The notes under the pieces: generated by a model
Databases searched by the model: none
Told to the model about the DNA's origin: nothing
Seen by the model: the letters and a program-made list of their open reading frames with translations, nothing else
Translations under genes and position numbers: made by a program
Part shown: piece by piece, positions 1 to 64,000 of the stretch
Layout: the number at the start of each line of letters is the position of its first letter
Position numbering within the stretch: position 1 is the first letter of the stretch
Origin: Sulfurovum sp.
GTDB taxonomy: Bacteria > Campylobacterota > Campylobacteria > Campylobacterales > Sulfurovaceae
Reading direction: 5' to 3'
Assembly (NCBI GenBank): GCA_020525365.1
Contig: JAIZOF010000001.1
Coordinates: 953,456 to 1,017,455 of the forward strand
DNA length: 64,000 nucleotides

Positions 1-2
1 TA

Positions 3-395
3 GAACACATAGGAAAAGGAACGATTCGTGGAAAAATCTATATAATAAATGGCTATGGTAAAAAGATTTACGGAAGAACGACGCGTCTTTATCTTAACCC
101 AAAAACAAGCTACTCTGACCAGTGGTACAATGAGAGCTATATTGATGGACGTAAAATGGAGAAAGCTGATGATAGACTTTTTAATTATCTGCGTTTTACT
201 TCTTCTGATATCAATGGAAATTTTGCCTTCTATGGTGTTCCATCAGGAAGTTACTATCTAATTGGTATAGTTAAATGCAGTAGGGAGTGTGGGTATAAAA
301 ACCTAAAAAATATTCGTATTACGACAGAAGTTAGTGTATGGGATGAACAGATTGTAGAGAAGGATCTTGCAGGAAGATTACTCTTTGATAATTGA
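3..395 (+). CDS. C-terminal part of a protein with a carboxypeptidase-regulatory-like domain (5' end outside window)
   Basis: The frame is open from base 3 to a TGA at 393-395 and has no start inside the window, so the gene is truncated by the window edge. It begins with a segment like IRGKIYIINGYGKKIYG and ends in a beta-rich part containing GNFAFYGVPSGSYYLIG. That is the typical pattern of carboxypeptidase-regulatory-like (CarboxypepD_reg / CNA-B-like) folds: extension motif, acidic turn, then 'G.F.F..VP.G.Y.L'. Such domains usually sit in secreted or outer-membrane proteins. The function of the whole protein cannot be told. It converges on dut. Confidence 0.55.
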   Translation, partial: EHIGKGTIRGKIYIINGYGKKIYGRTTRLYLNPKTSYSDQWYNESYIDGRKMEKADDRLFNYLRFTSSDINGNFAFYGVPSGSYYLIGIVKCSRECGYKNLKNIRITTEVSVWDEQIVEKDLAGRLLFDN

Positions 396-516
396 TAGTT
401 ATGTTATCGAAATATTTAGAATATCATTTTGTACACATTTGATATATAATCGTTAAAGCAAAGTCAAGATTTTCTATCTATGATTTTCGATCCTCATAAA
501 TTGTATTCTGTAGAAG

Positions 517-1194
517 TTATACCGGATATGTCTCTTCCAACTTTTCATACAATGCTTCTGGTGTAATTTCTGGTTCATTGTCTAAAATACGTTGCATGGT
601 TACGTTGTCCTCTTCATTGTTCCATATTTTGATATAACTTCCCTCTTTGTATCCATGATCCTGTCTGAACTGATTAAGAATATTTTTACCAATATAGAGT
701 TTATAGAGATTGTCAAGATTAAGTCCTGACTGTATGGAAATATTAAAGAATTGCATAATAAGTTTCTCTATCGATTCGCCACAAAAGAGAGCATGTATCA
801 GCAATTCAATAGCTTCAATTTGTACATAGTAGTCTTTTTTTATGGGTATATATTTTACTTTAAAGTCTTCAAAATTTTGCAGGTTTGTAATATCTTTTGC
901 CAGTGTTTCAATATTGCCTAGCCCGCCGACTTTGTAATCAGTTAATGCTTGCGACATAATAAAGTGCCAGATATCCACCACTTCAATTTTAATATTTTCA
1001 TAGTCGGGTTTAGCATCAATATTCTTCCAGTGCTTCCATGGATAACTTTCTATTAATTCGGCACATTCGAGATAACTACACCGTTTCCAGTTAATTGGTT
1101 TACCATTCTTTGTGACACCACTCTCCCACCCCTTGCCATTTGTAGCATCGTTTAGTTGTTGTTGAAGCTTTAGCATTTGGAGAATTTTATTCAT
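517..1194 (-). CDS. dut: Dimeric dUTP diphosphatase (dUTPase_2 / MazG-like all-alpha fold)
   Basis: The 225-residue protein hydrolyses dUTP to dUMP and pyrophosphate, keeping uracil out of DNA and supplying dTMP synthesis. It has the all-alpha dimeric dUTPase signature: an N-terminal helix with LQQQLND, ELIESYPWKHWKN around residues 47-59, EVVDIWHFIMS with metal-binding acidic residues around residue 71, and a C-terminal YIKIWNNEEDN segment that resembles the family's nucleotide-contact motif. This form is typical of Campylobacterota in place of the trimeric beta-type enzyme. Length matches the family. It is divergent from purL, with about 100 bp between them. Confidence 0.85.
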   Translation of the reverse strand: MNKILQMLKLQQQLNDATNGKGWESGVTKNGKPINWKRCSYLECAELIESYPWKHWKNIDAKPDYENIKIEVVDIWHFIMSQALTDYKVGGLGNIETLAKDITNLQNFEDFKVKYIPIKKDYYVQIEAIELLIHALFCGESIEKLIMQFFNISIQSGLNLDNLYKLYIGKNILNQFRQDHGYKEGSYIKIWNNEEDNVTMQRILDNEPEITPEALYEKLEETYPV

Positions 1195-1258
1195 TCGTCC
1201 ACCTTGTATAATTGTTTATGAAATCATACCAAAAAGCCCCTCTTTAGCACCTTTTGAC

Positions 1259-1264
1259 TATAAT
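1259..1264 (+). promoter_or_regulatory. Probable -10 element for purL
   Basis: A perfect TATAAT hexamer lies 34 bp upstream of the purL ATG, in the divergent dut-purL spacer. No convincing -35 hexamer is visible, which is usual for this phylum. This is motif inference only. Confidence 0.45.
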
Positions 1265-1298
1265 TGCCCCTTATTTATCCTTGTAAAGGACACCCTTC

Positions 1299-3524
1299 AT
1301 GTCACAACCAGTTGAAAATTTAGATAAAGTATTAAAAAACCACAAGCTTTCCAAGGAGGAGTATGAAGATATTCTACGTATTCTTGATGGTCGCCATCCT
1401 AATATTGTTGAAATTGGTATATTCTCTGCAATGTGGTCGGAGCACTGTTCATATAAGTCGAGTAAAAAATATCTCAATGGTTTTCCTACTAAAGCACCGT
1501 GGGTTATTCAGGGACCTGGCGAAAATGCTGGAGTTATTGATATTGGTGATGGAATGGCAGCAGTTTTTAAGATGGAGAGCCACAATCACCCCTCATTTAT
1601 TGAGCCTTTTCAGGGGGCAGCAACAGGTGTAGGTGGTATCTTGCGTGATATTTTTACCATGGGTGCACGTCCGGTAGCCAACCTTAATGCATTGCGCTTT
1701 GGTAGTGTCAGGGGTGATGATGAAGCAGCCAAGTATCAAAGACATCTTGTACGTGGTGTTGTCGATGGTATTGGAAGCTATGGAAACTGTATGGGAGTAC
1801 CTACGATAGGTGGAGAAGTAAGTTTTGATGAAAGCTATAATGGCAATATTCTTGTAAATGCTTTTTCTATAGGATTGGTAAGAACTGATGAGATATTCCT
1901 TGGTGTGGCATCAGGTATAGATAATCCTGTTATGTATGTTGGTTCTAAAACAGGTCGTGATGGATTAGGTGGAGCCGTAATGAGCTCCGATTCTTTTACT
2001 GAGGAATCTAAGGTATTACGTCCAACAGTACAGGTGGGTGACCCGTTTACTGAGAAGTTGCTGCTTGAAGCATGCTTGGAGCTTTTTAAAACTGATGCGA
2101 TTGTGGGTATCCAAGATATGGGTGCAGCAGGATTAACCTCAAGCTCTTTTGAAATGGCAGGAAAAACAGGAGCAGGACTTAGACTTAACCTTGATAAAGT
2201 GCCTGCACGTGAAGAGGGTATGACTCCATACGATTTTATGCTGTCTGAGTCCCAAGAACGTATGCTTATCTGTGCCAAAAAGGGTAGAGAGCAAGAGATT
2301 ATTGATATTTTTGAGAAGTGGGGTCTTGATGTAGCTGTTATTGGAAGGGTAACTGATACGGCACGCATGGAGTTATTTTGGTATGAAGAAAAGGTATGTG
2401 ATATGCCGATTGCTCCTGTGAGTGAAGAAGCACCTATGCTTGATCGTCCTGTAGCACGACCTGCCTATTTGGATGAAGTCAATATGAAAAATATAGATGA
2501 TTTTTCACCAGTAGCTGACCAAGAGGCGTACGAAAAACTGTTATCCTCTCTTGAGGTAGTAGATAAGGCATGGGTTTATAATCAGTATGATTCTATGGTG
2601 CAGACCAATACAACCAAGCATCCTGGAAGCCTTGATGCTTCAAGTATCCGTGTTAAAGAGAATGGAAAAGCATTGGCAATGAGTTCTGATTGTAACCCAC
2701 GCTATTGCTATATTGACCCCAAAGGTGGTGCAGCATTGGCAGTAATAGAATCTGGACGTAACGTTGCGATGAGTGGAGCAAAACCGCTCTCTATTACCGA
2801 TTGTTTGAACTATGGAAATCCTGAAAATCCTACAGTGATGTGGCAGTTTGCACAAGGATGCGAAGGAATTAAAGAGGCATGTGAAAAACTGAATACACCA
2901 GTTGTTTCTGGTAATGTCTCTCTTTATAATGAAACTAATGGTATCTCTGTCTTTCCAACACCCACTATTGTAATGGTAGGGCTCAACGATGACCAAAATA
3001 AAGTATTACCATCATATTTCCAAAAAACCAATTCATATATTGTGCTTGTAGGTGAGACTAAAAGTGAATTTGGTGGATCACTTTACATTAAAGAGCTTTA
3101 TGGCGAAACAGTAGGAAAATTACCCTCTTTTGACTATGCAACTGAATTGAAACTATGGGATCTTGTGATTGAGGCAAACAAGGCAAACTTGCTTATCTCT
3201 GCTAAAGATATTAATGTCGGTGGAGTTGCTATAGCACTCTCTAAAATGGCTGCGATAGGAAACATTGGTATTTGTGTTAATATGGAAGTGACAGATAGTC
3301 GTGATATTTTTAGTGAATCCCAAAGTCGTGCACTTCTTGAGGTAGCGAGTACCAAAGAGCTTGATATGCTTATGGAAATGATACAAAAACTTGGACTCAA
3401 AGCAGAGGTAATCGGTACAGTCGGTGGTAATCTTGTGTGTATCAATCATGTAGAGCTTCCACTTGAGAAGGTAAAAAATATCTATTTCAATACATTTTCT
3501 CAAACAATTGAACAGGATTTATAA
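1299..3524 (+). CDS. purL: Phosphoribosylformylglycinamidine synthase subunit II (PurL, small form)
   Basis: The 741-residue PurL performs the ATP- and glutamine-dependent conversion of FGAR to FGAM in purine synthesis, with PurS and PurQ as partners encoded elsewhere. Recognisable features are [11 protein letters not shown] near residue 46, GPGENAG, the MESHNHPS metal/nucleotide motif near residue 93, GGILRDIF, and the second-half [17 protein letters not shown] and [10 protein letters not shown] segments. Length is right for the non-fused bacterial form. An AAAGGA-like ribosome site precedes the ATG. purH follows after 89 bp, so the two purine genes may be co-transcribed. Confidence 0.95.
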
Positions 3525-3613
3525 GCAGGAGAGAATACAAATGATTTTAATGGATTTTAATTACTTTTTTAAGTTTGAAGTAGCAAGTTCAATGATTAAT
3601 TTTGGAGAATAAA

Positions 3614-5146
3614 ATGAGAGCATTATTGAGTGTAAGTGACAAGTCTGGCATTGTTGAGTTTGCAAAAGGTTTAGAAAAACTTGGTTGGGAAATTATCTCT
3701 ACAGGTGGCACCTATAGTAAATTGGATGAATCAGGGATAAGAGTTATTGAGATTGATGAAATCACTAAATTTCCTGAGTGCTTTGAGGGAAGAGTGAAAA
3801 CACTTAATCCATATGTACATGGCGGTATTCTCTATAAGCGTGAAGATGAAATGCATGTGAAGCAGGCGCAAGATTTGGATATAGATGGTATTGATCTTGT
3901 TTGCGTTAACCTCTATCCTTTTAAAGCAACTATTGATCGAACCAATGACTTTGATGAAATTATTGAAAATATTGATATTGGCGGACCAACTATGGTGCGT
4001 TCGGCAGCAAAGAATTTTAATGATGTGCTTATTGTCACCGATATAAGTGACTACGATATGGTACTTAAGGTCCTCAAGAGCAAAGAAGACACTTTGGAGT
4101 TCAGACGTAGTCTTATGATTAAGGCTTTTGAGCATACTGCAGCCTATGATAGTATGATTGCTAACTATATGAATAGGCGTTTCAATGAAGGCTTTGGGGA
4201 GTACCAGTTTATCACAGGAAAGAAGGTTTTTCAGACTCGCTATGGAGAGAATCCACATCAAGATGGTGCACTTTATGAGTTTGAAAGTCATTTTACTGAT
4301 TGCTTTAAGCAGGTCAAGGGTGAGGCAAGCTTTAACAATATTAATGATGTTAATGGCGCGCTCAAGATTGCTAGTAGGTTTGGTAATGAGAATGCTGTTT
4401 GTATTGTTAAACATGGAAACCCTTGTGGTTTTGCTATTAAAAATACATTACTTGAAAGTTATACCGAAGCACTTAAATGTGATCCCGTTTCTGCTTTTGG
4501 TGGCGTTGTTGCGGTAAACGGTGTCATTGATGGTGAACTTGCCAAGAAGATGAACGAGATATTTCTTGAGGTAGTTATGGCAGCAGATTTTACCCCTGAA
4601 GCATTGGAAGTATTTGAAAAAAAGAAGCGTCTCAAGCTCTTTTCACAAGGTGGTAAAAAACTGGTGATGAGCAAAGATAAATATGATTTTAAGCATGTTG
4701 ATGGAGGTTTCGTCTTCCAAAATTCTGATTGTATTTGTGATAATGAAGTACACAATGCTAAGCGCAAGTCTAAGAAGCAGGCAACAGTACAAGAGATGAA
4801 AGATCTTGAGATTGCATGGAAGGTTGCAGGGCTGACCAAATCAAATTGTGTAGTCTATGTCAAAGACTCTACCATGATTGCAGTAGGTATGGGAATGACT
4901 TCCCGTGTTGATGCAACGCAATGTGCACTTAAAAAAGCCAAAGAGATGGGACTTGATGTCTCTGGTGCAGTAATGGCAAGTGAAGCCTTTTTCCCATTCC
5001 GAGACTCTATTGATACAGCAGCCAAAGCAGGCATAAGTGCCATCATCGAACCAGGTGGATCCATCCGCGATGATGAAGTTATCGAAGCAGCAAATGAATA
5101 TGGTATTTCACTCTATTTTACAACTGTCAGACACTTTCTGCACTAA
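3614..5146 (+). CDS. purH: Bifunctional AICAR formyltransferase / IMP cyclohydrolase
   Basis: The 510-residue PurH catalyses the last two steps to IMP. The N-terminal MGS-like cyclohydrolase domain (about residues 1-190) has [25 protein letters not shown] and [16 protein letters not shown]. The C-terminal transformylase domain has [16 protein letters not shown] and [11 protein letters not shown]-like segments, and ends [10 protein letters not shown] as expected for the family. The frame is open from a TTG at 3602, but the ATG at 3614, preceded by GGAG, is the better start and gives the usual N-terminus [10 protein letters not shown]. It converges with the methyltransferase gene. Confidence 0.95.
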
Positions 5147-5166
5147 AAAATAGAATATATAAAATA

Positions 5167-5949
5167 TTATCTAGCTATCCTTTTCATTTGATACATCATA
5201 ATAGAAGCAGCAATAGCGACATTGAAGCTCTTGATTCCTTCTTCCATTTCTATGGTTACTACTTCATTGCATAACTTTAAAATATCATCATTGATTCCAA
5301 GTTGTTCATGCCCCATCAAAAGTACCCATTTTTTAGGTACTTTAACCTCCATGAGTGGTGTTGAGTCCTTAGTTACTTCAGCAGCAAAAATATGATAACC
5401 TTTTGCTTTAAGTATTGCGAGTGTCTCTTTGATATTATCGTAACGGTGATAGTGTAGTTTTCCAATGTGACCCATGCTGACACGTACGGCACGGCGACTA
5501 TAGGGATGTGGTCCCTGCTGTGGAACCAGATAGCTTTTGACTCCTAATGCAGCCGCACTTCTGGCGATAGCACCAATATTATCGGCATTACTGATTTCAG
5601 TGAGCATAATAATATGTTCACTGAGTACTTCAAGCGGCGTCTCTTTAGGGCGAAGAGCATGCATCATGACGTTGTGATGAAGGCGGTGTCCGACAACCTG
5701 TTCAAGTATGGACTTTTTAGCAATATAAATAATAGGAATATTATAGTTTGTAAAAAAATGAGTATATTTTTCAAGATATTCTGGTGTGGTGAAGATACTC
5801 TTGGCTTTAATTCCTGCGGCTAACAGCAACTTGATCACATTGGGACTGTCAGCAATGAAGGAGCCATCTGTTCCAAATGCATTTTCTCTAAGTTTGCGAT
5901 AGACTTGTATATTTGAATGGTCTATAGTATTGACAGATACTTTTTTCAT
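5167..5949 (-). CDS. TrmH/SpoU-family RNA 2'-O-methyltransferase
   Basis: The 260-residue protein carries the SPOUT trefoil-knot motifs: LTEISNADNIGAIARSAAALG (motif 1, about residues 115-136), LLMGHEQLGIND (motif 2, near residue 210) and IEMEEGIKSFNVAIAASIMMY (motif 3, C-terminal). An N-terminal substrate-binding segment precedes them. Enzymes of this family 2'-O-methylate ribose in rRNA or tRNA. The exact target cannot be deduced, although the arrangement resembles RlmB-like proteins more than TrmL. It is convergent with purH. Confidence 0.85.
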   Translation of the reverse strand: MKKVSVNTIDHSNIQVYRKLRENAFGTDGSFIADSPNVIKLLLAAGIKAKSIFTTPEYLEKYTHFFTNYNIPIIYIAKKSILEQVVGHRLHHNVMMHALRPKETPLEVLSEHIIMLTEISNADNIGAIARSAAALGVKSYLVPQQGPHPYSRRAVRVSMGHIGKLHYHRYDNIKETLAILKAKGYHIFAAEVTKDSTPLMEVKVPKKWVLLMGHEQLGINDDILKLCNEVVTIEMEEGIKSFNVAIAASIMMYQMKRIAR

Positions 5950-6007
5950 AGGTATATTGTACTGTAAATTTTATAGGAGAAAAAGTACAAAAAAGCATTA
6001 AGGTTGA

Positions 6008-6037
6008 TTGACATCGACTAAAGATTTTTGATATAAT
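6008..6037 (+). promoter_or_regulatory. Sigma-70-type promoter of cbpA-hspR
   Basis: TTGACA at 6008-6013 and TATAAT at 6032-6037 are separated by 18 bp and lie 57 bp upstream of the cbpA ATG. This is the strongest consensus promoter noticed in the window. A loosely symmetric TCAAG...TTGAG pair follows at about 6052-6075, but it is not a clean HAIR element. Confidence 0.7.
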
Positions 6038-6093
6038 GTTTCTAAAATTAAATCAAGATTAAGTATAATTGAGATCAGGCAAGAGGATGGGAT

Positions 6094-6927
6094 ATGTCAA
6101 AAAGTTTATATGAAACATTAGGGGTTAGCGAAAATGCAAGCGCTGATGAGATTAAAAAATCCTATAGAAAACTTGCGAGAAAATACCATCCAGATATCAA
6201 TAAAGACCCAGAAGCACAAGAGAAATTTAAAGAGATTAATGCTGCTTACGAAGTATTAAGTGATTCCGAGAAGAAGGCACAGTATGATCAGTTTGGTGAT
6301 CAGATGTTTGGTGGTCAGAACTTCCATGACTTTGCAAGAGGTCAGGGAACTGGTGTAGATCTTGATGAAATTCTACGTCAAATGTTTGGTGGTGGTGGAG
6401 GAGGATTTGGAGGATTTGGAGGATTTCAAACCCCAGATTTAGATATACATACTCGTATTACTGTACCGTTTATGGTCTCTATTAATGGAGGTAAGCACCA
6501 TATCAATATTAATAATCAAAGTTTTGATATTAAAATTCCTGCAGGAATTAAGCATGGTGAGACACTGAGAGTACGTGGAAAGGGAAAAGAGCACAATGGT
6601 CACCGTGGTGACTTGCTCATTAAAATAGAGATAGTAAACTCATCTGAGTATGAAAGAAAAGGTAATGATCTCCATAAGACTTTTGATGTACCACTCAAAG
6701 AGGCATTGTTTGGTGGAAAGGTAGAGGTGGAGACACCAAGCAAAGAAGTATCGTTAAAGGTACCTAAAAATACCAAAAATGGTCAGAAGTTCAGACTAAA
6801 GAGTCAAGGAGTATTAGATAGGAAAACGGCACTTAGGGGAGACCTTTATCTTGTAGCCAACATTATTCTTCCAGATGTAGATTTATTTGACCCTGAGCTA
6901 AAAAAGATGTGTGAAGAAAAACTCTAA
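6094..6927 (+). CDS. cbpA: CbpA-type DnaJ co-chaperone
   Basis: The 277-residue J-domain protein has the HPD motif at residues 32-34, a Gly/Phe-rich linker (about residues 95-112) and two DnaJ C-terminal substrate-binding domains. It has no CXXCXGXG zinc-finger repeats, so it is CbpA-like (class B) rather than classical DnaJ. It stimulates DnaK ATPase and presents unfolded clients. hspR follows 15 bp downstream, as in Campylobacter and Helicobacter, where HspR represses this operon and other heat-shock operons. Confidence 0.9.
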
Positions 6928-6942
6928 AAAAGGAGCAGGCAG

Positions 6943-7314
6943 ATGCATGGTTATGATGAACCGGTATATCTTATTTCGGTAGTAGCATCAATGTTGGATA
7001 TTCATCCACAAACACTGAGGCAGTATGAGCGTGAAGGATTAGTCGAACCATCACGTACAGAGGGACGCATGCGTCTTTATTCACAGTGCGATATTGATCG
7101 CATGAAGCTTATTTTGCGTCTGACACGACAAATGGGGGTCAATCTTGCTGGTGTGGATATCGTGTTGCAACTTAAGGAGCAGATAGATCAAATGCAACAA
7201 GAGATTGATATGCTTCGAGATGAATTAAGCAAGGTCAATCGTAATGGATCGGTACACTCTAGCAAGGCACTAGTAACCAAGAACAGTTATGACATTATTA
7301 TTTTTGAAGAGTAA
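6943..7314 (+). CDS. hspR: MerR-family heat-shock repressor HspR
   Basis: The 123-residue protein has an N-terminal MerR winged helix (YLISVVASMLDIHPQTLRQYEREGL, then RLYSQCDIDRM) and a coiled coil (about residues 70-100). In the family it represses chaperone operons together with DnaK. It is cotranscribed with cbpA, a standard autoregulated pair. Length is normal. Confidence 0.9.
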   Translation: MHGYDEPVYLISVVASMLDIHPQTLRQYEREGLVEPSRTEGRMRLYSQCDIDRMKLILRLTRQMGVNLAGVDIVLQLKEQIDQMQQEIDMLRDELSKVNRNGSVHSSKALVTKNSYDIIIFEE

Positions 7315-7397
7315 TTTTGTCTTCAAGCTAGAAGTATGCTAGAATAATTTTTTATGAAATATTATTTTATAATTTTGATATATTGAAGAGGATTTTC

Positions 7398-7682
7398 TTG
7401 AAAGCCATAGATAAAAAAGCACTTAAGCGTGAGTCGATTATTCAAATTGCATTGCAACTCTTCTCTCTAAACGGTTTTCATAAAACTACCATCCCTGATA
7501 TTGCACAAAAGCTTAATATGAGTGTAGGAAATCTCTATAATTACTTTTCCTCTAAAAATATTCTTGCGCAGGAGATTATTAAGTATACTTCTGAAGTACT
7601 CGGTGAAAAGATACGCGAGATCAATATGCTTGACGTAAGTGCCAAAGAGAAGATATACCCCAAAACCATCATCTTTTTGTAA
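7398..7682 (+). pseudogene. TetR-family regulator, 5' part only
   Basis: The N-terminal TetR helix-turn-helix is clear: RESIIQIALQLFSLNGFHKTTIPDIAQKLNMSVGNLYNYF. The protein stops after about 95 residues where the family needs about 190, so nearly all of the ligand domain is missing. The frame opens at TTG 7383, but TTG 7398, preceded by GAAGAGGA, is the better start. After about base 7660 the coding pattern changes strand to a different truncated gene, so the last few residues are junction-derived. The protein is unlikely to be functional. Confidence 0.65.
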
Positions 7683-7724
7683 TACATTTCCTATGCCAAG
7701 TATATTTATCAATATTTTTTCCAA
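7653..7724 (-). pseudogene. N-terminal fragment resembling a [NiFe]-hydrogenase maturation protease (HupD/HyaD type)
   Basis: Reading from a TTG at 7724 gives MEKILINILGIGNVLQKDDG, then FGVY. The GIGN-x3-DDGFG pattern is characteristic of the N-terminus of hydrogenase maturation endopeptidases. Homology appears to end near 7655, where the truncated TetR gene begins on the other strand, so the two genes meet tail to tail with both 3' parts missing. The start lies about 11 bp downstream of the lipoprotein gene's stop, which suggests it was the second gene of that transcript. Only about 24 residues are available. Confidence 0.45.
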
Positions 7725-7735
7725 TACCTAATTTA

Positions 7736-8125
7736 CTACATACGACAGTTGTTACCCTTTGATCTCCATCTGACAATAATCCCTTTTTTATTTACTTCAA
7801 GAAAAAGTTTGCAAGTTGTTTTATAACTGATGCCAGTACCGTATCCTATACCGATATTGTTATGATGACCCCATGAATTGTAGCCAAATATGGGAGTAAG
7901 TGTTGGTGAAGCATAAATCTGTGTTTTCTTATAGACATAAACTTTATTTCCATTTGCTAGCTTGTATGTGTTGTCAGGGTAGCCTACTTGGTCGGTGAAT
8001 GTATGAATCTTCTGTCCAACCCAGCTGTTATAGGTTTTTGCAAAGTTTTCATAGCTTGTAGCAGCACAACCACCTAGAAGTAAAAGCGTAATAGTAATGG
8101 TGCCTATTTGCAGTATTTTTAGCAT
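7736..8125 (-). CDS. Small predicted lipoprotein, function unknown
   Basis: The 129-residue protein has a hydrophobic N-terminus ending in a lipobox (LLGGC, Cys at residue 20), so it should be lipidated and membrane-anchored. The mature part contains GQKIHTFTDQVGYPDNTYKLANG and KVYVYKKT segments, a Gly/Tyr-rich middle and two further cysteines near the C-terminus. The layout recalls small lipoproteins of the SmpA/BamE-like type, but this is not secure. The hydrogenase-protease-like fragment follows it. Confidence 0.6.
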   Translation of the reverse strand: MLKILQIGTITITLLLLGGCAATSYENFAKTYNSWVGQKIHTFTDQVGYPDNTYKLANGNKVYVYKKTQIYASPTLTPIFGYNSWGHHNNIGIGYGTGISYKTTCKLFLEVNKKGIIVRWRSKGNNCRM

Positions 8126-8308
8126 AGTATTCTCTCCATTCGGTTTAGAAATGTAATCTAATTATATAATTGTTATTGTGAATCTATTATAAAATAGATT
8201 GTATATATAGATTTTATCTACTACTGATCAATAAATTTATATACAGGAGTATTAAGAAGATCAAAATAAAGTATACTTAATATTTGGATGGAAGAGTAAA
8301 ATGTATGA

Positions 8309-8314
8309 TATAAT
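8309..8314 (+). promoter_or_regulatory. Probable -10 element of the 8350-coaX-hisG unit
   Basis: TATAAT lies 35 bp before the ATG at 8350, in a spacer with no other gene. No clear -35 is seen. Confidence 0.4.
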
Positions 8315-8349
8315 GGACTTAGAATGTATAAAAGAAGACAGAAGGGTAT

Positions 8350-8694
8350 ATGAAAAATATTGTAGAGTATTTGCAACAAAAGAATATTATTTTTAAGTCA
8401 CTTAAACCCATTTTTCCAAAAGAACTTGGCACACGTAAAAAGATTGAAATCTATTTGGGGATCAATCTCAAAGGGTATTATGGACTGGTAATGTGTTTAT
8501 CAAAAAAAAGTCGCGTATTACGCAAAGAGACTGAAGAGATTATAGTGTTACATCAAAAAATCCAAAATTATATTGATGCAATGATTCCATATTGCTATAT
8601 CTTGATAGATGCACCACTTTGCTCCAAAGCTAAAACGATGCTTAATGAGCATGGGTGGAAAGTATTTCATCGAGAAATAGGTAGCAGAGAATAA
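8350..8694 (+). CDS. Conserved-looking hypothetical protein
   Basis: The 114-residue soluble protein has an AGAAGG ribosome site just upstream. It contains KKIEIYLGINLKGYYGLVMCLSKKSRVLRKE and a C-terminal YCYILIDAPLCSKAKTMLNEHGW segment, alternating beta strands and helices. No signal peptide, membrane segment or known catalytic motif is visible. It ends 7 bp before coaX and probably shares its transcript. I do not recognise the family with certainty. Confidence 0.55.
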   Translation: MKNIVEYLQQKNIIFKSLKPIFPKELGTRKKIEIYLGINLKGYYGLVMCLSKKSRVLRKETEEIIVLHQKIQNYIDAMIPYCYILIDAPLCSKAKTMLNEHGWKVFHREIGSRE

Positions 8695-8701
8695 GCCAAC
8701 A

Positions 8702-9385
8702 ATGAATATGCAGATATATTTGGCAGATATTGGAAATACCCATTTTCATATCTATGATGGGAGCAAGGTAGTGCATTTAAATCATCATGATGCTATAAAG
8801 CAATACCAAAATAAGCCATTAAGGTATATCTCTGTCAATAGTCATATTGAAGAGCAAATTAGTTGTATAAAAGGATGGGAAAATGTTTCATCCTTGATAC
8901 AATTACCTGGAGAATACGCAACAATGGGTGTAGACAGAAAAGCATTATGTTTAAGCCATAATGATGGTTTATTTGTTGATGCTGGATCTGCCATCACTAT
9001 CGATGTAGTAGAACAGGGCTTTTACAAAGGAGGCTGTATCTTTCCCGGCATTAAGGCAATATTGCAGTGCTATGGTAATATATCGCCTATGCTGGATGTC
9101 TCTTTTGAAGAGAAACTAGACTTGACCCGTCTACCACTTACAACCAAAGAGCAGATAAACTATGGTATAATTGCACCCATTAAAATACTCATAGAGAAGT
9201 ACCAACAGAATAAACAAATTTATATTATTGGTGGAGATAGAAAGCTACTCTCCCACTTTATTAAAGATGCAGTATACGATGAAGCACTTGTTTTTAAGGG
9301 CATAATGTATGCTCTATTAGGTACAAGGGTGAAGAATAGTGGTGTCTCTCTCATGGATAAATGTTTTATTAAACCAAAGGCATAA
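8702..9385 (+). CDS. coaX: Type III pantothenate kinase
   Basis: The 227-residue CoaX phosphorylates pantothenate, the first step of coenzyme A synthesis. It has the N-terminal ASKHA phosphate motif ADIGNTHFHIYDG, the GVDRKAL substrate segment near residue 77, FVDAGSAITIDV near residue 95, and GGCIFPGI. It is on the short side for the type III family, as in Helicobacter and Campylobacter. hisG starts 2 bp after its stop. Confidence 0.9.
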   Translation: MNMQIYLADIGNTHFHIYDGSKVVHLNHHDAIKQYQNKPLRYISVNSHIEEQISCIKGWENVSSLIQLPGEYATMGVDRKALCLSHNDGLFVDAGSAITIDVVEQGFYKGGCIFPGIKAILQCYGNISPMLDVSFEEKLDLTRLPLTTKEQINYGIIAPIKILIEKYQQNKQIYIIGGDRKLLSHFIKDAVYDEALVFKGIMYALLGTRVKNSGVSLMDKCFIKPKA

Positions 9386-9387
9386 AT

Positions 9388-10008
9388 ATGTTAACAGTAG
9401 CACTTCCAAAAGGAAGGATTGCAGAGCAGACACTAGAGATTTTTGGAGAGATTTTTGGTGGTGATTTTAAGTTTAAGGGTCGTGAACTCATTATGGAAAA
9501 AGAAGGGTTTCGTTTTCTTAATGTACGAAATCAGGATGTGCCGACCTATGTAGAGCATGGTTCTGCAGATATTGGTATAGTAGGATTTGATGTTATTACA
9601 GAAAAGAAACTTGATATTATTCAACTGCTCGATATGCAACTTGGAAAGTGTAAAGTTGCTATTGGTATTAAAAATGAAGATGAGCTTGATTGGAGTCGTC
9701 CCAATATCAAGGTAGCAACCAAGATGGTTAATATCACTAAGAATTATTTTGCCCAAAAAGCAGTTGGGGTTGAAGTGGTTAAGCTTTATGGTTCTATTGA
9801 ACTGGCACCACTTGTTGGACTTGCTGATGCCATTGTGGATATTGTTGAAACAGGCAATACGATGCGTGAGAATGGTCTAAGGGTTGCAGAAAATATCATG
9901 GATTCCTCTGCACATCTCATTGCAAATAAAAATAGCTTCTATGCCAAAAAAAGAGAAATACTCTCTCTTTATGAAAAAATTAAAAATATTATAAAGAATC
10001 GTGGCTAA
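9388..10008 (+). CDS. hisG: ATP phosphoribosyltransferase, short (HisZ-dependent) form
   Basis: The 206-residue HisG catalyses the first step of histidine synthesis, joining ATP and PRPP. Visible are LPKGRIAEQTL at the N-terminus, the GSADIGIVGFDV segment, and the PRPP loop DAIVDIVETGNTMRENGL near residues 147-164. It lacks the C-terminal regulatory domain of the long form, so a HisZ partner is expected elsewhere. Its last 8 bases overlap the next gene's GTG start. Confidence 0.95.
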   Translation: MLTVALPKGRIAEQTLEIFGEIFGGDFKFKGRELIMEKEGFRFLNVRNQDVPTYVEHGSADIGIVGFDVITEKKLDIIQLLDMQLGKCKVAIGIKNEDELDWSRPNIKVATKMVNITKNYFAQKAVGVEVVKLYGSIELAPLVGLADAIVDIVETGNTMRENGLRVAENIMDSSAHLIANKNSFYAKKREILSLYEKIKNIIKNRG

Positions 10009-10702
10009 TACAATAGATTCACTTGATCTCTATGCTAAAGTAGAGGATCTTTTGGAAAATAGTGAAGCCATAGAGAAGCTTTATGGTTACTACTACGATA
10101 TACTCTCCCAACTTTCTTTTAGTTCGTTACTTGATATTGGTTGTGGTAGTGGTACTTATCTTGCCAAACTACAAAAAAAGTTCTCTCATGTCAAAGCCAA
10201 AGGCATAGATCTTAGCCCAGTCATGGTTGAGCGTGCAAAAGCTAAAGGGGTTGATGCAGAAGCAACTGATCTTTGTATGGTTGAGGGAAAATATGATGTC
10301 ATTACGGCAGTTTTTGATATGATAAACTATCTTCCTGCCGAAGCACTTGAGAGTTTTTTCTTCTATGTTGGAGAGCATTTGAATAAGGGTGGATTTTTTA
10401 TTTTTGATATCAATACGCTATATGGATTTGAAAATGTTGCCGTAGGTGCTTTGATTACAGAGGATAAAGAGCGATTTCTTGCCATAGACAGTAATTTTGA
10501 AGCAGGAGAGTATAGGGCAGATTTTACACTTTTTGAACAAAAGGGTAACTGTTTTGTTAAAGAAAAAAATCAAATTAAACAATATTTTCATTCAAAAGAC
10601 TCTTTAGGAGCATATAGTAATATGAAACTAATTTCTGTACATCAAATTACACTCTATATTGATGAACCTGATAAACTACTATTGGTTTTTCAAAAGGTAT
10701 AA
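10001..10702 (+). CDS. Class I SAM-dependent methyltransferase
   Basis: The 233-residue protein has the Rossmann motif I LLDIGCGSGTYLAKL near residue 43, followed by GIDLSPVMVERAKAKGV and a VITAVFDMINYLP motif that fits class I methyltransferases. The GTG start overlaps the end of hisG, so translation is probably coupled. The substrate is unknown. The position after hisG gives no functional clue, since no histidine step needs a methyltransferase. Confidence 0.75.
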   Translation: MANTIDSLDLYAKVEDLLENSEAIEKLYGYYYDILSQLSFSSLLDIGCGSGTYLAKLQKKFSHVKAKGIDLSPVMVERAKAKGVDAEATDLCMVEGKYDVITAVFDMINYLPAEALESFFFYVGEHLNKGGFFIFDINTLYGFENVAVGALITEDKERFLAIDSNFEAGEYRADFTLFEQKGNCFVKEKNQIKQYFHSKDSLGAYSNMKLISVHQITLYIDEPDKLLLVFQKV

Positions 10703-10717
10703 AAACCAGCACATACC

Positions 10718-11200
10718 CTAAAGTGGTTTCATATTGAAGCTAATATTTGGAGAGATACGTTCTATTTTGTCACTCTCCTCTTTAAGAATAGCATTGATAG
10801 CTTGAAGCGTATCTCCTCTTATAATTTTAAATAGAAAATCTCCACTTGTCATTTTTCTAATTAATTTTAGGTGATAATTTTGCTCTAATTCTTTAATGTT
10901 AGCTTCCTTACCCTTATTAAATTTGATCATAATATGACTTTTCGAATTAAATTTTGTTCCATCAGAAAAAAGATATTCTGTGGGTTTTTCTATTGATGTA
11001 GATTGGGTATGCTGCAACAAGTCTACTTTTTTTGCAGGATAAACCATTTTTTCTGCAATAATACCATTACGTATGGTGCTTATTTTAATACCTCTTGATT
11101 TGACAATATCTGCATTATCTATAAGTAAGACCTTCTTTTTATTGGCATAAAGTATATTACCAAAAATAGCCACTATTGTAATTAGTATGATTATTTTCAT
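10718..11200 (-). CDS. Exported subtilisin-propeptide-like protein encoded in trans
   Basis: The 160-residue protein has a cleavable signal peptide (residues 1 to about 19). After a linker, residues about 90-155 read like a subtilase propeptide of the I9/fervidolysin-N type: IMIKFNKGKEANIKELEQNY, then a beta/alpha/beta pattern ending IERISPNISF, comparable with the usual 'V.Y.EPN' end. The gene's ATG overlaps the protease stop codon (ATGA), so the two are translationally coupled. The protease itself has no such domain. I infer an intramolecular chaperone or inhibitor supplied as a separate chain. The family assignment is by eye. Confidence 0.5.
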   Translation of the reverse strand: MKIIILITIVAIFGNILYANKKKVLLIDNADIVKSRGIKISTIRNGIIAEKMVYPAKKVDLLQHTQSTSIEKPTEYLFSDGTKFNSKSHIMIKFNKGKEANIKELEQNYHLKLIRKMTSGDFLFKIIRGDTLQAINAILKEESDKIERISPNISFNMKPL

Positions 11201-13026
11201 TGTCTCTCCCTATGGTGTCCAAATGCACCAAATTTGACATGTTGTAGTGAACCCTCATCTCCATTGAAAATGTCAGCAATTCTAAGTGTCCATGTGCCAG
11301 CTGTTGATTCTCCCATAAATGCTACTGACCCATATCTAAATCCACGCTTAAGTGAGTAATTGCGAGCACTATTTTTCCCTAGCATTAATCGTGTAGTAGT
11401 TCCTGCAGGTGAAGTAAGATAGATTTCTAAGTCACTACCATAAGAGTGATCAGAAGTGATGGTAACATCCATCCATTCAATGATTAGCTCTTTTGTTACA
11501 TCAAAGCTGTAACTAATACCGCTAAGATTATTATCTGGAATAGAAATATTAGAATCAATATTAAAGTTTTCTTCTATTGTATCGCTTTGTGGTAGGGGAG
11601 TATATTTCTTTTCACAATCAGCAACCATGCCCTCACCATTAATTAGACCAAAACCATAATCAACACTGTGATGTAGTCCAGCACTGTTGGTAACCCAGCT
11701 TGGATTATCTGGATCTACCTTAATGGCATGTTTGGCAATGAGATATTTTACATCTCTCCAGTTGAGTTTGGGGCAGGCTTCAAGCACTAAAGCCAATACT
11801 CCTGCAACAGTTGGTGTAGCTGCACTGGTTCCATTCATACCGTATGTATAGTTGAGCTCGTCATCATTTTCCCATGTCGGCATGGTGCATTGATTGTCTG
11901 ACTGTCTCACTAGCAGACATCCTCCATCTCTATTAATGGCAATATTATCTGGTTTAGCAGATCCACCTGTATGATAGGTTGTCGCAATAGCAGCAAGTTG
12001 CAAGATGTTTCCAGCTCCACCATAGCCCGATACAAGGATACAACTTCCTGGAGAAGAGTAAGATGCATAGGTATTATCACTCTTAAGAGATGCAACTGTA
12101 ATAACATATCGATTGGAAGATTCATAGACAAGACAGGCATCATGCTTGTTTTTTCGACCATTCCCCGCAGCCTTAAGAAAGAGTTTTCCTCTTGCAATCC
12201 CATCAATCTTTCTTAAATACTTTGCTCCATACTCCATAAGATCTTCAAAATATGTATTTGGAGAAGCTACGCTAGGTGTTCCCCAGCTGTTACTGACTAA
12301 GATAATTTTTCCATCTGGGTCACCTCTTGTCCAAGCTTCCTCAAGTTCTGTTGTAGTTTGATTGCTATCTATCCAGTTACTACCTGCCAATTTGACAAAT
12401 GGAGCAATTCCACGAACACCCTTTCCATTAAAGGCTCTTGCTGCAATAATGCCTGCACACATAGTACCATGATAAGAACCATTTTGCCTTTCTTCGGGTG
12501 AACCTATAGAACGATAATGCTGTTTTGCATTTCGTGAGAGGTCTAAGTCCAGATTGTCTTTAAGGTCCTCGTGGGTATAGTCTATGCCTGTATCAATAAG
12601 CTGTACAACTCCTGCATGAAGACCCATATAACGATGATAAAGATTAAGAAGATGTAAATCATTCCCTTCTACTGTTGTTGAGCTTGGTGCTGATCCACTC
12701 TTTACGCCAGTACTCCGAATATACCATTGTTTATCAAAGAATGTATCTCCATAATCTCCACTTGTCTGTAAGCCATCAATGGTACCGTCATCATCTTCAT
12801 CTGGATTGTGTGGATCCATTCCAAGAATAAGTTCAATATTATCTGGAATATAGTCATTATCACTATCGCCTCTACGTAAAAAATTAATAATAGTGCTATT
12901 GCCTTCAGGGGATTTTTGTATATTTGATGTAGTAGCAGAGACACTGGTATCACTTTTTGATCGACAACCAGTTATCAATATTAAAGTTATTGATAACCCT
13001 ATAATTATAATGAGGTACTTTTTCAT
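11197..13026 (-). CDS. Lipoprotein subtilase (S8) with calcium-binding thrombospondin-3-like repeats and a P domain
   Basis: The 609-residue protein starts with a lipoprotein signal (LILITGC, Cys21). A DSDNDYIPDNIE...DEDDDGTIDG stretch at about residues 54-85 resembles thrombospondin type 3 calcium loops. The S8 catalytic domain has Asp145 (LIDTGID), His186 (YHGTMCAG), oxyanion Asn289 (AAGNG) and Ser401 (GTSAATP). A proprotein-convertase P domain (about residues 490-605) ends near TAGTWTLRIAD. There is no N-terminal propeptide between the lipobox and the catalytic domain; a propeptide-like protein is encoded immediately downstream. It probably acts on the cell surface or in the periplasm. Confidence 0.9.
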   Translation of the reverse strand: MKKYLIIIIGLSITLILITGCRSKSDTSVSATTSNIQKSPEGNSTIINFLRRGDSDNDYIPDNIELILGMDPHNPDEDDDGTIDGLQTSGDYGDTFFDKQWYIRSTGVKSGSAPSSTTVEGNDLHLLNLYHRYMGLHAGVVQLIDTGIDYTHEDLKDNLDLDLSRNAKQHYRSIGSPEERQNGSYHGTMCAGIIAARAFNGKGVRGIAPFVKLAGSNWIDSNQTTTELEEAWTRGDPDGKIILVSNSWGTPSVASPNTYFEDLMEYGAKYLRKIDGIARGKLFLKAAGNGRKNKHDACLVYESSNRYVITVASLKSDNTYASYSSPGSCILVSGYGGAGNILQLAAIATTYHTGGSAKPDNIAINRDGGCLLVRQSDNQCTMPTWENDDELNYTYGMNGTSAATPTVAGVLALVLEACPKLNWRDVKYLIAKHAIKVDPDNPSWVTNSAGLHHSVDYGFGLINGEGMVADCEKKYTPLPQSDTIEENFNIDSNISIPDNNLSGISYSFDVTKELIIEWMDVTITSDHSYGSDLEIYLTSPAGTTTRLMLGKNSARNYSLKRGFRYGSVAFMGESTAGTWTLRIADIFNGDEGSLQHVKFGAFGHHRERQ

Positions 13027-13153
13027 TTTTGACTCTATTCTATTTGTTTGATTTGTTACAGTTTGTATTAGAGATTATAGAGTAATATAGTTATAGCTTG
13101 ACTTAAAATGTATCAACCAGTACTTATGTAGAGTGTATTGCATGGGGATTCAT

Positions 13154-13189
13154 ATAATCTCTTCTAAATATTTATCTAGAAGAGATTAT
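13154..13189. terminator. Perfect 13-bp hairpin between rpsR and the protease gene
   Basis: Bases 13154-13166 and 13177-13189 are exact reverse complements around a 10-base loop. On the + strand the stem is followed by a T-rich run (13192-13202), the form of an intrinsic terminator, yet both neighbouring genes lie on the - strand. On the - strand the stem lies 22 bases after the rpsR stop but has only a weak tail. It most likely ends the rpsR operon, possibly acting in both directions. Confidence 0.55.
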
Positions 13190-13210
13190 GGTTTGTTTTT
13201 TTAGAAAATA

Positions 13211-13474
13211 CTATTTAATAATCTCAAATGGGCTCTCTATGACATTTTTTCTATCAACAATATAAGGAATGAGTGCAGTTTGTCTCGCTCTTTTAATTGC
13301 CACTGTAACCATCTCTTGGTGATGTTTGCAGTTGCCAGTTAATCTTCTTGGCATAATTTTGAATCTCTCACTTAGGCTAAACTTGAGTGTGTTGAGATCT
13401 TTATAGTCAATAAAATCAACTTTCTGTTCACAGTATTTGCAATATCTTTTTTTAAATTTTCTTCTTTCTGCCAT
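13211..13474 (-). CDS. rpsR: 30S ribosomal protein bS18
   Basis: The 87-residue basic protein contains the bS18 core [31 protein letters not shown], then [13 protein letters not shown]. It binds the 30S platform next to bS6. The N-terminus KYCKYCEQK retains a zinc-type cysteine pair. It is the last gene of the rpsF-ssb-rpsR cluster, 11 bp after ssb. Confidence 0.95.
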
Positions 13475-13485
13475 GAATATTTCTC

Positions 13486-13959
13486 CTAAAATGGTATTTC
13501 GTCTTCGTTAATATCTATTTCTGGAATACTAGATGTTGATTCTTGTTGTGGTGTTGCCTGTGGTGTTGGTTGAGTAGGTGCATCATATGTCTGCTGTTGA
13601 GCAGGAGAATCATAGCCGCCTTGTTCATTATCATTTTTACTACCTAGCATTGTCATGTTCTCAACGGTTACTGAGTGTTTTGAACGTTTGCTACCATCTT
13701 GTGCTGTCCACTGATCAAGTTTTAGTCTACCATCCACTAGAATCTTGCTACCCTTACGTAAATATTGGTTTGCTATTTCAGCAGTTCTTCCAAAGAAAGT
13801 AATATCTACAAATAAAACCTCTTCTTTTTGCTCGCCTGTTTGAGATTTGAATTTTCTTGTAGTTGCTATAGCAGTACTGCCAATAGCGGCACCACCTTGG
13901 GTGTATCTCACTTCAATGTCTCTAGTAAGGTTTCCTGCTAAAATAATTTTGTTATACAT
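13486..13959 (-). CDS. ssb: Single-stranded DNA-binding protein
   Basis: The 157-residue protein has an OB fold starting [21 protein letters not shown], a Gln/Pro/Thr-rich flexible linker (about residues 115-145), and the acidic C-terminal tip DEIPF that docks replication and repair proteins. It lies between rpsF and rpsR, the classic arrangement. Confidence 0.95.
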
Positions 13960-13984
13960 AGGGTTGCTCCTGTAAAGTCGCCTA

Positions 13985-14362
13985 CTAAGCTTCTATAGCT
14001 TCTTTGTTTTTACTCTTCTCTTTTTTCTTATCATTGGTAGCGGCAATAAGTTTATCAAATTGTACAATCTCTTTGCCCTTGACATATTTTACTGTCAAAA
14101 ACTTAATGACCTCTTCATTAATTTTGAGGTTTCTTTCGATTTCTGCAATTGCTTCACCTGGTGCTTTGTAGTAAAGTACTGTGTAATACCCTCTGTTGTT
14201 TTTCTCTATAGGGTAGGCAAGTTTTCTCATACCCATGTCGTTGGTAGCAAGAAGTTCTGCATCTACTTTTGCAAGAACATCCTTGATTTTAGTAATCTGT
14301 GTCGCTATTTCTTCTTCTGTTAGTGTTGGTTTGACAACAAACAGTGTTTCATAACAAGTCAT
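13985..14362 (-). CDS. rpsF: 30S ribosomal protein bS6
   Basis: The 125-residue protein begins MTCYETLFVVKPTLTEEEI and contains MGMRKLAYPIEKNNRGYYTVLYYKAPG, the bS6 core that pairs with bS18. The Lys/Glu-rich C-terminal tail (about residues 105-125) is a normal variation. It is the first ribosomal gene of the rpsF-ssb-rpsR unit. holA lies upstream after about 125 bp. Confidence 0.95.
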   Translation of the reverse strand: MTCYETLFVVKPTLTEEEIATQITKIKDVLAKVDAELLATNDMGMRKLAYPIEKNNRGYYTVLYYKAPGEAIAEIERNLKINEEVIKFLTVKYVKGKEIVQFDKLIAATNDKKKEKSKNKEAIEA

Positions 14363-14487
14363 GTGTTTCCTTTTGGTTTAGTAGCCCGTCTTGAAATGCG
14401 AAAAAGTCCGTCCAAAAAAAACGAGCAGGAATTTTTGGAAACAATATATTAGCAGAAATTATCTTGTTTTTTACTGAAAGAAGAGAG

Positions 14488-15465
14488 TTACAGGTATTGC
14501 TGTATCTTAATGAGCATACTGTAAAGCAATACTTCCCTTTGTGCGATAGGTGCTTGCTTCATGACTATTTCGCTTTCAAGTAAGTGTTCATAGATTTTCA
14601 GTAGAGAAATAGATTTAACACGTAAGGCAAGCTGTTGTTTTTGGTCACGAACAAATTGGGGTGGTAGAAAACCAAATATTTCCTTAAAATCAGGTTGTCC
14701 ATGTATTTTGATATAGGCATTAATGAGGAAAATCTCATTGATAAAATACTGTGCTACGCGTAGTATAGAGAATTCATCTTCACCTAATTCAAGTAACTTG
14801 GAGATTGTAGTCGTAATAGGTTTTTTGTTAAATATCTCCATAAGAAGTGTTTCAACAGCAAGTGGAGCAGTTGAGTAGACAAGCCGATCAATGTCTTTAC
14901 TGGTAATGCGAGTGTTAAGTATGGCAAGCTTATCTAGTTCATTTATGCAGAGTGTAAGGTTATTGTTGAGCAGAAGCATAAGGTGTTGTAGGGCATAGTG
15001 GTCGATATCAAGCCCTATCTTTGTTGCTTTTTGCTGAAGTATGGGAATACTGTCACGGATATTGGGCTCAAAAAAGCGTACCCATACACCACCTTTTTTG
15101 TCAGTAAAGCTACTTTGGAGTGTTTTGGCATTGCTTGCTGTACCACTATAGCTATAGATGAAGTAGTTATCACTATTTTTATTGGCTAGCTCTATAAGAA
15201 TGTCGAGTTCTTTTTTGGGTATCTTTTTTTCATGCTTTATCACCACAAGATTGGTTCCGCCAAACAAAGAGGTCTGAGATAAAAAGTTCTTGGTCTGTTC
15301 AAAGTTCCATTCATCATGGTAAAGTGACAACATAGATTCTTTAGCATTAAGATTATCTATATATAGCTTTATGTAATGGTCAATTAAATAATCATTTTCA
15401 CCATAAAGTAGTACAGCTTTGGGTAGGGCTTGTTTGAGGCGTTGGTCAAATTCTCTTTGGTACAT
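14488..15465 (-). CDS. holA: DNA polymerase III delta subunit
   Basis: The 325-residue protein has the HolA layout: an N-terminal AAA+-like domain without a P-loop (AVLLYGENDYLIDHYI near residue 18), a middle LQHLMLLLNNNLTLCINELDKLAIL region, and a C-terminal collar domain (ILRVAQYFINEIFLI onward). Delta opens the sliding clamp in the loader complex. In Helicobacter the order is rnr-holA-rpsF-ssb-rpsR; here rnr is interrupted and the base just upstream of the ATG is the edge of the fold-back. Confidence 0.85.
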   Translation of the reverse strand: MYQREFDQRLKQALPKAVLLYGENDYLIDHYIKLYIDNLNAKESMLSLYHDEWNFEQTKNFLSQTSLFGGTNLVVIKHEKKIPKKELDILIELANKNSDNYFIYSYSGTASNAKTLQSSFTDKKGGVWVRFFEPNIRDSIPILQQKATKIGLDIDHYALQHLMLLLNNNLTLCINELDKLAILNTRITSKDIDRLVYSTAPLAVETLLMEIFNKKPITTTISKLLELGEDEFSILRVAQYFINEIFLINAYIKIHGQPDFKEIFGFLPPQFVRDQKQQLALRVKSISLLKIYEHLLESEIVMKQAPIAQREVLLYSMLIKIQQYL

Positions 15466-15466
15466 A

Positions 15467-16150
15467 GCTTAAGTTCATGAAACATTCAAAATATGCAAGC
15501 TCTGGTGCACATCCCTGCTTTTGTCAGTAAGCCAAACCAGGTCAGGCCAAGTGAAAGCTCACACCACCACAGTACCGCCTCAGCTCACACCAAAAGGTCT
15601 GTTTCAGTTTCATCTTTAAATGTTATACTTCAATGATACCGTTCTACCACCACCAATTGCAGACGCATAAGAGAGTGCAAGCTCTTTGTCGTACCACTTC
15701 TGATTTGCCTCTACTGCAATCAAATCAGAATACTGCCACCCTGGTGAATTCAGAACGCACCAGCGTCCAGGGTGCTTTGGTGCTACCATCATAACATTAA
15801 TATCTGCTCTGATTTACGTGTCCAGGTGATATTAAAACCTGTGACCAAAGGCAATTATTGCACCCTTTTTGAGGTTTCACAATCTCTTCAGTATAAATAC
15901 GCCCATCTTCATCTGGCAAAAGAATCACATAACATCTGCTTTGGCAGTTAAGCTTCAGTAACAGTAAATACTGTGCTTTATTTCAGGGCTTTTTCCATGA
16001 ACTTCCCTTTCACCAATAACAACATTCACATCTGAATCTCTAAGATTTTCCTGTACGTGCATGTCCTGAGAACCAAACCAATCATCGCAACAGTCTTCTG
16101 ATCGATAATGTTCAAGGTCACACCCTTGTCATAATACATTTAATGTAGAT
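15467..16150 (-). pseudogene. Broken inverted copy of the first two thirds of ilvC
   Basis: The reverse complement matches the ilvC 5' region from its start (about 16148-16150) to the codons around 22590, including GGTGGTAGAACGG and CATTTAATGTAGA-type stretches, with many indels. It is part of the left fold-back arm and has no usable frame. The intact gene is at 21885-22910. Confidence 0.8.
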
Positions 16151-16300
16151 CTATTATCCTTAATTTAATAAAGTTCGTGATTACATCCAAATAATACGAC
16201 ATCTTGTTCCTTTAGTCTAGTACCTTCCTATATTTCAGTACTAAAGTTGGATATTCATAGCTCAAACAGAGATACCCATCAACTATACTGCAACTCTCAT

Positions 16301-17570
16301 TTAGACTGTCTTCTTTAAGCTACTGGTCTCATATCTCATTTTATATTTTTCTTCATCAAATTAACTCCCAAGTGTTTACATACTACTCGTGAGTCCTTCA
16401 GCAATAGGCCAAAGAGGTAGTCGCTCCTACTGGTTTAATACACCATCCTCTTTCATTTTTGCTCAGTCTAAAAGTAGCTCTTTTATTTTATCTATAATTT
16501 AGTCGCATACTCCACACCCTTCTGCAAATGTTATATATCACCTATACAAGAGAAGGATGATTGCATCTTTATAAAAACAGTTTTTTCCATCATTAGAATC
16601 TCTTCTCAGAAAATTCTCCTTAATATATACCATGTATTGTTTTGTCTTTAAAAGATTTTAATATAGACTTTACTACTGCTCTTACCTAAATGCAAAAGCA
16701 GACACAACAAACTTTTACATGCAAACTATATAAACTTAGCTTGGCAATGTAAATGCATTAGGTCCAAAGCGGGTATTCCACTTTGGTAGTACGCCAATCA
16801 TAATTCGTATTGAATTATATAAGGTAGCTTAGACTTAATTATACACTTTAACTAAAAGTTTTCTTGGTAAAAGAGACCCTCCTATGGTAAGATATAATTC
16901 TTCCATGTTCCATAGCTTGTGCAAAGCAAAGAGGAAAGCACCTGCATTTACTACAACCACCCTTTGCTTAAAATTACTATTTTTAGTATATATCCTTAAA
17001 AGTACCATCATTATTTTTTATGTTGATGTGGTTACTCTTCATTATAATGTAACTGAACATTTTTATCTGTATCTAAGGCATGTTGGGCAAAACTCACTTA
17101 ATTTCTTGTAATCTACCGTTAGATTTGACCTCAGCACCTATAGCCATAATGGGCTTCATGCTCTTCAAGTACTAGGTTCATGCATAGCCAAAAATGCTTC
17201 ATCCCATAATTCGGGCCAGGGGTAAAGAGGCAGAAACTTCATATCGTTTTAATTTCATTCTTTTCACTTCATTATTAAAACCATTTTATTCTAACAAACC
17301 AGCTCTACGCCATTACAATGATGAATATAATTAGAATGAGTGAGGCATCTCTTCACTTTACAGCTTTATCAAACGTATAGTTTGTCTCAATATTCTACAT
17401 GCAGTGTCTGGAGTTTGCTTTAGATTAGAGTTTAGCTAGTTAGTTCATCATACTTTCAAATAAAATAATATTTTTTATGTCTGTATATCTAGCAAGTAAA
17501 AGTAAATGAAGAACCAGCTACTCCTCTACCCACAATAATTGCTGTGTCGGTGAAGTTTATTTATATTCAT
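16301..17570 (-). pseudogene. Broken inverted copy of the malate:quinone oxidoreductase gene
   Basis: It runs from a start-codon equivalent at 17568-17570 to a stop equivalent near 16301. It measures about 1270 bp against 1347 bp for the intact gene at 20376-21722, so it has lost about 6 percent of its bases to small deletions. Recognisable islands include the complement of the FAD-binding start and of the phrase around 21720. No frame is open for any useful length. Confidence 0.75.
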
Positions 17571-17723
17571 TAATACAGTTTTTGAGTAATATTTTATTTA
17601 AAAAACTTTAATATACTCTTACATAAATAAACACTATTGCTGGAAGAAAATTCCATACATTTACCTTCACTCTACTCTTTTTCTATGATTAAGCAATATT
17701 ATATTTGCATAAATTAGGAAATT

Positions 17724-18535
17724 ATGGAACAACTCAAAACCTACATGCTGATGACTGGATTGACTCTGCTCTTCATCTGACAGGGACACTGCTGGACAAA
17801 GTGGAATGGTTATTGCATTTTAATAGCAGCAGGCATGAATTTATGCTACTACCATAAAGCGATCAAGCAGTACTTAGTCACCATAATGCCATCCTTGTCG
17901 ACCGTGCATGTTATGGTTTATATGGGATTGTTGAACGGTTAACACAGCGTGCAGGATTGCTAATGCCAACACTTTATATCATTCCAGAACAAACCAAATG
18001 CTTAAGTTACAGGTCGTGACTATGAGACAAAGTTGCAGTAGCTGTAATAGAAGCGACTGTTGCAGCTACTACCGAAGAGGAGGTCTGAGGGGTCATTGCT
18101 CATGAACCAATACATTGGGCATTATGATACGTCATTGCATGGTTATCATACTATTGCTGAAAGCCGTTGCTGTTAGCACAGTTTATATGTTTTATGGCGG
18201 GACCGCGGGACAGACCCAACTTATTGTAAATGATTGTACGATGGTTGTTATGCCTTTGTAGCAACCATTATTCAAAATGACTGTTAGTCGTAACCGTGGA
18301 ATATATGGCAGACGAGTTACACGCATATCAGGACACCCCATCGTATTTCAAAGTGCACCATTAAACTCACAATTATGCACATGAAATGACTATACCTGGA
18401 AGCTGACCCACAGACAGCACATATGTTTACTGTTAATCCTTTACTGGCAAGTGACTTATCCATGAGAGAACTCTTTAGTACTCACCTAGCATAGAATCAA
18501 GAGTACAACGACTGGGAAGAACTGGAACATCTATA
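17724..18535 (+). pseudogene. Broken inverted copy of htpX
   Basis: The first 50 bases from the ATG at 17724 are identical to intact htpX (19383-20219). Then a block near codon 18 is garbled and single-base losses follow every few tens of bases. The TAA equivalent is at 18533-18535. The HEXXH region is frameshifted. It is part of the left fold-back arm. Confidence 0.85.
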
Positions 18536-18633
18536 AGCTTTATAATGCTTTTATGATGTATGCTATCAACACAAAAATACATTTTACAATACATACCAGC
18601 ACCTCTACGTATGGAGTCAGTTAGTTTCATGCA

Positions 18634-18963
18634 ATGGAGTGCTTTTTGTCGCCAACTCATCAACGGTTGTTTCTCTCCGATATTGAACTCTGGAAGATCA
18701 AAATGCCTAAAGAATTACAGAATACTGTGCACGAGCAAAAGATGGTTTGTGGAAACTCCAATTTCTACCGCAGTTGGGCTCTATCTCAGTAAGGATGGAC
18801 GAGGCTACATAGAGGCAGAATTCCCATGAGCAAAGAGACCTGCTTGCAGAACCAGACTATCTCGGTGATGCCAAACATGGTGACGAAGTCGTAAACGCAT
18901 TACATAGACGCGGAAGAGCCAAAGTGGCAAGGCTATAACTGCAAGCACACCTCTTTACGATAG
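18634..18963 (+). pseudogene. Broken inverted copy of the rnr 5' end
   Basis: From the start equivalent at 18634 the sequence follows the intact rnr 5' fragment (18965-19285, other strand) with indels. It runs about 25 bases further into rnr than the right arm does: after the GKVV codons it continues with bases that could encode QAHLFT. This asymmetric short loop is the turning point of the fold-back, at about 18964. Confidence 0.7.
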
Positions 18964-18964
18964 C

Positions 18965-19285
18965 CTACACTACAACCTTACCGCTGGCTCTTCCGCGTCT
19001 AGCAATAATGCGTTTTACCACGACTTCGTCACCATGTTTGGCATCACCGAGATGGTCTGGTTCTACAAGCAGGTCTCTTTGCTCCTTAAATTCTGCCTCT
19101 ATGTAGCCTCGTCCATCCTTACTGAGATAGAGCCTTCCTGCACGGTAGAGAGAATTGAGTTTCCATAAACCATCTTTTTGCTCTAATGCACCAATATTCT
19201 GTAATTCTTTGAAAGCATTTTGATCTTCAAGTTCAATATCGGAGGGAAAACAACCGTTGATGAGTTGGCGACAAAAAGCACTCAT
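18965..19285 (-). pseudogene. rnr: RNase R (VacB/RNB family), N-terminal third only
   Basis: The 106 residues from ATG 19285 include INGCFPSDIELEDQNAFKEL, LYLSKDGRGYIEAEF and the OB-fold segment DHLGDAKHGDEVVVKRIIAR, typical of the RNase R N-terminal cold-shock domains. The coding sequence ends abruptly at the fold-back centre, so the RNB catalytic domain and S1 domain are absent from the window. In relatives rnr lies directly upstream of holA in this orientation. I infer that the rest of rnr (about 1.6 kb) has been displaced by the left arm in this contig and that the gene is intact in the organism. Confidence 0.7.
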
Positions 19286-19382
19286 TGCATGAAGCCTTTG
19301 ACTCCATACATTGAGAGTGCTGGTATGTATTGTAAAATAATATTTTTTGTGTTGATAGCATACATCATAAAAGCATTATAGC

Positions 19383-20219
19383 TTATAGATGTTTCAGTTC
19401 TTCTAGTCGTTGTACTCTTGATTCTATGCTAGGGTGAGTACTAAAGAGTTCTCTCATGGATAAGTCCTTGCCAGTAAAAGGATTAACGATAAACATATGT
19501 GCTGTCTGTGGGTCAGCTTCAGGTATAGTCATTTCATGTGCATAATTATTGAGTTTAATGAGTGCACTTTGAAGCCATTCGGGGTGTCCTGTTATGCGTG
19601 CGGCACCTTCATCTGCCATATATTCACGGTTACGACTAACAGTCATTTGAATAATGGTTGCTACCAAAGGCATAACAACCATCAGCACAATCATTACAAT
19701 AGGGTTGGGTCTGTCGCGGTCCCCACCACCAAAAAACATACCAAACTGTGCTAACATAGCAACGGCACCAGCAATAGTAGCGGTAACCGTACCAATGAGC
19801 ATATCATAATGCTTAATATGACTAAGTTCATGAGCAATGACCCCCTCGACTTCCTCTTCGGTAAGTAGCTGCAACAGCCCTTCTGTTACAGCTACTGCAG
19901 CATGCTCATAGTTACGACCTGTAGCAAAAGCATTTGGTTGTTGTTCTGGAATGATATAAAGTGTTGGCATTGGCAATCCTGCACGCTGTGTTAACCGTTC
20001 AACAATCCCATATAAACCACCAGCATACGCACGGTCGACAAGGATGGCATTATAGTGACTAAGTACCGCTTGATCACTATGGTAGTAGGCGTAGAAGTTC
20101 ATGCCTGCTGCTATTAAAAATGCAATAACCATTCCACTTTGTCCAGCAATCATTCCACCAAACCAGATGAAGAGCAGAGTCAATCCAGTCATCAGCATGT
20201 AGGTTTTGAGTTGTTCCAT
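19383..20219 (-). CDS. htpX: M48-family membrane zinc metalloprotease HtpX
   Basis: The 278-residue protease of the inner membrane degrades misfolded membrane proteins. Two N-terminal transmembrane helices (about residues 8-45) precede the zinc site HELSH at residues 130-134. Two more hydrophobic segments follow (about 142-165 and 175-195), then [11 protein letters not shown], whose Glu is the third zinc ligand. Length fits. It is divergent from mqo and upstream of the rnr fragment on the same strand. Confidence 0.9.
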
Positions 20220-20375
20220 AATTTTCCTAATTTATGCAAATATAACTATTGCTTAATCATAGAAAAAAAGAGTAAATTGAAGGTAAATATAGATTTTCTT
20301 CCAGCAATAAGTGTTTATTTATATAAAAATTATAGTAAAGTTTTTAAAATAAATATTACTCAAAAGCTATCATTA

Positions 20376-21722
20376 ATGAATATAAATAAACTTTTCGACA
20401 CAGCAATTATTGGTGGAGGAGTAGCTGGTTCTTCATTGCTTTTTACACTTGCTAGATATACAGACATAAAAAATATTATTTTATTTGAAAAGTATGATGA
20501 ACTAGCACAGCTAAACTCTAATCCTAAAGCAAACTCCCAGACACTGCATGTAGGAGATATTGAGACAAATTATACGTTTGATAAAGCTATAAAAGTGAAG
20601 AGAGATGCCTCACTCATTTCTAATTATATTCATCATTGTAATGGCGTAGGAGAGCTAGGTTTTGTTAGAGATAAAATGGTTTTAGCCGTAGGTGAAAAAG
20701 AGATAGAGAAATTAAAAGAGCGATATGAAGAGTTTCTGCCTCTTTACCCCTATTTGGAATTATGGGATGAAGCATTTTTGGCTATGCATGAACCTAAATT
20801 ACTTGAAGGGCGCAAAGAGCCCATTATGGCTATAGGTGCTAGAGGTCAAATCACAACGGTAGATTACAAGAAATTAAGTGAAAGTTTTGCCCAACATGCC
20901 TTAGATACAGATAAAAATATTCAGTTACATTATAATGAAGAAGTAACCATGCTTGTAAAAAATAATGATGGTACTTTTAGGATATATACTAAAAATAGTA
21001 ATTTTAAAGCAAAGACAGTTGTAGTAAATGCGGGTGCCTACTCTTTGCTTTTTGCACAAGCTATGGAATATGGAAAAGAGTATGCTATCTTACCCATAGG
21101 AGGGTCTTTCTTTTTTACCAAAGAGAAACTTTTGGATTCAAAAGTGTATACAATGCAAAATCCTAAGCTACCCTTTGCTGCAATTCATGCAGATCCTGAT
21201 TGTACGCAAAAGTGGAATACCCGCTTTGGACCTAATGCGTTTGCATTGCCAAAGCTAGAACGTTATCATAGTTTGCATGTAAAGGATTTGTTGTCTGCTT
21301 TGCATTTGGGTAAGGCAGTGAGTAAAGTCTATATTAATCTTTTTAAAGACAAAACAATACGTAGGTATATATTTAAAAATTTTCTAGAAGAGATCCCAAT
21401 GATGGGAAAAAATATTTTTATAAAAGATGCACGAAAAATCATCCCTTCTCTTCATATAGATGATATAGCATTTGCAGAAGGGTATGGAGGTATGCGACCC
21501 CAAATTATAGATAAAATAAAAAAAGAGCTACTTTTGGGCGAGGCAAAAATAGAAGAGGATGGTATCATTTTTAACATGACTCCAAGTCCAGGAGCGACTA
21601 CCTCTTTGGCTATTGCTTTGAAGGATGCACGAGTAGTATGTAAACACTTGGGAGTTAATTTTGATGAAGAAAAATATAAAAATGAGATAGCAGAACCAGT
21701 AACCCCAAAAGAGACAGTCTGA
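20376..21722 (+). CDS. mqo: FAD-dependent malate:quinone oxidoreductase-like enzyme
   Basis: The 448-residue protein, from ATG 20376, begins with a Rossmann FAD site (DTAIIGGGVAGSSLLFTLARY) and ILFEKYDELAQLNSNPKANSQTLHVGDIETNY, matching the MQO family layout. It ends with a second nucleotide-contact segment (TPSPGATTSLAIALKDAR). MQO oxidises malate to oxaloacetate and reduces menaquinone at the inner membrane, replacing or bypassing NAD-malate dehydrogenase. The frame is open upstream to 20139, but that part overlaps the htpX 5' end and is not family-like. Another FAD-dependent 2-hydroxyacid oxidase is the alternative. Confidence 0.8.
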   Translation: MNINKLFDTAIIGGGVAGSSLLFTLARYTDIKNIILFEKYDELAQLNSNPKANSQTLHVGDIETNYTFDKAIKVKRDASLISNYIHHCNGVGELGFVRDKMVLAVGEKEIEKLKERYEEFLPLYPYLELWDEAFLAMHEPKLLEGRKEPIMAIGARGQITTVDYKKLSESFAQHALDTDKNIQLHYNEEVTMLVKNNDGTFRIYTKNSNFKAKTVVVNAGAYSLLFAQAMEYGKEYAILPIGGSFFFTKEKLLDSKVYTMQNPKLPFAAIHADPDCTQKWNTRFGPNAFALPKLERYHSLHVKDLLSALHLGKAVSKVYINLFKDKTIRRYIFKNFLEEIPMMGKNIFIKDARKIIPSLHIDDIAFAEGYGGMRPQIIDKIKKELLLGEAKIEEDGIIFNMTPSPGATTSLAIALKDARVVCKHLGVNFDEEKYKNEIAEPVTPKETV

Positions 21723-21845
21723 ATGAGAGTTGCAGTATAGTTGATGGGTATCTCTGTTTGGGCTATAGATATCAACTTTAGGCATTACTGAAATATAGGA
21801 GAAAGGGTACTAGACAAAAAGACAAGATAATAAGTATTATTTGGA

Positions 21846-21851
21846 TATAAT
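21846..21851 (+). promoter_or_regulatory. Probable -10 element of ilvC
   Basis: TATAAT lies 33 bp upstream of the ilvC ATG, and AAGGA at about 21873 serves as ribosome site. No leader peptide or attenuator was seen. Confidence 0.45.
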
Positions 21852-21884
21852 CGCGAACTTTATTAAATTACTTAAGGATAATAG

Positions 21885-22910
<1,026 letters not shown>

Positions 22911-22937
22911 CTTCTTTTTGAAGAGGTAAAATAGTCT

Positions 22938-24263
22938 ATGAAAAAGATTTTGACTGGAATTGTAGCCGGCGGAATTTTTTTTCTATTGACACTGCCTTTT
23001 TTTGAAATGCAGCATGCAGTGACTATTGGTGTAATGGCACTGCTTGTGACCATGTGGACCAATGAGGCACTTCCTTTAGGTGTTGTCTCAATGCTTCCTA
23101 TTCTACTTTTTCCCATCTTTGGTATATTAAGTACGGCAGAAGTGACTGCCAACTATTCCAAGTCGATTATTTTTCTATTCCTTGGTGGATTTATGTTGGC
23201 TCTTGCTATCGAGAAGACTGAATTACACCAATACTTTTCTGCTAAATTGTTGAGCTTCTTTCCTCAAACAGCACGGGGGATTATTTATGCACTGGCAATT
23301 ACTTCTGCACTGTTAAGTTCTATCCTCTCCAATACAACTATCACATTGATGCTTATGCCAATAGCACTTTTTTTGACAGAGAACATGAAACTCAAAGTAC
23401 GTTTTCTACTTTCAACTGCTTATGGTGCGAGTATTGGGGGTATTTTAACTCCCATTGGGACAGCACCAAATATGATACTGATGGGATTTCTTGAAGATCA
23501 TGCCTTGCCGGTTATGACCTTTGGTGGATGGATGTTAATGATGCTTCCTGTAGTGGGGTTAATGTTATTGATCATGCCTTACCTACTCTCCATGGGAGTG
23601 AAGTATGAGTGTGTTGCAGATGTGGTACATAAGGTGCCCATATTGACGTCTAGTCAGAAACGACTTTATGGTTTTATTGGACTACTTGCTGGTATACTTG
23701 TTGTCAATACATTCCTTAAGCAGATTTTTGGTTTTTCAATGGATGAGAAGTTGATACTACTTGGGTTTGGACTGTTGATGTTTATGCCTGGTCTTAATTT
23801 TTTGACATGGAAAGATACTCAAAAGATTCCTTATGAGATTATTTTTTTATTTGGAGCAGGGTTTAGCATTGCCACAGCTTTTTCGCAGACTGGACTGGCT
23901 TCTGAGATTGCAAATAGGCTTAATTTTATTACCCATATGCCGTTATGGGGAATGTTTTTTATTGTAGCAATATTTGTGACCTTCTCTACAGAGATGACGA
24001 GCAATACAGCACTTACTTCTATTGCCATTCCTATCTTCTATGAGTTTGCTAGGCAAATGCCACAAAATGAGGGCATTATACTTCTGATGATAGCAACTGT
24101 TGCTGCTTCTTATGCTTTTATGTTGCCTATTGCCACACCACCCAATGCAATTGTGATGAGTTCACGCATTATCTCTATTGGGGAGATGGCAATGATAGGA
24201 TTGAAGTTAAATTTTATCGGTGTAGTCGTATTGAGCTTTGTTGCCTATTTTCTTTGGGGATAA
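22938..24263 (+). CDS. DASS/SLC13-family anion transporter
   Basis: The 441-residue polytopic protein has about 11-12 hydrophobic segments. Signature regions are LSNTTITLMLMPIA (about residue 135), GGILTPIGTAPNMILMG (about residue 165), and the C-terminal EMTSNTALTSIAIPIFYEF, then LPIATPPNAIV, which match the sodium:dicarboxylate/sulfate (DASS) family. It probably imports di- or tricarboxylates or sulfate; substrate cannot be fixed from sequence. It lies 27 bp after ilvC. Confidence 0.85.
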   Translation: MKKILTGIVAGGIFFLLTLPFFEMQHAVTIGVMALLVTMWTNEALPLGVVSMLPILLFPIFGILSTAEVTANYSKSIIFLFLGGFMLALAIEKTELHQYFSAKLLSFFPQTARGIIYALAITSALLSSILSNTTITLMLMPIALFLTENMKLKVRFLLSTAYGASIGGILTPIGTAPNMILMGFLEDHALPVMTFGGWMLMMLPVVGLMLLIMPYLLSMGVKYECVADVVHKVPILTSSQKRLYGFIGLLAGILVVNTFLKQIFGFSMDEKLILLGFGLLMFMPGLNFLTWKDTQKIPYEIIFLFGAGFSIATAFSQTGLASEIANRLNFITHMPLWGMFFIVAIFVTFSTEMTSNTALTSIAIPIFYEFARQMPQNEGIILLMIATVAASYAFMLPIATPPNAIVMSSRIISIGEMAMIGLKLNFIGVVVLSFVAYFLWG

Positions 24264-24344
24264 GTTGTTTAAATTGTGACAATATGACATATTTTCTCTC
24301 TCTGTGGTAATCAAAATGATATGATATGCCAAAAAAGAGAGTAC

Positions 24345-25121
24345 ATGAGCCCTAAAGTTCCCTATCATATCAGTGCATTAAAAGTGATGCGAAAATATCC
24401 CTCTGAACTTTTTTTCCGAGGTAATCTTTCTTTACTTGATCGTCCCATGGTCTCTATTGTTGGGACACGCACACCATCACTCTATACGCAAGAGTTTACC
24501 AGAAGACTATCTGGTGCACTTGCAAAACGTGGCATTTGTGTGGTTAGTGGTGCAGCTATGGGTGTAGATGCGCTAGCACATGAGGCAGCAGGATTGGACA
24601 ATACTATTGCGGTATTGGGGTGTGGTTTAGACATCCGATATCCTGCAATCAATAAAGAACTTATCTCTGGTATCGAAAAAGAGGGATTACTTCTTGGACC
24701 GTTTGTTGATGGATTTCGTGCAACAAACTGGAGTTTTGTAGTACGTAATGAACTGGTTGTTTCGTTGGGAGAACTACTTATTGTAACAGAGGCAGATATA
24801 AGAAGTGGCTCTTTGCGCTCTGTCGAATATGCAGTTGAAATGGGAAAAGAGATTTATGTACTTCCTCACCGCCTAACAGACAGTATGGGAACAAATAAGC
24901 TACTTGCCGAAAAAAAAGCAAAACCAATTTATGATGTAGAGCATTTTGTGTCACGTTTTGGAAAAGCAGTTGAGCAGACTGTAGTAAAGGATGACTTTTT
25001 CTATTTCTGCCAAAGAATGCCATCGCTAGATGAAACAGTAAAAAAATTTGGTGATAGAGTGTATGAGGCAGAACTTGAGGGAACCATTACGATACAACAT
25101 GGTATCGTACGGTTAACTTAA
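24345..25121 (+). CDS. dprA: DNA-processing protein DprA
   Basis: The protein is about 258 residues from ATG 24345, which follows AAGAGAG; an upstream in-frame ATG at 24321 lacks a ribosome site. The Rossmann-like core has VSIVGTRTPSLYTQEFTRRL, CVVSGAAMGVDALAHEAA and AVLGCGLDIRYPAINKEL, the hallmarks of DprA. It loads RecA on incoming single strands in natural transformation. It is convergent with the TlpA-like gene, whose stop lies 2 bp away. Confidence 0.9.
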   Translation: MSPKVPYHISALKVMRKYPSELFFRGNLSLLDRPMVSIVGTRTPSLYTQEFTRRLSGALAKRGICVVSGAAMGVDALAHEAAGLDNTIAVLGCGLDIRYPAINKELISGIEKEGLLLGPFVDGFRATNWSFVVRNELVVSLGELLIVTEADIRSGSLRSVEYAVEMGKEIYVLPHRLTDSMGTNKLLAEKKAKPIYDVEHFVSRFGKAVEQTVVKDDFFYFCQRMPSLDETVKKFGDRVYEAELEGTITIQHGIVRLT

Positions 25122-25123
25122 AT

Positions 25124-25681
25124 CTATTTTTTCTTTATTTTTTCTTTAATTAGACTTTGAATCATATTGTCAAGGGTTTCTTCAGGAAGAAATCCCTCAT
25201 GAATCATTCTTACTTCCCCTTTTGTATCAACCACTACCAAAAAAGGGATAGCACCTCCCCACTGGGATCTAGTTTGAATATAGTGAACAAAAACTCGGTT
25301 CTGTTTTATAGAAAAGACTGAATAGTTAATGCCTGCTCTTTTGATAAATATTTTGAGTTGCTCAAGGCTCATTGGGAATCTTGGATCGTCTCCTTGTACT
25401 TCGATTGCTATAATTTTTAATTTATCTTTATACTTTTTTTTCAAACTAATTAAATGAGGAATGCTTGCTAAGCAAGGGGGACAATGGTTCCCAAAAAACT
25501 CAAGAAAGATAACTTTACCTTCCATACCAGAAATCTTAAGTCCTTCTGGTGTTCCTGTGACCTTGTATGTTTTCCCATTAAGATCTGTAATCTTGATATT
25601 AAGTTCCTTGGTAGTATTTTGAGCGTTAAGATGACCCATAAATCCAAGAGTGAACAGTATTGCAAGAAATAGTTTTTTCAT
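25124..25681 (-). CDS. Exported TlpA/ResA-like thioredoxin
   Basis: The 185-residue protein has a signal peptide (residues 1 to about 20, cleavage after LNA). Its thioredoxin fold has a CPPC active site (Cys67-Cys70 in FFGNHCPPCLASIPHL) and a later IPFLVVVDTKGEV with the cis-proline. Proteins of this type reduce periplasmic disulfides, often for cytochrome c maturation. The CPPC rather than CEPC pattern leaves the partner open. It is transcribed away from nagZ. Confidence 0.85.
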   Translation of the reverse strand: MKKLFLAILFTLGFMGHLNAQNTTKELNIKITDLNGKTYKVTGTPEGLKISGMEGKVIFLEFFGNHCPPCLASIPHLISLKKKYKDKLKIIAIEVQGDDPRFPMSLEQLKIFIKRAGINYSVFSIKQNRVFVHYIQTRSQWGGAIPFLVVVDTKGEVRMIHEGFLPEETLDNMIQSLIKEKIKKK

Positions 25682-25807
25682 CTGTGTGAACCTTCATATA
25701 GTATTGTTATGACACATTATAGACATTATATACTAATGATTATATAATTATTGTGAAATATACGATAAAAAAGTTTTAAGTTTTGTATTTCAAAAGACAC
25801 AAAGAGC

Positions 25808-25889
25808 ACCAAAAGATTCTATCTAAAGGGAGGAAGAAAATATATAATTAAGGAGACCAAATAAAATCTTAGGGGAGGATTCTTTTGGT
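25808..25889. repeat. Imperfect inverted repeat in the 25682-25992 spacer
   Basis: The 311-bp spacer between the divergent TlpA-like gene and nagZ contains no gene I can support. Arms at 25808-25820 and 25876-25889 pair over about 12 of 14 bases (ACCAAAAGATTCT against AGGATTCTTTTGGT). Weaker pairing of flanking AAGAGCA/GCTCTT bases extends the stem. The arms are 55 bases apart, too far for a simple terminator. It may be a structured leader or mobile-element remnant. The rest of the spacer is AT-rich with no clear signal. Confidence 0.4.
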
Positions 25890-25992
25890 TCACTTTTGAT
25901 GCTCTTGCAATGCAAGTATAAATAATAAAGCTTAACCGAATGCTAATAATGAAAAGATACAATAGTAGGTAATTGAGTAGTGAAGGATTGTA

Positions 25993-27081
25993 ATGTTTAA
26001 AAAAGTTTTAGTTGGCTTAAGTATGTGTAGTGTGGTTTTGTTGGCTAATATTTCATTGGAGCATAAGGTTGGGCAGATGCTGATGGTAGGGTTTCATGGA
26101 ATAAGCGCAAAGCCAGAGTCACAGATTTGTAAAGATATTAAGAAATATGATCTTGGAGCAGTTATCTTATTTGACTTTAATCCAGTGGATAAAACAAAGC
26201 CCAAAAATATTGCCAATAAAGCACAAATGACACGTTTAACAAAAGAGCTACAAGCGTGTAGCCCAAAACACAATTTGCTCATTGCTGTTGATCAGGAGGG
26301 TGGGCGGGTACAGCGTCTTAAAAGTCAGTATGGTTTTTATGGAAAATTTCCAAAAGCAGCCAATGTGGTAAAGTTTGGTATGCCAAAGATGAGGCAGACC
26401 TATGAGAAGATGGCAAGAGAGCTTAAAAGTGTAGGCATTAACTATAATCTCGCACCAGTGGTTGATTTAGATATCAACCAGAAAAATCATGTCATTCATG
26501 GACTAGGACGCTCTTTTGGTAAAGATCCTCAAATGGTAACAAAATATGCTTCTCTCTTCATGGATGCAATGCATCACTATGGAGTCCTAACCTCGCTTAA
26601 GCACTTTCCAGGACATGGTTCGTCAGTGGGTGATACACACAAAGGATTTGTTGATGTAACAAACCTTTGGAGATCGATAGAGCTAGAACCCTATAGATTG
26701 CTTAGTCATCAAGCCGATACTGTCATGGTGGCACATGTATTTAATAAGAAACTTGATATAAAATATCCCGCAACACTCTCTCGTAAAACCGTAGAAGGAT
26801 TATTACGAAAAAAGCTTGATTTTAATGGTGTGGTTATTACCGATGATCTTCAAATGGGCGCTATTAGTAAAACGTACGGACTTAAAACAACTTTACAGCT
26901 TGCCATTAATGCAGGAGATGATATGTTACTTTTCGGTAACCAGATTGACCCTAAAAAAGTAGTATCGATCCAAAGGCTTGTCAAATTAGTCATACAACTT
27001 GTCAAAGAGGGAAAGGTAAGTAAAAAACGTATTAATCAGTCATATAGACGCATACGGATACTAAAAAAGAGGATACGGTAG
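25993..27081 (+). CDS. nagZ: Glycoside hydrolase family 3 beta-N-acetylglucosaminidase (NagZ-like), exported
   Basis: The 362-residue protein has an N-terminal signal-like segment (residues 1-18) followed by the GH3 fold: QMLMVGFHG, AVDQEGGRVQRLK near residue 97, and the NagZ signature KHFPGHGSSVGDTHKGF near residue 204, which carries the His-Asp dyad. The nucleophile Asp lies in VVITDDLQMGAI. It removes GlcNAc from muropeptides. An export signal is unusual for the cytosolic enterobacterial enzyme and suggests periplasmic action here. Confidence 0.88.
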   Translation: MFKKVLVGLSMCSVVLLANISLEHKVGQMLMVGFHGISAKPESQICKDIKKYDLGAVILFDFNPVDKTKPKNIANKAQMTRLTKELQACSPKHNLLIAVDQEGGRVQRLKSQYGFYGKFPKAANVVKFGMPKMRQTYEKMARELKSVGINYNLAPVVDLDINQKNHVIHGLGRSFGKDPQMVTKYASLFMDAMHHYGVLTSLKHFPGHGSSVGDTHKGFVDVTNLWRSIELEPYRLLSHQADTVMVAHVFNKKLDIKYPATLSRKTVEGLLRKKLDFNGVVITDDLQMGAISKTYGLKTTLQLAINAGDDMLLFGNQIDPKKVVSIQRLVKLVIQLVKEGKVSKKRINQSYRRIRILKKRIR

Positions 27082-27199
27082 CCCGCCATTACTATAAAGA
27101 TATAATGCATAACTTTTATTTATAGTAACTATTTTAGCAAAATTACTCTATAATGCATTATCTGACTCATTATTTTGTCAATATACTCAAGGAAACACT

Positions 27200-29629
27200 A
27201 TGATACATCAAAATCTTGAAATAAAATTTTCACGCTATGGTCGATGGATTACTTCTATTCCAATTAAAATAGTTTTATTTTCTATTGCAATACTGATACC
27301 CTTTATTGTGCATGTACCAAAAATAAAAATAGATACCTCTACTGAAGGATTTATGCATCCAAATGATCCTGTATTGCAAACCTATAACCATTTTCGTGAA
27401 CAATTTGGGCGCGAAGAGCGTGTTATTGTTGCAATTAAGAGCGACAAGATATTTACACTCCCATTTTTACAGACACTGCGTCAATTACATCAAGCACTTG
27501 CAAGTAGTGTGCCTCACATAGATGATATAACATCGCTTTATAATGTACGCAATACACTTGGAGAAGAAGACAAACTCTATACTGATGATTTGCTTGAACC
27601 TTTTCCAAAAACACAAGCAGATGTAGAGCGTATTAAGCATCGTGCAATGAAATCACATTTTTACAAAGATCTTTTTGTTTCAAGCAATGGAAATATGACA
27701 GCCATTATTTTGGAGAGTGATGCCTATTCTCAAGCAGGTACTTCTTCTGAAAGTATTGATGATGATATTGGTGGTTTCGATGAAGCAACACAAGAATCAG
27801 ATGTTCGATCAGATGATGAATCAGGAAGTGATTCGCAAGGTAGACATTTTTTGACTGATCAAGAAAATAGTGAATTTGTTCAGGCAATTCATTCAATTGT
27901 CAGACAATATCGTGATAAAGGATTAGATATCTATGTTGCGGGAAGTGCATCAGTAGTTGATGCACTTAAAGTGCAGATGCGAAATGATATGCAAAAGTTT
28001 ACACGCACAACTTTTTTGATTATTGTCATATTTTTTCTTGTAATGTTTCGACGTATTAGTGCAACAATCTATCCAGTGATTGTAGTAATTTTGGCATTAC
28101 TGACAACGGTAGGTGCGATGGCTTGGACAGGTGTGGCATTTAAGCTTCCTACTCAAATTGTACCTTCATTATTGCTCGCAGTAAGTGTGGGGGCAACAGT
28201 ACATGTGCTTTCAATCTTTTTTGATAAATTTAATGAAAAAGGAGATAAAGCCGAAGCAATAGAATATACACTCGGACACTCTGGGTTAGCAATAGCTATG
28301 ACATCGATCACAACTGCAATTGGTGTAGGGTCATTTGCAGGTAGTGAAGTGGCACCAATTTCAGACTTAGGTATTTTTGCTGCATTTGGGGTGCTGGTAT
28401 CACTCTTTTTAACACTTACGCTCTTGCCCGCACTTTTAATGATTACACGCTTAAAGCCACGCAAGAAAAGTGAACCAGGTAGGCTAGATCGTATCATGGA
28501 AAAGTTGGCAATACTGCCTATATACTACTATAAGCAAATTTTGATTGTAGGGGGTATATTAGTGATGCTTTCATTGGCAATGGCAACTAAAATTGAACCT
28601 TCACACAATCCACTTTTTTGGTTTCAGCCTGATAATATCAATCGTGTTTCAACTCTTGCGATTGATCGTGAAATGAATGGATCGCTTACTATTGAAGCAG
28701 TGGTCGATACGGGCAAAGAAAATGGCTGGAATGATCCTGTGCGTCTGAAAAAACTTGATACATTGGCTAAAGAGTTTGAACACTATCGTGACCCCTATAC
28801 ACATATTGGTAAGGTTGTTTCACTTCATACAATTGTTAAAGAGACCAACAAAGCTTTGCATGCTAACGATGAACACTTTTATACAATCCCAAATAGTGTT
28901 AACTTGGTGGCCCAAGAGTTACTCCTGTTTGAAAATAGTGGTAGTGATGATTTGGAAGATGTGGTCGATTCGCAATTTTCTAAAGTACGTATCACGGTTA
29001 AGATTCCATGGACCGATTCAGTTAAAGCTGTTGGTGTGCGTAACTACCTTCAAAGACGCTTACAGGAAACTTTTCCAAATGATAAGGTAGAAGTAACAGG
29101 AATGGTTTCATTGCTAATTAACACTTTTTCTCAAGCAGTACATTCAGCAATACAAAGTTATTTTATTGCTTTTACACTTATCTCATTGATGATGATATTG
29201 ATACTTGGCTCAGTACGTTTGGGGCTCTTTAGTATGATTCCTAACCTTGTCCCAATTATTTTGGGACTTTTTATTATGGTTCTTAAGCCCATATCACTAG
29301 ATATGTTTACGCTCTTAATAGGTTCTATTGCTATTGGTTTGGCAGTGGATGATACAATTCACTTTATGCATAATTTCAAACGCTACTATCGTCAAACTGG
29401 CGATAGTGCTGAGGCAATACGTCTTACTTTCTTTACAACAGGTAAAGCACTGGTGATTACTTCTATGGTACTCTCATTGGGGTTTTTCTCTTTCATGATG
29501 GGAACAATGATTTCGGTACAAAACTTTGGTTTACTTACCGGAAGTGTTATTATTTTTGCATTACTTTCAGATCTACTGATTGCTCCTGCAATGATGATTG
29601 TAATAGCTAAAAGAGGGTGGGTAAAATAG
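27200..29629 (+). CDS. RND-superfamily (MMPL/HpnN-like) inner-membrane transporter
   Basis: The 809-residue protein has two repeats of one transmembrane helix, a large periplasmic domain and a five-helix bundle. The second and third helices of each bundle match sterol-sensing/MMPL exporters (LLAVSVGATVHVLSIFFDKF and IGSIAIGLAVDDTIHFMHNFKRYY, each with the charged residues of the proton path). An acidic Ser/Asp/Glu-rich insertion at about residues 178-212 of the first periplasmic domain contains DIGGFDE (189-195), which recurs in the barrel protein of this operon. It probably moves a lipid or hydrophobic substrate outward with the next two gene products. Confidence 0.88.
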   Translation: MIHQNLEIKFSRYGRWITSIPIKIVLFSIAILIPFIVHVPKIKIDTSTEGFMHPNDPVLQTYNHFREQFGREERVIVAIKSDKIFTLPFLQTLRQLHQALASSVPHIDDITSLYNVRNTLGEEDKLYTDDLLEPFPKTQADVERIKHRAMKSHFYKDLFVSSNGNMTAIILESDAYSQAGTSSESIDDDIGGFDEATQESDVRSDDESGSDSQGRHFLTDQENSEFVQAIHSIVRQYRDKGLDIYVAGSASVVDALKVQMRNDMQKFTRTTFLIIVIFFLVMFRRISATIYPVIVVILALLTTVGAMAWTGVAFKLPTQIVPSLLLAVSVGATVHVLSIFFDKFNEKGDKAEAIEYTLGHSGLAIAMTSITTAIGVGSFAGSEVAPISDLGIFAAFGVLVSLFLTLTLLPALLMITRLKPRKKSEPGRLDRIMEKLAILPIYYYKQILIVGGILVMLSLAMATKIEPSHNPLFWFQPDNINRVSTLAIDREMNGSLTIEAVVDTGKENGWNDPVRLKKLDTLAKEFEHYRDPYTHIGKVVSLHTIVKETNKALHANDEHFYTIPNSVNLVAQELLLFENSGSDDLEDVVDSQFSKVRITVKIPWTDSVKAVGVRNYLQRRLQETFPNDKVEVTGMVSLLINTFSQAVHSAIQSYFIAFTLISLMMILILGSVRLGLFSMIPNLVPIILGLFIMVLKPISLDMFTLLIGSIAIGLAVDDTIHFMHNFKRYYRQTGDSAEAIRLTFFTTGKALVITSMVLSLGFFSFMMGTMISVQNFGLLTGSVIIFALLSDLLIAPAMMIVIAKRGWVK

Positions 29630-29717
29630 AAATAAATGTGATTAGAGTGAAAAAAATATTTTAAAATATGAAAAAAATGGTAATCTCATAGTAGTTTACT
29701 ATAATAAAGGAGCATAA

Positions 29718-30518
29718 ATGAAACAACCAATGTGGATAAAGGTAGCGATAGTAGGAATACTGTTTTCCTGTACATACATACATGCAGATGATGCTAGGGC
29801 ACGTATGATTATGAAAAAAGTTGATGCGCGTGATGATGGTCAAACAATTCAAGAGGATATGCAAATGATTCTCATCGATAAAAGTAGTAAAAAGCGTATA
29901 CGTTATCTTAAATCGTATAGCAAAGATTTTGGTAAAGATGAATATCGCATTCTCTTTTTCAAATCTCCTGCTGATGTTAAAAATACTGGTTTTTTAACTT
30001 ATGATTACGATGATTCGAGTAAAGATGATGACCAGTGGCTCTATTTGCCTGCACTTAAAAAAGTTAAACGTATTCCCACTGCAGATAAAAGTGGTAGTTT
30101 TATGGGATCAGACTTTAGCTATTTTGACATGACTGACCGTGACCTGGAAGATTATGATTTTAAATTGCTCAAAGAGACCAAAGTGCGCGGAAAACCTGCT
30201 TGGGTGATTGAGGCATTGCCACGTAATCAAAGAGTGGTTAAAGAATCAGGTTATATGAAAACAATTGGTATTGTACGCAAGGACAATTATGTTGTTGTTC
30301 GTAGTATCAGTTTCCTAAAAAATGGTAAAAAGAAATATATGGATATTGCCAAGCTTCACAAACAAAATGGTGTGTGGGTATCTGACGAGATGACAATGAT
30401 TACCAAAAAAGGAAAACGAATACTTCATAAAACAATATTGAAGTTTAAAAATATTAAAGTGAATAAGCCTTTGCCTGACTCAATCTTTACGACTCGAAGA
30501 TTAGAAAAAGGTATCTAA
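29718..30518 (+). CDS. Periplasmic LolA-like (outer-membrane lipoprotein-sorting-type) protein
   Basis: The 266-residue protein has a signal peptide (cleavage near HAD, residue 24). The mature part resembles the LolA-like family PF17131: ILFFKSPADVKNTGFLTYDYDD, DQWLYLPALKKVKRI, then GSFMGSDFSYFDMTDRDLEDYDFKLL. Members commonly sit beside RND transporters of the MMPL/HpnN type. An unclosed barrel of this fold can carry a lipid across the periplasm, so I infer it shuttles substrate between the RND protein and the outer-membrane barrel. AAGGAG precedes the ATG by 6 bases. Confidence 0.85.
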   Translation: MKQPMWIKVAIVGILFSCTYIHADDARARMIMKKVDARDDGQTIQEDMQMILIDKSSKKRIRYLKSYSKDFGKDEYRILFFKSPADVKNTGFLTYDYDDSSKDDDQWLYLPALKKVKRIPTADKSGSFMGSDFSYFDMTDRDLEDYDFKLLKETKVRGKPAWVIEALPRNQRVVKESGYMKTIGIVRKDNYVVVRSISFLKNGKKKYMDIAKLHKQNGVWVSDEMTMITKKGKRILHKTILKFKNIKVNKPLPDSIFTTRRLEKGI

Positions 30519-30533
30519 AAAAGGAATAATGAA

Positions 30534-32009
30534 TTGAAGCAGATAGCATGGATATATAGATTAAAAGTATCGATATTATTTGCAATATTATTTTGTATCA
30601 TACCGCTTATTGCAGGTGGTGATATTGTGAAGGTAAAACTTAAAGAGATAGGAGTTCAGCCACAAGCTATCAATAATGAGACACAAGAAGCTTTAGGTGG
30701 TTTTGAAGAAGAAGATACTGCTGACAGTGATATAGGTGGTTTTGAAGAGAATACAGGTGATATGGGTACTAATACGGATGAAAAAGACCCAAGTGATTAT
30801 GGATTGAGTGGAGAGATTAAACAACAAGTTGCATATCTTACTTCAAGTAAAAATTCTAATCGTAAAGACTTTTCATCATTACGAAAAACCTTTTTTTTGG
30901 ACTACGAGTATAAATTTTCTAATGATTTGAAGCTAAAAATAAATGAGCGATATTTTTATGATTGGGTGTATGATATTTCACATATTTATTTTACTCCAGA
31001 AGAAAAATATTTTTTATATTCAGAAGCAGAGTTGTTTGATGCCTATTTGGAGGGAAGTGTCAGTAATAGCCTAGATTTCAAAATTGGTCGTCAGGTGGTG
31101 GTATGGGGGCGCAGTGATACGATTCGTATTACCGATGTGTTAAATCCCATCGACAATCGTCAGCCTGGTATGGTTGATATTAAAGATTTGCGATTACCTA
31201 CAGTAATGGTGAAGTTGGACTACTATGTTGGCAATTGGCGAATTACACCAATTGTACTTTTAGAACAACGCTTCACCAAAGACCCTCCCTATGGTTCAAC
31301 TTTTTATCCAGCAAATTTCCCTTTTCCCAATGCCAAAGAGTACAATAAGCCTACTTATGCACTAAGTGTTGGCAGGGAATTTCATGGATGGGATATGAAT
31401 TTGTATGCCACACATATCTATAATGATACCAAGTTCATTCAAGACCCATTTAGCCAGGATGCTGTAGTGATACATGACAAAATAAATATGTTTGGTGCAG
31501 CATTTAATATCTTAAAAGGCTCATGGCTCATAAAGAGTGAAATTGCCTATTTTGATGCGTTACGCTATATGATGGCACCAGATACAAACCTTAATCGACT
31601 AGATACACTTATAGGCATAGAATATAACGGAATTGCCAATACAATGATTAGTTTTGATGCGTCACTTCGTCACTTTATGCGATATGATATGCGTTTAGAA
31701 CGTCAATATATTATTGCAGAAAATAAACGTATCGACCTTATTCCTACTTATCAAAACACCTATCAGTATGCCTTTCGTATGAATTCTGATTTTATCAATG
31801 ATACATTGCATGCCAATTATTTGATCACACTTTTTGGTAAAAAAGGAAATGAGGGTGGTTTTCAGCGCTTGTGGGCTACTTATGATATTGATGACCATTT
31901 TAAAATAGATGTAGGTGTTTTAGATTTTATTGGTGGAGATATACTTTTTGATCACTTTAAGCAAGAGCGTATTGTATTTGGTAATATAATTTACAATTTT
32001 AATATTTAG
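30534..32009 (+). CDS. Outer-membrane beta-barrel protein (DUF1302-like) of the RND operon
   Basis: The 491-residue protein starts at TTG 30534 (AAAGGAAT upstream; no in-frame ATG nearby) with a signal peptide to about residue 27. An acidic, probably disordered N-terminal segment follows with LGGFEEED (54-61) and DIGGFEEN (66-73). Then come many amphipathic strands, including LDFKIGRQVVVWGRSDTIRITDVLNP, a pattern typical of DUF1302-like porins, ending in an aromatic-rich strand. It is last in the RND/LolA-like/barrel operon. Its 3' end overlaps ruvX on the other strand by 4 bp. Confidence 0.8.
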   Translation: MKQIAWIYRLKVSILFAILFCIIPLIAGGDIVKVKLKEIGVQPQAINNETQEALGGFEEEDTADSDIGGFEENTGDMGTNTDEKDPSDYGLSGEIKQQVAYLTSSKNSNRKDFSSLRKTFFLDYEYKFSNDLKLKINERYFYDWVYDISHIYFTPEEKYFLYSEAELFDAYLEGSVSNSLDFKIGRQVVVWGRSDTIRITDVLNPIDNRQPGMVDIKDLRLPTVMVKLDYYVGNWRITPIVLLEQRFTKDPPYGSTFYPANFPFPNAKEYNKPTYALSVGREFHGWDMNLYATHIYNDTKFIQDPFSQDAVVIHDKINMFGAAFNILKGSWLIKSEIAYFDALRYMMAPDTNLNRLDTLIGIEYNGIANTMISFDASLRHFMRYDMRLERQYIIAENKRIDLIPTYQNTYQYAFRMNSDFINDTLHANYLITLFGKKGNEGGFQRLWATYDIDDHFKIDVGVLDFIGGDILFDHFKQERIVFGNIIYNFNI

Positions 32010-32392
32010 TTTGACAAGTAGCGTTCCAAGATAATCTTGGCAGCAATGGAGTCTATTTTGCCATCTTTTTTATGTCGAAACTGTCCAGCAGTTAGTTCTT
32101 GTGCTTCAAAACTACTGCCTTGTTCATCAATATAAACAATAGGAATATTGAGTTTTAGTAGCGAGACAAAGTGTTTGATGCGTCGTTCCATCTCCTCTTC
32201 GCTTGCTCCACCCTTTGGTAGACCCACAATGAGTTTCTCTGTCTCCCACTCCTTGAGAAAGCTATTGATGTCTCGTGCTGCTTGATTACGGTTTTTTCGC
32301 AACACAGCATTTTGCGGTAGAACAACCTTTCCATCAAGACAGATAGCTACTCCAATACGCTTAAGTCCTACATCTAGGCTAGCAAGTTTCAT
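32006..32392 (-). CDS. ruvX: RuvX/YqgF-family RNase H-fold nuclease
   Basis: The 128-residue protein starts MKLASLDVGLKRIGVAICLD (the DxGxxRIGVA motif) and has LIVGLPKGG near residue 56 and IVYIDEQGSS near residue 86, the YqgF catalytic pattern. It acts in pre-16S rRNA 5' end maturation and was earlier called a putative Holliday junction resolvase. It is complete and clean, although the low-quality stretch begins just upstream of its start. Confidence 0.9.
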   Translation of the reverse strand: MKLASLDVGLKRIGVAICLDGKVVLPQNAVLRKNRNQAARDINSFLKEWETEKLIVGLPKGGASEEEMERRIKHFVSLLKLNIPIVYIDEQGSSFEAQELTAGQFRHKKDGKIDSIAAKIILERYLSN

Positions 32393-32620
32393 GTATTACT
32401 CTCTTATATATAATTTTCATAGAAAATACTATTGATGACATAGGGTGAATTTCTATGGTAAATAAATATATTCTCCTATTTATGTATTTGTATATTTATT
32501 GTTTTTGGAGGACTTAGTTTTACCATCTTATTTTGAATTGTATGCCTTCAATAATAGCATTTCTAATGATTGCACCTTTCGAAACAATCCTCATCTGCCT
32601 AGGTATTTGTCTAGTTTAAT

Positions 32621-33899
32621 TTATTTTTCCTTTAATATGTCATATACATTTATCTGGTGCGATATATGTGACCAATCTACCATCCTTGGCACCGACCAAA
32701 ATTTTTATGCTTGAACTAGTTCATTCAAATTATTTACGTGCTGTATTTGCTGAAATATCATAGTCTACTAATATCTCATTAGCGGTAAATGTCTTCTGGG
32801 CTTTTAATAGCTTTTTTAATAATATCTTTTTGTGAAATTTAGTTTTCCTGCCAAAATGAATCTTTTAACATAAATGTCAATTCTTCAAATTCTTGAATTT
32901 TTTTTTTCTCTGAAAAATACGTAAATCATCTATTATCTTAAAATAATCTCAACTTGATAATAAATAAGAATAATTTAAAGTCATTATCGTCATATTCTGT
33001 ATATAAGTAAGACTTTGCTATATTTTGCAGTGCATCTTTGTAATTTACTAATAGAAATATAATTTCAAAATAAATCAAGACACTTTTCAAGCACATGAAA
33101 ACCAATAAAAACAATGCTCTTGCTGTTCTTTACATTCCCATCAAAATGGGTGTATACTAATCATAAAATGTAATATAATTGCTTTAATGATAGGATTTAT
33201 AAAGTTAGTTTCTGTATGGTTTTCGATAACAAATTACATAACTCTTTCTAGTCTATCTAATACCTCTTCATATTTGGGTGGTTGATAGATATTGTTTACC
33301 ATCAATGTCCACAATACAAATATTTCATTATCTGTTCTGGTTTGCCCACCAATATCCCATTTTTCACTTAACCCTTGTGTTGCTATTTCCTTGAAACCTT
33401 AAAATTATATCAACAGTTAATCGTTCACGTTTAAGTTTTTTACCTCTTTCATCAGAAAATAATTATTAACTATGTGCGTTCATCAGGACTTTTTAGGTTC
33501 CTCTTTTTGACACAATCATATCTTTTGCAATTCTTCTTGTTGTCGAAGCCCTTCAAGTTAGAACTGTGTAAGCTTCTTCAATAACAAGGGATGAAAAGAT
33601 AGAGGTATTCCCAAAGTGAATTTGTGGGCATAAGACCATCTTTTGAAAATTCAGATATTTTAGATAGAGACTAGCCTGTAATGAATCATGTACTGAGTAC
33701 ATAAAAACTTGTTTTGATTAGCCTGTAAAGAAACAAGTATTTTTTTTTCCTGAAACCCTATGTAGTTTAATAGAGATACCAAACAGTTAATGGATCATCC
33801 TTATTTAGCTTTGCATGATATTTTTACTTTATCCCAATAAACATATTTACCTTTATTGTCTACTTCTTTTGTATTTATGATAATAACTTGCATATCCAT
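32621..33899 (-). pseudogene. Fic-family AMP-transferase-like gene, broken by many frameshifts
   Basis: Frame-hopping from an ATG near 33899 gives, in order, a YVYWDKVK N-terminus, an inhibitory-helix-like EGASTTR region near 33550, YQPPKYEEVLDRLERVM near 33270, then HPF-DGN-K near 33140, matching the Fic core HPFxDGNGR. YLYTEYDDND follows near 33010. A winged helix ends the protein (ANEILVDYDISANTARK, then VGAKDGRLVTYIAP, near 32660), with stop TAA at 32621. That is the standard layout of stand-alone Fic proteins with a C-terminal wHTH. It is probably intact in the organism. Coordinates are approximate. Confidence 0.65.
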
Positions 33900-34103
33900 C
33901 TTAAAGATATCAACAAGCCCAGCTTAAATTCAAACGGTACTTTTCAATAATATTTTTTTGCCATACTTCTTTTTTTAAACTCAGATTTTAAATTTGAGGT
34001 TATTATATCTTTTTTTTTCTCATTTATGTCCAGCACACTGTACTTGTAATTACCTAGCATTTGAGTTAGAGAGCTAAAACCTGGCTTATTTCCCTCAGTT
34101 CAT

Positions 34104-34205
34104 CGCTCCCTGCATTGGGAATGCATATTATAAATTGATTGGGTATATAACATTGATTACATCATTCACCTTGAGTATGAATTCCCACCGAGGATGGATG
34201 GGAAT
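34104..34205. repeat. Pair of REP-like palindromes
   Basis: Two imperfect palindromes, CGCTCCCTGCATTGGGAATGCAT at 34104-34126 and ATTCCCACCGAGGATGGATGGGAAT at 34181-34205, lie between the Fic and zinc-ribbon genes. The CTCC-TGC-T-GGGAATGCAT and GTTCCCACC-GGTGGGAAC themes resemble dispersed extragenic palindromes seen in many environmental Proteobacteria. The quality of this stretch is poor, so the exact stems are uncertain. Confidence 0.35.
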
Positions 34206-34479
34206 TATAGCACATTAAACACCTTTTTAGTATTTATTTTTTTAACCATTTTAGTTGTTTTTAGTTTTTCTTCACATATAAACCTGCACCCAAAAATAGT
34301 AACATATATATCCATTCAATACATCATCAATAGTTATTTTACTATCACTGTGACTGCTTCATTTCTAACCATTTATCTAGCTTCACATGTTTTCCGTATT
34401 TTTCATATTTATCAGAGTAAGTCTATCCTATTTGATGTAAAGTTATTTTTTTGTCTTTTTGTCTTTTTATTAATATTAA

Positions 34480-34940
34480 GAGCGTTTTACTTACAATGAG
34501 TGGTAATAATGACTCTAAAAGCTACACAGATATAATTTGCAGCTGATGGAGGATTTGAAAAAAAACAAAGAAAAGATGCTAATATTTCTTCTACTTCCTT
34601 TGGTACACCTTTGGGTATATTAAAATATTTATTGCGGGATAAAAAAACAATGGATTATAATATGTTTGATATAAATCTTCAAGCATTTCCTTCTGAATCG
34701 TTTACGATCGTGAAGTTCCATGGTAATTTCTTGAACAAATAACTTTTCTTTACATTCTTCATTTACTACCAGGCAGAGTGTTGTGCTAGACAAAGTTGAA
34801 TTCCATTTGCCAAATGAATCAGATGCATTGAGCCAGCCACAACATTCAATGGTCACTCACCATCTACTTCTTTTATTACTTTCTCTTCCTTGAGTACCGT
34901 ATACAGCATTACATCTAGGACAACGCCAATTATTGTTCAT
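34480..34940 (-). pseudogene. Zinc-ribbon protein, possibly DUF4145-like, broken by frameshifts
   Basis: From ATG 34940 the frame reads MNNNWRCPRCNAVYGTQ, a CxxC zinc half-site, and breaks near 34860. The next frame continues WLNASDSFGKWNST and CLVVNEECKEKLFVQEITMEL. Further frame changes give IPKGVPKEVEEIL and PSAANYICVAFR-like pieces. A WRCP-C start, a later N-x-ECKE half-site and an SP-AAN helix recall DUF4145 proteins, but the match is loose. The 3' end is not defined. Its place in the low-quality stretch means the damage may not be real. Confidence 0.4.
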
Positions 34941-34980
34941 TTGATTTTTTATCAAAGGCTTGCAGCTGTATAAAGAATTT

Positions 34981-36922
<1,942 letters not shown>

Positions 36923-36940
36923 CTAAGTTATGTCATATTA

Positions 36941-38080
36941 TTAGGTAAATGCTTTTTGTACCATTAGGGCTTGCATATGTTCTTTGATATCATGGCAACG
37001 GACGATATTTGCCCCATTTTCTACCGCTTTAAGATGAATAGCAAGGGTACCTGGAAGTCGATCTATGGTTGGTGTGGGAATAATCTTGTCTATCATTGAT
37101 TTTCGACTAGCACCAATAAGTACTTCGCAACCAAATGAAGTAAAATGACGCATATTATTAATAAGCACAAGGTTGTGTTCAAGGGTTTTGCCAAAACCAA
37201 TACCTACATCAAGCATTATTTGCTCTCTTTTTAGCCCTAACGCTTCACACTTGGCAATGCGTTCTTGGAAAAAATTACTCACCTCTGCAGTGACATCTTC
37301 GTAGTGTGGGTTTTGCTGCATTGTTTGTGGGGTACCTTGCATATGCATGATACAAAGTTTTGTATTGTATTGTACTGCCAATGCGATTACTGCATCATTA
37401 TTTGCTCCTGTAATATCATTGATTACACTAAATCCATGCTCTAACGCATAACCAATAATGGATGGACTGTAGCTATCTATGGAGAAAATTGCCTTTTCAT
37501 AAAGTTTTTGTGAAGCGATAGCATCACAGATGGGCTTTATGCGTGCTAGTTCAATTGCTTCATTCACTGTCTCAGCCCCTGGTCGTGAAGAGACAGCACC
37601 AATATCAATAATGTCCGCTCCCTCTTCAATCATCTGTTCAATACGTAAAATTGCACTAGACTCTTGAAAACGGCTTCCTGCATAAAAACTATCCTCATTA
37701 GCATTAATAACACCCATAATCTGTAATGGATAATATTTTGTGGACAAAAAATATTTTAACTCCTCTGCGAGCTTTTTGAGTCCAAATGGCTGTGCCATCT
37801 CCTTACTGGAGAGTATCTCCATATGTTTTCTTGTGCCAATAAGAATACAGTCATAATGCTCCTTCTTGCAAGTAATCACTCCTCCTGGAACCGCAAGTTC
37901 TGCTCCAATACTAAGGGCATCCTGCTTGAGAATATTTGCAGCAGGTGTACGGAGGTTTTTGATATAAAAGGTCATCAATTCCATCTTTTTTGCCATAATG
38001 GCAATACCACCACTTTCAACACCAAGTTGTTTTAATGCCAGTTTTTTATCAGAAATATTTTCCAATTTATAAATCTGCAT
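36941..38080 (-). CDS. folP: Dihydropteroate synthase with the Campylobacterota-type N-terminal extension
   Basis: The protein is about 379 residues from ATG 38080 (AGGTGG upstream); an open start at 38122 has its ribosome site too close. The core has MGVINANEDSFYAGSRF, the family's pterin-site start, then GADIIDIGAVSSRPGAE, SIDSYSPSIIG, VINDITGANND, LCIMHMQGTPQTMQ and LIGASRKSMID. It condenses p-aminobenzoate with the pterin in folate synthesis. The extra N-terminal domain of about 115 residues, also present in Helicobacter FolP, has unknown function. It closes the lysC-hobA-holB-folP run. Confidence 0.92.
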   Translation of the reverse strand: MQIYKLENISDKKLALKQLGVESGGIAIMAKKMELMTFYIKNLRTPAANILKQDALSIGAELAVPGGVITCKKEHYDCILIGTRKHMEILSSKEMAQPFGLKKLAEELKYFLSTKYYPLQIMGVINANEDSFYAGSRFQESSAILRIEQMIEEGADIIDIGAVSSRPGAETVNEAIELARIKPICDAIASQKLYEKAIFSIDSYSPSIIGYALEHGFSVINDITGANNDAVIALAVQYNTKLCIMHMQGTPQTMQQNPHYEDVTAEVSNFFQERIAKCEALGLKREQIMLDVGIGFGKTLEHNLVLINNMRHFTSFGCEVLIGASRKSMIDKIIPTPTIDRLPGTLAIHLKAVENGANIVRCHDIKEHMQALMVQKAFT

Positions 38081-38194
38081 GGTTAGCCACCTACTCTTTT
38101 TTGGATGAATACATTTTCCCATCCCTTAAAATATACAGTCTGTATTTTATATGCCTTTTCAAATACTATTGCAAAATTATAGTATAGCAAATAA

Positions 38195-38821
38195 TTAGCG
38201 TTTTTTCTTCGCCAATAATTTCAATAGTAGTGTGGTAAGTACAAATTGTGGTGGAGAGCCAACGTCAAGTGCAATAAAAGTATTTTTGAAGAGATCAAGT
38301 ACTTTTTCATCAAGATTAAATTTATTGGAGTGTATCGCCTCCTTACTGATGCATTCTACAATATGTTTCATGCGCTTGGTATCGGTACGCTTGTTCTCTT
38401 GTATGAAAGCATAAACACTCGAGAGTGTCAATTGTGATACATCTAATCCTAAACGCTCTTTTTCTCTCTTTTCAGAGAGAACTTTAATAGGCAAACGTGA
38501 GCGAATGGTTGGAAGAATAGTTGCCTTGCTAGAAGCAATAAGGATAAACTCTTTTTTGGGTGGGGGCTCTTCGAGAATCTTGAGAAGTTTATTTTGAACG
38601 ATAGAAGAAAAACTCTTGGCAGCAAGAATGATTACAGTGGTCTCCTCACTTGCCATATAGGCTTTTTCAATGGCAAGTTTTGCATCTTCTATCTTGAAAG
38701 TGTCATCTTTGGGGTCAAGTTTAATAATTTCAACAAACCTTTCGTTTACTCTGAGTAAGTGTAATCTCTCTATAGTGCTTTGGATATTACTGCTAATGAG
38801 AACTTGGCTATTGAGTGTCAT
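38195..38821 (-). CDS. holB: DNA polymerase III delta' subunit (short form)
   Basis: The 208-residue protein contains the clamp-loader sensor-like stretch KSFSSIVQNKLLKILEEPPPKKEFILIASSKATILPTIRSR, including the SRC-like IRSR arginine. It lacks the N-terminal P-loop part, as in other epsilonproteobacterial delta' proteins. It sits between hobA and folP with 8 bp to hobA, the arrangement known from Helicobacter pylori. Confidence 0.85.
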   Translation of the reverse strand: MTLNSQVLISSNIQSTIERLHLLRVNERFVEIIKLDPKDDTFKIEDAKLAIEKAYMASEETTVIILAAKSFSSIVQNKLLKILEEPPPKKEFILIASSKATILPTIRSRLPIKVLSEKREKERLGLDVSQLTLSSVYAFIQENKRTDTKRMKHIVECISKEAIHSNKFNLDEKVLDLFKNTFIALDVGSPPQFVLTTLLLKLLAKKKR

Positions 38822-38829
38822 GGTCAGGA

Positions 38830-39372
38830 CTAAAAGTCAAGCTCCCCAAAGAGTGCTTGAGAAAGGGTTAGGTCAAAGAGTTTGTAGAGTTGTAATAGTT
38901 TGATATCGAGCATCTCATCACTGCTTCGTAAGCTAAAACTGTTTTCTACCTCTTCATCCATAATCCAAAGAAAACTATTATCGCAACGGTAGGCAAGTTT
39001 TGTAAAAGGATGGTCTCCTTTGCCAATATACCAAATCAAATATCCATTAGGAAAGGAGAGTTCAAGCATATCTTCAAAAATCTCCATATCCTGCGTGGAA
39101 GAGAAGGAATCAATAGATGGAAATATTTCTGCTATAGGAAAAACCGGTAACAAGGGACGGCTTTTTTGTGGGTTATTGATATTGTCTAGAATATACTTTT
39201 CAAACCATTGTCGTGATGTATCTGTTAGTAGTAAAATGGTTTTACCTTCAAGTATTTGATTAATGGTATTTTTGACAAACGGTGTCCACTCGTATCGACA
39301 CTCTTCCATCCATGAGAAGCAGTCTTCTTCGCGAATTGCTTCAAGTGTCCATTTCAACAGCTTCTGCATCAA
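38830..39372 (-). CDS. hobA: DnaA-associating replication initiation protein HobA
   Basis: The 180-residue protein matches HobA by context and text: N-terminal LLKWTLEAIREED, then FSWMEECRYEWTPFV, TDTSRQWFEKYIL, and a C-terminal LQLYKLFDLTLSQALFGELDF helix. HobA binds domains I-II of DnaA and promotes oriC complex assembly, the functional counterpart of DiaA, and is confined to Campylobacterota. It starts MM; the second Met (39369) is equally possible. It is 4 bp from lysC. Confidence 0.9.
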   Translation of the reverse strand: MMQKLLKWTLEAIREEDCFSWMEECRYEWTPFVKNTINQILEGKTILLLTDTSRQWFEKYILDNINNPQKSRPLLPVFPIAEIFPSIDSFSSTQDMEIFEDMLELSFPNGYLIWYIGKGDHPFTKLAYRCDNSFLWIMDEEVENSFSLRSSDEMLDIKLLQLYKLFDLTLSQALFGELDF

Positions 39373-39376
39373 AAAT

Positions 39377-40582
39377 CTACTTATCTAATCTGTAGGCTTC
39401 ATGAAGAATGCGGATAGCAAGTTCTCCATATTTCTCATCAATAACCATAGAGACCTTAATCTCTGAGGTTGATATCATCTGAATATTAATATTGTTGGTT
39501 GCTAACGCACTAAATGCAGCTGCGGCAACACCAGAGTGAGATTTCATTCCTACGCCAACTACAGAGACTTTACAAATATGTTCGTCATAGTCTACACCTT
39601 CGATATCATGATTAAATGATGCGACCACACATTTAGCATTTTCAAGCTCACTTTGCGGTATAGTAAAACCAAGATTAGTCTTACCGTCAGTCCCAACATT
39701 TTGAATAATCATATCGACATTAATATTCTCTTCAGCCAGCTTGGTAAAGATTTCTGCAGCAATACCAGGTCTATCAGAAACACCTCTTAGCGTTACTCTT
39801 GCTTGGTTTTTGTCTAGAACCACACCACTTACTAGTACCTCTTCCATATTCTCCGTCTCCTCTGTGATTAGTGTGCCTTCGTTATTACTGAAACTACTTT
39901 TAGCATAGAGCTTTACCTTGAGTTTTTTTGCCAACTCGACTGAACGGTTTTGAAGAACCTTTGCACCAAGCGATGCCAACTCAAGCATCTCATCGTAACT
40001 AATGACATCAAGTTTTTTTGCATTAGGTTCAATGCGTGGGTCGGTGGTGTAAATGCCATCCACATCTGAGTAGATCTCACACTGGTCTGCATTGAGTGCA
40101 CCAGCAAGTGCCACGGCAGAGAGGTCAGAACCACCACGTCCAAGTGTTGTGACTGAACCATCTTTATTGATCCCCTGAAAGCCAGCAACAATAATAATCT
40201 TCCCTTTTTGAAGAGCATTTTGTATTGCAATGGGCTTGATCTCCTTAATGCGTGCATAGGTATGCAAATTATCTGTAACAATTCCTGCTTGACGCCCTGT
40301 CATGGCAACTGCATCGTACCCTTTGGCCTGAAGCGCAATAGAGAGTAGTGCTGCAGTAACACGTTCACCCGAGCTTAGAAGCATATCCATCTCTTTTTTT
40401 GCTGGACTCTTTGTAAAATGTTCTGCATAACCAATTAATTTATTGGTCTCTCCGCTCATTGCTGAAACAACAATAACAAGATCTTGACCGTCGTCTCTGG
40501 CTTTAGTAACACGGTTTACAACATTCTCAATACGATCAAGACTGCCAACACTTGTTCCACCATATTTTTGTACTACTAGCAT
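39377..40582 (-). CDS. lysC: Aspartate kinase
   Basis: The 401-residue aspartokinase feeds lysine/diaminopimelate, threonine and methionine synthesis. It has the start VVQKYGGTSVGSLDRIENV, VVVSAMSGETNKL, GRGGSDLSAVALAGAL, EIYSDVDGIYTTDPRI, and two C-terminal ACT domains (about residues 265-400) that usually mediate feedback inhibition by lysine. It overlaps the rppH end by 7 bp and leads the hobA-holB-folP run. Confidence 0.95.
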   Translation of the reverse strand: MLVVQKYGGTSVGSLDRIENVVNRVTKARDDGQDLVIVVSAMSGETNKLIGYAEHFTKSPAKKEMDMLLSSGERVTAALLSIALQAKGYDAVAMTGRQAGIVTDNLHTYARIKEIKPIAIQNALQKGKIIIVAGFQGINKDGSVTTLGRGGSDLSAVALAGALNADQCEIYSDVDGIYTTDPRIEPNAKKLDVISYDEMLELASLGAKVLQNRSVELAKKLKVKLYAKSSFSNNEGTLITEETENMEEVLVSGVVLDKNQARVTLRGVSDRPGIAAEIFTKLAEENINVDMIIQNVGTDGKTNLGFTIPQSELENAKCVVASFNHDIEGVDYDEHICKVSVVGVGMKSHSGVAAAAFSALATNNINIQMISTSEIKVSMVIDEKYGELAIRILHEAYRLDK

Positions 40583-41061
40583 TTATGTATCAACCCCTCT
40601 TGTATAAAATAGTTGATAACTTTTTGATAGGCTTTACGTTTGAAGTGAACGACTCTCTTGAATAGTTCGCTATATGTGACAAACTCATACTCTTTGAACT
40701 CCGGCACCTCAAATGCTTCCAAATTAATTTTAGTGTTCTCTTTGAGGCGAACCAAAAAATATTTTTGTGTCTGTCCGTCATAAGCATAACATTTTCCCCT
40801 TGCCACTTTAGGAAAATTATAAGTGATCCACGAAGGGAATTCTCCCAGTATCTCAATATCATTACAGCCAATCTCCTCAAGAAGCTCCCTTTTTAGAGCC
40901 TCCTTTGGTGTTTCTCCTTCGTCAATACCCCCTTGTGGAAACTGCCAAGCATCTTTGATATCGTTTCTATGGGCAATGAAAAACTCACATTTATTTGGAT
41001 ATTTTGGGGAGAGTATGATTGCTGAAACATTCCGGCGATAACGCTTCTTTGTCTGTATCAT
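40576..41061 (-). CDS. rppH: Nudix RNA 5'-pyrophosphohydrolase
   Basis: The 161-residue Nudix protein begins RYRRNVSAIIL and contains a complete Nudix box GGIDEGETPKEALKRELLEEIG (Glu residues bind Mg2+). The WITYNFP and KYFLVRL segments are typical of RppH, which removes pyrophosphate from mRNA 5' ends. It overlaps lysC by 7 bp, so they are probably cotranscribed. Confidence 0.88.
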   Translation of the reverse strand: MIQTKKRYRRNVSAIILSPKYPNKCEFFIAHRNDIKDAWQFPQGGIDEGETPKEALKRELLEEIGCNDIEILGEFPSWITYNFPKVARGKCYAYDGQTQKYFLVRLKENTKINLEAFEVPEFKEYEFVTYSELFKRVVHFKRKAYQKVINYFIQEGLIHKC

Positions 41062-41184
41062 TTGTACTCATCTTCAATCAAATTTTAAAAATAAAATCCC
41101 TCTTCATGAGATTTCAGTAATCTAGAGTAAACTCTAAAATTTTCTGATATGATTTTATCTAAAATACCATTACAAGCCAATAAA

Positions 41185-42255
41185 ATGTTAACCTATATTC
41201 ATATTCCCTACTGTGACTCCAAGTGTCACTACTGCAGCTTCAACTCATATGTTGATAAGTTCGATACCAGACATGCCTATATGCAGGCACTTCATAGACA
41301 GCTTGTCTATGAACTGGAATATTTTGAAGCAACAAAAGGATGCATTGAGACTCTTTTTATCGGGGGAGGAACACCCTCGACAGTTGATCCATCTCTTTAT
41401 GAACCAATATTTGAACTACTCTCTGATTACCTTCAAAATGGGGCAGAAATTACCACTGAAGCTAATCCTAATTCAGCAACCAAAGCATGGCTTTCTGGAA
41501 TGAAGGCGCTTGGGGTAAATCGTATTAGTTTTGGTGCACAAAGTTTCCATGCAGATAAGCTCAAAGCACTCAACCGTGCACACTCTCCAATACAGACAAA
41601 AGAGGCTATTTTTACTGCTAAAGCATTGGGTTTTGAGCATCTTTCTCTTGATCTTATCTACAACTACTACGGTGACACCAAAATACTTTTAGGCAAGGAT
41701 ATAAATGAGGCTTTTGGTTTGCCTATTGACCATATTTCTGCCTATGAGCTCACCATCGAAAATAATACAAAGTTTAAAGCCACCCCAGAAGTACGCCAAG
41801 AGGATGATAGCCTTGCTTTTTTTATTGCAGAAGAGATTACAAGACATGGTTTTGAGCACTATGAGATCTCTAATTTTGGTACATATCAGAGCAAGCACAA
41901 TAGAGGCTATTGGGAACTTAAGGACTATATTGGAGCAGGAGCAGGAGCAGTAGGTTTTAAGTATTTAACTTCAGATGATGCTATACGTTTTTACCCACAA
42001 ACAGACATTGAAGCCTATATTGCAAACCCGTTAAAGATAACAAAGGAGTCTCTTAAGTTAAAAGAACTGCTTACTGAAAAAATATTTCTTGGATTACGTA
42101 GTAATGTGGGAATTCAAAAGTCCATATTGCCTGAAAAAATCAAAGAGAAGGTCAATATGCTTGTCAAAGAAAGAAAACTTACTGAGACTACAACACACTA
42201 CTACAACACAAACTTCTTTATTGCTGATACTCTCACACTCTACCTTTTAGAATAA
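41185..42255 (+). CDS. hemW: HemW-like radical-SAM protein (HemN family)
   Basis: From ATG 41185 the protein is 356 residues and starts LTYIHIPYCDSKCHYCSF, with the radical-SAM CxxxCxxC cluster. It continues TLFIGGGTPSTV, ITTEANPNS, RISFGAQSFHADKLKALNRAHSP and YEISNFG. The first ATG, at 41149, is possible but adds 12 residues absent from the family. The C-terminal domain and lack of a second cluster fit HemW, a haem chaperone, rather than true coproporphyrinogen dehydrogenase. Confidence 0.85.
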   Translation: MLTYIHIPYCDSKCHYCSFNSYVDKFDTRHAYMQALHRQLVYELEYFEATKGCIETLFIGGGTPSTVDPSLYEPIFELLSDYLQNGAEITTEANPNSATKAWLSGMKALGVNRISFGAQSFHADKLKALNRAHSPIQTKEAIFTAKALGFEHLSLDLIYNYYGDTKILLGKDINEAFGLPIDHISAYELTIENNTKFKATPEVRQEDDSLAFFIAEEITRHGFEHYEISNFGTYQSKHNRGYWELKDYIGAGAGAVGFKYLTSDDAIRFYPQTDIEAYIANPLKITKESLKLKELLTEKIFLGLRSNVGIQKSILPEKIKEKVNMLVKERKLTETTTHYYNTNFFIADTLTLYLLE

Positions 42256-42295
42256 GTTTGATAAAATACGACACTTTAATCGAAGAAGGCAGGGC

Positions 42296-42772
42296 ATGTT
42301 TGGCATTGGATTTACCGAAATACTTCTTATTGCAATCATCGCTATTCTCTTTTTGGGACCGGATAAGCTTCCTGAAGCGATGGTGCAGATTGCCAAATTT
42401 TTTAAAAGTATCAAAAAAACTATCAATGAAGCAAAAAGTTCTCTTGAAGAAGAGATGAGAATTGCTGATCTTAAAGAAGAAGCACTTAGCTATAAACAGA
42501 AACTTGATAGTGCTGCTAGTGAACTACAAGGTTTTAAGAATATCTCCATAGACGATATTATTGATGAGCCTACTGTAGCAAAAGAGAAACCGTCTTCCGA
42601 TGCACTTAAAAGTACTTATGCGGATGAAGCAAAGCCGACAACACAGGTAGAACCTAAAATGGAGACAGTTGTGCTTAAGAAGAAAGAGAAACACTCTATT
42701 GCTAAAACCAAAAAGGCCAAAAAGGACAATATGTCTACTGCTAAAAAATCTAAAGAGGGAGACAATGTTTAA
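42296..42772 (+). CDS. tatB: Sec-independent protein translocase subunit TatB
   Basis: The 158-residue protein has the TatB/A start MFGIGFTEILLIAIIAILFLGPDKLPEA: one membrane helix, the FLGPDKLP hinge and an amphipathic helix. A long Lys/Glu-rich cytosolic tail follows, as in TatB. Its stop overlaps the tatC ATG by 1 base. Exported Tat substrates in this window include SoxB and the phosphoesterase at 50817-51665. Confidence 0.92.
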   Translation: MFGIGFTEILLIAIIAILFLGPDKLPEAMVQIAKFFKSIKKTINEAKSSLEEEMRIADLKEEALSYKQKLDSAASELQGFKNISIDDIIDEPTVAKEKPSSDALKSTYADEAKPTTQVEPKMETVVLKKKEKHSIAKTKKAKKDNMSTAKKSKEGDNV

Positions 42773-43773
42773 TGTTTGAAGAGTTACGTCCTCATCTTGC
42801 AGAGTTACGTAAACGTATAGGGCTCTCTGTGCTTTCTGTATTTATTGCATTTGGTATTGCATTTACATTCCATGAGACAATTCTTGCATGGATCACTGCA
42901 CCACTTGACCATGCTCTTGCAGAAGTCAAACAAAATGTTACAAAAAAAAGTATGACCCAGTGGCATATTGATCTCAATGCGAGTCGAAAGATAACCTCAG
43001 AAATAGAGGAGATTTCCCCAAAAGATAACTCAGGTGTTAAGGCAGCACAAAATCTCTCCAAATCACTCACACAAGCAGCACAGGCCACAGAAGGTGAACT
43101 TAAAAAAGGTTTAGAAAATGCAGCAAAGTCTGCCTATGAACTGGCAGCTTCATTGCGTGCCTCTAAAATCTTTAACCCACAAGTAACTACCCATCAAGTC
43201 GCAGGAACTTTCTTTGTTGCACTAAAGGTCTCATTTTTTGTGGGGCTCCTGCTAGCAATGCCATTTATTCTCTACCAACTTTGGCTTTTTGTGGCACCAG
43301 GACTCTATAGTCATGAAAAGAAAATGGTATTCCCCTTTGTAGCAGGAGGTTCTGTTATGTTTCTTTCAGGCGTACTGTTTGCCTATTATATTGTGACACC
43401 ATTTGGGTTTCAATTTCTTATTACCTTTGGATCATTTCTCTATACACCTCTTATTAATATTGAGGACTATGTGGGTTTTTTTACAAAGATTATGATGGGG
43501 TTTGGAATTGCTTTTGAGTTGCCAGTATTCGCCTACTTCCTTGCTTTGCTTGGGTTAGTGACAGATCGCACACTCAAAGACTTTTTTAAATATGCTGTAG
43601 TAATTATTTTTGTTCTTGCAGCACTGCTTACACCACCTGATATCCTTACTCAGCTTTTAATGGCAGCACCACTGGTTATCCTTTATGGTATTTCTATTCT
43701 TATTGTCGCAGTAGTTAATCCTGACAAGAATGAAGATGGAGAAGATGGAGAAAAAGAGACGGAAAAAATGTAA
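42772..43773 (+). CDS. tatC: Sec-independent protein translocase subunit TatC with an enlarged first periplasmic loop
   Basis: The 333-residue protein has six membrane segments and the TatC signatures ELRKRIGLSVLS (N-terminal, twin-arginine contact), LLLAMPFILYQLWLFVAPGLYSHEKK and FGIAFELPVF. Most TatC proteins have about 250 residues. Here about 80 extra residues, rich in Ala, Lys, Glu and Ser and probably helical, sit in periplasmic loop 1 (about residues 55-135). The C-terminal tail is acidic. It overlaps queA by 1 base. Confidence 0.93.
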   Translation: MFEELRPHLAELRKRIGLSVLSVFIAFGIAFTFHETILAWITAPLDHALAEVKQNVTKKSMTQWHIDLNASRKITSEIEEISPKDNSGVKAAQNLSKSLTQAAQATEGELKKGLENAAKSAYELAASLRASKIFNPQVTTHQVAGTFFVALKVSFFVGLLLAMPFILYQLWLFVAPGLYSHEKKMVFPFVAGGSVMFLSGVLFAYYIVTPFGFQFLITFGSFLYTPLINIEDYVGFFTKIMMGFGIAFELPVFAYFLALLGLVTDRTLKDFFKYAVVIIFVLAALLTPPDILTQLLMAAPLVILYGISILIVAVVNPDKNEDGEDGEKETEKM

Positions 43774-44792
43774 TGTCTACTACGCGATTAACAAAGAGCT
43801 ATGACTACATACTCCCCAAAGAGTACATTGCAACTGAACCCGTATACCCTAGAGATCATGCAAAATTACTAGTTTATAATAGAAAAACCAACGAGATAAC
43901 CCATGCTACCTTCGGTTACCTGCTCAACTTTCTACCCAAATGTGATATTTTTCTTAATGATACCCGTGTTATCAAGGCACGCATCTTTGGATATAAGTCT
44001 AGTGGTGGAAAAGTAGAACTTCTTTTAAACAAACCACTTGATGCCCACCATTACCTTGTTATGATACGAGGAAAGATCCATATTGGCACACAACTTTTCT
44101 TTGACAAAGGGTTAGTTGCAACTGTCATAGCGTTAAACAAGGATGGATCAAGAGTCGTTACTTTTGCCAAAAATAATACAGAAATATATTTTGAAACATT
44201 AGTGCCATTACTTGATGAGATAGGACACATTCCCTTACCTCCTTATATGCAACGCGAAGACAGGAAAGAAGATGAGTCTGACTATCAGTCCCTCTTTGCT
44301 AAGAATGCAGGAGCAGTTGCCGCACCTACTGCTTCTTTACATTTTACGTCAGATCTTTTTGAAAAACTCCAAAAAACCTACTCTACCCATACCCTGACAT
44401 TGCATGTTGGGGCAGGAACTTTTAAGCCTGTTGAGGCAGAGAATATTCTTGATCACCCTATGCACTCAGAATATTTTCATATTCCTGATACTTCAGTAAA
44501 GATAATAGAGAGCCAAAAACCCATTCTTGCCATTGGTACAACTGTCACGCGTACCATTGAATATTATACTAGAACAAAACAGAAGGAGGGAGTATGTGAC
44601 CTCTTTCTTAATCCACTTAATCCTCCTCAACGTGTCACTCATCTGCTTACAAACTTTCACCTACCCAAAAGTACACTTATTATGTTGGTAAGCGCTTTTA
44701 TTGGAAGAGAAAAGACGTTACAGCTATACCAAGAGGCAATCGAAAAACAGTATCGGTTCTTCTCTTATGGAGATGCTATGCTTATACTCTAA
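43773..44792 (+). CDS. queA: S-adenosylmethionine:tRNA ribosyltransferase-isomerase
   Basis: The 339-residue QueA adds the cyclopentane-bearing ring of queuosine to tRNA using SAM. It begins SYDYILPKEYIATEPVYPRDHAKLLV and contains FLNDTRVIKARI, GHIPLPPYMQRED, AGAVAAPTASLHFT, LHVGAGTFKPV, TNFHLPKSTL and the C-terminal FFSYGDAML, all conserved. Its start overlaps the tatC stop. Confidence 0.96.
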   Translation: MSTTRLTKSYDYILPKEYIATEPVYPRDHAKLLVYNRKTNEITHATFGYLLNFLPKCDIFLNDTRVIKARIFGYKSSGGKVELLLNKPLDAHHYLVMIRGKIHIGTQLFFDKGLVATVIALNKDGSRVVTFAKNNTEIYFETLVPLLDEIGHIPLPPYMQREDRKEDESDYQSLFAKNAGAVAAPTASLHFTSDLFEKLQKTYSTHTLTLHVGAGTFKPVEAENILDHPMHSEYFHIPDTSVKIIESQKPILAIGTTVTRTIEYYTRTKQKEGVCDLFLNPLNPPQRVTHLLTNFHLPKSTLIMLVSAFIGREKTLQLYQEAIEKQYRFFSYGDAMLIL

Positions 44793-44953
44793 TTGTTTTT
44801 ATTTTTCATGGTTATATTGGCAGGATATTTTATTTATGGTATAGTTTTGGACTACAGATAAATGGTTATGCCTTAAACAAACAAGAGATTATAAGGATGT
44901 CAATATGCTATCATCAATAATAAAAAATCTATAAATTATGAAAGATTTTTAAA

Positions 44954-45685
44954 ATGAGATTAGACAGATACCTAGTAGATGAGGGTTATTACGAGAGTCG
45001 TAACCGTGCGAATGATGCCATAAAAGCAGGATTAGTACTAGTAGATGGAAAGAGAGGGAAGCCTTCAACAAAGATAGATAACAATATACTCGTAGAGGTA
45101 GAGGATTCTAAATTTTATGTGAGTCGTGCAGCTCGTAAGCTAGAGGATTTTCTAGAAAATTATCCTATGAATTTTAAAGGTAAATCAGCCTTAGATATAG
45201 GCTCTTCTACAGGAGGTTTTGCTCAGATAGTGCTGGAAAATGGGATAGAGCGTTTGAGCTGTGTTGATGTAGGTTCTGACCAACTGCATATATCATTACG
45301 TAAGAATAAAAAAGTGACGCTTCATGAAGAAACTGATATTAGAGAATATGAAGATGAACTGAGATATGATTTAATCACTTGTGATGTATCGTTTATCTCT
45401 ATTCGAAAAATTATGGATGATATAGACAGACTATCAATAAATGGTACAGACATCATCATACTTTATAAACCACAATTTGAAGTGGGTAAAGATGTAAAGC
45501 GTGACTCTAAGGGTGTAGTGAAAGACCTTGATGCTATTGCTAGACGTAAAGAAGAGTTTGAGGCTGAGGCGAAGAAACTTGGCTGGGATAAAAAGTATCA
45601 AGCAGAGTCAAAAGTACAAGGAAAAGAGGGTAGTCAGGAGTATTTTTATCACTTTGTAAAATTGAAAACAAGAAATAAAAATTGA
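44954..45685 (+). CDS. tlyA: TlyA-family S4-domain rRNA 2'-O-methyltransferase
   Basis: The 243-residue protein starts with an S4 RNA-binding domain (MRLDRYLVDEGYYESRNRAN) followed by a Rossmann methyltransferase core (ALDIGSSTGGFAQIVLENG near residue 77, then LYKPQFEV near residue 172). TlyA 2'-O-methylates rRNA and is required for capreomycin sensitivity in some relatives. Its TGA overlaps the TTG start of ribF, giving a tlyA-ribF-cmoA run. Confidence 0.92.
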   Translation: MRLDRYLVDEGYYESRNRANDAIKAGLVLVDGKRGKPSTKIDNNILVEVEDSKFYVSRAARKLEDFLENYPMNFKGKSALDIGSSTGGFAQIVLENGIERLSCVDVGSDQLHISLRKNKKVTLHEETDIREYEDELRYDLITCDVSFISIRKIMDDIDRLSINGTDIIILYKPQFEVGKDVKRDSKGVVKDLDAIARRKEEFEAEAKKLGWDKKYQAESKVQGKEGSQEYFYHFVKLKTRNKN

Positions 45686-46491
45686 TATATAAAAATAATA
45701 TAAAATCTATTACAATAGGTTCGTTTGATGGTATACATATTGCCCATCAGGCACTCATTGGTCGTGTGGAAGCAGTGGTGGTTATTGAGCGTAATGGTGG
45801 GTACTTAACGCCAGGCTATAAAAGAACACTCTATACAAGCAAGCCATGTTACTTTTACCATTTTAATAAAATACATACACTTTCACCTGAAGCATTTATC
45901 TCTAAAATAGAAGAGGATTTTCCCGCACTTGAGAAGATTGTAGTAGGATATGACTTCTCTTTTGGCAAAAAGAGGGTAGGCGACAGTATGCTATTAAGTA
46001 AGCTCTTTTGTAAAGAAGTAGAAGTTGTACCTGAAGTTATGTGGCAGGGGGTGTCTGTACACTCAAGAACAATCAAGCAATATCTTTGTGAAGGGAATAT
46101 AGAAATGGTTAGTCATCTATTGGGTAGAAATTACTGTATTGATGGCAATATTATTCATGGGCAGGGGATTGGGCAAAAAAAACTTGTACCTACTCTCAAT
46201 TTAAAAGTTAAAAACTACCAGCTTCCCCGAGAAGGTGTTTATGCGACAAAAACATTGATTGGGGAAGAGTGGTTTGAAAGTGTGACATTTATAGGAAATC
46301 GAATGACCACGGATGGATCATTTGCTGTGGAGACTCATGTACTAGAAAAGAAACTTCCTGTGCTATCTTATGGATCGATCTTTATTTTATTCCATGCATT
46401 TATTCGTTCAAACCGAAAGTTTGATACATTGAATGCGCTTAAAATACAGATTAAAAAAGACATAATACAAACTAAAAAGATATTGGTATGA
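45682..46491 (+). CDS. ribF: Bifunctional riboflavin kinase / FAD synthetase
   Basis: The 269-residue protein starts with TTG overlapping the end of tlyA. The N-terminal FAD-synthetase domain has [17 protein letters not shown] with the HxxH nucleotidyl motif, [14 protein letters not shown] and [15 protein letters not shown]. The riboflavin-kinase domain has [15 protein letters not shown] and EGVYATKT. It is rather short for RibF, as in Campylobacter. It ends at the ATG of cmoA, with 4 bp of overlap. Confidence 0.9.
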
Positions 46492-47195
46492 AAGATAAAG
46501 TATTTACCAAACCTATAGAGAAAAAGTTTGAGTTTGATGAAGCCGTGGCTTCTGTGTTTGATGATATGTTATCTCGTTCTGTGCCTTTTTATGATGAGGT
46601 ACGAAAACTGATTATCTCCTTAATATTGGCTCAAGAGAAAGAAGGAATGAAGGTATTAGATCTTGGTTCTTCTACTGCAAAGTTTTTGCTTGATTTGCAT
46701 TCAAAAATGAAAGTACCTATGAAACTTAAAGGATTAGATAATTCTCAAGCTATGCTAGACAGAGCCGAGCAAAAATGTCAAGCTTTTGGAGCAGATATAG
46801 AGCTAGAATTTGCTGATATGTTGGCGTATCACTATGATAATGAAGATATTATAGTAGCCAACTATACTCTACAATTTATACGACCCATACAGCGTTTGGA
46901 GCTAGTCAAGAAGCTTTATGATGGATTAAGTAAGGATGGGATTTTTATTTTTTCTGAAAAAGTAGTTTTTGAAAATAAGGTATTAGATAAGCAGATAATA
47001 GATATTTATTATGCCTATAAAAAAGAGCAGGGTTATAGTGAATATGAAATAGCACGAAAAAGAGAAGCATTAGAAAATGTACTTATTCCTTTTACACTTA
47101 AAGAAAATATTCAAATGTGTAAAGAGGCTGGATTTTCTAAAATTGAAACTATTTTTCAGTGGGCAAATTTTGTAACTTTTGTTGTCAAAAAGTAG
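46488..47195 (+). CDS. cmoA: Carboxy-S-adenosyl-L-methionine synthase
   Basis: The 235-residue class I methyltransferase-fold enzyme makes carboxy-SAM from SAM and prephenate for tRNA wobble-uridine modification. It starts [25 protein letters not shown], then has [39 protein letters not shown] and SEKVVFENK, matching CmoA. It is the last gene of the tlyA-ribF-cmoA run. Confidence 0.92.
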
Positions 47196-47231
47196 TAATA
47201 TATTTCCATAGTACGTAAGTACGGGCCCCAT

Positions 47232-47352
47232 TAAAAAATATGAGTTATTCACCAATTATTCACCATGTGAAAAGGAAAAACTTTCAGATAACTGTGTGGT
47301 GGGAATTTACTAAAAAATATGAGTATTTTATGTATTATTCATCATGTAAAAT
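47232..47352. repeat. Imperfect 42-bp direct repeat upstream of the DAHP synthase gene
   Basis: Units at 47232-47275 and 47311-47352 share TAAAAAATATGAGT, then ATTATTCAYCATGT and AAAA, with an inexact centre. They are 79 bp apart start to start. They fill most of the 260-bp spacer between cmoA and the DAHP synthase gene. The -10 TATAAT at 47421-47426 lies downstream. It could be an operator pair or an old duplication. Confidence 0.5.
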
Positions 47353-47455
47353 TTAAAATATTTTTATTATAAATTTAGATTTCTATACTAAGGCATACGA
47401 CTATTTCAAATTTTTTCAGCTATAATCTTGTAATTTATTATGTAAGGATAGATTC

Positions 47456-48817
47456 ATGAGTTGGACACCAGAGAGCTGGAGGGCATTTCCTATAAAGCAA
47501 CAGCCAACATACCTAGATAGAGAAGCACTTGATATGACAGAGAAGATGTTGAGTTCCTATCCACCATTAATATTTGCCGAAGAGGCACGAAGACTTAAAG
47601 AGAAGTTAGCGGCGGCAGGTCGTGGTGAAGCATTTTTGCTTCAAGGAGGGGACTGTGCAGAAAGTTTTGCAGATTTTAATGCACAGAATATTAAAAATCT
47701 TTTCAAGCTAATGTTGCAAATGAATATGGTATTAATGTACTCTACAGGAAAACCGGTTATTAAAGTAGGACGTATTGCTGGGCAGTTTGCCAAGCCAAGA
47801 AGTTCCGACTTTGAAGAGAAGAATGGTACCAAATTAGCAAGTTATCGTGGTGACATTATCAACTCTATCGAATTTACCGAAGAAGCAAGGATACCAAATC
47901 CTAAGAATATGCTAAAAGCATATAGTCAGTCTGCAGCCACACTTAATTTGTTACGTGCTTTTGCACGTGGTGGTTTAGCAAACCTCAATAAGGTACATAA
48001 ATGGAATCTTGATTTTATTAAGGATAACTCACTTGGTAAACGATATGATGAACTTAGTGATAAGATAGATCATGCTATGAAATTTATGGCAGCTTGTGGG
48101 CTAACAAGCAAAACATTACCACAGTTACATCAGACAACACTCTATACTTCACATGAAGCACTACTACTCAATTATGAGCAGGCATTAACACGTAAAGACA
48201 CAGAAACAGGCGAGTGGTATGATTGCTCTGCACATATGTTATGGATTGGTGACAGAACCCGTGACTTAAATGAAGCACATATTGAGTACTTTAGGGGTAT
48301 CAAAAACCCTATTGGATGTAAAGTTGGACCAAGTATAGATGAAGATGAACTTATTGCACTCATTGATGCACTTAACCCAGAGAATGAAGAGGGAAGACTC
48401 AATCTGATTGTTCGTATGGGTGCAGATAAAATTGATACCCTTTACCCCCCATTACTCAAAAAAGTACGTGACGCAGGAAAAAATGTTGTTTGGACAATTG
48501 ACCCAATGCATGGGAATATTGAGAAGTCTTCGACTGGTTTCAAAACACGTGATTTTGCTAATATTCTTTCAGAAGTAGAACAGTTTTTCAAGATACACAA
48601 AGAGCATGGAACGGTTGCGGCAGGTATCCATCTTGAAATGACAGGAAATAATGTAACTGAGTGTACCGGAAGTACTTCTTGTGCCATTACAGAAGAGGGA
48701 TTAGCAAGTCGTTATCATACGCAATGTGATCCAAGACTTAATGCTTCTCAGGCACTTGAACTAGCATTTATGATTTCTGATACAATTTGTGACTATGGCC
48801 CAGAAAATAAAGAATAG
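47456..48817 (+). CDS. Class II 3-deoxy-7-phosphoheptulonate (DAHP) synthase
   Basis: The 453-residue enzyme condenses phosphoenolpyruvate and erythrose-4-phosphate, the first shikimate step. It matches the plant-like class II family: [18 protein letters not shown] at the start, [55 protein letters not shown], and [13 protein letters not shown] near the C-terminus. This is the usual form in Campylobacterota. A TATAAT at 47421-47426 and TAAGGA at about 47442 precede the ATG. Confidence 0.95.
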
Positions 48818-48894
48818 ATATATCTAGAAAAATATCAAGAAGCAACAGAGTAGAGATATTACTGAAGGTAGGTTGTATAAAATTTATTACTTTT

Positions 48895-50091
48895 CTATCT
48901 AATAGAAAAGATATTTTTCCCCCCTTCGTGCCAATAGGATAGATCCATTTGATGGATACTAAGAATGCTTTTGACAATATAAAGACCAAGTCCTAACCCA
49001 CCTTCAGAAGCATGGAATGGCTTAAAATACTCTTCCAGTGGGCAGGAGAGTTGTTTGCCTTTGTTGAGGATCTTTGTATGATTATCATCAATGCAGACAA
49101 TAGCATGTTTATCAGTTGAGTACTTGATGGCATTGTCTAGTAAATTTTTGAGTACGAGTGCAAGGAGTTCAAAATCAGCTGTAACAATATAATCTTTTTT
49201 AACTTCAATACTTACCAATCGTTCAGGATTCTCAATCATTAATAAATCAATGCTCCCCTCAACAAGATCGCTCATCTTATAGGGTTTAAGATTGAGATCA
49301 AAATTTTTAGAGGTTATCTTCTCTATTTTGGCAAATTCATCTATGAGGAGATTGAGTCGTTCAAAAATACCATGAAGACGTTGTTTACTTTTTTTATCGG
49401 GTAGCATTTCACTTATGAGGCGCCCTTTGGCAATGGGAGTCTTTAGCTCATGCATAATGGCACGTAAAAAGAGTTGACGAGACTGCAATAGTTCTCGTAT
49501 CATGGTTACGGCATGATCAAACTCATTAGCAACTTCTGCAATTTCATCATGCTTATCGCTACCGTATCGTATATTTAAATCACCTTCAGAGAATTTTTTG
49601 ATCTTCTCTTTGAGTTCAGTAATGGGGCGTAAGGATCGGATGATCCAGAGATAAAGCATAATGATCAATAAAAAGACAATAATAAAGACTGCAATACGTT
49701 TGATGGGGTACTTGGGCTTATTCTCATTTTTCAAGAAGAGTTTGAAGCGGTCATTATTAATAAGGATAACCCGCTGTAGACAGTAGTTGTCTGCGGCATA
49801 CTTTTTGTACTTTCCTTTTTCTTTGAAATAGCGTTCTACTTGAACTATTTTTGCCTTATCTTTAAAGAGAGAGAAGTTTTGTGATTCAAGATAGGCTTCA
49901 TCTATCTTTCCATTGTATAAATAACAATTATAAAGATAATGTGCAATTGTACGCTCCTTCAGTTCATTGAGTTCATCATATTTGGCATGGTCGTATTTGA
50001 TAGAACCAATAAAGAGAATAGCAAGAAGCAAAAGAGCTACAGAAAAGACTACCTTGATTTTATTCCGTAGTGATGAGAAATGATTAAACAA
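48895..50091 (-). CDS. ArsS-like sensor histidine kinase
   Basis: The 398-residue kinase has two membrane helices (about residues 10-30 and 131-151) around a short periplasmic domain, a HAMP linker (RPITELKEKIKKFSEGD), the phospho-acceptor His214 in MHELKTPIAKGRL, and an ATP-binding end with NAIKYS and GLGLGLYIVKSIL. Its layout and pairing with the following OmpR-type gene resemble the acid-responsive ArsRS pair of Helicobacter. The stimulus here is not shown. It overlaps the regulator gene by 8 bp. Confidence 0.88.
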   Translation of the reverse strand: MFNHFSSLRNKIKVVFSVALLLLAILFIGSIKYDHAKYDELNELKERTIAHYLYNCYLYNGKIDEAYLESQNFSLFKDKAKIVQVERYFKEKGKYKKYAADNYCLQRVILINNDRFKLFLKNENKPKYPIKRIAVFIIVFLLIIMLYLWIIRSLRPITELKEKIKKFSEGDLNIRYGSDKHDEIAEVANEFDHAVTMIRELLQSRQLFLRAIMHELKTPIAKGRLISEMLPDKKSKQRLHGIFERLNLLIDEFAKIEKITSKNFDLNLKPYKMSDLVEGSIDLLMIENPERLVSIEVKKDYIVTADFELLALVLKNLLDNAIKYSTDKHAIVCIDDNHTKILNKGKQLSCPLEEYFKPFHASEGGLGLGLYIVKSILSIHQMDLSYWHEGGKNIFSIR

Positions 50092-50740
50092 GTTTGTAAC
50101 CTACGCCTCTAACAGCCTGAATACACTTGTTCTCACCAAGTTTGGAGCGAATTTTGGAGATAATAACATCGAGGCTTTTCCCTTGTGAGTCAATACTCAT
50201 TGTGGCAGAAGAGTTGATAATTTGCTCACGTGACTGAGTCATACCTTGGTTTTTGGTCAATAGAGAAAGTACTTCGAATTCAGCAGGGGTAAGGTGAAGT
50301 GCTTTGCCTTTATAGTAGATGGTGTCACCCTTAATTTCAAAGTCACTTTTGGATACACTGGCAGAGGTTTCTCTCTCCCCCTTGCTGACACGATTTAAAA
50401 TTGACATGATGCGTGCATACATCTCTTTGGGATCATAAGGTTTTGGCAAATAGTCATATGCCCCTAGTTCAAAGCTTTGAACCTTATCGTTAATATCATT
50501 GCGTGCAGAGGAGATGATGACAGGGATATTATATTTACGTACTAACTCTTCACACACTTCTAATCCATCCATTCCTGGAAGTGTTAGATCGAGAATGACC
50601 ATATCGAACTTTTTTACCCCCGCACTGAGCCCAAGAAATGGATCTTCGTAATTGATTACCTTGATATCAAACTGTGCAAGATACTCACTAAGAAGCTCTG
50701 CAAACTCTGGATCATCTTCTATCATTAAAACATTAATCAT
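50084..50740 (-). CDS. OmpR-family response regulator (ArsR-like)
   Basis: The 218-residue protein has a receiver domain (acidic pair Asp9/Asp10, phospho-acceptor Asp51 in VILDLTLPGMDG, Lys in PKPYDP) and a winged helix (LTPAEFEVLSLLTKNQGMTQSR, ending KCIQAVRGVGYKLV). It is first in the operon with its kinase. It is separate from the sox-linked regulator at 52977-53636. Confidence 0.9.
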   Translation of the reverse strand: MINVLMIEDDPEFAELLSEYLAQFDIKVINYEDPFLGLSAGVKKFDMVILDLTLPGMDGLEVCEELVRKYNIPVIISSARNDINDKVQSFELGAYDYLPKPYDPKEMYARIMSILNRVSKGERETSASVSKSDFEIKGDTIYYKGKALHLTPAEFEVLSLLTKNQGMTQSREQIINSSATMSIDSQGKSLDVIISKIRSKLGENKCIQAVRGVGYKLV

Positions 50741-50816
50741 CTATACTCTCCTTAATTTATTCTAATTTTATTATATCATCATAAAATTAATTGAGCACAA
50801 ATAGATCTATATAAAA

Positions 50817-51665
50817 TCAACCTTCATGTGTATAGATTAATTTTTCACTCAATTGATTACCATTGAGCTCAATGTATCGCATTGGATATTCATCAAGATC
50901 AAGTGGACGTATGAAGCCACGGGTTGTAATGACTCTTACATGATTGATAAGTTTGAGGTTATCAATATGTTTATGTCCAGAGAGCGTGGCAATGAGATTG
51001 GGATATTCAAAAAGTGTCTTAATCACCTCCTCAGTATTGCCAAGTACATATTTGTGGATATCCTTCTTGTCTGTTCCGCACCAATAATTGGTATAGGGGT
51101 GGTGATTAAGTATAAGTGTTGGTTTGCCCTGTTCAAGCATTTTTTTAGCAAAAGTAATTGTCTCTTTGCCGTAACGCCCATTATTAGCATTTTCGATAGT
51201 ACTATCAAGACCCAGTATAAGATAGCCATTTTTTTCGACAGCCCAATCTCTGCCTTCTACTCGTAGTTCTTTTTGTGACATGAAGAGTTTTTTAAACTCT
51301 TTTAGGTGAATACGGTTATCATTAACTGGTGATGACTCTTTATTTCCACGTACATGATAGACTGGGCAGTGAAGTTTTTCAGTAATTTCTTTATAAATAA
51401 GAGCATCTTTGTCTCCCGCCATATTGTTATTAAAATTATCGCCACCAAAAAGTACACAATCAAGATATGGATAGTGCTTATTGAGATATTTTACTGCCAT
51501 TTTGAGTGCTTCTACACTATCGGGCGCACCTAAATCCATATGCGCATCTGTAATATGCACCAGCTTGAGTGTTTTGGATTGTATATTTGTTTCTGACGCT
51601 ACCAGTGGCATAGCGGCAAGTGCTGCAGCACCTTTAAAAAAGTTTCTTCTTGATTGGTTAGGCAT
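50817..51665 (-). CDS. Tat-exported calcineurin-type metallophosphoesterase
   Basis: The 282-residue protein begins with a twin-arginine signal (QSRRNFFKGAAALAAMPLVASE). The phosphoesterase metal motifs are in order: HITDAHMD near residue 37, LFGGDNFNN near residue 73, VRGNKES near residue 100 (GNxE in place of GNHE), LNHHPY near residue 187 and LSGHKHID near residue 230. The substrate is unknown. The GNKE variant replaces the usual catalytic His. Confidence 0.85.
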   Translation of the reverse strand: MPNQSRRNFFKGAAALAAMPLVASETNIQSKTLKLVHITDAHMDLGAPDSVEALKMAVKYLNKHYPYLDCVLFGGDNFNNNMAGDKDALIYKEITEKLHCPVYHVRGNKESSPVNDNRIHLKEFKKLFMSQKELRVEGRDWAVEKNGYLILGLDSTIENANNGRYGKETITFAKKMLEQGKPTLILNHHPYTNYWCGTDKKDIHKYVLGNTEEVIKTLFEYPNLIATLSGHKHIDNLKLINHVRVITTRGFIRPLDLDEYPMRYIELNGNQLSEKLIYTHEG

Positions 51666-51849
51666 GACTTCTCCTTGTTTTTATTGTAGTGGGAATGCAG
51701 TAGCATTTTTATTTTCTAAACTATATTATATAGTAGAGTCGAGTATATATTTTTAATCTAAATATCATTTTATAACAATAAATCTTAACACATTAAAATA
51801 AAAAAACTGTAAAATAGAGGTGAGATTATTTTAAAGAGAGTAAAGTATA

Positions 51850-52980
51850 ATGAAAAAATATCGTACATCAACACTTCATAGGTATGAGCGATGGATGCGT
51901 GTAGGTACATTTTTAATACTTTTTATACTCTTTATTTCTCTCTCTTTTTGGGTAAAATATGTTAACGAAGGACGTCTTATTAGATTAAGTGACAAAGTTG
52001 TAAAAAATTTTAGAGTGGCACTTGATTATGAGATGGTGAATCTTCTCTCTTTTTCTATGGCATTTTCTGAAGATGGGGAGCTTAAAAATGCTCTTTTGCA
52101 AGATGATGAAGCCACAGGTCATAAAATACTAAGCAGTATTACGGAACGATTTAAAAAGTATACACATCTAAAGTCACTTCGTATTCAGATTATTACACCC
52201 AATTTTTTTATATTTGCTCGAAGTTGGGATGAAGGATTTGAAGGAATGCCAATTTGGTGGTTTCGTGATGACTTAGGTGTATTAAAGAAAAAAAGAGAGC
52301 CAAAAGTTGGTGTAGAGACAGGAAGACTTTTAACATTTAAAGCAACAGTACCTATTCATAGTAGGGTAAAACTTTTGGGGTATTTGGAAGTTATTACTCT
52401 TTTGGATGAGTTTGTACAAAAATTGCATCAAAAAGGGATTGAACTTTTTGTTATGATGGATGAAAAGTATCTTGAAAAGGCAGAGCTGATGTATGATTTT
52501 CCAAGAATTGAAAAGTATGTTATCTCTAACCGAAATTATAATCAGTTATATTTAAATCACTTAAAAAGAGTTGACTGGGAAGCACTTATATCAGAAGATT
52601 ATATTTATGACGAGAAAACACTTTTTCTTTCAGAACCCATGTATAATGGTGAAGGAAGACAGATAGGATATTATATTTTTGCAATTGCAGAAGACATGAT
52701 AGAGCAGTATGAAAAAGAAAAAAGTAGTTTTTCTCTATTGAGCCAATTTTCTAATGAAGATATTGAGAAGGTAGTTGAAACATGGAGAAGTCCAGCAGAT
52801 AGTTTTAAAAGCATAAAAGATAAAGAATTGGTTGACCTGCTTCCAAAACTACACAAGGAAGATAAAAAAGAACTTGAATTAAGGGCAAAAAGTATTTTAA
52901 GAACATATACCAAAGGAGAACTGATCGATATTATTCTCTCTAAAAAATATAGAGAAAAGAAGGTTGGAATTATAAAATGA
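51850..52980 (+). CDS. Membrane-anchored periplasmic sensory protein of the sox-linked signalling unit
   Basis: The 376-residue protein has a single N-terminal membrane helix (about residues 17-36), no second helix, and a large extracytoplasmic part. Residues about 50-290 have the rhythm of a double-Cache domain (RLSDKVVKNFRVALDYEMVN helix, RIQIITPNFFIFARSWD, GVETGRLLTFKATVPIH, GYLEVITLLDEFVQ). The C-terminal 80 residues are charged and helical. No kinase, GGDEF or MCP domain is present. Its stop overlaps the start of the regulator gene (ATGA), so it probably detects a periplasmic ligand and hands the signal to the kinase two genes on. Confidence 0.7.
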   Translation: MKKYRTSTLHRYERWMRVGTFLILFILFISLSFWVKYVNEGRLIRLSDKVVKNFRVALDYEMVNLLSFSMAFSEDGELKNALLQDDEATGHKILSSITERFKKYTHLKSLRIQIITPNFFIFARSWDEGFEGMPIWWFRDDLGVLKKKREPKVGVETGRLLTFKATVPIHSRVKLLGYLEVITLLDEFVQKLHQKGIELFVMMDEKYLEKAELMYDFPRIEKYVISNRNYNQLYLNHLKRVDWEALISEDYIYDEKTLFLSEPMYNGEGRQIGYYIFAIAEDMIEQYEKEKSSFSLLSQFSNEDIEKVVETWRSPADSFKSIKDKELVDLLPKLHKEDKKELELRAKSILRTYTKGELIDIILSKKYREKKVGIIK

Positions 52981-53636
52981 GAATTATGATATTAGAAGAT
53001 GAAGCCGTATTGGCAATGAGTATGAAAGAGTTCTTGGAAGATTCTGGTTTTGAAGTAGAAAGTTTTGGTAATTCGGATGATGCATACGATGCTATATTTT
53101 CAAGAAGCTATGATTTATTTTTACTTGACGTAAAGGTTCCAGGTGAGAAGAATGGTTTTGATATGCTTGATGAGTTACGCAAGGAGGGAAATAGAACGCC
53201 AACAATTTTTGTTACTTCTTTGGCAGATATTGATGATTTGAGCAGGGGATATAAGTGCGGTGCTTGTGATTATATCCGTAAACCATTTGATCTTGCAGAG
53301 CTAAAGCTTAGGATCGATCAGGCAGTTAAAATACACTGTTTTGCATCACAAGATGAATTAATAGAACTGCCAAATAATTACAAGTATGATGTTAAGCGAA
53401 TGAAGCTTTTATATAAAGATGAAATTGTTAAACTAACAAAAATGGAAACAAAGATACTTGAACTTCTCATTAAACAGAGAGGAAGTGCTGTAACATGCGA
53501 ACTTTTTTGGGAAGAAATTTGGGGCGAATGGGTCGATTCTGCAAATATACGGGTGCAAGTAGGAAATTTGCGAAAGAAACTTAAACAAGATTTTATTAAA
53601 AATATACGGGGAGTAGGGTATAGTATTGATATTTGA
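52977..53636 (+). CDS. OmpR-family response regulator, sox-linked
   Basis: The 219-residue protein has a receiver domain (Glu7-Asp8, phospho-acceptor Asp51 in LLDVKVPGEKNG, Thr in FVTSLAD, Lys in RKPFDL) and a winged helix (LTKMETKILELLIKQRGSAV, ending IRGVGYSIDI). It overlaps both neighbours (4 and 11 bp). It is the best candidate to bind the TTACAY-N5-TTACAC repeats upstream of soxX and of the gene at 63889. Confidence 0.88.
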   Translation: MRIMILEDEAVLAMSMKEFLEDSGFEVESFGNSDDAYDAIFSRSYDLFLLDVKVPGEKNGFDMLDELRKEGNRTPTIFVTSLADIDDLSRGYKCGACDYIRKPFDLAELKLRIDQAVKIHCFASQDELIELPNNYKYDVKRMKLLYKDEIVKLTKMETKILELLIKQRGSAVTCELFWEEIWGEWVDSANIRVQVGNLRKKLKQDFIKNIRGVGYSIDI

Positions 53637-54783
53637 TTCAGAAAGATTTGCAAGACGCTATGCACTCATCTACACAAGTGTTTTGGCAGTATTGTTGATT
53701 GCACCACTGGTTACATATATTTTTTTATTATTGCAGATTGATGAGGCAAAAATAAAGATAGCACTCAAACATCAGATGGTCAACATTATTAATATCATGC
53801 AACAATATGACAACAAAGAGAAGATATTTCACTTTCCACACTATAAGGAGTATGATACGGCACTTTATGACAAGAATTTTAAGGTAATTTTTTCAACACT
53901 TCATTTTCAGCCCACCTCTTTTACGGAAGGGTTTCATCAGAAAGATAGATACTACTATCACATCTATACTTTGCCCCATGGTCACTATTTTGGTGCAGAC
54001 TATCTTCTTGTTTCAACTGTACATACTGCCTATGATATATATCTGTTCGCAACACTAGTATTAATGGGTATTGTTTTGACACTTTATATTTTTTCACTAT
54101 TACTATTACGGAATTTTTCAGCACCCTTTGAGAAACTTAATATACAGCTGGATAGTTTTATCAAAGACTCTATGCATGAGATTAATACGCCATTGAGCAT
54201 CATTAATCTTAATGCAGATCTTTTTGCCACCAAATATGGAGAGAATAAATATCTCCATCGAATAAAAGCAGCCTCTAAAACATTAGCAACAATCTACAAT
54301 GATATGGATTATCTAATTAAAAGAGGACGAGTGCAGCACAGAATTGAGAAGATTGCTATGGGAGATTTTATTCAGCAGAGGATTGATTATTTTCAAGAGA
54401 TTGCAAACTTGAAGAATATTACTCTGGTTTCTAATATTGAGTTTGGTGTAACCTATCGATTTTCCCGAACAAAACTGCAACGTATCATTGACAATACAAT
54501 CTCAAATGCCATCAAGTATAGTCATGACAATACGAATGTTGAGATATCGCTCCACTGTGCTCAGGAAGATATTGTATTTAGTGTTAAAGATTTTGGAGTT
54601 GGCATAGAAAATATAGAGAAGATATTTTCTCGCTATTATCGTGAAAATGAGACCAAGGGAGGGTTTGGTATAGGTCTAAATATTGTTAAACAGATTATTG
54701 ATGAAGAGAGTATTCTTTTGAAAGTAATATCGACACCGCAGAGTGGTGCTATATTTACTTATTATTTTAATATTATAAAATAA
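53626..54783 (+). CDS. Sensor histidine kinase, sox-linked
   Basis: The 385-residue kinase starts with TTG inside the end of the regulator gene. Two membrane helices (about residues 12-36 and 139-162) flank a periplasmic domain of about 100 residues. The linker is short and lacks an obvious HAMP. His184 lies in SMHEINTPLSIINLNADLF. The ATPase domain has NAIKYS, FSVKDFGVGIENIEKIFSRYYR and GGFGIGLNIVKQI. The soxX promoter follows directly. Confidence 0.88.
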   Translation: MIFDSERFARRYALIYTSVLAVLLIAPLVTYIFLLLQIDEAKIKIALKHQMVNIINIMQQYDNKEKIFHFPHYKEYDTALYDKNFKVIFSTLHFQPTSFTEGFHQKDRYYYHIYTLPHGHYFGADYLLVSTVHTAYDIYLFATLVLMGIVLTLYIFSLLLLRNFSAPFEKLNIQLDSFIKDSMHEINTPLSIINLNADLFATKYGENKYLHRIKAASKTLATIYNDMDYLIKRGRVQHRIEKIAMGDFIQQRIDYFQEIANLKNITLVSNIEFGVTYRFSRTKLQRIIDNTISNAIKYSHDNTNVEISLHCAQEDIVFSVKDFGVGIENIEKIFSRYYRENETKGGFGIGLNIVKQIIDEESILLKVISTPQSGAIFTYYFNIIK

Positions 54784-54806
54784 TATTATAAAATAATATT
54801 TATTTT

Positions 54807-54837
54807 TTACATTTTTTTTACACTTCTACGTTATCAT
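54807..54837 (+). promoter_or_regulatory. Direct-repeat operator and promoter of soxX
   Basis: TTACAT (54807-54812) and TTACAC (54818-54823) are spaced 11 bp start to start, one helical turn. TATCAT (54832-54837) follows after 8 bp. The repeats cover the -35 position, the usual geometry for an activating OmpR-type dimer. An element with the same spacing occurs at 63800-63830. Confidence 0.6.
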
Positions 54838-54869
54838 ACTCCCTGAAACCACTTTTGAAAGGAGTATGG

Positions 54870-55490
54870 ATGCATATAACAATCAAGCATATCGGATTGA
54901 TCACCTTGTTTGTTTCAGGTACTTCGTCACTGATAGGAGCCGATCTTCCCGACATTAGTCATAAAGATATTGCTACAGTTTCGAATACTTCATCTGATTT
55001 AACAAAATCTTACGATATGCCAAATGCAAGCAGAATGATTGAGAAAGATCTTCTTAAGGATCCCCAGAGATATGCAATGCCAAAATCATGCAATCTCAGT
55101 GATCCTGAATCAATTGCACGCGGGGCATATATTTTTCACAATCTAAATGGTAGAAAAGCAAAAAAGGTACCACCAAAAGGCTTGTCAAAGTTTATTGAGG
55201 TTAAAGGTAAAGATGGCAAAATGAAAAAGAAGCCCAAGCAGTATGGGAACTGTGTAGCATGCCACAATATCGAAGGTGCCAAAGGAGCAGGAAATATTGG
55301 TCCAGATCTTAGTAATTATAAGACAATATTTCTTGATACAAAAACGAGAGATTATCAATTTGTTTATCAGAAGATTGCTGATCCAAGAATTGACAATCCA
55401 GATAGTGACATGATAGTCAACTTGACGACAGGGCTCTTCAATGAGCAAGAGATATGTGATCTAGTTGCTTATGTAACTTCAGATAAATAA
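54870..55490 (+). CDS. soxX: SoxX-like c-type cytochrome
   Basis: From ATG 54870 (AAAGGAG 5 bp upstream) the protein is about 206 residues; a TTG at 54855 is the only earlier in-frame start. It has a signal peptide ending near IGA. The single haem site CVACH is at about residues 128-132. Family text includes ESIARGAYIFHNLNGRKA, GNIGPDLSNY and PDSDMIVNLTTGLFNEQEICDLVAYV with the distal Met ligand. SoxX pairs with SoxA to attach thiosulfate to SoxY. Confidence 0.92.
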   Translation: MHITIKHIGLITLFVSGTSSLIGADLPDISHKDIATVSNTSSDLTKSYDMPNASRMIEKDLLKDPQRYAMPKSCNLSDPESIARGAYIFHNLNGRKAKKVPPKGLSKFIEVKGKDGKMKKKPKQYGNCVACHNIEGAKGAGNIGPDLSNYKTIFLDTKTRDYQFVYQKIADPRIDNPDSDMIVNLTTGLFNEQEICDLVAYVTSDK

Positions 55491-55518
55491 GAAAAAATAA
55501 TTAAAAAAGGATAAATTG

Positions 55519-55995
55519 ATGGAAAGAAGAAATTTTTTAAAGAACCTATGTGCTGTTTCAGCATTGACAACTGTAGCTACTTCAAGTTTGCTTATAGCAG
55601 AAGAAGCCAAAAAGGTACCAAAGGGAAAAAATGCAATCAGTTATGAAGCAGCATTAGCAGCTATTACTGGAGGAAAACCAGTAGCCGATAGCAATAAAAT
55701 ATCACTTACTGTGCCAGAAATTGCAGAGAATGGTGCAGTTGTTCCTGTCAAAGTTAGTGTAGATCATCCTATGGAAGCAAATAACTATGTTAAGGCAATT
55801 CATATTCTTGTAAGCAAGAATGGTAACACAAGAGCAGTAGATGTCATGCTTACGCCACTTAATGCAAAAGCATACTTTGCTACAAGGGTTAAGCTTGGTG
55901 GTACACAGGATGTGGTTGCGGTTGTAGAACTGAGTAATGGTACTTTTATTAAAGCCTCCAAGCCTGTGAAGGTAACCATTGGTGGATGTGGTTGA
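55519..55995 (+). CDS. soxY: SoxY sulfur-carrier protein
   Basis: From ATG 55519 the protein is about 158 residues and starts MERRNFLKNLCAVSALTTVA, a twin-arginine-like signal. The Ig-like SoxY core (VPVKVSVDHPMEANNYVKAIHILV) is followed by the swinging C-terminal arm ending IGGCG; the Cys carries the sulfur intermediates. The usual family end is GGCGG, so this one is a residue shorter. A frame from TTG 55516 adds one residue only. soxZ follows 51 bp later. Confidence 0.93.
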   Translation: MERRNFLKNLCAVSALTTVATSSLLIAEEAKKVPKGKNAISYEAALAAITGGKPVADSNKISLTVPEIAENGAVVPVKVSVDHPMEANNYVKAIHILVSKNGNTRAVDVMLTPLNAKAYFATRVKLGGTQDVVAVVELSNGTFIKASKPVKVTIGGCG

Positions 55996-56046
55996 TATAG
56001 CACAAGAGTTAAAGAAAAAAATTAATAATTAAAAAAAGGATAAAAC

Positions 56047-56388
56047 ATGCCAGCAAACGCAAGAAAATCAATGATTAAAATTAAGCCAAAAAAATACAAA
56101 ACAGGTGATATTGTTAAGGTGGACTTTATTGTAATTCACCCAATGGATACAGGTCTGAAAAAAAATAAGAAAACAGGAAAGATTATTCCTGAGAAATATA
56201 TTGACTCGATTACATTTAAACTAGATGGAAAACCGTTCACTACAATGACAGTATGGGAAACAGTTTCAGCAAATCCATATTTCTCAGTAAACCTAAAAGT
56301 GCCAGGAAAAGGAAAAATTACAGTTGATTATACGGACAATACAGGAGAGAAAAACTCTAAGAGTAAGAAACTTAAGCCAAAGGATTAA
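56047..56388 (+). CDS. soxZ: SoxZ, partner of SoxY
   Basis: The 113-residue protein has no signal peptide, as expected since SoxZ is exported bound to SoxY. Sequence features are KPKKYKTGDIVKVDFIVIHPMDTG, then KYIDSITFKLDGKPF and NPYFSVNLKVPGKGKI, a SoxZ Ig-like fold. It is 2 bp from soxA. Confidence 0.93.
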   Translation: MPANARKSMIKIKPKKYKTGDIVKVDFIVIHPMDTGLKKNKKTGKIIPEKYIDSITFKLDGKPFTTMTVWETVSANPYFSVNLKVPGKGKITVDYTDNTGEKNSKSKKLKPKD

Positions 56389-56390
56389 AC

Positions 56391-57152
56391 ATGAAAAAGC
56401 TACTACTTCCTGTAGCGCTTATGATTGCTATGGCAAGTGCCGCAGATCAGTTTGCTATGAGTGATGCAGATAGGGCGATGTACAAAGAGATGCTGGAGAA
56501 TAATCCAGCAGATATTTTTGTTGAAGAAGGGGGAGAAATTCTTGAAGAGGAGCTAGGCGGAGATGAAGCACTTGCAAAATTTCTTGGAGTCTCCGAAAAA
56601 GAGCTTCCCAAAGAGATTGCCTCTTTTCCAAAATATGTTACAAAACTTGGTAATGTTGTTGGGCTTGATCAGGTGATACAGGCAATGCAGACTGAACAGG
56701 GAAAAAAGAAAACAAAACTCAAAAGTGGAAAGATGTTTTCTGTGCTTGCATATGTCAAATCACTAGCAAATGACGAAATACCTAATATTGACCTGAGTGA
56801 ACCGCATGAAAAAGCAGCATATAATTTAGGAAAAAAGACATTTATGACCAAAAGGGGAGGACGTGGACTTTCGTGTAATTCTTGCCATAGTAAAAATATT
56901 GTAGGGATGATATTAAGAACGCAGCCTCTTCCAGATCTTGGTGCAGCTGGTGCTGGTTCCACATGGCCTGCATACCGTATGACAAAGTCAAGTTTGAGAA
57001 CATTGCAAAGAAGATTTCAAGGATGTATGAAAAATGCATTACTAAAAGTAATTCCTATTGGCTCTAAAGAGATGGTGGGACTAGAGGTATATATAACAAA
57101 ATTAGCACAGGAAAAAAAGCAACCAATTGCTATTCCTGGTTTAAAAAGGTAG
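56391..57152 (+). CDS. soxA: SoxA-like c-type cytochrome
   Basis: The 253-residue protein has a signal peptide to about residue 18. A single haem site CNSCH lies at residues 162-166 in GGRGLSCNSCHSKN. Cys212, in QRRFQGCMKNA, matches the active-site and haem-ligand cysteine of SoxA. WPAYRM precedes it. The one-haem form is common in this phylum. With SoxX it makes the heterodimer that conjugates thiosulfate to SoxY. Confidence 0.93.
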   Translation: MKKLLLPVALMIAMASAADQFAMSDADRAMYKEMLENNPADIFVEEGGEILEEELGGDEALAKFLGVSEKELPKEIASFPKYVTKLGNVVGLDQVIQAMQTEQGKKKTKLKSGKMFSVLAYVKSLANDEIPNIDLSEPHEKAAYNLGKKTFMTKRGGRGLSCNSCHSKNIVGMILRTQPLPDLGAAGAGSTWPAYRMTKSSLRTLQRRFQGCMKNALLKVIPIGSKEMVGLEVYITKLAQEKKQPIAIPGLKR

Positions 57153-57157
57153 AAATT

Positions 57158-58936
57158 ATGGATATTAATAGACGAGACTTTCTCCAGATTGCCGCGGCAC
57201 TTGGTATTTTAGGTGCTACTGGAGGAAACAATCTTTTTGCAGGAGGTCATATAGAAAAAGAACGTATTAAAAACTTCTCTTTTTCGGATTTGATGGATTT
57301 TGACTCCAAAGGAAAAGCAACACTATTGCATATTTGTGATATGCATGCTCATATTAAGCCACTTTACTGGAGAGAACCATCAACTTTGATCTCTGCAAAG
57401 AATCTTGTAGGGACACCAGGATTTATTTGTGGCGATAGTTTTGAGAAATATTATGGTATCGAACCAGGATCACTTGATCAGTATTTTGATACTTATAGTA
57501 ACTTTGAAACATTGGCAAAGAAGTTTGGAAAGATGGGTGGTATTGCTCACATCAAACCCATTGTAGACCATGTTAAAAAAGAGAGAGGTGAGAAGAATGT
57601 ACTTCTGCTAGATAGTGGTGACACATGGCAAGGAACAGCAGTTGCACTTAAAACACGAGGAGAAGCGATCGTTGATGCACAGAACTATTTAGGTGTTGAT
57701 GTAATGGTTGGGCACTGGGAATTTACCTATGGAAAAGAGCGGGTACAAGAACTCATTAAGATGTTTAAAGGAGAGTTTATCTCTCAAAACGTAATTGATA
57801 ATGACCCGTTCTCAGATAATTTTGAAGAGCTAATTTTTCCACCATATACCATTAAAGAAGTTGGTGGTGCAAAAATAGGAATTATTGGACAATCTTTTCC
57901 TTTTACTTCTACGGCAAATCCTAAAAAATTTACTCAAGGATGGAGTTTTGCATTACGTCATGAATCATTACAAAAGTTTGTTGATGAACTACGTCAAAAG
58001 AAGAAGGTTGACTGTGTCGTAGTGCTTAGTCATGATGGTTTTTCTGTTGACCAAGAGCTTGCTAAAAAGGTTAAGGGTGTAGATTTTATTTTAAGTGGAC
58101 ATACACATGATCCAAGTCCTAAGCCAATTATTGTCAATGATACTGTTATTCTTATTGCAGGAAGTCATGGAAAGTATGTGGGGAGACTTGATCTTGATAT
58201 CAAAGATAAAAAAGTTGTTGATTATAGTTTCAAGTTGATTCCTGTAGCTTCTAATCTTATTCCTGCAGATAAAGTGGGAGAAAAACTAGTTAGAAAATGG
58301 TATGAACCTTACAATAAGGAGCTTAATGAGGTACTGGGTACAACAAAGGGAATATTGTATAAAAGAGATACATTCTACTCAACTTTCGATGCATTAATAG
58401 GTCAGGCGATTCAAGATGAGATGGGCAGTGATATTGTCTTTACTCCAGGATACAGATGGGGTACGACCCTTCTGCCAGGAGATAAGATTCTTAAGGATAA
58501 TGTCTACGAAATGACAGCAATCACATATCCTGAGGTCTATACATTTGAACTGAAAGGTTCCATTATTGCAAATCTAATGGAAGATATTGCTGACAATGTA
58601 TTTAATGCCAATCCACTATTGCAACAGGGTGGCGATATGAGTCGTTTGACGGGGGCAAGCTATAGCATTAAGATTGATGCCCCATCAGGCAAACGTATTT
58701 CAGATTTCAAAATAGGAGGGAAGCCATTAGATCCGAAAAAAACATACAGGGTTTCTTCTTGGGGAGGGAATCTGCAAAATGCAGGTGAAAACTTAGACAA
58801 GAAGAAAATACGCGAAGTGTATGAGATAGTCAGTGACTATATTCGTAAGAAAAAAGTAATTGATATTAGCAATAAATCAAATGTTACGGTACTTGATTTT
58901 AATTGTGGTTGTCCTAAAAAAGGGGCTAAGTGTTAA
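57158..58936 (+). CDS. soxB: SoxB sulfate thiol esterase
   Basis: The 592-residue protein has a twin-arginine signal (DINRRDFLQIAAALG). The metallophosphoesterase domain with a dimetal site has HICDMHAHIKP, LDSGDTWQGT, VGHWEFTYG, VVVLSHDGF and LSGHTHDP. A 5'-nucleotidase-type C-terminal domain follows. It hydrolyses the sulfone group from SoxY-bound substrate as sulfate. The mature end after the predicted cleavage would begin GGHI, as in the next gene's product. It ends the soxXYZAB run; no soxCD is present here. Confidence 0.95.
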   Translation: MDINRRDFLQIAAALGILGATGGNNLFAGGHIEKERIKNFSFSDLMDFDSKGKATLLHICDMHAHIKPLYWREPSTLISAKNLVGTPGFICGDSFEKYYGIEPGSLDQYFDTYSNFETLAKKFGKMGGIAHIKPIVDHVKKERGEKNVLLLDSGDTWQGTAVALKTRGEAIVDAQNYLGVDVMVGHWEFTYGKERVQELIKMFKGEFISQNVIDNDPFSDNFEELIFPPYTIKEVGGAKIGIIGQSFPFTSTANPKKFTQGWSFALRHESLQKFVDELRQKKKVDCVVVLSHDGFSVDQELAKKVKGVDFILSGHTHDPSPKPIIVNDTVILIAGSHGKYVGRLDLDIKDKKVVDYSFKLIPVASNLIPADKVGEKLVRKWYEPYNKELNEVLGTTKGILYKRDTFYSTFDALIGQAIQDEMGSDIVFTPGYRWGTTLLPGDKILKDNVYEMTAITYPEVYTFELKGSIIANLMEDIADNVFNANPLLQQGGDMSRLTGASYSIKIDAPSGKRISDFKIGGKPLDPKKTYRVSSWGGNLQNAGENLDKKKIREVYEIVSDYIRKKKVIDISNKSNVTVLDFNCGCPKKGAKC

Positions 58937-59063
58937 ACTCAATGTGTGCCTAATTCTTCTAGTTGCGACAGAAATGATTTCAAGTCTTATTTTGGGCAAA
59001 TATATGATACAAAATTACATATAGAGTATAACAAAATTATTTTTACTATATAAAGGAAAGACA

Positions 59064-60794
59064 ATGAAAACAATAATAAAAATAGGTCTAATAGCTTCTT
59101 TTCTGTCAATAGGGAATATGCTTTTTGCAGGTGGTCATATTTTGCTGGAAAGATCAGTTAGGCAACATATGCCAGAAGGATCAGTCAGGCAACATATGCC
59201 AACAAGATCAGTCAGGCAACATATGCCAGAAAGATCAGTCAGGCAATATATGCCAACAAGATCAGTCAGGCAACATATGCCAGAAGGATCAGTCAGGCAA
59301 TATATGCCAACAAGATCAATTAGGCAACATATGCCAGAAGGATCAGTTGCACATGTATCGAAAGTAACCACATCATCTGCTAAATCATCATCTGCCAAGC
59401 CAAAGCGTCAGATGCGAGGCAATATGACCCTAAAGTATAATATTTTACCAGGCAGTGTTGATACGGTTGGCGATATGTTCTTAAAGGGTATAGTTTACAA
59501 ACGACTCAGATCCAATACTTTTTTGTGGGATTGGACTAATGAGAATGAAGCCAAAAAGCGTAAGACGAATAAAGCTTGGGGTTTAGGTGGAAGCCTTGTC
59601 TACAAAACTGCGGTATTTAATGGTTGGAGTACTACTTTCGCATATTATGGATCCCTAAACCCTGATTTTTTTAGAATGGATTCAGCAGATGTAGGGTTTA
59701 CAAAAGCAGGAAAGGATACATTTAGTAGATACAAGGTTAAAATGGGTAATGGATTTGGTATTCAAGCTATTGCGCAGGGGTTCTTGGAGTACAATAATGG
59801 CACAATAGATATACGCGCAGGGCGCCAGCTTTTTGAGTCTGTATTCACCAAATCAAATGATACAAAAATGATACCAAATAGTTTTGATGGGATAACCATG
59901 TCTATCAAAATGTCTCCAAAGGTAAAAACTAGACTTGCTTACTTTGTAAAACAAAAACTAAGAGACCATCAGAATGCACATGATTTAGTTACCTTTAAAG
60001 ATGAAAAGGGTGAGAGTTGGGCAAATAATGATGATTCGGCTATTCACAAGGGCTTGAATTATGATGCATTTTTCATGGCTGGAGAAAATTTAAATCATAA
60101 AATGTATTTGATTGATTTTAATACAAAGGATATCAAAAATCTTAATTTAACATTGAGTGCGTTGAGTGTACCTGGTATTGTACAAGATTTTACAATAGAA
60201 GCACACTATAAAATACCTTTGGAAAAAAGTGGATGGATTGCAAGACCAGGCATAAGATATTTTGTACAACAAGATGATGGTGGAGGTGCCATAGCAGGCG
60301 ATAAAAATCTTAAAGGTAAACCATTAACAGGTTATGCACCAGGTGTAATTGGATCTCTGGATTCAAGTCTTATAAATGCCAGAATTGATCTAAAAATGCC
60401 GGATAAAAAAGGTTTCTTTAGAGTGGGATATTCTTTCGTTGATGATAAAGCAGATATTTTTGCACCATGGAGAGGCTTTCCAACAGGAGGATTTACAAGA
60501 GCAATGGCGCAATATAACTGGTATGCAAATACAAAAACCTATATGTTTAGAGCAGTCTATAAGTTTACACCAAAACTTAAGGCGAGTGTAAGATATGCCA
60601 TACAAGATTTTGATGACAATAAACCAGGAGTACAGGCTGATAGTGATGTGATTCATTTGGATATATGGTATAATTTCAATAAAAATTTACAAATGAAAAC
60701 ACGTGTTGGTATTGCTAAGGCTAATATAGATAATGTATCAAAACAAGATGTATCGTATAATGAGTATCGTCTTGAATTCAATTATCTCTTCTAA
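59064..60794 (+). CDS. Outer-membrane porin-like barrel with an N-terminal SVRQHMP repeat segment
   Basis: The 576-residue protein has a signal peptide (MKTIIKIGLIASFLSIGNML, cleavage near FA) and mature start GGHILLER. Seven 9-residue repeats of the form SV-RQ-H/Y-MP follow at residues 31-93. A long beta-barrel region (about 110-576) has alternating strands, including LSVNT-free Gly/aromatic-rich segments such as DIRAGRQLFESVF, and ends in EYRLEFNYLF, an outer-membrane-type C-terminal Phe. It resembles major porins/OprD-type proteins of this phylum. It may pass sulfur compounds to the periplasmic Sox enzymes. AAGGAAAG precedes the ATG. Confidence 0.75.
   Translation: MKTIIKIGLIASFLSIGNMLFAGGHILLERSVRQHMPEGSVRQHMPTRSVRQHMPERSVRQYMPTRSVRQHMPEGSVRQYMPTRSIRQHMPEGSVAHVSKVTTSSAKSSSAKPKRQMRGNMTLKYNILPGSVDTVGDMFLKGIVYKRLRSNTFLWDWTNENEAKKRKTNKAWGLGGSLVYKTAVFNGWSTTFAYYGSLNPDFFRMDSADVGFTKAGKDTFSRYKVKMGNGFGIQAIAQGFLEYNNGTIDIRAGRQLFESVFTKSNDTKMIPNSFDGITMSIKMSPKVKTRLAYFVKQKLRDHQNAHDLVTFKDEKGESWANNDDSAIHKGLNYDAFFMAGENLNHKMYLIDFNTKDIKNLNLTLSALSVPGIVQDFTIEAHYKIPLEKSGWIARPGIRYFVQQDDGGGAIAGDKNLKGKPLTGYAPGVIGSLDSSLINARIDLKMPDKKGFFRVGYSFVDDKADIFAPWRGFPTGGFTRAMAQYNWYANTKTYMFRAVYKFTPKLKASVRYAIQDFDDNKPGVQADSDVIHLDIWYNFNKNLQMKTRVGIAKANIDNVSKQDVSYNEYRLEFNYLF
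59154..59342 (+). repeat. 27-bp minisatellite, seven copies, inside the porin gene
   Basis: Seven in-frame units of 27 bp encode SVRQHMPEG or SVRQ(H/Y)MPTR/ER. Units alternate E-G/E-R and T-R endings, which suggests a 54-bp duplication history. Because the unit length is a multiple of three, copy-number change would keep the frame and only lengthen the linker. Long open frames on the other strand and in another frame arise from the repeat and are not genes. Confidence 0.9.
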
Positions 60795-60809
60795 TAATTA
60801 TAGTCTTAG

Positions 60810-61745
60810 ATGTTGAAAAACCTCATTTTATATGGTATTGCAACCATTTCTTTGAGTGCTTTTGATTATAATCTACATCCCAAAAAAGTAGCAGAAGATA
60901 TCTACTGCTTTTTTGGAAAACTTGAAAATATTTCCATGCAAAATGGTGGAAACATGGTTAATACATGCTATGTTCAAACCAAAGAAGGGTATGTTGTTAT
61001 CGATAGTGGTCCTACCTACTCCTACGCTTTACAAGCATATTCAAGTATGCAACAAATATCTAAGCTTCCAGTCAAATATGTTATCAATACGCATGATCAT
61101 GATGACCATTGGTTAGGCAATAGCTTCTATAAAAAACAAAATGCTTTCCTGATAGGACCAGAGACTTATGCAAAAAATATCTTTTTTGGAATGAAGACAA
61201 GGATGCAAAGGATGGTAGGTAGCGAGATATTTTCAGGTACCACCATAGTGAAACTTGATAAGATTGTTAAGCAATATCACAAAATACAGGTAGGAAAGAC
61301 TTTGTTTGAGATTAAACAGCTTGTATCTCAGGCACATACTAAGGGCGATTTAATTGTATATCTGCCTCAGAAAAAAGTACTTTTTGCAGGTGATTTAGTT
61401 TTTAATGATCGGATTACCTCTTTGCGTGACGGTTCTTTGATTGGATCTTTGCGGGCATTGGATTTAATAGACGAATTGCGGCCTAATGTGATTGTAGGAG
61501 GACATGGTTATCGTACAGATGCCAATGCAACACAAGCATTTAAAGGTTATCTCTTGGATATGAAAACAGAGATATTGGATGCACTTGACAATAATATACC
61601 AATAGAAGAGATTACAAAGAAGATACAAATGCCAGCATATAAAAATTTAAAACTTTACAATGTGCTACATCGTCGTAATGTATTTGATGCCTATCGAGAA
61701 CTCGAAATGTATGATGAAGATGAAATTAGAGGAGAGAAGCAATGA
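60810..61745 (+). CDS. Exported metallo-beta-lactamase-fold hydrolase, SoxH-like
   Basis: The 311-residue protein has a short signal segment (residues 1-17) and the MBL zinc motifs THDHDDH (about residues 94-100), QAHTKGDLIVYLP, LFAGDLVFNDR and VVGGHG. Its position in a sox region and its sequence pattern fit SoxH-like or quinoprotein-relay-type MBL proteins. Its reaction is not established in relatives; a role on glutathione- or thiol-bound sulfur is inferred. Its stop overlaps the next gene's ATG. Confidence 0.82.
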   Translation: MLKNLILYGIATISLSAFDYNLHPKKVAEDIYCFFGKLENISMQNGGNMVNTCYVQTKEGYVVIDSGPTYSYALQAYSSMQQISKLPVKYVINTHDHDDHWLGNSFYKKQNAFLIGPETYAKNIFFGMKTRMQRMVGSEIFSGTTIVKLDKIVKQYHKIQVGKTLFEIKQLVSQAHTKGDLIVYLPQKKVLFAGDLVFNDRITSLRDGSLIGSLRALDLIDELRPNVIVGGHGYRTDANATQAFKGYLLDMKTEILDALDNNIPIEEITKKIQMPAYKNLKLYNVLHRRNVFDAYRELEMYDEDEIRGEKQ

Positions 61746-62545
61746 AGATAGGTTTGATAAGATGTGTGGTGCTATTGGTTGGAACAATACTCTCTTTACA
61801 TGCTTTTAGCGGAGAAGATGTCTATCAAAAAAAATGTGCATCTTGCCATGAGTCCTATATTCCCATGAAGAAACTAATGAAGAATTTTGTTAAACATAAA
61901 AACAGGCTTTTAAAACTTAAAGCACCGACATTAAATCAACTCTCCTATCGACTCAAGCAACAAATAGGAGATTCTAGTGGTGATGAAGATATGCATCGTA
62001 TGGAAGTTGAAGCATTTATTTTTGACTATTTAAATCATCCCAATAAGCAAAAAACAGTCTGTTTGCATGATGTGATACAGTACTTTCCTGTTATGCCAAG
62101 CATGAAAGGAAAAATCAGTGAGGAGGAGGTTGAGGCAGTGAGCAACTATATTTATGATTTTGATAAAAATATGGTTGAACAAAAAAGTGTAAAGTACGAA
62201 TCCTTTTCTGTCGCATTAAAAAAAGTAATAAAAAGTAATAAAATCATTATGATAGAGGCTGTATCGAAACATTGCCATTTTTGTAAAAAAATGGAGAGAG
62301 AAGTAATGATAGATGAAGGTGTGGTGTCTGTGCTGAAAAAAGATTTTGTTGCCGTCACTGTGGATATTAGCAAAAATCCTTTGCCGATGGGACTTACTGC
62401 TGAATTGACCCCAACTTTCTTTTTTATCAATAAAGATAAAAATATACTACGACATATAGTTGGTGCACGAAACACTGAAGACTTTCTTCAAATTTTAAAA
62501 GAGGTAAAAATGAGCCAAAAAGGAGAAAATTATGGCAAACATTAG
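61742..62545 (+). CDS. Periplasmic cytochrome c-thioredoxin fusion protein (first copy)
   Basis: The 267-residue protein has a signal peptide (about residues 1-22), a c-type haem site CASCH at residues 32-36 (motif EDVYQKKCASCHESYIP), a helical middle with PVMPSMKGKISEEEVEAVSNYIYDF (a cytochrome c Met-ligand-like end), and a C-terminal thioredoxin fold with CHFC at residues 178-181 and cis-proline TPTFFF. The thioredoxin half resembles SoxW-type proteins. It probably carries electrons to or from thiol groups of the sulfur carrier. The next gene is a diverged duplicate. Confidence 0.82.
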   Translation: MKIGLIRCVVLLVGTILSLHAFSGEDVYQKKCASCHESYIPMKKLMKNFVKHKNRLLKLKAPTLNQLSYRLKQQIGDSSGDEDMHRMEVEAFIFDYLNHPNKQKTVCLHDVIQYFPVMPSMKGKISEEEVEAVSNYIYDFDKNMVEQKSVKYESFSVALKKVIKSNKIIMIEAVSKHCHFCKKMEREVMIDEGVVSVLKKDFVAVTVDISKNPLPMGLTAELTPTFFFINKDKNILRHIVGARNTEDFLQILKEVKMSQKGENYGKH

Positions 62546-63335
62546 ACGTATTATTATGCTATTAATCACAGGAACACTTTTAGTTTTAGCAAGAACAGGA
62601 GAAGAAGTTTATCAGGAGATATGCTCAAAATGTCATATTGCATATATTCCTGAAGATAAATTAAAAAAGAATTTCGATGAATACAACAATACCCTTCTTA
62701 AGCTTAAGGCACCACCTGTAAACCAGATTGCAATGGCAATGAAAAAAAAGCTAGGTAGCCCAAATACAAGTGAAAAAATGCGACGCCTTGAAGTGAGTGC
62801 ATTTATAGCAGATTATATCCTCTACCCTGATAAGAAAAAAAGTGTTCTAAGTGACAAGGTAAGAAAGCATTTTGGCATAATGCCGAGTTTAAAAGGAAAA
62901 ATATCTCCAGAAGATATTGAGATTATTAGTAATTTTGCGTATGATTTTGATCCCAAAAAATATATTAAATCAAGACACAATGATGTACCTTTTAAAAAGA
63001 TATTACACCGTGCAAGAAAAGAGAATAAGATCATTGTTGTTGAGGCAATGACTTCTCGATGTCATTTTTGCAAGAAGATGAGAAAAGGGGCACTTTCCGA
63101 TCCACGGGTTATGGCAATACTTCAAAAAGAGTTCATTATGGTTTCTATTGATCTTAGTAAAGAGAACCTTCCTTTGAATATGGATGTATCTATGACACCA
63201 ACATTCTTTTTTATTTTTGTAAATAAAAGAGAAGATATAGCCAAGATAAAGCGTATTCCTGGTGCTTGGAGTACACAAGATTTTTTAGATATCTTGAAAG
63301 AGTCTATTAAAGCAAAAAAGCAATATATTAAATAA
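62532..63335 (+). CDS. Periplasmic cytochrome c-thioredoxin fusion protein (second copy)
   Basis: The 267-residue paralog of the preceding gene has the same layout: signal peptide, CSKCH at residues 31-35, IMPSLKGKISPEDIEIISNFAYDF, and CHFC at residues 177-180 with TPTFFF. AAAGGAG lies before its ATG and its start overlaps the end of the first copy by 14 bp. It lacks several residues conserved around the first copy's haem helix, so the copies may differ in partner or potential. Confidence 0.82.
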   Translation: MANIRRIIMLLITGTLLVLARTGEEVYQEICSKCHIAYIPEDKLKKNFDEYNNTLLKLKAPPVNQIAMAMKKKLGSPNTSEKMRRLEVSAFIADYILYPDKKKSVLSDKVRKHFGIMPSLKGKISPEDIEIISNFAYDFDPKKYIKSRHNDVPFKKILHRARKENKIIVVEAMTSRCHFCKKMRKGALSDPRVMAILQKEFIMVSIDLSKENLPLNMDVSMTPTFFFIFVNKREDIAKIKRIPGAWSTQDFLDILKESIKAKKQYIK

Positions 63336-63351
63336 AGAAGAAGGTATTTTC

Positions 63352-63798
63352 ATGTGTATATCAAAGAAAATTTTTCTACTTTGGTGTTGTTTGAGTACTT
63401 TTTTATTTAGTGAAACAGAATTTGCAAAACCAAAACCATCTATTGACAATCCTCGTAAAATTGTATTTTCTATTGATACAAATAATGATAAAATAGTTAA
63501 TCATGTTATTAGTACAGTCAATAATGTTATCAAATACTATAGACCAGAAAATACAGAAGTAGTAGTTGTTGTTTATAGTCAGGGGGTTAAAGTATTGCTT
63601 AAAAATAGTAATGACCATACCCGTAAACGCATTGAGGCACTAATGACCTATGATATAGAATTTGTTGCTTGTGAAAATAGCCTACGTACATTAGGAATTA
63701 AAAAAAATGAACTAATAGATGATTTAAGTTTTGGTAAGGCAGGTATTGTGGAGATTATTGAGCATCAGCTACGGGGTTTTGTGTATATCAAACTATAA
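63352..63798 (+). CDS. DsrE-family-like exported protein
   Basis: The 148-residue protein has a signal peptide (residues 1-20). The mature part has a DsrE/F-like alpha/beta pattern: RKIVFSIDTNNDKIVNHVIS, VVVVVYSQGVKVLLKNSN, YDIEFVACENSLRTLGIKKNEL with a conserved-position Cys, and GIVEIIEHQLRGFVYIK. DsrE-like proteins carry sulfur on such a Cys. Its place in a sox island supports sulfur handling in the periplasm. Confidence 0.8.
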   Translation: MCISKKIFLLWCCLSTFLFSETEFAKPKPSIDNPRKIVFSIDTNNDKIVNHVISTVNNVIKYYRPENTEVVVVVYSQGVKVLLKNSNDHTRKRIEALMTYDIEFVACENSLRTLGIKKNELIDDLSFGKAGIVEIIEHQLRGFVYIKL

Positions 63799-63799
63799 T

Positions 63800-63830
63800 T
63801 TACACTTTTTTTACACTCATTTACTATACT
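63800..63830 (+). promoter_or_regulatory. Direct-repeat operator and promoter upstream of the last gene
   Basis: TTACAC (63800-63805) and TTACAC (63811-63816) are spaced 11 bp start to start, then TATACT (63825-63830) follows after 8 bp. The order and spacing equal those at 54807-54837 before soxX. It probably starts a second transcript controlled by the same regulator. Confidence 0.6.
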
Positions 63831-63888
63831 CTTTTGTGAGAATTGGCAATAAGGTCAGTATCAAAAACTATATAAAAAGGAAATTGTA

Positions 63889-64000
63889 ATGGATAGAATA
63901 CTTAAGGGAATAATAGGACTCTCTTTTATGGTTGTGTGTACAGTTGCTTCACAAGATATAGAGCTTTTTAGTTCACCCAATCCAAATGGAAAGATTACTC
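63889..64000 (+). CDS. Start of an exported protein (3' end outside window)
   Basis: From ATG 63889, preceded by AAAAGGAAATTG, 37 codons are visible. They encode a signal peptide (MDRILKGIIGLSFMVVC, cleavage near VAS) and the mature start QDIELFSSPNPNGKIT. This is too little to name. Its promoter element links it to the sox regulation. Confidence 0.55.
   Translation, partial: MDRILKGIIGLSFMVVCTVASQDIELFSSPNPNGKIT

Follow-up and report, generated by a model that had tools for sequence, protein, structure and literature searches.

A lipoprotein subtilase of Sulfurovum sp. and the propeptide-like protein encoded next to it: a probable split pro-protease with relatives in Campylobacteria

Introduction

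Maturation of the subtilase ASP from Aeromonas sobria requires ORF2, which is encoded just downstream of the protease and serves both as its chaperone and as its inhibitor (PMC5638518). The C-terminus of ORF2, Gln-Pro-Lys, sits at the catalytic site of ASP, and ORF2 inhibits ASP with an IC50 of 84 nM (PMC5638518). The authors of that work list asp-orf2 operons in four other genera, i.e., Vibrio, Shewanella, Chromobacterium, and Pseudoalteromonas (PMC5638518), and ASP is still singled out in a survey as the exception among subtilases in having no propeptide in cis (PMC9549277).

Free-standing proteins with a propeptide fold that target subtilases are also known in POIA1, the yeast peptidase B inhibitor, TgMIC5, and SUB1-ProM, for which the described role is inhibition. 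Another subtilase that needs a small partner from its own operon is the lipoprotein PrtP of the Treponema denticola dentilisin complex (PrtP/PrcB/PrcA). Expression of PrtP depends on PrcB, a small lipoprotein encoded in that operon; PrtP retains a propeptide in cis, the acylated N-terminal piece is freed and lost upon activation, and PrcB and PrcA1, other lipoproteins, have been proposed to anchor the complex (PMC8167434).

Here we describe a gene pair in a 64,000-nucleotide stretch of the Sulfurovum sp. genome (the window). A sequence-only reading had proposed that the propeptide of a lipoprotein subtilase is encoded there as a separate downstream gene, starting from the premise that subtilases need this domain in cis. 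The premise does not strictly hold, ASP/ORF2 being the counterexample, and the proposal restates an external-propeptide mechanism that is already known in principle from ASP. What is new is the spread of the arrangement across Campylobacteria, where the propeptide-like domain occurs as a downstream gene next to P-domain proteases, as an upstream gene mostly next to proteases without a P domain, or in cis.

Results

The protease is a lipoprotein-type subtilase without a propeptide in cis

The protease gene (P0002, 609 residues, 11197..13026) and the gene for the small protein (P0001, 160 residues, 10718..11200) lie on the minus strand and share an ATGA stop/start overlap (11197..11200), which suggests translational coupling. 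A likely ribosome-binding site, AGGGAGAG (11204..11211), was seen by eye 5' of the small gene. The pair is placed between rpsF-ssb-rpsR on its upstream side and a convergent methyltransferase gene on its downstream side (names assigned by eye), and one or the other of these neighbours is retained in several relatives.

At its N-terminus the protease carries the lipobox ITGC (12964..12975), and we propose from its sequence that Cys21 is lipidated after export by Sec. Pfam places Peptidase_S8 at residues 140-460 (11647..12609; 2.8e-40) and P_proprotein, the P domain, at residues 517-596 (11239..11478; 1.4e-14). The catalytic triad D145/H186/S401 is intact and the oxyanion residue N289 is present, all four being invariant in an alignment with two relatives. 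As the sequence-only reading had stated, the region between lipobox and catalytic domain contains no propeptide: the Pfam search of the protease found no propeptide family at E<=1 and an HMM of the small-protein family does not match inside the window protease. Residues 22-95 (12742..12963) form a linker in which a Ca-repeat-like stretch, DSDNDYIPD...DEDDDG, is recognized by eye; the idea of a cis propeptide hidden in this linker was dropped because both searches were silent there. The closest relative of the protease in the PDB is ASP (3hjr, 7.1e-39; 3wqb, 1.8e-38). The PrtP model NCBIfam NF033595 matches with 9.4e-12 and 44.3 bits, under its cut-off of 300 bits.

The small protein is predicted to have the fold of an S8 propeptide

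As judged by eye, the small protein begins with a type I signal peptide without lipobox (residues about 1-19, 11144..11200), and it contains IERISPN near its C-terminal end, in line with the exported protein that the sequence-only reading had described. An N-terminal extension (residues 20-86, 10943..11143), predicted partly with low confidence, overlies the ORF2 chain from residue 36 on. It is followed by a core with the β-α-β-β-α-β arrangement of a propeptide (residues 87-155, 10736..10942), modelled by AlphaFold2 on a 3-sequence alignment with a pLDDT of about 90, and the chain ends with the 10-residue tail PNISFNMKPL (10721..10750), whose last residue, Leu (L160), would be the P1 residue.

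The small protein has no match in Pfam or NCBIfam at E<=1, and PF18492 (ORF_2_N) does not match it at E<=10. The Pfam models I9, S8_pro-domain, and fervidolysin gave nothing above cut-off, and sub-threshold propeptide matches occur in single relatives only (PF16470, 0.018; PF22148, 0.012, the latter in a cis form). None of the family members scanned has an above-threshold match in Pfam, and an annotation would show them as hypothetical proteins. Neither phmmer with the small protein nor the profiles A1 and A5 found a real match among PDB sequences; ORF2 was found by structure only. A viral fold library yielded nothing useful, tblastn found no relative of P0001 in a plasmid collection, a distant DNA search gave no match, and a scan of a collection of genome contigs returned two relatives only.

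Among 350,542 PDB chains, Foldseek ranked 3wqb_B, which is ORF2 bound to ASP, first for the small-protein model (prob 0.99, E 0.083); other matches were fervidolysin, POIA1, EpiP, the Tk-subtilisin propeptide, and the furin-bound PC1/3 prodomain. VIA-align also placed ORF2 first (Z 8.0 over 91 residues, model residues 36-160 on chain residues 12-130), ahead of other S8 propeptides such as fervidolysin with Z 6.8. The fold relation to I9 propeptides that had been suggested beforehand is therefore what the predicted core displays. However, the Foldseek E-values are weak, the one for ORF2 being the best, and a Z of about 8 is near background for this common fold, unrelated ferredoxin-like chains reaching Z about 6; with such moderate scores the match to ORF2 needs independent evidence.

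The small-protein family pairs with S8 genes in Campylobacteria

Profile A1, run on 78 genomes of the genus, gave 16 strong matches (E<1e-8), three of them from the window's genome. All strong matches with a visible neighbour directly adjoin an S8 gene. This holds for 7/7 testable matches that are neither a profile seed nor a copy of one, one more lying at a contig end. The recurrence of homologues in the genus with constant S8 neighbours indicates that the pairing is not due to chance. The window's genome encodes three S8 proteases, and each of their genes has a neighbour from the small-protein family. Across 298 Campylobacteria genomes, PF18492 gave four sub-threshold matches (9e-6 to 0.008) in three genomes, all of them beside S8 genes.

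The architecture survey comprised 60 stretches hand-picked from S8 matches in 249 Campylobacteria genomes, to which loci of the genus were added. Most of the 60 encode comparatively short proteins that do not belong to the large family f10, and seven come from that family. The family HMM employed had been extended in three rounds by including the matches that it found. The counts, which show which arrangements exist and not their true frequencies, are 21 rows with the propeptide domain downstream, 17 with it upstream, and 8 with it in cis. All downstream rows, two of which (L018 and L034) represent a single locus taken from different sources, concern P-domain proteases, and a further downstream case missed by the HMM (L128) was seen by eye. 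Of the upstream rows, 16 concern proteases without a P domain and one, a paralogue from the window's own genome, has it; none of the cis rows has a P domain. The remaining survey rows, in which no domain was found, are mostly of autotransporter size or have N-terminal regions that are perhaps other propeptides. In most cases the trans gene and the protease gene are separated by -28 to 19 bases. Four P-domain proteases of the lipoprotein type (L109, L123, L129, and L133) stand without a partner beside them. In one of the genomes concerned, G265, a family member without S8 neighbour is also present, which speaks for the split-pair reading.

Most trans forms end where the closer cis propeptides would presumably be cut

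Aligned over their full length, the upstream type and five cis propeptides match with prob 99.8 and E 4e-29 and share the same end residue. The downstream type, to which the window protein belongs, matches the upstream type with E 1.5e-11, and a direct comparison of downstream type and cis forms was not significant (prob 3.9%); ribosomal protein S6 as unrelated control gave prob 0.2%. By transitivity via the upstream type, these profile alignments lead us to regard the small-protein family as homologous to cis-fused S8 propeptides.

A simple motif count by script, starting at the final P[NDE] (or LN[RW]) motif, shows that in 35/39 trans proteins the chain end is exactly 10 residues away from the conserved-proline motif. 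In the remaining four, the tail of L127 is also 10 residues long when counted from the first PN, L120 has no motif, and L126 (9) and L026 (7) are real exceptions. At the matching tail position, shortly before the catalytic domain, the five aligned cis propeptides have an invariant Arg; the other three cis forms, outside the alignment, have no Arg there by eye. Compared with the closer cis relatives, the stop codon of the trans forms thus corresponds to the point at which the cis chain would presumably be cut. The fixed tail length and the cis homologues further suggest that the C-terminus of the small protein contacts the catalytic cleft.

Trans-encoded propeptide-like proteins accompany predicted lipoprotein proteases

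All trans-served proteases with a readable N-terminus have a lipobox (31/31; 14 with downstream and 17 with upstream partner), as opposed to 0/8 cis proteases. Lipoboxes were called by pattern, with additions by eye in L019, L102, L108, and L127; the reading of L134 spans a masked gap. The tree unites the P-domain/downstream forms in a clade with good support and places several of the cis forms within the upstream clade. All contrasts between trans and lipoprotein state have one direction, yet only about 3 are independent, too few for significance.

Discussion

We consider it highly probable that the two genes encode a split pro-protease with a trans-encoded propeptide, as in ASP/ORF2. The predicted core fold, the kinship of the protease to ASP, the adjacency to S8 genes, the chain of homology to cis propeptides, the constant tail length, and the association with the lipobox all support this reading. 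The protease would be exported by Sec and lipidated, and the propeptide, made from the coupled next gene, would be exported on its own. Once in the periplasm, the small protein may fold as an S8 propeptide and template the folding of the catalytic domain, with its free C-terminal tail occupying the substrate cleft and its last residue at P1, so that it would inhibit in the manner of a product until it is degraded or set free. As the propeptide is absent from the lipidated chain, activation need not sever the enzyme from its membrane anchor. The earlier suggestion that a propeptide supplied in trans, after the enzyme, works as chaperone and diffusible inhibitor agrees with gene order and dual role of ASP/ORF2; that the inhibitor is diffusible may be presumed from the missing lipobox.

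Like the window pair, ASP/ORF2 (3hjr, 3wqb, and 2mk4; PF18492) combines an S8 + P-domain protease that has no cis propeptide with a small exported protein of propeptide-like body encoded just downstream. In contrast, the window protease is a lipoprotein whereas ASP is described as extracellular, and the small protein, unlike ORF2, lacks a match to PF18492 and has relatives that are also found upstream and in cis. In the gammaproteobacteria Pseudoalteromonas and Vibrio campbellii, one ORF2 relative each exceeds the cut-off of PF18492, and hhalign of the family against these two gave prob 1-4%, which is not significant. Common descent of the family with ORF2 is nevertheless likely from context and fold, though not proven by sequence. 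The cis propeptides of S8 proteases (Inhibitor_I9, fervidolysin prodomain, and S8_pro-domain) have the same β-α-β-β-α-β fold as predicted here, and homologous cis forms exist in the class, but the small protein comes from a separate gene with its own signal peptide and autoprocessing from the enzyme chain is impossible.

Might the small protein be a stand-alone, propeptide-like inhibitor or regulator, comparable to POIA1, the yeast peptidase B inhibitor, or SUB1-ProM, of a protease that folds without it? The fold would be identical, POIA1 is among the fold matches, free-standing propeptide mimics with a described inhibitor role are known (PMC6993865), and the four partnerless lipoprotein P-domain proteases would fit. 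We nevertheless think this unlikely: the window protease has no other propeptide, the tight gene pairing and the cis-to-trans homology point to an essential one, and ASP depends for its maturation on ORF2 (PMC5638518), which is the closest match by fold. A structural or anchoring subunit like PrcB of dentilisin, a parallel suggested by the operon organization and lipoprotein nature of that system and by the weak match of the window protease to the PrtP model, is very unlikely, since the small protein has no lipobox, and its predicted fold and fixed C-terminal tail are traits of a propeptide. A fortuitous resemblance to ORF2, due to the widespread ferredoxin-like arrangement, with another role for the small protein, seems barely credible. 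The modest fold scores would allow it, but ORF2 ranked first by two programs, S8 genes are adjacent, and the family is linked through the upstream type to true cis propeptides at levels far from the S6 control.

Why a propeptide should be split off is a different matter. A cis propeptide located between lipid and catalytic domain would remove the anchor once cleaved, as in dentilisin. We tentatively suggest, as an idea that we hold to be somewhat less likely than not, that the split keeps lipoprotein subtilases membrane-anchored after activation, in accordance with cis forms lacking a lipobox and lipoproteins of the class using trans partners. This rule does not explain every split, ASP being extracellular, and L124, a lipoprotein S8 protease with a long N-terminal region for which no partner was found, could be an exception. 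Many Campylobacteria have related split pairs, and this one class contains both gene orders, one protease-less copy, and cis relatives. They form a natural series in which to study the transition from an intramolecular to an intermolecular chaperone, for which lipid anchoring offers a testable reason.

Individual loci show further arrangements. In L129 and L133 (genomes G284 and G265) the protease gene occupies the rpsF-ssb-rpsR position as in the window, and the next gene is SurA-like by eye and not a chaperone of this family. L154 (G265:C35) contains a chaperone-family gene with a SoxZ-like neighbour (by eye) and no S8 gene in its 3.3 kb. In L114 (G206:C61) protease and chaperone genes alternate in a tandem of two pairs, and the second S8 gene is also flanked by the chaperone gene of the preceding pair. 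L049 (G099:C3) is a decayed locus, where a short ORF runs directly from a protease fragment into the final residues of the chaperone, which looks like the result of a deletion. The window's own genome (G000:C1) contains an identical 2,123-base stretch twice, near 1088 kb and 1352 kb (L026, L030, L053, and L055), which comprises the gene for an S8-P lipoprotein and most of its upstream chaperone gene; in the 1088 kb copy the first 24 codons of the chaperone, including its signal peptide, are replaced by other sequence. Some upstream-type chaperones (L006 and L048) seem lipoprotein-like themselves, with the lipobox-like motifs YGC and NAC recognized by eye.
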